Assembly (NCBI GenBank): GCA_016867335.1
Contig: VGJU01000014.1
Location: forward strand, 1-33,577
Length of the DNA stretch: 33,577 bases
Direction of reading: 5' to 3'
Origin: Candidatus Zixiibacteriota bacterium
Lineage (GTDB): Bacteria > JAAXHH01
Within the stretch, counting starts at the first letter, position 1, and each line of letters starts with the position of its first letter. Both the position numbers and the translations under genes were made by a program. Under the pieces are notes generated by a model, which saw nothing but the letters and a program-made list of their open reading frames with translations, was not told the DNA's origin and did not search any database. This document shows, in pieces, positions 1 through 33,577 of this stretch.

Positions 1-1
1 T

Positions 2-1108
2 GAAACCCTGCGTATCCCGTGGGGGCAGGATTTCAGGATGGACGGCGGCAACGCGCTTTTCGCCTACCGGGGAACATCGGGACCGGCCATACACATAGAC
101 AGCCAGATGAACTGTCGGTACAAATTGGGACTGATCACCTCAAACTCCCCAGACCCGGTTGTCCTGATCCGCCCCGAAAATCCCGGCCCCGACGATTTCG
201 TCGTCAATACGGCCAGTGTGTTCGACTTTTCCGCCATCGTTTCCGGTCATCTTGAAGGAACGAGTCTTGCACTGGACACTTCGTACGGTCCGATCGTCAA
301 CAGCACGTTTTTCGCGGAAGAGACCAACTCCATGAAAAGAGGGCTTTATGTGACCGACGCCGGTGGCACGGGGTATTCGTTTAGCAACAACACGGTGCGC
401 ATCCCGTACGGAAACCAGTATCACGCGCTAAAAAATTGCGTGGGGTTGCAACTTGGCGATCCTGGTTCGACAAAGATTTTGCACAACGTCGTCGAGGGAA
501 GCTATCACGCCCCGCGTGGCGCGCATTTCGACGAAAAACAAAAACGGTACATCACACTCGAAAACTATGTCGGTGAAGAGGCGATCGGGGCATTGATCCA
601 TGCCCAGCGCAACGTGCTCACGCTTTCCTTTTTTGGCCCCCGACAGCCGGGCTATGATGTGGTTTTCGAGACCGGCAGCCGTGACAATACTGTGTTTGTG
701 ATGACCCTGCCTAACGGGATCACGCATCGCTCCGAAGCACCCACCAATCGGATCGTACCTAACTGGCCTGTCGGCTTTGACGTGGAGACACCCTCGGATC
801 CTGCCTCGGGGGAGTGGACGATCAACCGGACGGCCATGACGGCGCAAATCATGATCGTCCAGCCTGGCGTGGTTACCTCCTACACCAAGGTGGACGCCGG
901 CGGCTCGCCACAAGGTCACCCCCACAACCTGAGTTTGGTGGATACGCTCCACGGACCGGAAAGACCGGCTCCTACCCCGCACCCGCGCATGGAGCAGACG
1001 TTTGAGGGCGGACTGGCGACCGGACAGTCATTTATGTTGGAACCGGGGGACGGCATTCAGTTGACCTATGCCACGGCCCCTTCATGGCGCTGGAAAGCGC
1101 TGAGATAA
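2..1108 (+). CDS. Right-handed beta-helix / pectate-lyase-like protein, 3' part (5' end outside window)
   Basis: The frame is open from the first bases of the window, so the start lies upstream; the first internal Met is at 38. About 369 codons are visible, ending in TAA. The sequence is rich in short beta-strand and turn stretches with Asn/Gly (for example NSTFFAEET and NNTVRIPYGN), as in parallel beta-helix proteins that bind or cleave polysaccharide. The opening residues (IPWGQDFRMDGG) resemble beta-helix proteins of the pectate-lyase superfamily. I see no catalytic residues I can name, so polysaccharide lyase, tail-spike-like or purely structural roles all remain possible. The signal peptide, if any, is off the window. 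A strong SD for the next gene lies 27 bp downstream. Confidence 0.6.
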   Translation, partial: ETLRIPWGQDFRMDGGNALFAYRGTSGPAIHIDSQMNCRYKLGLITSNSPDPVVLIRPENPGPDDFVVNTASVFDFSAIVSGHLEGTSLALDTSYGPIVNSTFFAEETNSMKRGLYVTDAGGTGYSFSNNTVRIPYGNQYHALKNCVGLQLGDPGSTKILHNVVEGSYHAPRGAHFDEKQKRYITLENYVGEEAIGALIHAQRNVLTLSFFGPRQPGYDVVFETGSRDNTVFVMTLPNGITHRSEAPTNRIVPNWPVGFDVETPSDPASGEWTINRTAMTAQIMIVQPGVVTSYTKVDAGGSPQGHPHNLSLVDTLHGPERPAPTPHPRMEQTFEGGLATGQSFMLEPGDGIQLTYATAPSWRWKALR

Positions 1109-1134
1109 TATCCCATATCGAAAGGAGAAGTTTT

Positions 1135-1560
1135 ATGAGTTCACCCCATGAAAGCGCCGACCTCATTCTAAAACTCTATGAATTACGCCGCGAGGATACC
1201 ATGCGCAAGGCGCGCGACTGGTTTACCGCCTTCAACCCCGACTCGCTCGACGACATACGGACGGCGGTGCAGGGCGAACATAGCGCGTACTACCGCATGG
1301 TCACGAGTTATTGGGACATGGCCGCATCGCTTGTAAACAACGGTGGAATCGATGAAAAAATGTTTACGGATGCCAACGGCGAACACATGGCCGTTTTTGC
1401 CAAAGTGGAACCGTTTGTAGCCGAGATCAGACAACATTGGAACATGCCGCAGTATTTGGTGCAGTTGGAACAGCTTATCCTGCGGCAACCCAACGCCAAA
1501 GAACGTCTGGCGCAACTACGGGAACGGCTCCGGGCGATGACGGCCCGAAGGTCTTCGTAG
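1135..1560 (+). CDS. Uncharacterised soluble alpha-helical protein (141 aa)
   Basis: I choose the ATG at 1135 because AAAGGAG lies 8 bp upstream; an earlier in-frame ATG at 1084 overlaps the previous gene and has no ribosome site. The protein is largely helical and charged, with no signal peptide or membrane segment and an Arg-rich C-terminus (RLAQLRERLRAMTARRSS). It resembles unnamed conserved proteins of environmental bacteria; I do not recognise a domain. Its stop codon directly abuts the ATG of the next, membrane-protein gene. The two are therefore probably co-translated and may act together at the membrane. Confidence 0.7.
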   Translation: MSSPHESADLILKLYELRREDTMRKARDWFTAFNPDSLDDIRTAVQGEHSAYYRMVTSYWDMAASLVNNGGIDEKMFTDANGEHMAVFAKVEPFVAEIRQHWNMPQYLVQLEQLILRQPNAKERLAQLRERLRAMTARRSS

Positions 1561-2079
1561 ATGCGCTTGTTGGTGGTAGTGTGGGGAATCGGCGGTATTA
1601 CAGCGGTGTTGGTCTATGCGATCTACCGACTGTCCTTGCAAACTATCGACGCGCTGACCATGCCGCTGGAGTGGTATCATCTGGCCCTGCTGGCGGCCAA
1701 CATAGCGTTTATGGCTTACTCGGAAGGCTACAAGGGATTCCAAAAAATGTTTGCGCCGCGCGTGGCCGCGCGCGCCCGGTATCTGTACGATCACGGCGAC
1801 ACCGTTTCGATGTTTTTTGCCCCCTTGTTCTGCGCCGGATATTTCCGCATCGTCCGGTCAAGACAGATCGCCATCTTTGCGCTGACCATCGGCATTACGG
1901 TGCTGGTGAACGCCGTACGGCAGATGCCGCAACCGTATCGCGGGATCGCCGACGCCGGCGTGGTAGTGGGGTTGACCTACGGTCTTGTCGTGGTCCTGAT
2001 TTTTACGATACGGGTTTTTACCGGGCGCGGCGTCATGCCGGATCCCGAAATTAACACTTTATCCGGAGACCGTTTATGA
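1561..2079 (+). CDS. Conserved inner-membrane protein, function unknown (172 aa)
   Basis: The ATG follows the preceding TAG with no gap and the end overlaps the next gene by 4 bp (ATGA), so it sits in a tightly packed operon. About four hydrophobic segments are visible: residues 1-20, roughly 38-55, 80-112 and 128-150. Between segments two and three is a conserved-looking cytoplasmic or periplasmic loop, EGYKGFQKMFAPRVAARA. The loop pattern is familiar from unnamed small membrane proteins in other bacteria, but I know of no function. There is no signal for a transporter fold or an enzyme active site. Confidence 0.75.
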   Translation: MRLLVVVWGIGGITAVLVYAIYRLSLQTIDALTMPLEWYHLALLAANIAFMAYSEGYKGFQKMFAPRVAARARYLYDHGDTVSMFFAPLFCAGYFRIVRSRQIAIFALTIGITVLVNAVRQMPQPYRGIADAGVVVGLTYGLVVVLIFTIRVFTGRGVMPDPEINTLSGDRL

Positions 2080-3026
2080 TTCGAGCAGGTTTTATCGGCG
2101 CCGGGTCGCGCGCCCAAGGCGCCCACTATCCGAACGTGCATCGACTGTCGGGCGTGGAAATGACGGCGGTGTGCGAAATCGACGAAGCCCGTCTCAAACA
2201 GGTGCAGGAGCGGTACGGGTTTCGGCATGTCTTTACCGACCATCAAAAGATGCTGGAGACCGTCGAACTGGACGTCATCTATTGCATCATGCACGAGCGA
2301 TGGCTGTTACGCCCCGCGCTCGACGTGCTCAACGCCGGCAAGCACATCTTGATGGAAAAACCACCCGGGGCAAATTCCGACGAAACCCGGCAACTACTCG
2401 AAGCGGCCGTCAAAAACGACGTTTACGCGATGGTCGCCTATCAACGCCGTTATACGGCGATCGTACAGGAGGCCATGCGCCGCGTGGCGGAAAAAGGCCC
2501 GGTTTCACTGGCTACGGCCACGTTCAACAAACAGATGCTGGGCGATTTTCAGACGTTTTCCACGACGCTGTGGGACGACGTCACGCATATCGTCGATCTG
2601 GTCCGGTTTATGTGTGGTGGCGAACCGGTCGAGGTGACGCGCTACCGGGACGCGCTTGGCTCTTCTCACTGGAACTGTTATACGGCGCTGATCCGTTTTG
2701 ACAACGGGGCGACGGGCGTAGTGTTTGGCAACCGGGCTTCCGGCGGGCGTGTGTTGCGCGCCGAACTGCACGGAGTGGGGGTCGGGTGTTACATGAAACT
2801 CCCCGAAGAAATCGAAATCCACGAGGACAACCGCAAAGAGACGCTTGGCGGATGGGAACCCGGTGGGGCTCTCCAGACTGATACGGACCGCTACGAGGGC
2901 GTGTTGACCATGCACGAACATTTTATCGACTGCGTAGTCAACCGCCGCACGCCGTCGAGCGATCTGCGCGACGTAATCCATACGATCCGACTGGTAGACT
3001 GGATCGAAAACGGGCGTCCGGACTAA
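2076..3026 (+). CDS. Gfo/Idh/MocA-family NAD(P)-dependent oxidoreductase
   Basis: The 316-aa length is normal for the family. An N-terminal Rossmann motif (GAGSRAQGAHYP, residues 6-17) binds the nicotinamide cofactor, and the family's EKP motif appears as MEKPPG near residue 93-98. The C-terminal half is the mixed alpha/beta substrate and dimerisation domain. Such enzymes oxidise or reduce sugars, inositols and related polyols; the substrate cannot be told from sequence. The start ATG overlaps the stop of the upstream membrane-protein gene, which suggests translational coupling. The catalytic Lys of EKP is present, so the enzyme looks active. Confidence 0.9.
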   Translation: MIRAGFIGAGSRAQGAHYPNVHRLSGVEMTAVCEIDEARLKQVQERYGFRHVFTDHQKMLETVELDVIYCIMHERWLLRPALDVLNAGKHILMEKPPGANSDETRQLLEAAVKNDVYAMVAYQRRYTAIVQEAMRRVAEKGPVSLATATFNKQMLGDFQTFSTTLWDDVTHIVDLVRFMCGGEPVEVTRYRDALGSSHWNCYTALIRFDNGATGVVFGNRASGGRVLRAELHGVGVGCYMKLPEEIEIHEDNRKETLGGWEPGGALQTDTDRYEGVLTMHEHFIDCVVNRRTPSSDLRDVIHTIRLVDWIENGRPD

Positions 3027-3036
3027 AACGCCGGTC

Positions 3037-3489
3037 ATGCAACGGCTCAACTTTCCAGCGTACGACTTCGACACGGGGGTGGACGAGCAGGGCGCTCCTG
3101 TGATTTTCGACACCGTGCGCCGTAAATACGTGCGGTTGACGCCCGAAGAGTGGGTACGTCAGCATCTGCTTCGTTATTTGGTCGAAGGTCGTGGGTTTCC
3201 TTCCGGGCTTGCGGCGGTGGAGACCGGTTTTTTTTATGGCGGATCACCGGTCCGGGCCGATCTCATCCTCCACGACCGCACCGGCAAACCCATCCTCATG
3301 GCCGAGTGCAAAGCGCCGGACATCAAGATCACGCAGACTGTGTTCGAGCAACTGGCCCGTTACAACACGGTGGTCGGCGCCCGCTATCTCGTGGCGACAA
3401 ACGGAGTGACCCATTTCTGTTGTCTGCGTCCCCCGGATACCGGAGGATACGTGTTTCTCCACGAACTGCCCATCTACTCGGAGGTATGA
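3037..3489 (+). CDS. Stand-alone HSDR_N-type PD-(D/E)XK nuclease-like protein
   Basis: This is a 150-aa protein resembling the N-terminal nuclease domain of type I restriction R subunits (HSDR_N / HSDR_N_2). The catalytic pattern is visible: RADLIL (Asp near residue 76) followed by LMAECKAP (Glu-Xaa-Lys near residues 90-92), then the QLARY motif typical of this family. No helicase, methylase or specificity subunit is nearby. In Bacteroidota and relatives such short proteins are common outside restriction loci and their role is unknown. The SD before ATG 3037 is weak. It lies 10 bp after the oxidoreductase gene and just before the cyclase gene. Confidence 0.85.
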   Translation: MQRLNFPAYDFDTGVDEQGAPVIFDTVRRKYVRLTPEEWVRQHLLRYLVEGRGFPSGLAAVETGFFYGGSPVRADLILHDRTGKPILMAECKAPDIKITQTVFEQLARYNTVVGARYLVATNGVTHFCCLRPPDTGGYVFLHELPIYSEV

Positions 3490-3490
3490 C

Positions 3491-4477
3491 ATGAACACCC
3501 TGCGTATACTGATCGCGGCGGTCGTCCTGGTGTTGATTGTTTCTCAGACACCCGCGCAGACACGAGAAAAAGGACCGTGGTGGCCGCACCCGATATGGGG
3601 AAAAGACGATCAGGCCGGCGGCTCCAACTGGATCACCCCGGAAAAGGTGGTGGCGGCGCTCAAATGGGTCAAAACCGGCAAAATCTACGAAGTCGGTCAT
3701 CTGTATAGCCGCGACATGCCGCTATTCGGATCACGCACGTATTCTATGTTTATACCGTCCAGCCCGTCGGGCGGCCCGATGGGAGGCAACGGACTGATTT
3801 ATCACGATGACTTTCTTGTCGCCGAAATCGGTCAGGTAGGCACACAATTTGACGGGCCGGGACATATCGGCACGCATATAAAAATGGCCGACGGAACCGA
3901 AAAAGGGGTATTTTACAACGGCTACACGCTCGATGAAATGAAAAGCCCGTACGGCCTGCTCAAACTCGGCATCGAAAACGTCAACCCCATCGTCACGCGG
4001 GGGATACTCATCGACATTGCCGGGTACAAGGGCGTAGAGGCCCTGCCGTACAGCTACGAAGTCACGGTAGCGGATGTGCAGGGGGCGCTCAAAAAACAAG
4101 GGATCGCCGAACCCTCCATCCAACCGGGCGACGCCCTGTTTTTCCGGTACGGATGGGCCAAATACTGGAACGATACGGCCAAATACAATACCAACCCGCC
4201 GGGTATCGGCGTCGCCGTAGCCAAATGGGTGGTGGATCGCAAAGCCTCTATGATCGGGTCGGATCAGTGGTGCTCCGAAGTGGTTCCGAATCCGGACGCC
4301 AACCTTGCCTTTCCGGTGCATCAGGAACTCATTACCAAAAACGGCATTTGGAATTTGGAAAATATGACGTTTGAAGATCTGGCGCGCGACGGGGCGTACG
4401 AGTTTTTGTTTATTTTTACGCCGATCCGGTTTCAGGGGGGTACGGGTTCTCCGGCGCGACCGATAGCCATCAGATAA
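3491..4477 (+). CDS. Exported cyclase-family (kynurenine-formamidase-like) hydrolase
   Basis: This is a 328-aa member of the cyclase family (PF04199), the metal-dependent hydrolases that include KynB arylformamidase and isatin hydrolase. A signal peptide is clear: hydrophobic residues 7-21, with likely cleavage near Ala-Gln 23-24. The metal site region reads QFDGPGHIGTH (around residues 119-129), matching the larger 'cyclase' subgroup. The Asp that follows HxGTH in classical KynB is Lys here. PGDALFFRYGW further on is also typical. Only 1 bp separates it from the nuclease-like gene; GAGG precedes the ATG. The substrate is unknown, and export argues against a tryptophan-degradation role in the cytoplasm. 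Confidence 0.85.
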   Translation: MNTLRILIAAVVLVLIVSQTPAQTREKGPWWPHPIWGKDDQAGGSNWITPEKVVAALKWVKTGKIYEVGHLYSRDMPLFGSRTYSMFIPSSPSGGPMGGNGLIYHDDFLVAEIGQVGTQFDGPGHIGTHIKMADGTEKGVFYNGYTLDEMKSPYGLLKLGIENVNPIVTRGILIDIAGYKGVEALPYSYEVTVADVQGALKKQGIAEPSIQPGDALFFRYGWAKYWNDTAKYNTNPPGIGVAVAKWVVDRKASMIGSDQWCSEVVPNPDANLAFPVHQELITKNGIWNLENMTFEDLARDGAYEFLFIFTPIRFQGGTGSPARPIAIR

Positions 4478-4487
4478 GGAGACGACC

Positions 4488-5261
4488 ATGCCCGAATTTA
4501 TCGGAAAGACCGTGATCGTAACGGGAGGCGCAAAGGGGATCGGTCAGGCGATCTGCGAGGCGTTTGTCCGCGAAGGCGCGGACGTGTTGTGCGCGGATAG
4601 GGACGATGCGGCGGGCAAGGCGCTGTTTGCCCGTGTCGGCGTGCGGTATCATCATGCCGACGTGTCGGACGCCGCCGGATGTCGGAGCGTCGTAGATGCG
4701 GCGGTCGCGGCCTTCGGCGGGGTGGACGTGCTGTGTAACAACGTGGGGATACAACCGACAAGCAGTTATCTGCCTGCGCATGAACTCCCTGAAGAGATGT
4801 GGGACCGGATTGTGGACGTCAATCTGAAAAGCTATTTTCTCATGACCAAATACTGTATTCCGGAGATGAAAAAACGTGGGGGGGGCGTTATCGTCAACAC
4901 GGCGAGCGTGCAGGGGCTTCAGTCGATGAAGGGTGTATCGGCGTATGCCGCGAGCAAGGGGGGGGTGTTGTCACTGACACGCCAGCTTGCGCTCGAATAT
5001 GCGCAGGACAACATCCGCGTGCTGGCAGTCAACCCCGGTACCATCGATACACCGATGGTGCAGGAGGCGCTTGACGCCATCGGGGGGGATCAGGAGGCGG
5101 CACTGCGCCAGATGGCGTCCGTCCATCCGATGGGGCGTATCGGAAAACCATCCGAAATCGCCGATGTGGTAATGTTTTTGGCCAGTCCGAAGGCGTCGTT
5201 TATGACGGGTGAATACGTCTGTGTGGACGGCGGGATGATGGCGATCGGTGCGTGGGCGTAG
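4488..5261 (+). CDS. Short-chain dehydrogenase/reductase (classical SDR)
   Basis: The 257-aa length is normal for a classical SDR. The cofactor motif GGAKGIG sits at residues 12-18, NNVG marks the central strand, and the catalytic YxxxK is Tyr153-Lys157 (YAASK) with the partner Ser in NTASVQG. The C-terminal 'NPGTIDTPM' and 'SFMTGEYVCVDGG' segments are characteristic of family members acting on sugars, sugar alcohols or acyl substrates. AAGGAG precedes the ATG, 10 bp after the cyclase gene, so the two may be co-transcribed. The precise substrate is not inferable. Confidence 0.92.
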   Translation: MPEFIGKTVIVTGGAKGIGQAICEAFVREGADVLCADRDDAAGKALFARVGVRYHHADVSDAAGCRSVVDAAVAAFGGVDVLCNNVGIQPTSSYLPAHELPEEMWDRIVDVNLKSYFLMTKYCIPEMKKRGGGVIVNTASVQGLQSMKGVSAYAASKGGVLSLTRQLALEYAQDNIRVLAVNPGTIDTPMVQEALDAIGGDQEAALRQMASVHPMGRIGKPSEIADVVMFLASPKASFMTGEYVCVDGGMMAIGAWA

Positions 5262-5388
5262 GGAGGGATAAATTGCTGTCAACGTGCTGAATCCCGTGAA
5301 TAAGCCGGACCGGCGATTGTATACTGATAAAGGGTATGTCGGAGGATTTGCGCGAACGGGGTTACTGGACCGGAGGGTGTAGAGACCT

Positions 5389-6159
5389 ATGAAGCTACGG
5401 GTATACGCCGTGATCGTCGTAGGACTGCTGGGGAGTGGGCCTCTCTTTGCACAGCCTGCTCGGACACCGGAGTCTCCGGTGGAAAGCTGGAAAAAAACCG
5501 ATCTGCGCATGAACGACAACTGTTCGGCGTGTCACCAGCGGCTGGGCGAACCGCTTGCCATGCAGGTAAGCCAGTGGCAAGGGAGCGTTCATGCACAAAA
5601 GGGCGTATTTTGCGATTCCTGTCACGGCGGCGATCCGACCAGCACGGTGCTGACCGTTGCCATGGGCGAGCAAAACGGCTTTATGGAGGCCCCCCAACCT
5701 CCGGCGGTGCCCGACGACTGCGGCCGATGCCACGAGGATGCGCTCGCCAGCTTTAAAGAAAGCGCACACGGCGAACTGTTCGAATCCAACGACTACGAAC
5801 CCAGTTGCGTAACCTGTCACAACAGCCACGATGTAAAAGCGGTTTCGTTCGACATGGTAGCCATGACGGCTTCATGTGGGGAGTGTCACGAACAGAACTA
5901 TATCGACGAGGTACGCAACCCGCTTGCGGAAACCGATCGGCGTATGGAGCGTTTGCGCGCACAGATCGCCTCCCTTCCGGCGTCCAATCCCAACGCCGCC
6001 TATCTGCACAGGCGTCTGGACAAAGCGTCCGAAGCGTTTAGCCGTCTGGCCCATTTTCTAAATGCCAACACAATCACGACCCAACGCCAGACACTCGACC
6101 GAGAACTGACCTATCTCGAATTTATGGTCGCGTTTGACGATACCAAGACGTCCGACTGA
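5389..6159 (+). CDS. Exported pentaheme c-type cytochrome
   Basis: This 256-aa protein has a signal peptide (residues 1-21, ending LFAQ) and five CXXCH haem-binding motifs, starting at residues 45, 75, 111, 140 and 163. Extra His residues at 68, 127 and 147 could be distal ligands. The haem domain is followed by a Cys-free helical tail (about 170-250). It has no membrane anchor beyond the signal and no NapC/NirT-type TM, so it is probably a soluble periplasmic electron carrier of the c3/c7/c554-like sort. No oxidoreductase partner or cytochrome maturation gene is nearby, so its donor and acceptor are unknown. The 127-bp upstream gap suggests its own transcription start. Confidence 0.9.
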   Translation: MKLRVYAVIVVGLLGSGPLFAQPARTPESPVESWKKTDLRMNDNCSACHQRLGEPLAMQVSQWQGSVHAQKGVFCDSCHGGDPTSTVLTVAMGEQNGFMEAPQPPAVPDDCGRCHEDALASFKESAHGELFESNDYEPSCVTCHNSHDVKAVSFDMVAMTASCGECHEQNYIDEVRNPLAETDRRMERLRAQIASLPASNPNAAYLHRRLDKASEAFSRLAHFLNANTITTQRQTLDRELTYLEFMVAFDDTKTSD

Positions 6160-6230
6160 CCGGCGTTGCGACTTTTCTGTTGACTTTTTATACCTCGGCC
6201 CCTATTTTTAAGCCTCTGTATGCCTCACCC

Positions 6231-6303
<73 letters not shown>

Positions 6304-6361
6304 TTCTTCGATCCCACATTTCGAACATCAGCCGTCCAGGACTCATGGCATTTTTCATACC

Positions 6362-6388
6362 GAAAGAGCGCCCCCGGACGGGCTTTTT
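6362..6388 (+). terminator. Likely intrinsic terminator downstream of tRNA-Phe
   Basis: A short GC stem (GCCC/GGGC around CCGGAC) is preceded by an A-rich stretch and followed by TTTTT and further T-rich sequence. It sits about 60 bp after the tRNA and before the ABC gene cluster, where a transcript end is expected. The stem is short. Confidence 0.5.
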
Positions 6389-6483
6389 CGTTTTTCCGTA
6401 TCCGGTTGCCGAAATGCTGCAGGATACAACCGGACCATCATATCCCCAAACCGCCAATATTCTCTCCCACGTCACAAAATTAC

Positions 6484-6511
6484 TTGATATTTGTTAGTAT
6501 ATTGATATTGT
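6484..6511 (+). promoter_or_regulatory. AT-rich putative promoter of the exporter cluster
   Basis: The 300-bp stretch between tRNA-Phe and the first ABC gene has no gene besides the terminator. It holds a markedly AT-rich block around 6475-6512. A TTGATA hexamer at 6484 and TATTGT at 6506 are 16 bp apart; TATATT at 6498 is an alternative -10. This is a visual match only. Confidence 0.35.
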
Positions 6512-6616
6512 TTTGAAGTGCATCCTTTTCGGTGTCTGTAGAGCGTATGCCCACAGGGAGTTGTTTTCTCCGTCGCCCCGTGCGACGCCCCCGCACCTTT
6601 TAACGCGGAGACCGTG

Positions 6617-8851
6617 ATGATCGCTCTGCTCGACCCGGTTCCGGAGCCGCTTCGAAAAAAAATTGAAACCGTACGTCCGGCGGACGAAGAGGAACTCATC
6701 CGCGTATATGGCGACATGGACGATCGTCTCCGGTTTGGCAGCCGATGGGTGGTAGTGACCGGGCGGCGAGTGCTGGTCGTCCCTACCGACGGTCTCGACG
6801 GCGTGGTGGACATCCCCTTCGAGGAGATGATCGGCGCGCGGACCGAAACGCTGATCGGCGGTGGTCGGCTGGAAATCGAACGTAAAGACGCGCCTACCGT
6901 ATCGGTGGCGTACTCGAACTCCGAAGCCGCCAAATTTTCCGAGGTGACGCGCGGCATCGAGCAACTCCGCAAAACCGAACCGTTTCTTGTCAACATCTAC
7001 CGCGACAAAACGCGGTGTGACCGCTGCAACCGTCTGCTTCCCGAAAAAAACGGACGCTGTCCGGCCTGTGTGCGCCGTCTGGCGACGCTCAAACGCATCT
7101 CCGAATATCTTGGCCCTTACAAGGGCCGAGCCATTCTGTTAGCTGTCATCTCGGTCCTGACAACGCTCGCCGAACTACTCCCGCCGCTGCTCACCCTGCG
7201 AATCGTGGACGACGCTCTCGCGCCGACAGATGCGGGAGCGCGGGATACGGCAGCGCGGCTGTCGCTGCTCGGATGGCTCGTACTCGGTCTGTTCGGTCTC
7301 CACTTTTTGTCGGCCTTTGGCGCATGGGCACGGGGGTGGATCGTAAGTTGGCTGGCTGCGCGTGTCACCGCCGACATACGCAGTCAGTTGTATCGTCAAC
7401 TCGAACTGCTGTCGCTTCAGTTTTACGACAACCGCCAGATCGGCTCCATCATGTCGCGTGTCACCCGCGACGCGGGTATGCTTCAGGATTTTCTCGTGGA
7501 CGGCCTGCCGTATTTTTTTGTCAACAGTCTGTTGATCGTAGGTATCATCGGGTTTTTGCTGACCATGAGTTGGTCGCTCACGCTTTTTGTCTTGGTCCCC
7601 GTGCCGATCCTGATCGCATGGGGTGCCTTTTTCTGGAAACGGATGCGTCGGTATTTCAACAAATGGTGGGTGTACTGGGCATTGCTTACCGCGGGTGTCA
7701 ACGAGGCCATAACCGGTATCCGGGTCGTCAAAGCCTGTGCACAGGAACATCGTGAAATCGAGGAGTTCGAACGCCGCAACCGTGCCACGCAGGCGGTGGG
7801 CGTAGATACGGACCGGCACTGGTCTCTCTTTCACGGAACCGTTGCCTTCGTCACCGGCATAGGCGTCATCATCGTATGGCTGCTCGGCGGGTTTCAGGTG
7901 ATCGACGGCAGTCTTACGCTCGGCACACTGTTGGCGTTCTACAGCTATATCTGGCTGATTTACGGACCACTTCAGTGGTTTGGGCAACTCAACACATGGA
8001 TGACCCGCGCTTTTGCCGGCGCGGAACGTATCTTCGAAGTGCTCGATACCGCCCCAGAGGCGTACGAAGACCCCAACGCGACCCCCATGCCCGACATGAA
8101 AGGTCGTATCACCTTTCGGAAAGTGAGTTTCGGATATGACAAAAGCAAACCCGTCCTCCATGACCTCGACTTGGATGTGCAAGCGGGCGAAATGGTCGGT
8201 CTGGTGGGCAAGTCCGGGGTGGGCAAAACGACGACGGTCAACCTCGTGAGTCGGTTTTACGACGTGGATCACGGGAGCATCGAAATAGACGGTGTCGACA
8301 TTCGAAAAATAAAACTCGAAGACCTGCGCAGACAGATCGGTATCGTGCTTCAGGAGCCGTTCCTGTTTAGCGGCACGATCGCGGAAAACATCCGCTACGG
8401 TCGTCCGGGTGCGACCTTTGAAGAGGTTGTGGCGGCGGCGCGGGCCGCCAACGCGCACACGTTTATCCTGCTCAAACCCGACGGCTACGACACCCACATC
8501 GGCGAGCGGGGTAGCGGGCTATCCGGCGGCGAAAAACAACGGTTGTCGCTGGCGCGTGTCATCCTGCACAACCCCAAAATACTCATCCTCGACGAGGCCA
8601 CTTCGTCGGTGGACGTGCAGACCGAAAAACAAATACAGGAAGCCATCGGGCGGGTTGCCAGTGAACGCACCACCGTCGCTATTGCACATCGGCTGTCCAC
8701 GCTTCGCAACGCGCACCGCCTTGTAGTACTCGAAGGCGGACGCATTGTGGAGATCGGAACACACCAAGAGCTTATGGACAAACGCGGAGCGTTTTACAAT
8801 CTGGTTCAGCTTCAGCAGGAAGTGGCGTCGATCATCGAGGTGAAAGAGTGA
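6617..8851 (+). CDS. ABC exporter half-transporter with PH-like and zinc-ribbon N-terminus (DUF1854-linked), copy 1
   Basis: This is a 744-aa fused permease-ATPase. The ATG at 6617 fits the GGAG SD better than the GTG at 6614. Domain order: a beta-rich PH-like N-terminal domain (about 1-120), a zinc ribbon with two CxxC knuckles (CDRCNRLLPE...CPAC, about 134-152), a six-helix ABC exporter membrane domain (about 170-460) and the nucleotide-binding domain. Walker A GKSGVGKTT lies near 531, the signature LSGGEKQR near 634, Walker B ILILDEATSS near 655 and the H-loop AHRL near 690. All ATPase residues, including the Walker B Glu, are intact. The end overlaps the next, paralogous gene by 4 bp (GTGA), so a heterodimer is likely. 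I recall the nearest annotated group being called 'cyanophycin metabolism-associated ABC transporter'. The substrate is unknown. Confidence 0.93.
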   Translation: MIALLDPVPEPLRKKIETVRPADEEELIRVYGDMDDRLRFGSRWVVVTGRRVLVVPTDGLDGVVDIPFEEMIGARTETLIGGGRLEIERKDAPTVSVAYSNSEAAKFSEVTRGIEQLRKTEPFLVNIYRDKTRCDRCNRLLPEKNGRCPACVRRLATLKRISEYLGPYKGRAILLAVISVLTTLAELLPPLLTLRIVDDALAPTDAGARDTAARLSLLGWLVLGLFGLHFLSAFGAWARGWIVSWLAARVTADIRSQLYRQLELLSLQFYDNRQIGSIMSRVTRDAGMLQDFLVDGLPYFFVNSLLIVGIIGFLLTMSWSLTLFVLVPVPILIAWGAFFWKRMRRYFNKWWVYWALLTAGVNEAITGIRVVKACAQEHREIEEFERRNRATQAVGVDTDRHWSLFHGTVAFVTGIGVIIVWLLGGFQVIDGSLTLGTLLAFYSYIWLIYGPLQWFGQLNTWMTRAFAGAERIFEVLDTAPEAYEDPNATPMPDMKGRITFRKVSFGYDKSKPVLHDLDLDVQAGEMVGLVGKSGVGKTTTVNLVSRFYDVDHGSIEIDGVDIRKIKLEDLRRQIGIVLQEPFLFSGTIAENIRYGRPGATFEEVVAAARAANAHTFILLKPDGYDTHIGERGSGLSGGEKQRLSLARVILHNPKILILDEATSSVDVQTEKQIQEAIGRVASERTTVAIAHRLSTLRNAHRLVVLEGGRIVEIGTHQELMDKRGAFYNLVQLQQEVASIIEVKE

Positions 8852-11079
8852 ACCCCTTTATCGAAACCCTACCCGAAAAGATCGCCGGAAAACTGCGCCA
8901 TGCCAAACCGGAAGACGAAACGGTGCGGATACAGGTGTTGACCGACATGAACATGGAGCGCCGTTTCGGAGAGCATTGGGTAGTCGTCACCGACCGGCGG
9001 GTGCTGCTGATCCCCGACGACGGGGACGACGGCACGGTCGATATTCCGGTAGATGAAATCGCCGAGGTAAAAGTCGAACCGCTGGTCGGCGGCGGACGTA
9101 TGGAGTTGGAACGTAAGATCGGCGAATCCGCCAACATCCGGTATTCGGGATCGCTGGCGGGCAAGTTTTCCGAAGTGGCCGCAGGCATCCGGCAGTTGAC
9201 CAAAGGCGAAGAACTGACCCTGCCTTCGCATATCGAAAAAACGCGGTGCGACCGTTGTCATCGACTGCTTCCCGAAAAGGACGGTCTCTGTCCGGCTTGC
9301 GTGCGCAAAGGGGCGACGTTTTTGCGCATCCTCACCTATCTCAAACCCTACCGGTCGCGTGTCGCCGCCATGGTCGCCCTTGTAGTCATCGGAACGGTGA
9401 TCAACCTGCTTCCTCCGCTTATCGTCCAACACATCATAGATGACGTGCTGACGCCGCAGGACAACATATCGTTGCTGTTCTGGTTTACGGGCGGACTGCT
9501 GGCCGCTCAACTCGCCATCTGGGGTATTCGCGTCGGTCGGGGATGGATCACGGTATGGATAGGCGGGCAGGTAGCGGCGGACATACGGTCGCAGTTGTAT
9601 CACCACATGCTGTTTATGCCGGTGCGGTTTTTCGACAAACACAAAGTGGGCACGCTCATCTCGCGGATCACCAACGATACCGAGCGGCTCGAAGGTTTTA
9701 TGATGTTTGCCATGCCCCACCTCTTTACCGACGGATTACTGGTCGTCGGCATCCTGTGCTTGCTGCTTGTCAAAAGCTGGACGCTGACCCTGTTCGTTCT
9801 GCTACCGATCCCGTTTATCGTGTTGGCGAGCTTTTTTATCTGGAAACGGCTGCGGCGCAGCTGGGGACGATGGCTGGCCAAATGGGCCAGACTCAGTTCG
9901 CACCTCAATGAGTCGATTTCCGGTATCCGCGTGGTAAAGGCTTTTGCACAGGAAAAAAGGGAGGGACTTAGGTTCGACCGTCGCAATCAGGAACTGCGCG
10001 ACGCCAGCATCTATGTAGATAGAATGTGGTATATCTTTTTTACCGCCACCAACTTTCTGATGAGTTTCGGCGTGTTTTTCGTCTGGTATTTCGGTGGCAG
10101 ACAAATTTTGGGCACCGAGCTTACGCTCGGTGGGCTGATGGCTTTTATCAGTTATCTGTGGATGCTCTACGACCCGCTTCAGTGGCTCGGTGAACTCAAC
10201 ATGTTTCTTTCGCGCGCGTTTGCCGGCGCAGAACGCATCTTCGAGGTGTTGGACAAGGAACCCGAACGCGCCGAAGCCATGGACGCGCTTCCCATGCCGG
10301 ATATGGTCGGTCACGTGGCATTCCGAGACGTTTCCTTTGGTTATGACCGCGCGCGCCCCGTACTCAAGGACATATCGCTCGACGTGCGTCCCGGCGAGAT
10401 GATCGGGCTGGTGGGGCGGTCCGGGGTCGGAAAATCGACACTGATCAACCTGATCTGCCGTTTTTACGACCCGGACCGGGGCGGGATCGAAATCGACGGC
10501 CACGACATGCGAAACATCCGTCTGGCAGACCTGCGCCGGCATATCGGCATGGTGCATCAGGAGTCGTTTCTGTTTAACGGAACCATCGCCGAAAACATCG
10601 GGTACGGGAAACCGGGTGCGGAGATGGACGAGATCATCCGTTCGGCCATGGCCGCCGAAGCACACGATTTTATCGTCGGGCGCGCCGACGGCTACAATAC
10701 GATGGTCGGAGAACGCGGCAACAAACTGTCAGGCGGCGAAAAACAACGCATTGCCATCGCCCGCGCGATTCTTCACGATCCTCGTATCCTTATCCTCGAC
10801 GAAGCCACTTCGTCGCTGGATACCCAAACGGGAAAAAAGATCCAAGAGGCTATCGCCCGGCTGGTAAAGGGGCGCACGACGTTTGCCATCGCCCACCGAC
10901 TGTCCACACTGCGTAGCGCCGACCGGCTCGTCGTCCTCGACGACGGCAAAATCGCCGAGGTCGGCTCGCATGAGGAGGTGATGGAAAAAAAGGGCATCTT
11001 TTACAACCTGGTCAAAACCCAACAGGAGACCACCGCCGTCATCGGCGTAGGAGGCGGAAAAGACGCCGTACCCGCGTGA
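8848..11079 (+). CDS. ABC exporter half-transporter with PH-like and zinc-ribbon N-terminus, copy 2
   Basis: This is a 743-aa paralogue of the gene just upstream, with the same architecture throughout: PH-like domain, zinc ribbon (CDRCHRLLPE...CPAC, about 132-150), six-TM exporter domain and NBD. Walker A is GRSGVGKST near 522, the signature LSGGEKQR near 626, Walker B ILILDEATSS near 647 and the H-loop AHRL near 681. The GTG start overlaps the upstream TGA. Both copies keep consensus catalytic sites, so neither looks like the degenerate half found in many heterodimeric exporters. The tandem duplication plus coupling indicates a heterodimer. The N-terminal PH-like and zinc modules are not part of a standard MsbA/LmrA-type exporter and may dock the adjacent DUF1854 protein or sense a ligand. 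Confidence 0.93.
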   Translation: MNPFIETLPEKIAGKLRHAKPEDETVRIQVLTDMNMERRFGEHWVVVTDRRVLLIPDDGDDGTVDIPVDEIAEVKVEPLVGGGRMELERKIGESANIRYSGSLAGKFSEVAAGIRQLTKGEELTLPSHIEKTRCDRCHRLLPEKDGLCPACVRKGATFLRILTYLKPYRSRVAAMVALVVIGTVINLLPPLIVQHIIDDVLTPQDNISLLFWFTGGLLAAQLAIWGIRVGRGWITVWIGGQVAADIRSQLYHHMLFMPVRFFDKHKVGTLISRITNDTERLEGFMMFAMPHLFTDGLLVVGILCLLLVKSWTLTLFVLLPIPFIVLASFFIWKRLRRSWGRWLAKWARLSSHLNESISGIRVVKAFAQEKREGLRFDRRNQELRDASIYVDRMWYIFFTATNFLMSFGVFFVWYFGGRQILGTELTLGGLMAFISYLWMLYDPLQWLGELNMFLSRAFAGAERIFEVLDKEPERAEAMDALPMPDMVGHVAFRDVSFGYDRARPVLKDISLDVRPGEMIGLVGRSGVGKSTLINLICRFYDPDRGGIEIDGHDMRNIRLADLRRHIGMVHQESFLFNGTIAENIGYGKPGAEMDEIIRSAMAAEAHDFIVGRADGYNTMVGERGNKLSGGEKQRIAIARAILHDPRILILDEATSSLDTQTGKKIQEAIARLVKGRTTFAIAHRLSTLRSADRLVVLDDGKIAEVGSHEEVMEKKGIFYNLVKTQQETTAVIGVGGGKDAVPA

Positions 11080-11145
11080 CAGGATATACGGCTCACCGCC
11101 GCGTCCACCGGACGATACGGTCATCGCCATGACGCCGGTCCCGAA

Positions 11146-11175
11146 CGCCCCGTAAGGGCGACACATGCGTCGCCC
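11146..11175. repeat. Overlapping competing hairpins / palindromic intergenic element
   Basis: Two perfect stems share one arm. CGCCC-CGTAA-GGGCG (11146-11160) and GGGCGAC-ACATGC-GTCGCCC (11156-11175) cannot form together. There is no T-tract. The sequence resembles GTAGGGGCG...CATGCG...CGCCCC palindromes that I recall as interspersed repeats in environmental genomes. It lies 28 bp before the DUF1854 start, so it could also act on that transcript. The rest of the 124-bp gap shows nothing else. Confidence 0.5.
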
Positions 11176-11203
11176 CCATCGCCACCCCATACCCGGAGAC
11201 CCC

Positions 11204-11752
11204 ATGATCCAGACCATCGAAGAAACACCCCCTACAGCACCGAATTACCCCGTGCCCCCGGCAACCATCCACCCCGAACATGTCGAGGCCGGGGACATCC
11301 GTCTGTTTCGAAACCCCCCTTGGCGGCTCCGAATGAGCCTGACGGACCGGTCATATCTTAAAGTCAAAATCGTCCGTGCCGCGCCGCTGTCCCACCCGTC
11401 GCAGTATATCTGTTTTCTCGACGAAAAAGACGAGGTGATCGCCATGGTAAAGGAACCGTCAGACCTCGAAAAAGTCTCACACCAGATCGTCCGAGAAGAA
11501 CTCGATCAGCGCTATCTGACCGCCGTCGTCCTTCAGGTGCATTCGGTCAAAAGCGAGTTTGGAATTTCCTATTGGGATGTGGAAACCTCGCGGGGACGAC
11601 GCGAATTTGTGATCCAGAACGTCTCGGAAGCTGCACAGTGGTTTGGAGAAACCCACCTCATGCTGGTCGATGTGGATGGCAACCGGTTCGAGATTCCGGA
11701 CATGACGGCGCTGGACAAAAAAAGCTTGGGGTATATCGGTTTGGTGCTCTGA
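11204..11752 (+). CDS. DUF1854 family protein (ABC-exporter companion)
   Basis: This 182-aa soluble protein matches the DUF1854 type: a compact beta-rich N-terminal part (FRNPPWRLRMSLTDRSYLKV, then LDEKDEVIAMV), a middle strand set ending YWDVETSRGRREF, and a helical C-terminus. ATG 11204 has GGAG upstream; an in-frame ATG at 11165 lies in the palindrome and lacks an SD. DUF1854 proteins are typically encoded beside ABC exporters of the sort upstream here, and I recall a database label of 'cyanophycin metabolism-associated DUF1854 family protein'. No cyanophycin gene is visible in this window. Its biochemical role is unknown; a regulatory or coupling subunit of the exporter is my inference. 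Its TGA overlaps the ATG of the ABC-2 ATPase. Confidence 0.82.
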   Translation: MIQTIEETPPTAPNYPVPPATIHPEHVEAGDIRLFRNPPWRLRMSLTDRSYLKVKIVRAAPLSHPSQYICFLDEKDEVIAMVKEPSDLEKVSHQIVREELDQRYLTAVVLQVHSVKSEFGISYWDVETSRGRREFVIQNVSEAAQWFGETHLMLVDVDGNRFEIPDMTALDKKSLGYIGLVL

Positions 11753-11841
11753 TGCATATCCTTGTCGAAAATCTTGTCAAAACATTTCGTATCGCCGAAA
11801 GGCGTCCCGGTCTCCGGGGCGCCTTTTTCGGCCTTCTGTAG
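11752..11841 (+). other. Severed N-terminus of the ABC-2 ATPase gene, ending at an in-frame TAG
   Basis: The ATG at 11752 overlaps the DUF1854 stop (TGATG) and starts a 29-residue peptide, MHILVENLVKTFR and on to GAFFGLL, closed by TAG at 11839-11841. The frame is identical to the ABC ATPase that continues with [14 protein letters not shown]. This peptide is what family members carry as the first beta-strand of the NBD and the loop before it. The gene is thus split by a single amber codon at codon 30. Confidence 0.8.
11801..11828 (+). terminator. Strong intrinsic-terminator-like hairpin inside the ABC ATPase 5' coding region
   Basis: GGCGTCCCGG at 11801-11810 pairs with CCGGGGCGCC at 11814-11823 over 10 bp (one G-U) around a TCT loop, followed directly by TTTTT. 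By shape it is a textbook intrinsic terminator. It sits after the DUF1854 gene but within codons 17-25 of the ATPase gene, and the TAG follows 11 bp later. It could end the upstream operon; its coding content (RRPGLRGAFF) also fits the ATPase family. Confidence 0.65.
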
Positions 11842-11856
11842 CGCCGTGCCCGTACG

Positions 11857-12741
11857 GTGTATGCGCTCGACGATGTGTCGTTCGGGATAGAAAAAGGCAC
11901 GCTGGTCGGATACATCGGTCCTAACGGCGCGGGAAAGTCCACTACGGTCAAAATCCTCTCCGGCATTCTCGTTCCCGACACCGGGACATGTCTCGTAGAA
12001 GGTCGCGTACCTTGGAAACAACGCATCGAAAATGCCCGACGACTCGGTGTGGTATTTGGTCAACGCACACAACTATGGTGGGATTTACCGGTCGTTGAAT
12101 CGTTCGACCTGTTACGCGATATTTACCGCATAGAGCCGGACGCCTACATGCTCGCGCGTGACGAACTCACGGCGCTGCTTCGTCTCGAACCCCTGCTTGA
12201 CACCTGGGTGCGCCAACTCAGTCTCGGACAGCGGATGCGAGGCGATCTGGCGGCGGCACTGCTCCATGCGCCGTCCACCCTGTTTCTCGACGAACCCACC
12301 ATCGGGTTGGATGCCGTGTCCAAGCTGGCCGTGCGGGACTTTATCCGCCGTCTCAACCGTGAGCGCGGCGTGACCGTCATTCTGACCACGCATGACATGG
12401 ATGACATCGAGGCGTTGTGTTCGCGGATCATGGTTATCGGTCAGGGCAAAATTCTGTTGGACGGCTCGCTGGAAGACCTGCGGCGACGGGTAACTTCCGA
12501 GCGTCTGTTGATCGTAGACCTTATGGACGAACACGCCATCATCGACGACCCGGACGCCGTGGTAGTGCAGCGCGACGGGCGTCGCGTTCACTTGCGTTTC
12601 GATCCGGGCCGCGTATCCACCCCGGCGCTGGTCAGCCGCATCACCGCACGACATCCGGTTCGAGACTTGTATATCGAAAACCCACCCATAGAAGAAATCG
12701 TCTCTCGGTTGTACGACCGGCATGCGATGACGGAAGGGTGA
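11857..12741 (+). CDS. ABC-2 type transporter ATPase, main part downstream of in-frame stop (probable pseudogene or re-initiated)
   Basis: This is a complete nucleotide-binding domain of the ABC-2 export type: Walker [11 protein letters not shown]-loop [11 protein letters not shown], signature [11 protein letters not shown], Walker [13 protein letters not shown] and H-loop TTHDMDD. A C-terminal accessory domain follows. The natural start is ATG 11752, but TAG at 11839 interrupts the frame. The first possible re-start is GTG 11857, which lacks a convincing SD and would delete the first strand and part of the A-loop region. It is followed by two ABC-2 permease genes, which look intact, so loss would be recent, or the stop may be an assembly error. 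The nearest described group is the ABC-2 set with paired PF06182-like permeases. Confidence 0.85.
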
Positions 12742-12742
12742 A

Positions 12743-13534
12743 ATGCGTCCTTATCTTGCCGTATTAAGCGCGCGGTTTCGTACGTTACTCCAGTACCGTG
12801 TCGCAGCGGTCGCCGGATTTGCCACACAGATATGCTGGGGGTTTATCCGATTCATGACCTTCGAAGCGTTTTATCGATCTACGGACGCCGTCCCCCCGAT
12901 GACCTACGAAGAGATGGTGGCGTATGTCTGGCTGGGGCAGGCGCTTTTGGGCATGCTCCCGTGGAATCCGGACGCCGAGGTCCGCGACATGATCCGCTCC
13001 GGAGCCGTCGCATACGAACTGGCGCGTCCGGTGGACCTCTACGGGTATTGGTATGCGCGCGCGGTAGCGCTTCGTCTTGCTCCGCTCATGTTGCGAACTC
13101 TTCCAGTGCTCGTCCTTGCTTGGCTGTTTTTCGACATGCCCCTGCCCGCCGACCCCGAAGCGGCGTTTGCATGGCTTGCAGCGACGGTTCTCGCCATAGC
13201 GGTAAGCGCGGCAATGACTACTCTGATCACCCTGTCCATGTTGTGGTCGGTGTCCGGCGAAGGCATCTCCAACCTGATGACCATCGTCGTAATGGTCTGT
13301 TCCGGTATGATTATCCCGCTTCCTCTTTTTCCCGACTGGGCGCAACCCGTGTTGAACACACTCCCATTCCGGGCGCTGATGGACGGTCCCTTTCGGCTCT
13401 ATTCCGGTCATATCCCTCTTGACGAGGCGATGGCTGTGTTTGCGCATCAGGTGATCTGGCTTGCATTGCTGATTAGGCTGGGGCGTTTTCTGCTCCGGCG
13501 CGGGGTACACAGACTCGTAGTGAAAGGCGGGTAG
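12743..13534 (+). CDS. ABC-2 family permease, first subunit
   Basis: This 263-aa integral membrane protein begins 1 bp after the ATPase stop. About six hydrophobic segments are seen, with clear ones near 25-45, 65-85, 110-130, 140-175, 178-200 and 230-250. The N-terminal segment (LSARFRTLLQYR) is the cytoplasmic amphipathic helix usual in these permeases. The permease presumably forms a heterodimer with the next gene product and uses the upstream ATPase. The substrate of this family is mostly unknown; drug and viologen export have been described for relatives. The frame is intact along its whole length. Confidence 0.88.
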   Translation: MRPYLAVLSARFRTLLQYRVAAVAGFATQICWGFIRFMTFEAFYRSTDAVPPMTYEEMVAYVWLGQALLGMLPWNPDAEVRDMIRSGAVAYELARPVDLYGYWYARAVALRLAPLMLRTLPVLVLAWLFFDMPLPADPEAAFAWLAATVLAIAVSAAMTTLITLSMLWSVSGEGISNLMTIVVMVCSGMIIPLPLFPDWAQPVLNTLPFRALMDGPFRLYSGHIPLDEAMAVFAHQVIWLALLIRLGRFLLRRGVHRLVVKGG

Positions 13535-13536
13535 CC

Positions 13537-14340
13537 ATGTTTGACGCTATACGGCTGTATTGCCAGTATTTCCGGGTTTCGGTGCAAGCCCAGATGCAGT
13601 ACCGCGTCTCGTTTGTCTTGCTTACCCTTAGCCAGTTTCTTACCACGGGCATCGAGTTTGTAGCGATATGGGCGTTGTTTGACCGGTTTGGCAGTATCAA
13701 AGGATGGACGCTACCCGAAGTGGCACTATTCTACAGCCTGGCGCATATCGCTTTTGCTTTTGCCGATGCATTAGGGCGCGGATTTGATAGGATGGACCAG
13801 TTTGTCAGAAACGGGGAGTTGGACCGGCTGCTGCTTCGGCCCCGCAGTGTAGCGCTCCAGGTGGCCGGTTCCGAGCTTATCCTGCGCCGCGTCGGCCGAC
13901 TGGCACAGGCACTGGTCGTGCTCGTCTGGGCGGTGGGAGAGTTGGACGTTGCGTGGAGCGCGGTAAAAATCCTACTGCTGCTGTCCGTCATCGGTGGAGG
14001 AACTTGTTTTTTCTATGCGCTTTTCGTGCTCCATGCCACGCTTGCGTTATGGACCGTCGAGTCGCTCGAAATCACCGCTGCGTTTACCTACGGCGGCGTA
14101 CAGACCGCGCAGTATCCGCTGACCATCTACCGCCCTTGGTTTCGGCGATTTTTTACCGTGGTGCTCCCCATGGCCTGTGTCACGTATTTTCCCGTGCTTG
14201 CACTGCTCGAAAAACCCGACCCGCTTGGGTCGTCCGAGGTTTTTCAGTGGATGGCGCCAGCGGGCGGCGTGCTGTTTCTTGCGGTCGCCCTGCAAATATG
14301 GCGTATCGGTCTGAAACACTACACCTCGACGGGCAGTTGA
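13537..14340 (+). CDS. ABC-2 family permease, second subunit (PF06182-like)
   Basis: This 267-aa membrane protein starts 2 bp after the first permease. It has six likely TM segments. The loop GRGFDRMDQFVRNGELDRLLLRPRS is characteristic of the ABC2_membrane_6 (PF06182) family (residues about 82-106). Together with the preceding permease and the ATPase it makes a three-gene exporter. The end of the gene is also the end of the cluster: a 270-bp gap follows. Confidence 0.9.
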   Translation: MFDAIRLYCQYFRVSVQAQMQYRVSFVLLTLSQFLTTGIEFVAIWALFDRFGSIKGWTLPEVALFYSLAHIAFAFADALGRGFDRMDQFVRNGELDRLLLRPRSVALQVAGSELILRRVGRLAQALVVLVWAVGELDVAWSAVKILLLLSVIGGGTCFFYALFVLHATLALWTVESLEITAAFTYGGVQTAQYPLTIYRPWFRRFFTVVLPMACVTYFPVLALLEKPDPLGSSEVFQWMAPAGGVLFLAVALQIWRIGLKHYTSTGS

Positions 14341-14370
14341 CCGTGTCGCCTTACCCGAAACGGTCCCGGC

Positions 14371-14399
14371 TTGACGCCCCCGGACAGGATCAGTACTTT
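14371..14399 (+). promoter_or_regulatory. Putative sigma70-like promoter in the gap before the DUF218 gene
   Basis: TTGACG at 14371 and TACTTT at 14394 are 17 bp apart, in the only larger gap between the ABC-2 genes and the DUF218 gene. The remainder of 14341-14614 contains only short open stretches in shifting frames (a GTG-started one at 14430) that I do not accept as a gene. Confidence 0.3.
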
Positions 14400-14614
14400 A
14401 CTTTATAACAACACGTCATTCCGGATTTTGTGACGCATCTAGCCGTCCTCTCTGATGGCCGTATGTTGGATGCGCTTCTGCTTGGACGCGATCTTATATC
14501 GAGCAACAAGTTGGCCGATCAAATCCACGCCGTATTCGGAGAACGTAGGTATACCGTATCGACCCCTATCTCGGCAAGGAAACCGTGCGACTGGCAAAGC
14601 GAAAGGGTAGCTCG

Positions 14615-15328
14615 ATGGAACCACATCGGCAGATAAAAACGGGTATTTTGGTCCACGGGTGCAACCTGCGTACCTTTCAATGGAAGACCATCGTCTGGGG
14701 CAAACCGCCGCACGAACTGGGTCGTGTTCCCAAAGGGGTATTGCTGGCGTTGACCGAGCACGCTGATGCCATGGTCTTCGGAACCGGCGCGTCCGAAAAA
14801 GACGGTCTGCTGGAGGCGGACGCCACGGCAAAGCTACTGTGGGAGCGTTTTGACGATCTACAGCATTTCGAGCCGTTTCGGCAACATATCCCCGAAATCG
14901 TCGATCCCGCGTTTCGCGCCGACTGTCGGGCGTATATCGCCGAAAAATTGGTCATAGAAAACACCGCGCAAAATACCGTAGATGAGGTCATTCGGGCCGG
15001 GCATATCTTCCGAGACCGGCAAATCGACCGGATTGTTCTCGTATCCAGCCCGACGCATCTGCCGCGATGTCTGCGCGACGCCTGTATTGCCTTCGACCAC
15101 GACCCGGCGCTGGCCCTTTTCCGGTACGCCCTGTTTGCCTCTCCCAGTATCACCAGTTACATGGGTAAGTCCGCCGAAGACGTTGCTATCTTCGAGCCTC
15201 CGCATCGCCCTGACCGTCCGTTGTTCAACATCAACGATTTTCTAAAGCGTGTAAACGACATCCCCGGTGCACAACGTCAGGATTTTCTAAAGCGTTTTGA
15301 CGAACTGCTTCAGGATTTCGACGTATAG
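14615..15328 (+). CDS. DUF218/YdcF-like family protein
   Basis: This is a 237-aa protein counted from ATG 14615, which has an AAGGG site 7 bp upstream; a GTG at 14585 is an alternative without SD. The opening strand (KTGILVHGCNLR) and the GTGASEKDGLLEA segment near residue 60 fit the DUF218 fold (YdcF, SanA). So does the central block IENTAQNTVDEV near 115, followed by IVLVSSPTHLPRC. DUF218 proteins are Rossmann-like and some bind nucleotides; SanA-type members act in envelope integrity. This one has no TM anchor, so it is probably cytoplasmic. The substrate is unknown. Confidence 0.75.
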   Translation: MEPHRQIKTGILVHGCNLRTFQWKTIVWGKPPHELGRVPKGVLLALTEHADAMVFGTGASEKDGLLEADATAKLLWERFDDLQHFEPFRQHIPEIVDPAFRADCRAYIAEKLVIENTAQNTVDEVIRAGHIFRDRQIDRIVLVSSPTHLPRCLRDACIAFDHDPALALFRYALFASPSITSYMGKSAEDVAIFEPPHRPDRPLFNINDFLKRVNDIPGAQRQDFLKRFDELLQDFDV

Positions 15329-15447
15329 CAACGGCTCCGTCGATATTATTTTTGCGTGGGATGCATCGAAATCGGAACGAATGTCGTCTTATATGCAGAA
15401 AGAACGTTTCGTTCACGTGTATCGTCATTCACCAAAGGAGAACCGAG

Positions 15448-16134
15448 ATGAACCGCTATCTGCTCAAAGCAACGCTTGTGTTGGGCACCGCAGTCGCGTT
15501 GGCAGGGGGACGCGAAGCCGCCGCTCAGATGGAATGGGAATCGATCATGGAAGATCCGCTTGTGGGCGAATTTGAAGTCATGATGGACCCCATCGACGAG
15601 GAGATCGTAATCTTCGAAGAAATGCCCATGTCCCAGGATGGTGCGATGGGCGCGCGGCGCACGGCACAACGTACGACACTGGCGGAAAAACTGGCGCTTA
15701 CCGACGATCAAAAACAGAAAATGGAAACGTTGCGGACAGCACTCGCCAAAGAGATGGCTCGGCTTCGCGCTGATGTGGAAGTCGCCACCATAGAACTGCG
15801 CGAGATCATGGACCAAAGCGCTCCAAAAGCGGCGGACGCACAAATCCGGGCCGCGCGGGTCAGCCAGGCGCGCGCCAAAATCTTCGAACGTGCCGTAGCG
15901 TTTCGTCTCGATATGAAAAGCGTCCTAAGGCCGGAACAGCAGAAAATCATGAAAGAGACGCGCGAGATGCGGCGTGGCCCCATGATGCGGGGTATGCGCA
16001 TGGGACCGGGGATGAGAGGCGGGATGGGGCCTATGGGGCCTGCCATGCGCGGCCCGATGGGACCCGGCGTAGAACGACAGTTCCGTTTCGAGCGTAGACC
16101 TGAACCGAAGCAGACGCCTTCCGAACGCAGATAG
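15448..16134 (+). CDS. Periplasmic Spy/CpxP-like protein (LTxxQ family)
   Basis: ATG 15448 has AAAGGAG 10 bp upstream; the in-frame ATG at 15352 lacks a site. The 228-aa product has a signal peptide (hydrophobic residues 8-22, Ala-Ala-Gln near 31). An acidic segment (EDPLVGEFEV to IVIFEEMPM) follows. The helical core carries the two LTxxQ-like motifs, LALTDDQKQKM and VLRPEQQKIM. The C-terminal third is Met/Gly/Arg/Pro-rich and probably disordered; Met-rich tails in this family can bind copper or other metals. Family members are periplasmic chaperones or metal-stress sensors (Spy, CpxP, ZraP). It is convergent with the lipoprotein gene, with only 6 bp between stops. Confidence 0.8.
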   Translation: MNRYLLKATLVLGTAVALAGGREAAAQMEWESIMEDPLVGEFEVMMDPIDEEIVIFEEMPMSQDGAMGARRTAQRTTLAEKLALTDDQKQKMETLRTALAKEMARLRADVEVATIELREIMDQSAPKAADAQIRAARVSQARAKIFERAVAFRLDMKSVLRPEQQKIMKETREMRRGPMMRGMRMGPGMRGGMGPMGPAMRGPMGPGVERQFRFERRPEPKQTPSERR

Positions 16135-16149
16135 CAGACGCTATCTTGC
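16127..16149. terminator. Hairpin spanning the convergent stop codons
   Basis: GCAGATAG (16127-16134) pairs with CTATC-TGC (16141-16149, one bulged T) around CAGACG, covering both stop codons. There is no T-run on either side, so it may be a weak bidirectional end or an RNA-stabilising hairpin. Confidence 0.35.
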
Positions 16150-16938
16150 GGTCAGATTCGGAGCGTCTACCGCTGATGCTTCCTGATAGGCTTTGAGTTT
16201 TTCGAGCCGGTCTGCGTCGTCCTTGGTAAACCGATTGGTCAAGGCGTCGTAGACCGGCTCTTCTTTTTCGTCGTCGATGCGTGTCACCGTTACCGTCAGC
16301 TTGAGACCTTCCGGTGTTTCTGGGGCATTTTTCCAAATAGGAGACAGCAACGCAAAATTCCATCCGGTCGCCTCGGTCGGCTTCAGCCCCTTAGGAATGT
16401 TGTAGTTGAAATCGTCTTCCACCAAAGGCCTTCGTCGATCCGAAGCGGTCAGGACTCCGTGGAAATAGATTTTGGATATGGTGTGTTCGGTTTTGTTTTG
16501 CACCTTGAGTTCGACGACTCGTTGCCCACGTTGGACGTAATACCGCGTCTGATAGACCAACACGTCCTTTAGCCCTTCAAGCGCGGCGTCGGTCTGTATC
16601 TTTTTTTCTTCCAGATCGGCAATGGCCTTGGTCAGCCGCTCGTTCCACAGTTCCAGCGTCTCTTCCGCCGAAAGACCGTCCAACCGTTTGCGAAGACGTT
16701 CCCGGATGCGCGTAGAATCGTCCAGCGCCGCAAGCGCATTTTCCGTAACGATAAACTCGAATCCTTCTACGGCTCTGGCAAAAGCCTTTCGGTCACGCTC
16801 CGAAAGCGTTTCCATGACGGTTTTGACCGAACTTAGAAATGTCTCGTCCGTAGAGCCGTCCAGCGTCGGCTCGCCACATCCGGACAAACCGGTGGCAACG
16901 ATAAGCGCACTCAGTAGGGTCGGTGCTCCCAAACGCAT
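16141..16938 (-). CDS. Lipoprotein, DUF6694-like
   Basis: I set the start at ATG 16938, where AGGAG lies 8 bp upstream on the minus strand. The 265-aa product has a lipoprotein signal with lipobox LSGC (Cys near residue 21) followed by GEPTLDGST. The region after it is helical (about 30-140, with a coiled-coil-like stretch around residues 90-130); a beta-rich C-terminal domain ends the protein. The N-terminal pattern resembles DUF6694 family lipoproteins. Acidic residue two after the Cys is Glu, not Asp, so Lol-dependent transport to the outer membrane is possible. Function unknown. The 196-bp gap on its upstream side holds a dyad (ATCGGT-N7-ACCGAT at 17051-17069) but no gene. Confidence 0.75.
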   Translation of the reverse strand: MRLGAPTLLSALIVATGLSGCGEPTLDGSTDETFLSSVKTVMETLSERDRKAFARAVEGFEFIVTENALAALDDSTRIRERLRKRLDGLSAEETLELWNERLTKAIADLEEKKIQTDAALEGLKDVLVYQTRYYVQRGQRVVELKVQNKTEHTISKIYFHGVLTASDRRRPLVEDDFNYNIPKGLKPTEATGWNFALLSPIWKNAPETPEGLKLTVTVTRIDDEKEEPVYDALTNRFTKDDADRLEKLKAYQEASAVDAPNLTAR

Positions 16939-17134
16939 GTTTGTTTCTCCTGAAAAGTATGACGGAAATGGCACATGAATCGCCGTCCCACCGGAAAATG
17001 TGCGGCGATGGCAGCGGTGGCTCCATTCCGAAAGTGTCTTTCGTTATAAGATCGGTCTGACGAACCGATAAGGTGTACGTCCATTCAAAACCGGAAACAC
17101 CCACGGAACGGGAAACCGACAGAACAGCCTTTGA

Positions 17135-17635
17135 TCAGGTAGGTTCGAATGGGAGAGACAAATCAAGCGTGTGCACCCCCGTGCCGAACTGCTTGAACTG
17201 CCATTTGAGACAGGCTTGTTGAATCGCCCGGCCCAACTTGCTACTACCGACGGAATTTTCCAGCACGGTAGCCGACGTAACGACTCCGTTCGGTTTGATC
17301 GTGAGGCGGATTTTTATGATCCCCCGTAGCGCGGGGTTTGTTTTGAGTTCCCGTTGAAAAATATAGCCTAATGCCTGTTGATGACGCCGCACCACCTCCC
17401 TGATTTCATCGTCGGAGCGTGGTCCTTCGGAGCGAAAGGTAAATCGGTCGCGAGGTTCGGATTTTGCCGTATCCTCGGGCGTAGTACTGGTTTCTTGCAT
17501 TTGGGTAGAAACGGTTTCTTCTTGCGGTTTTTGTGCTCTGGAAGAATCGGCCTGGCTCCATCCGGGCACGGCGAAGAAGAGCAACGCCAGTCCGGCCGCC
17601 GCCACACCCCAGCCTTTTCCACATCGCCGTTTCAT
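17135..17635 (-). CDS. AgmX/PglI C-terminal domain (TonB-like) exported protein
   Basis: The ATG at 17635 is preceded by GGAG at good spacing; the longer frame to 17659 has none. The product is 166 aa: a signal peptide (hydrophobic 9-25, then WSQ), a low-complexity Gln/Glu/Thr/Ser linker (about 30-65), and a compact C-terminal domain. That domain contains VVRRHQQALGYIFQREL, IKIRLTIKPNGVV and LGRAIQQACLKWQF. These are the hallmark strands of the AgmX/PglI C-terminal domain, related to TonB C-termini. In myxobacteria such proteins are linked to gliding or surface complexes; here there is no ExbB/ExbD or motility gene next to it. It probably acts in the periplasm as a binding or coupling domain. 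Confidence 0.8.
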   Translation of the reverse strand: MKRRCGKGWGVAAAGLALLFFAVPGWSQADSSRAQKPQEETVSTQMQETSTTPEDTAKSEPRDRFTFRSEGPRSDDEIREVVRRHQQALGYIFQRELKTNPALRGIIKIRLTIKPNGVVTSATVLENSVGSSKLGRAIQQACLKWQFKQFGTGVHTLDLSLPFEPT

Positions 17636-17712
17636 CGTTTTTTCTCCGCCAACGCCCACCTATCTTCCCTGTTTCTGTATACGAATATACGTCTTACCGG
17701 TTCCCTTTTTTA

Positions 17713-17724
17713 TGATCTACATCA
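17713..17724 (-). promoter_or_regulatory. FNR/CRP-type dyad upstream of the AgmX-like gene
   Basis: TGAT-CTAC-ATCA matches the core of FNR/Dnr operators (TTGAT-N4-ATCAA), with flanks A and C in place of the outer T and A. It lies 77-90 bp upstream of the ATG on the minus strand, in the gap after the HAD gene. No regulator gene is visible. Confidence 0.35.
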
Positions 17725-17743
17725 CGTCTACAGCTCCCGGCTC

Positions 17744-18505
17744 TCATGCAGGAAGAAGCATATCCAGCAGCGCGATCAGGTCGTCCTGAGCGATATATTC
17801 GTACCCGGCGTCACGCGCCAGTCGCTCGTCATCGGGTCCGGTATAGCCCCACGAAGCCAGTTGAAGCCGGAGCGTACGCCCGTTTGCGTTGAAATGGGCG
17901 TCGAGTTCAGCCAAATTGCCTATCGAATCGTCCACAAAAGTAAAATCGTCGCGGTTAAACCGCCGACGGATGCTAAGCATATTGTCGATCTTGGTAGTAC
18001 CGTGATCCCCGGAGTAGACGTTTTCCGGAGACACGGCAAGCCCGAAATGGTGACATAGATTGAGCGTAGCTTCGCGGTTTTTGTTGGTAAGAATGACCAC
18101 ACGGTGCGCGCCTTTTTGCCGGAGCACATCCCACAGTGGCTGGTACACCGAGTTGAGCGAGCGCCATTTGTCCATGTCGTGGTCGACAAACCGCCGGCGC
18201 GCCGCAAAAAACTGCGTGCTCCGCTCCACCACAGGCGTACTGGCGCCATCCCTTATCGCCAAGTATTCCTCCGGTGTAAGCCGGTATGCGGGCGCAAGGT
18301 CCGCATGATCGACACACCAACGCATAAGTGGCAGCGCATCGCCTGCGGGCTGGACATGATACCGGTTGCCGACAAAAAGGTCCAACGTATGACCGGGCAG
18401 TTCGCCGGGTGAGGTGGCCAACTCTCCGGTAACAGTGTTGTACGCCGTGATCCCCATTTCCACGACCGAGTTGAGCAGCACACCGTCATAGTCGAAAATC
18501 AGCAT
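17744..18505 (-). CDS. HAD-superfamily hydrolase
   Basis: This is 253 aa from ATG 18505, which has GGAG nearby and starts 13 bp after the end of the upstream lactonase gene, so the two are an operon. The HAD motifs are present in order: DYDGVLLNS (nucleophile Asp5, acid Asp7), ILTNKN (motif II Thr), a Lys in GTTKIDNM (motif III), and FVDDSIGNL (motif IV Asp pair). The cap between motifs I and II is helical and about 120 residues long (C1 type). It is probably a phosphatase for a small metabolite; a sugar phosphate is plausible next to a sugar-lactonase but not shown. Confidence 0.85.
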   Translation of the reverse strand: MLIFDYDGVLLNSVVEMGITAYNTVTGELATSPGELPGHTLDLFVGNRYHVQPAGDALPLMRWCVDHADLAPAYRLTPEEYLAIRDGASTPVVERSTQFFAARRRFVDHDMDKWRSLNSVYQPLWDVLRQKGAHRVVILTNKNREATLNLCHHFGLAVSPENVYSGDHGTTKIDNMLSIRRRFNRDDFTFVDDSIGNLAELDAHFNANGRTLRLQLASWGYTGPDDERLARDAGYEYIAQDDLIALLDMLLPA

Positions 18506-18518
18506 CACCTGCTCTCCT

Positions 18519-19496
18519 TCACGGTCGTTGTGCCCCCAGCGCCTCTACATACACCGCGTATAGCGACTGGCTGGCCGTGATAAACAGTCTGTTTTTCTTT
18601 ACCCCTCCGAAACACAGATTGGACGCCGGTTCGGGGAGGTGGATTTTTCCGATCAGATCACCGTCCGGTGCAAAACAGCACACGCCGTTGGTTTGCGGAC
18701 CACCCCACCCCGAACTCGACCAGATATTGCCGTCGATGTCCGCGCGGATACCATCCGCCGTGCCGGGCCGCATGTCGGCAAAAATACGTCCCTTCCGGAG
18801 CTTCCCGTCCTTTACCTCAAACCTCCGGATATGCGCCGGACCATTCGGATTGTGGGATATACCCGTATCGACCACGTACAGCCGGGTCTCATCCGGCGAA
18901 AAACAGATACCATTGGGTTTCTCGAAATCCTCGGCCACTACCGATGCCTTGCCGGTTTTCAGATCGAGCCGGTAAACCCGCGTAGGAAGCTCAAAATCGG
19001 CTTTGTTGCCTTCGTAATGCCCTAAAATACCGTAACCGGGGTCCGTAAACCATACCGAATCGTCCGAGTGGACGACCACGTCGTTGGGTGCGTTCAAGCG
19101 TTTGCCATCATAACGGTCGATCAAAACGGTGATTGTACCATCGTGTTCCGTGCGGATCACGCGCCGCATGCCGTGTTCGCAACTGACCATGCGCCCCTGT
19201 CGGTCCCGCGTATTGCCATTGCTGTTGTTTGACGGGCTTCGGAACACGCTTACTGCTCCGGTCTCTTCGCACCACCGCAACATTCGGTTGTTGGGAATAT
19301 CGCTCCAGACAAGATACTTGCCGTCTCCAAACCATACCGGTCCTTCGGCCCAGCGCGAGCCTACATGCAGACGCTCCACCCCTGCCGCCCAAAGCACGTA
19401 TTTTCTAAAACGTTCATCAACCACTTTGATGGCCGGATCGGGATAGCGCACTACCCCTCGATCCCAATCTCGGTGCGACTCAAACGATTCGTTCAC
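18519..19496 (-). CDS. SMP-30/gluconolactonase/LRE family protein
   Basis: The start is GTG 19496, chosen because a perfect AGGAGG (minus strand, 19502-19507) sits 5 bp upstream; longer frames have no site. The 325-aa product is a six-bladed beta-propeller of the SMP-30 family. Metal-site regions visible are WAEGPVWF (the conserved Glu), LNAPNDVVVHSDDSVWFTD (Asn and Asp) and GTADGIRADIDGNIW (Asp). Family members hydrolyse sugar lactones in the presence of a divalent metal. No signal peptide is present, so it acts in the cytoplasm. It starts 95 bp from the divergent gene on the plus strand. Confidence 0.92.
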   Translation of the reverse strand: MNESFESHRDWDRGVVRYPDPAIKVVDERFRKYVLWAAGVERLHVGSRWAEGPVWFGDGKYLVWSDIPNNRMLRWCEETGAVSVFRSPSNNSNGNTRDRQGRMVSCEHGMRRVIRTEHDGTITVLIDRYDGKRLNAPNDVVVHSDDSVWFTDPGYGILGHYEGNKADFELPTRVYRLDLKTGKASVVAEDFEKPNGICFSPDETRLYVVDTGISHNPNGPAHIRRFEVKDGKLRKGRIFADMRPGTADGIRADIDGNIWSSSGWGGPQTNGVCCFAPDGDLIGKIHLPEPASNLCFGGVKKNRLFITASQSLYAVYVEALGAQRP

Positions 19497-19532
19497 GGAC
19501 CCCTCCTTGACAATCGCGGCAACAATCAGATA

Positions 19533-19562
19533 TTGTGAACCGGGTAAGATATAGCGTATGTT
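19533..19562 (+). promoter_or_regulatory. Putative promoter in the divergent region
   Basis: TTGTGA at 19533 and TATGTT at 19557 are 18 bp apart and point toward the plus-strand gene at 19592. The same 95 bp must serve the divergent lactonase gene. Visual match only. Confidence 0.25.
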
Positions 19563-19591
19563 CGGCAGAAACAACGAAAAAGGATCGCGCT

Positions 19592-20650
19592 ATGCCCGAA
19601 CACGAAGAGCATCCTGACACCCCCCCTTACCGATACCGAATCGTTACGGGATCCGAGCAAAACGACGGCGCAACGAGCGGCGACAACTGGGAACCCAACG
19701 TTTTCGCTTCCATAGAAAATATAGGGAAGGAAGCCGTTCTCGATCCGTGGATCGCGGTCGACGGAAAAAACAACTGGCGCACCACGCAGGACATACTCGA
19801 CGGCATCTTGACGCCCCAGATGACCGACGACGAAAAAATCGTTGCCATACGTGCGTTTGTCCGGGAACACCGTTACCCCATTGGAGATGAAACGGAGGAT
19901 GGCGAAGCGGCTGATCCGGTCAAACTGCTCAACATATACGGCTATGCGGACGAACATGATACGCAGACCGCTACGGACCAGTTGCTCCGTTCGGTAGGGC
20001 TTGCGCCGGAATACCCTGATATCGGCAACCCGGTCGATACCCACCGGATGACGCTCACGCTTCGACCCGGTGAAACGCTGATTTGGGAATGGGAACACCG
20101 GGAAAAGTTTCATGGATATGGCGCATGTCCTTCCAGACTGTGTAACGGTGGTATGCTGTATACGCCCCCGATCAACACGGACCCCGAGCGCTGGTGCGAA
20201 GCGGTGGACAACCTATCCGCGTTCGAATCGGTCTGGCATCCGGTCGATCCGACAACAGAATCGTCACTTGTCTATCTTATCCGCAGCCCCTATGTCATCG
20301 TAGGCGGAAAGATCGTCGTCGCCGGACAAGCGTTTACAGTCGAGCATTCCGGAGATGGCAACCGTTGGACACCGGTCCCATACGACGGGGATCCGGAACG
20401 GCCTCGCATTTTGCCGATCGACCGCTTCTTCCCTTCTGCCAGTCCGGCCCGGTACGAGTACTTTGTGCGTTTTCGAGGCGTCAACTGTACGATCAAACGA
20501 ATTCTGATCGAAACGGACACTCAGATGGCTCCGCTTTCGTTGCCGGCGTTAAAATCGGGAGAAAACGAAGTGGTCTATTCGGACCGTACGTCCGGCCCGC
20601 GTCAGGTGCGGGTCGTACATGGGTGGTACGAGCGTCTCGCCTCGCGTTAG
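19592..20650 (+). CDS. Transglutaminase-like protein lacking the usual catalytic Cys; function unknown
   Basis: This is 352 aa from ATG 19592 (AAGGA upstream); an in-frame start at 19535 is possible but unsupported. No signal peptide. Residues about 60-155 have the layout of a bacterial transglutaminase domain (the VRAFVREHRYP helix, then LLNIYGYADEHDTQTATDQLLRSVGL). In active members the second segment is YGYGxCxx with a nucleophilic Cys; here that stretch has Asp/Glu/His and no Cys. The following LTLRPGETLIWEWEH is also typical of these proteins. The C-terminal part is a beta-sandwich-like region. It may be a non-catalytic carbohydrate- or peptide-binding relative. It starts divergently from the lactonase gene. 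Confidence 0.6.
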   Translation: MPEHEEHPDTPPYRYRIVTGSEQNDGATSGDNWEPNVFASIENIGKEAVLDPWIAVDGKNNWRTTQDILDGILTPQMTDDEKIVAIRAFVREHRYPIGDETEDGEAADPVKLLNIYGYADEHDTQTATDQLLRSVGLAPEYPDIGNPVDTHRMTLTLRPGETLIWEWEHREKFHGYGACPSRLCNGGMLYTPPINTDPERWCEAVDNLSAFESVWHPVDPTTESSLVYLIRSPYVIVGGKIVVAGQAFTVEHSGDGNRWTPVPYDGDPERPRILPIDRFFPSASPARYEYFVRFRGVNCTIKRILIETDTQMAPLSLPALKSGENEVVYSDRTSGPRQVRVVHGWYERLASR

Positions 20651-20663
20651 TGCGTAAATGACA

Positions 20664-20690
20664 TTGACATTCGACCCGATGACATATACT
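20664..20690 (+). promoter_or_regulatory. Putative promoter of the transhydrogenase operon
   Basis: TTGACA at 20664 and TATACT at 20685 are near-consensus hexamers, but only 15 bp apart. They lie 58-84 bp upstream of pntAA, in the only gap before the operon, which makes them the best candidate. Confidence 0.4.
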
Positions 20691-20747
20691 GTTTTGTTCT
20701 GCTTTGTATAACCCGGTTGGAACCATTTTGAAAGGAAACCGCGTGTC

Positions 20748-21902
20748 ATGAATATTACCGTACTCAGGGAAGTGCGTCCGGGAGAAACCCGTGTGGCACT
20801 CGCTCCCGAATCTTGCGCAAAACTGGTCAAAGCGGGCTATTCGGTGTCCGTCGAAACCGGGGCGGGCGTGACGGCGTTTTACGACGACGACGCCTACCGA
20901 GAGGTCGGTGTAACAATAGGAACCGACGTGGCGGCGATGACCGCCGGATCGGATATCGTGGTCAAGGTACGCCCCCCTGTCATGGAAGAGGGGCGCGACG
21001 AGATTGGTTTTATGCGTCCGGGGGCCGTGTTGCTCGGATCGCTGATGCCGTTGCGCTATCTTGATGTGATGGAGGCACTGGCGGCGCGGGGCGTCACCTC
21101 TTTCTCTACGGACGCCATTCCTCGGACGACGCGTGCTCAGTCGATGGACACGTTGTCTTCGATGGCCAATTTGACCGGCTATCGGGGCGTGTTATTAGCG
21201 GCGGCGGCACTACCTAAGTATTTTCCCATGCTCATGACCGCCGCAGGCACGGTGCTTCCTGCCAAGGTTTTTGTCATCGGTGCGGCGGTAGCCGGTCTAC
21301 AGGCCATCGCCACTGCGCGACGACTCGGTGCTAATGTGGTGGCGACCGACGTACGTCCCGAAGTCAAGGAACAGATCGAAAGTGTCGGTGCCAAATATGT
21401 GGGTATCGAACTCAAGGAAAGCGCCGTGGCCGGCGGTGGATATGCCCGTGAACTGTCGGAGGAAGACAAGGCGCGTCAGCGGGAACTGCTTGCCGACCAG
21501 TGCGCCGCGTCGGACGTGGTGATCACCACGGCGCTGATCGGCGGTGTCTTTGCGCCAAAGCTGATCAACGCCGACATTGTGCGCCGGATGCGGCCCGGCT
21601 CCATCATCGTAGACCTCGGCGCCGACGGCGGCGGCAACTGCGAACTGTCGAAGTTGGGCGAGACCATTGTGGAAAAGGGCGTAACGATCGTCGCGCCGCT
21701 CAACCTGCCCGCCAGCATGCCCACGCACGCGAGTCTGCTGTTTTCCCGCAACCTGACCGCCTTTCTGCTCGCCTATACCCGCGACAACGCCTTTTACCTT
21801 GACATGGAAGACGATATTCAGAAAGGTGCGATCATCACACATGAAGGCACGGTAGTCCACGCCCGCACGCTGGAAGCTATCCGGAAAAAGTCGGAAGGAT
21901 GA
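20748..21902 (+). CDS. pntAA: NAD(P) transhydrogenase subunit alpha, part 1 (NAD-binding, PntAA)
   Basis: This 384-aa protein is the soluble domain I of proton-translocating transhydrogenase, which moves hydride from NADH to NADP+ using the proton gradient. The N-terminal alanine-dehydrogenase-like half begins ITVLREVRPGETRVALAPE. The Rossmann fold carries FVIGAAVAGLQAIATARRLGA near 175-195, with the acidic NAD-ribose binder in VVATDVRPE. GGYARELSEEDK near 225 is the mobile-loop region. AAAGGAAA precedes the ATG. Alpha is split into two genes here (three-gene type, as in many alphaproteobacteria and other phyla), with pntAB 48 bp downstream. Confidence 0.96.
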   Translation: MNITVLREVRPGETRVALAPESCAKLVKAGYSVSVETGAGVTAFYDDDAYREVGVTIGTDVAAMTAGSDIVVKVRPPVMEEGRDEIGFMRPGAVLLGSLMPLRYLDVMEALAARGVTSFSTDAIPRTTRAQSMDTLSSMANLTGYRGVLLAAAALPKYFPMLMTAAGTVLPAKVFVIGAAVAGLQAIATARRLGANVVATDVRPEVKEQIESVGAKYVGIELKESAVAGGGYARELSEEDKARQRELLADQCAASDVVITTALIGGVFAPKLINADIVRRMRPGSIIVDLGADGGGNCELSKLGETIVEKGVTIVAPLNLPASMPTHASLLFSRNLTAFLLAYTRDNAFYLDMEDDIQKGAIITHEGTVVHARTLEAIRKKSEG

Positions 21903-21950
21903 GGTTTTAAGGATGAAAAATACCGGTCTTTTTTACGAAGGAGAAAAAGC

Positions 21951-22250
21951 ATGACCGAATCCGTAGACTATGTGTCGCTGCTGTTTGTTTTCATGCTCGC
22001 CACGTTGATCGGTCTCGGCGTCATCCGGCGGGTGTCTCGGCTGCTCCACACGCCGCTCATGTCGCTCACCAACGCGATCTCCGCGATCGCCGTGGTCGGA
22101 GCTATCATTGTAACCGGTGAAGACCATCCGTTGCATATACGCATCCTTGGCGCGATCGCCCTTTTTGCCTCCATGACCAACATCGTCAGCGGGTTTCTGA
22201 TCACCAACCGCATGCTCAAGATGTTCAAACGGGAAGGGGATCGCTCGTGA
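21951..22250 (+). CDS. pntAB: NAD(P) transhydrogenase subunit alpha, part 2 (membrane, PntAB)
   Basis: This 99-aa membrane protein has three TM segments (about 8-25, 38-60, 63-82), which equals the C-terminal part of the single-chain alpha subunit. It contains the typical PLMSLTNAISAIAVVGA motif. AAGGAG precedes the ATG. The TGA overlaps the GTG of pntB by 4 bp. It provides part of the proton channel with PntB. Confidence 0.95.
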   Translation: MTESVDYVSLLFVFMLATLIGLGVIRRVSRLLHTPLMSLTNAISAIAVVGAIIVTGEDHPLHIRILGAIALFASMTNIVSGFLITNRMLKMFKREGDRS

Positions 22251-23659
22251 CCGACGTATTTACCCAGTTGGCCTATGTGGTCGCCACAGCGCTGTTTATC
22301 TTTGCGCTTCACTGGATGAACGACCCCAAAACGGCGGCGCGGGGTTTAAAATCGGGCGTCCTCGCCATGTTTATCGGGGTTGCGGCTACCTGGGCGCAAC
22401 CGGACCTGCTCGTAAACCATGGCTGGATGGTCGTGGCGATCGTAGCCGGATTTGCGGTCGGATGGCCGCTGTCGCGCGTACCACTTACCGCCGTGCCGCA
22501 ACGAACGGCGCTCTCGCATGCCTTTGGCGGCTTGGCCGCAGGGCTGGTAGGCACAGCCAAATTTTTTCTGTGGATCGAGGAAGAACCTCAGCATCTTACA
22601 GCGTTCAACCTCGCCGCCGTAACCATCGAAGTCATTCTCGGCTATCTCACCTTTACCGGTAGTCTGATGGCCGCGGGCAAACTCCAGGAAATCCGGCTGA
22701 TCCCTCAACGCCCAGTGACGTATCCGCTCCAAAACGTCACCAATATCGGCGTTCTGGCGCTGGCTTTCGGACTCGGCATCGCGCTTGTCCTCAACCCGAA
22801 TGCCGAATGGGCAGGTACGGCTTTTCTTGCCATCGTCGGGTTGTCGCTCATATTTGGCGTCCTGCTGATCATCCCCATTGGCGGGGCCGACATGCCGACC
22901 GTCATCTCGATTCTGAACGCCTACGCAGGATTGTCCGCCGTTGCCATGGGGTTTGTGCTCGACAACAAACTGCTCATCACCGCCGGGGCGCTGGACGGCT
23001 CCAGCGGGTTGATCCTGTCCATTATCATGTGCCGAGCCATGAACCGATCTTTTGTCAACGTGTTGTTTGGCGCGTTTGGACAGGCACCCAAGGCGGAGGT
23101 GAGCAGCGGGGAGGAGAAAACCTACAAGAGCGAGACGTTCGAAGGCGCGGCGCAGGGACTGGAACAGGCCAATCAGGTGGTGATCATCCCAGGCTACGGC
23201 ATGGCGGTAGCACAGGCGCAACACAAAATCCGGGAACTCTACGATCAGCTCAAAAAACGTAACATCACGGTAAAATTCGCCATCCATCCGGTGGCAGGAC
23301 GTATGCCGGGACACATGAACGTATTGCTCGCCGAAGCCGACATCCCGTATACCGATTTGGTAGAGATGGACGAGATCAACCCCGACATGCCGCAGTTCGA
23401 CGTGGCACTTGTGATCGGCGCCAACGATGTTGTCAACCCGGCGGCACGTTTTCAGAAGGCAAGCCCTATCTATGGCATGCCTATCATCGAAGCGGACAAG
23501 GCCCGGACCGTCTTTGCCGTTAAACGGGGCAAAAACCCCGGTTTTTCAGGCATCGAAAACGAACTGTACTTCTCGGACAAAACATGGATGCTCTTCGGAG
23601 ACGCCAAAAAAGTAGTGGGCGAACTGGTAAAAAACCTGTCCGGTGGCAGTGGGCATTGA
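22247..23659 (+). CDS. pntB: NAD(P) transhydrogenase subunit beta (PntB)
   Basis: This 470-aa subunit has an N-terminal membrane domain of about eight or nine TM helices (1-265, with the conserved HAFGGLAAGLVG and IGGADMPTVISILNAY segments). The C-terminal NADP-binding domain III contains VVIIPGYGMAVAQAQ (about residues 308-322), HPVAGRMPGHMNVLLAEA and KRGKNPGFSGIEN. GTG 22247 overlaps the pntAB stop and has GGAAGGGG upstream. The stop TGA directly abuts the stop of the opposite-strand dehydratase gene. The complex looks complete and active. Confidence 0.97.
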   Translation: MTDVFTQLAYVVATALFIFALHWMNDPKTAARGLKSGVLAMFIGVAATWAQPDLLVNHGWMVVAIVAGFAVGWPLSRVPLTAVPQRTALSHAFGGLAAGLVGTAKFFLWIEEEPQHLTAFNLAAVTIEVILGYLTFTGSLMAAGKLQEIRLIPQRPVTYPLQNVTNIGVLALAFGLGIALVLNPNAEWAGTAFLAIVGLSLIFGVLLIIPIGGADMPTVISILNAYAGLSAVAMGFVLDNKLLITAGALDGSSGLILSIIMCRAMNRSFVNVLFGAFGQAPKAEVSSGEEKTYKSETFEGAAQGLEQANQVVIIPGYGMAVAQAQHKIRELYDQLKKRNITVKFAIHPVAGRMPGHMNVLLAEADIPYTDLVEMDEINPDMPQFDVALVIGANDVVNPAARFQKASPIYGMPIIEADKARTVFAVKRGKNPGFSGIENELYFSDKTWMLFGDAKKVVGELVKNLSGGSGH

Positions 23660-24840
23660 TCAGTCCCCCCACCACATGTCTCCTTCTTTGAGCAGTGGAC
23701 GGACGACGTCCGGGTTGAGTTCGATCCCCAATCCGGGGCGGTCCGAAACGCCGATATAGCCGTCCCGGATAACCGGGCCATCGTGAACGATGATGTCTTC
23801 CAACCAAGGGTAATCGTACCCCGCGCGTTCGATCATGGTAAAATTGCGTATCGAAGCCGCGACCTGCGCCGAGGCGATGGTACCGATCACGCTGGCCGGA
23901 TTGTGAAACGCCACCTTGAGATAATGCGTGTCCGCCATGTCGGCGATGCGTTTGGTCTCCAGCAATCCTCCCGATTTGGGCACGTCGATATGGACGATGT
24001 CCACCCCGTGTTCTTCGATAAACGGGCGAAACTCGTATTTGCCATATAGGTTTTCGCCCGTACATATCGCCACTTTTGACGTTTCGGTAAGCCGCACCCA
24101 TGCAGGCGAAAACGGTACGGGAAGCGGATCTTCGAGCCATATCGGGTGGTACGGAGCCATCCGGTCCGACAGCCGCTGCGCATCGCGCAGGTCGAGCGCC
24201 CAGTGACAGTGGACGGAGATGTCGTAGTCGTCGCCAAACGCCTGACGCATGTTGTCCATGATCTTTTCTGCCAGTTTCATATCCCGTTCGGAAAGGCTCC
24301 GTCCGGTTTTTTCATGCCCGTCTTCTCGGCATTCAGGGTCGTAGCGCTCCAACAGGCTATCCACGTCGATCGTCTTGATGGCGGTCCACCCTTCCGCGTC
24401 TTTGATACGGGCGGCATATTCGCGGCAGGCCGACAGATTGTCGGCGTGGTCCGGCGTCCCGGTCCGGTACAGCCGCACCCGGTCCCGAAATTTGCCGCCT
24501 AGCAGACGGTAGACGGGCAGTCCGGCAAGTTTGCCCGCCAGATCCCACAGCGCGATCTCGATGCCGCTGAGCGCCGCCATGTAAAGACCGTTCTGGGTAT
24601 GAATCCCTGCTAATTTATCCCGGATAAAAACAAACAGACGGTCGATGTCGAGCGGATTCTGGCCGACCAGAAAAGGTTTGAGCGTCTCCTCGACGATATC
24701 TCGAATCCCCGCACCCCAATAGGCTTCGCCCAGCCCCCATCCCCTTCGTTGGTATCCACCCGGATCAGGTTCCAGTACCCGATACTCTGGTTCTGATCCA
24801 ATCGCATCAGACGGATGTCGGTTATCTTTACGTGTTCCAC
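23660..24840 (-). pseudogene. Enolase-superfamily (mandelate racemase / sugar-acid dehydratase-like) gene with a frameshift near 24734-24744
   Basis: The start is GTG 24840 with an AGGTGA site. Codons 1-32 (to 24745, ending DTNEG) are in one frame; the rest, WGLGEAYWGAGIRDIV and on to the C-terminus, is in another (readable from 24742). One missing base, or two extra Gs, in the run GGGGATGGGGG restores a 393-aa protein of normal length. Enolase-superfamily residues are visible: VHCHW (metal-site region), WLEDPL and TGEN (metal ligands Glu), and FHNPAS (His). The pattern is closest to mannonate or galactonate dehydratases, so a sugar-acid dehydratase is inferred. If the shift is an assembly artefact, the gene is intact; otherwise it is a recent pseudogene. 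It is the last gene of the operon with the two genes upstream (15 bp gap). Confidence 0.85.
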
Positions 24841-24855
24841 ACGGTCACCTTTTGG

Positions 24856-26046
24856 TTATCCGGTTTTGTCTGGCGGATCGGGCGCAACACAGGCCCCGGA
24901 AGGACGCGGACCGGCAGGACGGAACGGCATGACGTCGTACGACGGATACATGATGTTGAGATACGGTGTCGGTACGATACGGTGGTTTTCATAACGTGAA
25001 ATCATGACAGCGTCGATCACCCCGGTCGTGAGCAGGGTGCGCTCCGGGGGATACGGTGCGCGGGCGTTTAGAAAAAATTGCCGGATGTTCTGACACAGAT
25101 ATCCAAAATGCGCAAAAGGACTTCCGTTCTGCAGATAAAACTCGGTCGCCTGTATCCGCCCCTCCACACGGGCCGCGTATGCAAAGTCCTTGATATAACC
25201 GTCGAGCATCAGCACGGTGGTTTTCATCCCGTCGGCGTGTTGCATGAGAAACGCCGTCGGGTTTTTGGCATGATCCTCCATACAACCGTCCGGTTTGTCG
25301 GCGATGACCGCACAGCCTGCTTTGGCCAACTCGTGCGGCCACAACCCCCGATCCCCGGCGCGCCAGACCGCGTCACCCTCGAGACACTGCACCGACACGA
25401 GACCCTTTTCGCCACCGGCGCGGCGCTCGACCATGCATTGGAGCATTTCGAGCGCATGGTATCCATAGGCTTCCGTGCCCCCATAGCCTATGGCGAGGGC
25501 CTCTTCGATGCGCGCGCCTTTTTCGTGTTCCAAAAACGGACTCCGCCAGCAAAGCGGGAGCGAAGAACCTGCCATGAGCGGGATATTGAGTTCTTTGGCG
25601 CGTGCCCACATCCACTCCGCATCGCGGTAATCGTAGGCAAAATGCTTGTCGATAAACACCGGAACCGACAAACCGCTTTCGGCAAACACGCCGGCGATCT
25701 GTTCAAAAAAATAACGACGCGGATACATGTGACGCCCCCGTTCGTTCCACGGGTAGTCGCCGTGTTCGCCGATCAGCAGGACGGCGTCCACGCCAAGCAT
25801 CTTCCCGCCCGCGTGAAGCGCCCGGCGTATGCTCGGATACACGGGCACGCCGTTTTCCTGTGCGATACGCAGACCGATATCGTTTTCCATGACATGGTCG
25901 ATATACAGCGAGACTACCTCGACATCGGCCGGGATATGCCCCTCGTCTACGGACCAGCCCTTGAGAAACTTGGTGACGATTACATCGGCGTGCGATTTGG
26001 GGTAGTACACCGTGGTGATGGCCGCTACCCGCAGACGATCGGACAT
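24856..26046 (-). CDS. Conserved protein of unknown function, possible sugar-pathway enzyme (396 aa)
   Basis: ATG 26046 has AAAGGAG 9 bp upstream; a longer frame to 26313 has no site and overlaps the next gene. There is no signal peptide or TM. The N-terminus (VAAITTVYYPKSHADVIVTKF) is Rossmann-like, but no glycine-rich nucleotide motif is evident. Conserved-looking segments are LLIGEHGDYPWNERGRHMYP, VFIDKHFAYDYRDAEWM and LMAGSSLPL. I recall unannotated homologues with these segments in acidobacterial, planctomycete and similar genomes, often in carbohydrate loci. The operon context with an enolase-superfamily dehydratase suggests a role in sugar-acid degradation. Function not assigned. Confidence 0.75.
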   Translation of the reverse strand: MSDRLRVAAITTVYYPKSHADVIVTKFLKGWSVDEGHIPADVEVVSLYIDHVMENDIGLRIAQENGVPVYPSIRRALHAGGKMLGVDAVLLIGEHGDYPWNERGRHMYPRRYFFEQIAGVFAESGLSVPVFIDKHFAYDYRDAEWMWARAKELNIPLMAGSSLPLCWRSPFLEHEKGARIEEALAIGYGGTEAYGYHALEMLQCMVERRAGGEKGLVSVQCLEGDAVWRAGDRGLWPHELAKAGCAVIADKPDGCMEDHAKNPTAFLMQHADGMKTTVLMLDGYIKDFAYAARVEGRIQATEFYLQNGSPFAHFGYLCQNIRQFFLNARAPYPPERTLLTTGVIDAVMISRYENHRIVPTPYLNIMYPSYDVMPFRPAGPRPSGACVAPDPPDKTG

Positions 26047-26056
26047 GGATACTCCT

Positions 26057-26365
26057 TTATTTTTCCGTCTCCACCGTTTCGTAGTGGGTGATTTCGACGC
26101 TACCGGGCACAACACATTCGAGCAAACGGCGTTTGATCGCCATGATATCGGGATCTGCCGCCCGGCGTTCGTCGGCATCGAGCGTTGCGATATCGGGAAA
26201 TTCGCGCTCCATGCGGATATGATGACCGCCATACAGTTCGTGGTGGACACGGCCCCATGCCACGCGCCCCTGCCCTCGGTAAACGGCGTTGAGCGCGTTG
26301 AGTGCATCGACAAAAGCGGCTTTCTGAAGCGGCATCAGGCGGGCGGACCATTTCTGGATGATCAT
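26057..26365 (-). CDS. Small unknown protein, possible dimeric alpha/beta-barrel type (102 aa)
   Basis: ATG 26365 has GGAGG 5 bp upstream, and the gene ends 10 bp before the next one, so it heads the three-gene operon. The mix of short helices and strands, with no signal peptide, TM or Cys cluster, would suit a small ferredoxin-like or dimeric alpha/beta-barrel fold; this is only a shape guess. The motifs LMPLQKAAFVDALNALNAVY and ELYGGHHIRMEREF may be useful for searching. Confidence 0.65.
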   Translation of the reverse strand: MIIQKWSARLMPLQKAAFVDALNALNAVYRGQGRVAWGRVHHELYGGHHIRMEREFPDIATLDADERRAADPDIMAIKRRLLECVVPGSVEITHYETVETEK

Positions 26366-26481
26366 GACGCCTCCGATAATTTGCTTTTCCTCTCCGGTCG
26401 GTCGGGTGTAATATAGCCCGTTTCCGGGTGGCGGTCAATGTAGGGTCGATCGGTTGCGATACGGCATGAAAAGGGGGTATC

Positions 26482-27825
26482 GTGAAAAATCTTTTGCAGG
26501 ATGTGGCGCGGCGCGCCGAAGGGTATATCGAAAATCTTCCCTACCGTCGGGTAGGTCCCACGCCGGAAGACCTCGAGGCGCTCGAAGCGCTAAACGGACC
26601 GCTCCCGGAGCACCCCACCTCGGCGGACGAAGTACTCGACTTACTCGACCGTTACGGCTCTAAGGCTACCGTAGCCTCCACCGGTGGCAGATATTTCGGT
26701 TTTGTGACCGGCGGTGCACTACCCGCCACGCTCGCCGCCAACTGGATGGCCGGGGCATGGGACCAGAACGCTTTTAGCCATGCCAATTCGCCGGTTGCCG
26801 TGATCTTGGAAAACATCGCGCTCGGCTGGATGACCGACCTTTTTCATCTTTCCCCCGGAACCGGCGGCGCGCTTGTCACCGGCGCGACGATGGCCAATTT
26901 TACCGGGCTGGCCGCCGGTCGTCATGCGTTGCTCCAAAACGCCGGGTGGGATGTCGAAGAAAAGGGGCTTTTTGGCGCGCCGGCTTTTCCAGTGATCGTC
27001 GGTGCAGAGGCGCATCCCACGCTTTACAAGTCGCTTGCATTGTTAGGGTTGGGCCGAAACCGCGTTATCACCGTCCCGGTAGACGATCAGGGCCGTATGC
27101 GAGCCGACGCCTTTCCAACACTCGACACCCCGGCCATCGTGTGTCTCCAAGCAGGCAACGTCAATACCGGCGCGTTCGATCCCATCGCCGAACTGTGCAA
27201 ACGGACGCACGCCGCTGGCGGATGGGTGCATATAGACGGAGCGTTTGGGTTGTGGACGCGGATCGTACCGGACTTGGCGCATCTGACCGACGGTCTGGAA
27301 CAGGCGGACTCAATGGCGACCGACGGTCACAAATGGCTCAACGTGCCCTATGACTGTGGTATCGCGTTTGTAAAAAACCCGACGGCGCTCCGAGAGACGA
27401 TGGCGATCAGCGCCGCGTATCTGCCGCAGACCGCGCAACGCGAGCCGAGGGACTACAATCCGGAATCGTCGCGCCGGGCGCGCGGGATCGAGGTATGGGC
27501 CGCGATCCGGTCGCTGGGCCGGGAAGGACTTGCCGGGATGATCGAGCGCAACTGCCGACTGACCCGACGGTTTGCGGACCGGCTCAAGACAGGGGGATGC
27601 GAAATCCTCAACGACGTCGTACTCAATCAGGCCTTGGTGTCGTTTGGAACACCGGAAAAGACGCTGGCGACCGTAAAGCGTATCCAAGAAGACGGGACCT
27701 GCTGGTGCGGGAGCACGGTCTGGCAAGGAAAAACCGCCATGCGCATCAGCGTCTCGTCATGGGCGACGACCGAGGCGGACATAGACCACAGCGCCGAGGC
27801 GATTCTGCGATGCGCGCGAGCGTAG
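26482..27825 (+). CDS. PLP-dependent group II decarboxylase
   Basis: The GTG 26482 start has AAGGGGG upstream. The 447-aa product matches the pyridoxal-dependent decarboxylase family (PF00282). The cofactor Lys is Lys284 in the motif ATDGHKWLN. The pyridine-stacking and phosphate-binding region TGGALVTGATMANFTGL lies near 130-146, and WVHIDGAFGLW near 250 carries the Asp that pairs with the PLP nitrogen. It decarboxylates an amino acid; the substrate (glutamate, aspartate, aromatic or diaminobutyrate) cannot be told. It stands alone, divergent from the unknown-protein operon. Confidence 0.9.
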   Translation: MKNLLQDVARRAEGYIENLPYRRVGPTPEDLEALEALNGPLPEHPTSADEVLDLLDRYGSKATVASTGGRYFGFVTGGALPATLAANWMAGAWDQNAFSHANSPVAVILENIALGWMTDLFHLSPGTGGALVTGATMANFTGLAAGRHALLQNAGWDVEEKGLFGAPAFPVIVGAEAHPTLYKSLALLGLGRNRVITVPVDDQGRMRADAFPTLDTPAIVCLQAGNVNTGAFDPIAELCKRTHAAGGWVHIDGAFGLWTRIVPDLAHLTDGLEQADSMATDGHKWLNVPYDCGIAFVKNPTALRETMAISAAYLPQTAQREPRDYNPESSRRARGIEVWAAIRSLGREGLAGMIERNCRLTRRFADRLKTGGCEILNDVVLNQALVSFGTPEKTLATVKRIQEDGTCWCGSTVWQGKTAMRISVSSWATTEADIDHSAEAILRCARA

Positions 27826-27971
27826 CGGATCGGTAAATTGCGGTCCAAGATAATGGTGTCAGCGCTACGGACACTTGGGGGCTATTACGGTACGTCTCAT
27901 GCAGCGCAGATGGTCTCACGGGGGATCGGCTTGACTCCACAGGGGTTTGGTCATGCTCTGACCATGTGTTA

Positions 27972-28012
27972 TTCCCACATTTATTCCTACATTAATGTGA
28001 GGTTCTTACATT
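27972..28012. repeat. Three imperfect copies of TTCYYACATT with a palindrome
   Basis: TTCCCACATT (27972), TTCCTACATT (27984) and TTCTTACATT (28003) recur in 41 bp, with ACATTAATGT, a perfect 10-bp palindrome, across the second copy. They lie just downstream of the Fic-like fragment on its strand and may be an operator or a leftover of one. The rest of 27826-28011 shows no gene. Confidence 0.4.
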
Positions 28013-28269
28013 CACTCAGCGTTTCGGCGCCATCGAGCATTCCGGATTCTTCCGAGCATTTCCAGCCGTCCCTGATCCCGCCAGCGGTTCATGACGATCC
28101 GGATGGTATCTCGGCTTACACCGGAGCAAAGCTGTTCCACCTCCGCGATGCCAAAAGGACTCATTATGTTTTAAAGGGCATATTCCACGATTTCGGTCTT
28201 GGACCCGCGTTGTGGTCGCGTCCGTTCCGCCCGGTCTTCAAATTCCCGATACGCTCTTCGCCAGACTAA
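28012..28269 (-). pseudogene. C-terminal fragment of a Fic-like protein, with an internal stop
   Basis: Read on the minus strand, the frame gives VWRRAYREFEDRAERTRPQ, then KTEIVEYAL, a TAA stop at 28171-28173, and MSPFGIAEVEQLCSGVSR, IRIVMNRWRDQGRL and GRIRNARWRRNAE to the end. The second part is a winged helix of the kind at the C-terminus of many Fic-domain proteins; no catalytic HxFx(D/E)GNGRxxR motif is present because the body is missing. The upstream edge meets the IS remnant, suggesting the IS removed or split the gene. The family call rests on pattern memory. Confidence 0.55.
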
Positions 28270-28287
28270 GAATCTGTTGAGTTAAGG

Positions 28288-28440
28288 TCATAGACATGTT
28301 GCGAGAGTCACTCTAAACATAGCCATGCGGATGAAGTTTTCCGCCGAGGTGGTGAGGATTTCATAGTCCTTGGATAAGCGCCGGAGGTTGCCCAGCTAGG
28401 CGAAGGTACGCTCAACGACCCAACGTTTGGGGACACTGGC
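28288..28440 (-). mobile_element. IS5-family transposase C-terminal remnant with an internal stop
   Basis: On the minus strand the peptide SVPKRWVVERTFA, TAG, LGNLRRLSKDYEILTTSAEN, FIRMAMFR and so on is the final part of an IS5-type DDE transposase, including the RWVVERTFAW segment with the catalytic Glu. The Trp expected after TFA is TAG, so it is inactive. No inverted repeats or target duplication are evident and the rest of the element is missing. It sits between the Fic-like fragment and the helicase fragment. Confidence 0.7.
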
Positions 28441-28478
28441 CTGCGGAACAGGAGTCAGGAAACAGGCGGGATGGCTTG

Positions 28479-30881
28479 TCAACCTCCACTTATCCTGGCA
28501 AGAATCCAGCCTGGACGTCGGATAATGTCAAATACAGATTGGAAAAGGGTTACGCCTTTTCCTTTAAGCGTTTCCAACTCATGGCTAACCTCAGACCAAA
28601 GTGGATGAACCACCCCGACTCGCTTACCATTTGGTAATTTAACGATCTGGTTTTCAACTTGCCGTATTCCTGGATCGAGATTCGCTAATCCACTTACGGC
28701 TTTTTCTGTCAAACCTTTCCAGTACGGCTGATCGAGAGCGATAGTCGCATTGCTATCGATAGAGAGCCGGGCAAGATCCAAACCAAGACGCCAGTCAAGG
28801 AGACCATGAAGATCGGAGCTTTCATAGTCCCGGAGGCATTCATTACAGGTGCTATCGCACTTATCAAGGTGGTCAGATCGAATCAGACGCTCGTAGAAAC
28901 GTGCTCCCGACTCAGCCAGGGGTTCCAGTAATGCCTTTCGGAGTCGCACTGGATCGCCAAGGTACTGACAGTACCCCGCACCATTATCGAGGGTATCCAT
29001 CAGGAAGATTTCGTATAGCGTGGTATTACCTTCGTTAAGAGGACGGATGTTGACAGCCAGTTCGCTCGGCTCGATGTCAAGAAAATCGCAGGCGGCCTTT
29101 CGCATCAGGTGGCCCCAGGAATAATAAGCCGCCCTCGCATAAACACCCTGATCGCCTCGCGGGTCCAACCGCAATCTGGTTGGAATTTCGTGGATACGCA
29201 TCAAAAGCACATCTGTCTTTTTGGTAGACACTAACCCAACACCACGATACGACCGTTCAACAGAGATATCGTTCTTCCAGATACCTTCCAGGCAATCGGT
29301 TGCCACCCAAATGGGTTTATTCTTTAATTGTTTGAAGTCGAACCCCTTTCCATCGTTATCATTCAAGCTAGTTACATCTTGATCATTTGCCAGCCAACGG
29401 ATATTGGCTCCATCAAGAAGTTCAAGACCAGGAATATGATCGGAACCCAGACGGGCGCGTAACGCACGCGGAACCCAGTCGAAGTTTCCATTATAATCAC
29501 GTTCTTGATACGGCTCTGTCGTGAAACCGAGCGGCTGCCAGGTGGTTATCACGCTGTAGTCGTCAGAGCCACAAATCTCACAAATCTCACAGGGTTGAGA
29601 AGGGATACCCTGTCCCGTGAATTTCAAGGCTCCACAGGCGGCACAATGGCCTAATCGCCGTTCAACCCCCTTTCCATCAGCCGCCATGATCCGTCCTTTG
29701 TCCCATTGATAATGGACCAGACCTACAGAAGTGAATACGGTCTTGTCCTTTACAATTTCGCTTCCTGGCGCAAATTCGCCGATTGCCAGATCAATTTCTC
29801 GGTCAATAACCCCCTCCTGAGACGGCAACGATTGGGGTCTTCGCTGGTAAAGATTTCTCATGCGTGTCGGGAAACCGAACATGGGCAAGTAACCTGCATT
29901 GGCGAGCCTTTCGCTCAGGAAGGGCTGTGGGTATTCGTCATTTTTTCTAACCACTTCATCGATCTGACTGACCAGTTTATTCGTCAATTCCTGCACAATT
30001 GCCTTCTGTTCTTGATCTCCAAGAGAAAGTCGCCCAGCAAGCCTCTGTATTTCTGCCGGATGAGTTGATATCCAATCCTGTACCTTATCCCTGATTGAAT
30101 TCCAGTTCCGCACCTCACCGAATTCACCATGTACGCTGTCGCGGGTCTCACCAGTGTTATCTGATGGAATCGCCCGCCGTAACACCTCCTTGTTCAACAT
30201 TCGACGGACTATCTTTTCCCTGCGCATATCTAAATACGGCGTCGGCGGTGGGTCGGAGGTTATATGTCCGGGATCGGAAAAGTGCTGTTCATCGTGGCTG
30301 CGATCACGCGCAACGGTAAGGGCAACAGAAATTCCCGAACCACGACGACCTGCACGCCCTACACGTTGCTGATAGTTAAACCGTTGAGGGGGAACATTAC
30401 CAAGCAGAATGGCATGCAGCGCGCCGATATCGACTCCGGCTTCCATTGTGGTTGTGACGCTGAGCAAATCAATTTCTTCCACGAGGCAATTTTCATTCTC
30501 GTAAGCAAGTCCTTGAAACAGACGCTGACGGCGCGGCGATTCCTCTTTATCCGTCTGCCCGGTCAATTCTTCACAATGCAGTCGAAACGGCTGGACTCCG
30601 GTGGAAACAAGAAAGCTGTAATAATCTTGATCTGTGCTTTGATCAAGGGACACTGGTTTCGAAGGGAGAAAGTCGCGACAATTGGTACACACCCCTACTG
30701 ATGGCTGAAGATGGATGGTCTTACATCGCGAACACTGCCACAAGGGGGCATTGACCTGACAAAAATGGCGAAAATCCTGCAGGGCGAACTGTCGTAAGCG
30801 AACGGCGCAGCCCTGGCGTGGCCCGTAGGGACGCGCTATAAGAGAGCAAGCGTGGTCTTTGCCTTTCTTCAGCCCTCCCAT
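28479..30881 (-). pseudogene. Truncated giant SF2 helicase, C-terminal half (DUF1998; DruE/YprA-like)
   Basis: About 800 codons are open on the minus strand from the first Met after the upstream gene's stop (30881, no good SD). The part seen starts with a zinc knuckle (CSRCK...CTNC), then the second RecA domain: [11 protein letters not shown] (motif V region) and [10 protein letters not shown] (motif VI). A long helical region, a second Cys cluster (CAAC...CEICEIC) and the C-terminal DUF1998 domain with [14 protein letters not shown] follow. The Walker A and DEAH half is absent, so it cannot be a working helicase as it stands. Giant helicases of this type include DruE of Druantia and YprA/MrfA-like proteins. 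GC is visibly lower than around it (line 29221 about 47 %, 29341 about 43 %, against about 67 % at 26581), suggesting transfer. Confidence 0.8.
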
Positions 30882-30909
30882 TTTGCAGCTATCCAGTCTT
30901 GCTTTCCGT

Positions 30910-31764
30910 TTATCCGTTCGGCGTACGCAGAACCACATTCGTCGCTGGCAGTGCCCATGTCTCGTTGTAAACGGTCGGACGGGGTCGTGGCGGCGGATAG
31001 CCCGACGGTGGGCTGGCGGGATCGCGCAGTTCCAGCCGATCCCGACCACGCGGCGCATCCAGCCACACCCGCTCCGACTCGGCGGCCTCTACCGTCCGTT
31101 GCAGGATAAACTCCAGATGGTCGAACGCGGTAATCGCCACATGCGCCAGAAACACACGGGAGACCTCCCCATCCTTCCAAGTTGACAGATCCGGTACGAT
31201 CACCGGGCCGGTACACACCTGGAATTCATCATCCGCTTCGTTGACATTAATTAGATTCACCGGATACTCGATGGTCACGGACAGGCCACGCTCAGCATCC
31301 CGGTATGTGGAACGCGCGTTTAGCCGGTCATTCGCGAGGGTCGCTACGACAACGCTTCGACCGTCGGTCACTGGTGTCACGTCCGAAAAGTGCCGTACAT
31401 CGATCCGATACGCCTGAAATGCTTCGCTCAGCGGTGTACTGGCAATCGGCTCAGCTTCCCAGCTTGGCAGAGCGGCAATGTGCAGCCGGACACTCCGACT
31501 GAACGCGAACCGGAACTCATTGCTGGGCACCTGAAACAGGTTGCGTTTTGCGATGGTGTATTCTGTCCGGCATGGCGCACCGACAAACAATTCGGTAACC
31601 ACCCCGCTTTTTTCGTCTGTTATCTCACACGCCGCCTCTAAATTGAACCGCACCTGATACACCTCCCCCGGCATTCCTACAAAACCGCCTGCCCATTTGT
31701 AGTATGGATCTGGCTTCCAGGGATGGCTTTTCCAGGTAAACGTCGAACTGGGAAAATTGATCAT
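30910..31764 (-). CDS. Uncharacterised 284-aa protein upstream of the helicase fragment
   Basis: The ATG at 31764 has AAGGGG 6 bp upstream and the frame is open and codon-balanced to TAA at 30910. No signal peptide or TM. The protein is beta-rich with many Trp/Arg/Pro, starting [20 protein letters not shown] and ending with a Pro-rich tail ([15 protein letters not shown]). I do not recognise a family. It ends 28 bp before the first Met of the helicase fragment and in the same direction, so it may be part of the same former operon; its GC looks like the host rather than the helicase. Other possibility: an independent host gene at the edge of the island. Confidence 0.55.
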
Positions 31765-31804
31765 GAGAACCCCTTATGTTAAGTCTATCAATCCACTCAC
31801 TCCC

Positions 31805-32488
31805 CTACACCGGCCACGCTTCCTGCCGGAACCCCATGTCCCAGAACATCCACTCGTAGCGACTCGTCGTGACAAAATGACGGAGCATGGCCTCCTGTTG
31901 GGCTTCGGAAAGAAAAGCCCCCAGCCGGTCGGCTAGATCGAGGACATCTTCGACATTTTTGCCAAACGCCTCGTCGCTGTACGTGTCGATCCATTTCTGG
32001 TATAGTGGGTCGGGCGAACCCTTTGCCACCAGCGCCAACCCCACCTCCCAGTATATCCAGTAACACGGCAATACCGCCGCGATCAGTTCGTGGAAGGGCC
32101 GGTCGTAAGCCACTGCGATCAGATAACTGGTATACGCCTGATTGGTCGGAGCCAGCGGTGTGCGGCGGACCTCCTCCGGCGACAACCCGAATGTCCGGAA
32201 AAAATCTTTGTGCATGGCACGTTCGACGATCAGACACCCCTTCGAATGCTCGTTAAACATCAGGATGTCGTCGTCTTCGGGCGCTCTGGCAGCGGCAAGA
32301 CTGAGCGAGCGGGCGTATTCGCGGAGATAGAGCGCGTCCTGCACCGCATAAAACCGGAACGCACTCCGGTCGAGTGCACCGGAGGTCAGTCCCCGGATAA
32401 ACGGATGCGCGAGAATAGCGTCGTAAATCGGACCGATCCGGTCCCACATAAGCGCGGTAATGCCGGTCCGCCGTTCTATAAAAGACAT
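31805..32488 (-). CDS. tenA: TenA family thiaminase II / aminopyrimidine aminohydrolase
   Basis: The start at ATG 32488 follows from GGAG upstream; longer frames enter the repeat region. The 227-aa length is normal. The active-site Cys142 lies in VLPCYWIYWEVG, as in the Cys-type TenA enzymes, with QDALYL near residue 50 (the substrate Asp) and the C-terminal YEWMFWDMGF containing the conserved Glu. It salvages thiamin breakdown products by hydrolysing aminopyrimidines. No thiamin biosynthesis gene or TPP riboswitch is seen upstream. It is cytoplasmic. Confidence 0.93.
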   Translation of the reverse strand: MSFIERRTGITALMWDRIGPIYDAILAHPFIRGLTSGALDRSAFRFYAVQDALYLREYARSLSLAAARAPEDDDILMFNEHSKGCLIVERAMHKDFFRTFGLSPEEVRRTPLAPTNQAYTSYLIAVAYDRPFHELIAAVLPCYWIYWEVGLALVAKGSPDPLYQKWIDTYSDEAFGKNVEDVLDLADRLGAFLSEAQQEAMLRHFVTTSRYEWMFWDMGFRQEAWPV

Positions 32489-32670
32489 ATCCGATCTCCT
32501 GTCAATTTGACTTTTTTGTACGCCGCCCATACATTTTCCCCAATCTTTTTTATCCAACCCTCCGTCCTGTCCATCGGTCAGAACGGCTCCTTCATAATTG
32601 AAGCCTCCCACGCAGCCATTGCGCAGCAATCGAAGCATCTTCACGCTTCTACCTACGGGGAGGACTTGGT

Positions 32671-32714
32671 CTTGCAGCTTGCTGCAAGGTGTATTTGCTC
32701 TTGCAGCTTGCTGC
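32671..32714. repeat. Direct repeat of a dyad, CTTGCAGC-TT-GCTGCAAG
   Basis: Copy 1 (32671-32688) is a perfect 8-bp inverted repeat with a 2-bp centre. Copy 2 (32700-32714) repeats the first 15 bases, then reads GGG, so its 3' arm pairs less well. The copies begin 29 bp apart, in the 275-bp gap between TenA and the SDR, which holds no gene. Two equally faced dyads suggest an operator for the SDR and/or TenA. Confidence 0.55.
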
Positions 32715-32763
32715 GGGGTATGCACTCGCTGTTCTGTTCATAATTCTGACCTCGGAGACCAAC

Positions 32764-33546
32764 ATGACGCTGGAAGGACGGTGCGCACTCATAACGGGCG
32801 CGCGACGCAATATCGGACGCGGCATCGCGCTCGCGCTCGCCCACGCAGGCTGTCACGTGGCGATCAACGACATCGAGCGCGACGCCGACGCCGAAACGAC
32901 GCTCTACCTGATCCGGCAGACGGGCCGGGAGGCGGAATTTTATACCACCGACATCTCGAACGCCGAGGGGGTAAACGCCATGATCGGCGCGTGTGTCGAA
33001 CGATTCGGTCGGCTCGACATTTTGGTCAACAACGCGCTGGGGCCGCCTCCTTTTGGATATGCGCCTTTTCTGGAACTCAAAGAGGAAGACTGGGACCGGG
33101 TGATGGCTGTGTCGCTCAAAGGGTATTTTCTTTGCAGTCAGGCGGCGGGCCGCGTGATGATCGCGCAAGGCAAGGGCGGAAGCATCGTCAGCATCTCCTC
33201 GGTTCATGCCACCAAGGTGTACCCAACCGATATGTGTTATGGGGTCATCAAGGAAGGTGTCATTCGGATGACGCAGAGCATGGCGGTCGAACTCTCACCT
33301 TTCGGTATCCGTTGCAACGCGATCCAACCGGGCTACATGGATACCGGTCACGTGTACGGAACCCCGCCGCCTGCGATCGGCAGCGCCCCCGAAACCCACT
33401 GGAAAGCCCTCCCAACCCGCCGGTATGGAACCCCGGAAGACATCGGCAACGCGGTCGTCTTTCTCTCGTCGCCCGCAGCCGGGCAAATCAACGGCGTGTC
33501 CATCCCCATAGACGGTGGTTTGCTGCTTACCGGTTTTCCGTACTGA
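32764..33546 (+). CDS. Short-chain dehydrogenase/reductase (SDR)
   Basis: I choose ATG 32764 because CGGAG lies 6 bp upstream; a longer frame to 32689 would run through the repeats. The 260-aa protein has the cofactor motif ITGARRNIGRG near residues 11-21, NNALG in the middle and the catalytic Tyr159-Lys163 (YGVIK, with Gly-Val-Ile in the place of the more usual residues). The Ser partner is in VSISSVHA. The C-terminus ends GGLLLTGFPY. Substrate unknown. It is divergent from tenA. Confidence 0.92.
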   Translation: MTLEGRCALITGARRNIGRGIALALAHAGCHVAINDIERDADAETTLYLIRQTGREAEFYTTDISNAEGVNAMIGACVERFGRLDILVNNALGPPPFGYAPFLELKEEDWDRVMAVSLKGYFLCSQAAGRVMIAQGKGGSIVSISSVHATKVYPTDMCYGVIKEGVIRMTQSMAVELSPFGIRCNAIQPGYMDTGHVYGTPPPAIGSAPETHWKALPTRRYGTPEDIGNAVVFLSSPAAGQINGVSIPIDGGLLLTGFPY

Positions 33547-33577
33547 CGGTCGGGGCGATCAACTCGCGGTAGTCATC
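33527..33577 (-). CDS. Possible 3' end of a convergent gene entering from the right
   Basis: Reading in from the right edge, one minus-strand frame is open for 16 codons (DDYRELIAPTVSTENR) before TAA at 33527-33529; the other two frames stop at once. It would overlap the SDR end by 20 bp. Too short to identify. Confidence 0.25.
   Translation of the reverse strand, partial: DDYRELIAPTVSTENR

Follow-up and report, generated by a model that had tools for sequence, protein, structure and literature searches.

The closest described relatives of the transport unit reported here are the proteins covered by the NCBIfam models NF052233 (exporter) and NF052234 (DUF1854 protein), which NCBI names 'cyanophycin metabolism-associated', a label that the first-pass annotation of this DNA had given correctly. 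They are built in the same way, i.e., with a PH domain, a ribbon and an exporter core and with a DUF1854 partner, and the alignment is full-length. In the NF052233/NF052234 systems, however, a single exporter adjoins cphA at the loci examined, whereas the present locus combines two exporters with a lack of cphA, and its scores are far under both cut-offs. Its DUF1854 protein is a clear member of Pfam DUF1854 (PF08909), a family that itself has no described function, and a literature search returned no paper naming DUF1854. TM287/288 and TmrAB resemble the locus in being made of two different half-transporters of one fold, but to our knowledge neither has a PH-ribbon N-terminus or a DUF1854 partner. 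The fold is also common to YbtPQ, IrtAB and mycobacterial BacA. IrtA has an additional cytosolic N-terminal domain; the N-terminal domain of the present exporters is, in contrast to these three systems, predicted to be a PH fold followed by a zinc ribbon, and there is no sign of import for their unit.

The window, i.e., the whole stretch of DNA that was analysed, comprises 33,577 nucleotides of contig VGJU01000014.1 from a Candidatus Zixiibacteriota bacterium (GCA_016867335.1). The architecture first proposed for it, two exporters with PH-like and ribbon N-termini, overlapping genes and DUF1854 next to them, is borne out by the reading frames, the Pfam matches and an AlphaFold2 model (Table 1). 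The open frame of ABC1 starts at GTG 6614 or ATG 6617 and its stop overlaps the GTG start of ABC2 by 4 bases on the same strand. The two exporters are 53% identical overall; identity is highest in the ATPase (64%), lower over the N-terminal 155 residues (51%) and lowest in the membrane part (45%). A tRNA-Phe (GAA) gene lies just 5' of ABC1 at 6231-6303, and the ORF overlying it (6180-6497) is spurious; a small multiheme c-type cytochrome is encoded at 5389-6159, upstream of the transport unit. A scan of the window for promoters and terminators gave promoter-like sites not above chance.

Table 1. Position and properties of the genes and N-terminal domains of the transport unit in the window.
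Feature	Position	Strand	Remarks
ABC1: PH domain + CxxC...CxxC ribbon + type IV ABC exporter core	6617..8851	+	744 aa; PF00664 160 bits, PF00005 115 bits
ABC1 PH-like domain + zinc ribbon (predicted), ~residues 1-157	6617..7087	+	51% identity to ABC2 N-terminus; ribbon residues 134-151
ABC2: PH domain + CxxC...CxxC ribbon + type IV ABC exporter core	8848..11079	+	743 aa; PF00664 180 bits, PF00005 130 bits
ABC2 PH-like domain + zinc ribbon (predicted), ~residues 1-155	8848..9312	+	AlphaFold2 pLDDT 93.7; Z 12.3 4tyz, 11.5 3dcx
DUF1854 protein	11210..11752	+	PF08909 125.9 bits; model pLDDT 92.4

Both proteins are type IV ABC exporters (ABCB/MsbA fold), as they match PF00664 and PF00005 with canonical motifs, and the heterodimeric exporter TM287/288 is found with other bacterial half-transporters among their sequence matches in the PDB. 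Walker A, Q-loop, signature, Walker B, D-loop and H-loop are kept in both ATPase domains, so that neither ABC1 nor ABC2 appears to have a degenerate ATP site. A tree built from 80 exporter cores places the first-position and the second-position exporters in two separate clades, each containing members from the window, Latescibacterota, Gemmatimonadota and Gammaproteobacteria in a similar branching order. A constraint making ABC1 and ABC2 sisters was rejected (AU p = 3e-5), a large signal even for trees that were quick and used a simple model, and a recent local tandem duplication was discarded on this ground. The two clades with their similar order indicate an old pairing, probably as a heterodimer, and the simplest reading of these sequences would be an obligate heterodimer that is passed on, by inheritance or transfer, as one unit.

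The N-terminal parts are what sets these exporters apart. Above cut-off, Pfam recognises the membrane region and the ATPase of the exporter core and nothing else, with coverage setting in at residue 174; a single SMC match was seen below threshold. This leaves about 155 N-terminal residues of both exporters without Pfam annotation. The ABC1 N-terminus had no significant sequence match among PDB structures. For ABC2 the AlphaFold2 model, made from 57 aligned sequences, is confident (pLDDT 93.7), and residues 3-122 resemble many PH proteins with a Z of 11-12, the best PDB match being 4tyz with a Z of 12.3 and the bacterial PH proteins 3hsa and 3dcx giving 11.4-11.5; Foldseek also gives a PH fold. 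As modelled, the ABC2 N-terminus belongs to the PH-domain superfamily, which is defined by a PH barrel capped by a C-terminal helix. Directly ahead of the first membrane helix, ABC1 and ABC2 both have the motif CxxC(10)CxxC at residue 134 (CDRCNRLLPEKNGRCPAC and CDRCHRLLPEKDGLCPAC), a ribbon extending to residue 151 whose cysteines would presumably bind zinc. CxxC...CxxC, 17-19 residues in total, is kept in 120/131 related N-termini and is missing in six Latescibacterota loci that still have DUF1854. The first-pass annotation took the role of these domains to be undescribed while allowing that they might prove an ordinary part of a well-known exporter; no curated domain covers them except the full-length model NF052233, and a literature search found no paper in which an ABC transporter is combined with pleckstrin homology and a zinc ribbon.

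The identity of the third protein is clear, its PF08909 score of 125.9 bits exceeding the gathering score of 26.8. It can start at ATG 11210 (180 aa) or ATG 11165 (195 aa), and the former is probably the true start because GGAG lies immediately 5' of it. The structural model is likewise confident (pLDDT 92.4), and comparison with the PDB by Foldseek and VIA-align gave no match above Z 4.8, a result that does not demonstrate a new fold. An origin of DUF1854 by duplication and divergence of the PH domain was considered, and profile comparison gave no support for it.

The combination of exporter and DUF1854 is real and conserved across many bacterial phyla. Named genomes were scanned with an alignment of DUF1854, which yielded 80 loci, many of them from MAGs. 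Among 398 Pseudomonadota genomes the PH-ribbon exporter was present in 19 and DUF1854 in 22, and all 19 are within the 22 (Fisher p ~1e-29); in 23/23 further DUF1854 genomes checked, mostly of other phyla, the exporter was found as well. The arrangement varies. Exporter-exporter-DUF1854 is the main gene order in Latescibacterota, Gemmatimonadota and two gammaproteobacterial MAGs, exporter-DUF1854-exporter is found in 31/38 Bacillota loci, and Poribacteria, Armatimonadota and the cphA-linked Pseudomonadota have one exporter per locus, so that the family does not depend on a pair. In about ten Armatimonadota loci DUF1854 has no exporter in its vicinity, but all 23 checked genomes, many of those Armatimonadota among them, encode a PH-ribbon exporter somewhere. 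Viral contigs gave no relatives. The PH-ribbon N-terminus has undergone an expansion in two Poribacteria genomes, with six matches in G018 and seven in G022. The genome from which the window is taken (G000), a draft of 431 contigs that is 99.98% complete with 5.26% contamination, carries a second, diverged unit of PH-ribbon exporter and DUF1854 (L052) on contig C321, and counterparts are present in three relatives (L053-L055). As C321 is short this second unit could in principle be foreign, though the relatives have its counterpart.

The genes around the unit say little about what it transports. The first-pass annotation had taken the adjacent ABC-2 export system and DUF218 gene as a hint to a different substrate, an idea that did not hold up since relatives of the two ABC-2 membrane genes and of the DUF218 gene were found in none of the fetched relative loci. 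Without such conservation they carry little information on the substrate. In this genome it is plausible that the ABC-2 ATPase gene is co-transcribed with DUF1854, because its frame opens at ATG 11752 and overlaps the DUF1854 stop; the frame, however, contains an in-frame TAG (11839-11841) and the listed ORF runs from GTG 11857. It could be that the gene is broken, that the assembly is in error here, or that the gene has a short start. Clustering of neighbour families by BLAST, with annotation on samples, showed that murD, an M42 peptidase gene and cysH recur near related pairs in Gemmatimonadota and Latescibacterota, and this neighbourhood may represent shared ancestry. At six loci (L056, L057, L063, L067, L068, and L089) murD is found apart from the usual cell-wall cluster and close to the exporter/DUF1854 unit, often with the M42 peptidase and PAPS reductase genes. 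The Mur ligase near the relatives was also considered as a cphA-like synthetase and discarded, being an ordinary murD (TIGR01087 above cut-off); the window's own genome has murD elsewhere.

Does the unit then serve cyanophycin or beta-Asp-Arg metabolism, exporting or sensing such peptides, as the names of its relatives would imply? NF052233 is the best NCBIfam match of both exporters and NF052234 that of the DUF1854 protein, and in Pseudomonadota the link to cyanophycin is real: cphA is present in 20/22 genomes with DUF1854 against 28/398 genomes overall (Fisher p 3e-25), and at the 13 such loci examined a single exporter and DUF1854 adjoin one or two cphA genes. This agrees with a described cluster in which cphA occurs in two copies together with an unclassified ABC transporter (PMC10687191). 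The window's proteins nevertheless stay well below the model cut-offs, with 649.9 and 657.1 bits for the exporters (NF052233 cut-off 880) and 80.4 bits for DUF1854 (NF052234 cut-off 150), while the cphA-linked control locus (L189) reaches 1446.1 and 234.5 bits, and the DUF1854 proteins linked to cphA group in a well-supported clade of their own, apart from that of the window. A cyanophycin locus is recognised by cphA (TIGR02068) in the genome, ideally adjacent. The first-pass annotation saw no cyanophycin genes in this DNA and suggested looking further in the genome, and the absence holds there too, with no cphA above cut-off and no cphB; the strongest cphA-like frame is MurE. None of the 16 genomes that sample the window's phylum has a cphA match (0/16). 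Among 64 DUF1854 genomes, of which almost every one belongs to the window's class or to another phylum, cphA was found in one, on a contig different from that of its PH-ribbon exporters. A conserved link to cphA and cphB elsewhere in the genome, which had been named as the observation that would overturn the first reading, is thus missing in this genome, while in the Pseudomonadota branch a link to cphA exists (20/22). On the missing cphA and cphB, the 0/16 in the phylum and the 1/64 among DUF1854 genomes, a cyanophycin role in this genome, already largely refuted, was rejected and we regard it as very improbable. The substrate of the window's unit is not cyanophycin, and the name is a property of one proteobacterial branch that does not fit this unit.

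Two other functions deserve consideration. A flippase for a lipid or a lipid-linked precursor, comparable to MsbA or PglK and with the PH domain sensing membrane phospholipid, would account for the MsbA models being the second-best matches (446.8 and 487.1 bits) and for the presence of murD close to the pair at several loci of Gemmatimonadota and Latescibacterota. PH domains frequently bind lipids, but many domains of this fold bind proteins instead, and both exporters fall below the cut-off of 602 bits of the MsbA lipid A exporter model TIGR02203. As no murD adjoins the window's unit, and the murD neighbourhood of the relatives is perhaps shared ancestry only, a flippase seems unlikely. It is also conceivable that the unit is an importer with an exporter fold and that its cargo is a corrinoid, heme or siderophore-like cofactor; YbtPQ, IrtAB and mycobacterial BacA are known importers of this kind (PMC10967856, PMC10246721, PMC10960864). 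Directly upstream of a paralogous unit, in six loci of the same class (L045, L046, and L048-L051), there is a gene for a BtuF-like periplasmic binding protein, an unusual companion of an exporter fold, and this raises the chance that some family members import. That linkage belongs, however, to a different paralog, a single exporter without CxxC ribbon accompanied by DUF1854; no binding-protein gene lies beside the window's unit and none is among the recurrent neighbours of related two-exporter loci. We therefore hold import by the window's unit to be improbable.

The reading that we favour, and consider reasonably probable, is a type IV ABC transporter that works as a heterodimer, has a PH-ribbon platform in the cytosol and is served by DUF1854 as a dedicated accessory subunit. 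ABC1 and ABC2 would most likely be the half-transporters of an obligate heterodimer in which both ATP sites work, and in each half the four-cysteine zinc ribbon would join the cytosolic PH domain to the first membrane helix. The PH-ribbon modules would then make up a platform below the membrane domain, onto which DUF1854 docks or by which it is regulated. As a soluble cytosolic subunit, DUF1854 would dock on this platform or on the ATPase side, and it would gate the pump or present the substrate. The sole DUF1854 fusion seen, in one Limnochordaceae MAG (L093), speaks for the tie between DUF1854 and exporter but is a point against docking on the PH-ribbon modules, as DUF1854 is there fused to the exporter C-terminus behind the ATPase domain. 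The Armatimonadota loci with DUF1854 alone, the ribbon-less Latescibacterota loci and the loci with one exporter also weigh against the proposal. Outward transport would be the default from the fold, and direction is the weakest step of the proposal.

The findings make a database label testable: 'cyanophycin' applies to one clade, and in several other phyla the transporter and DUF1854 travel without cyanophycin. A more far-reaching view would be that PH-ribbon/DUF1854 transporters constitute a class of their own among type IV ABC transporters, spanning multiple phyla and having a dedicated cytosolic control subunit, that the cyanophycin label belongs to one proteobacterial branch of it, and that some branches, such as the ribbon-less units of Latescibacterota with a BtuF-like binding protein next to them, import; taken as a whole this is speculative and, at present, rather doubtful. 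For the window's unit and its relatives the analysis identifies a previously undescribed, predicted PH and zinc-ribbon front end on ABC transporters, together with a probable dedicated accessory subunit, and it calls for caution in that the cyanophycin annotation should not be transferred to these genomes.
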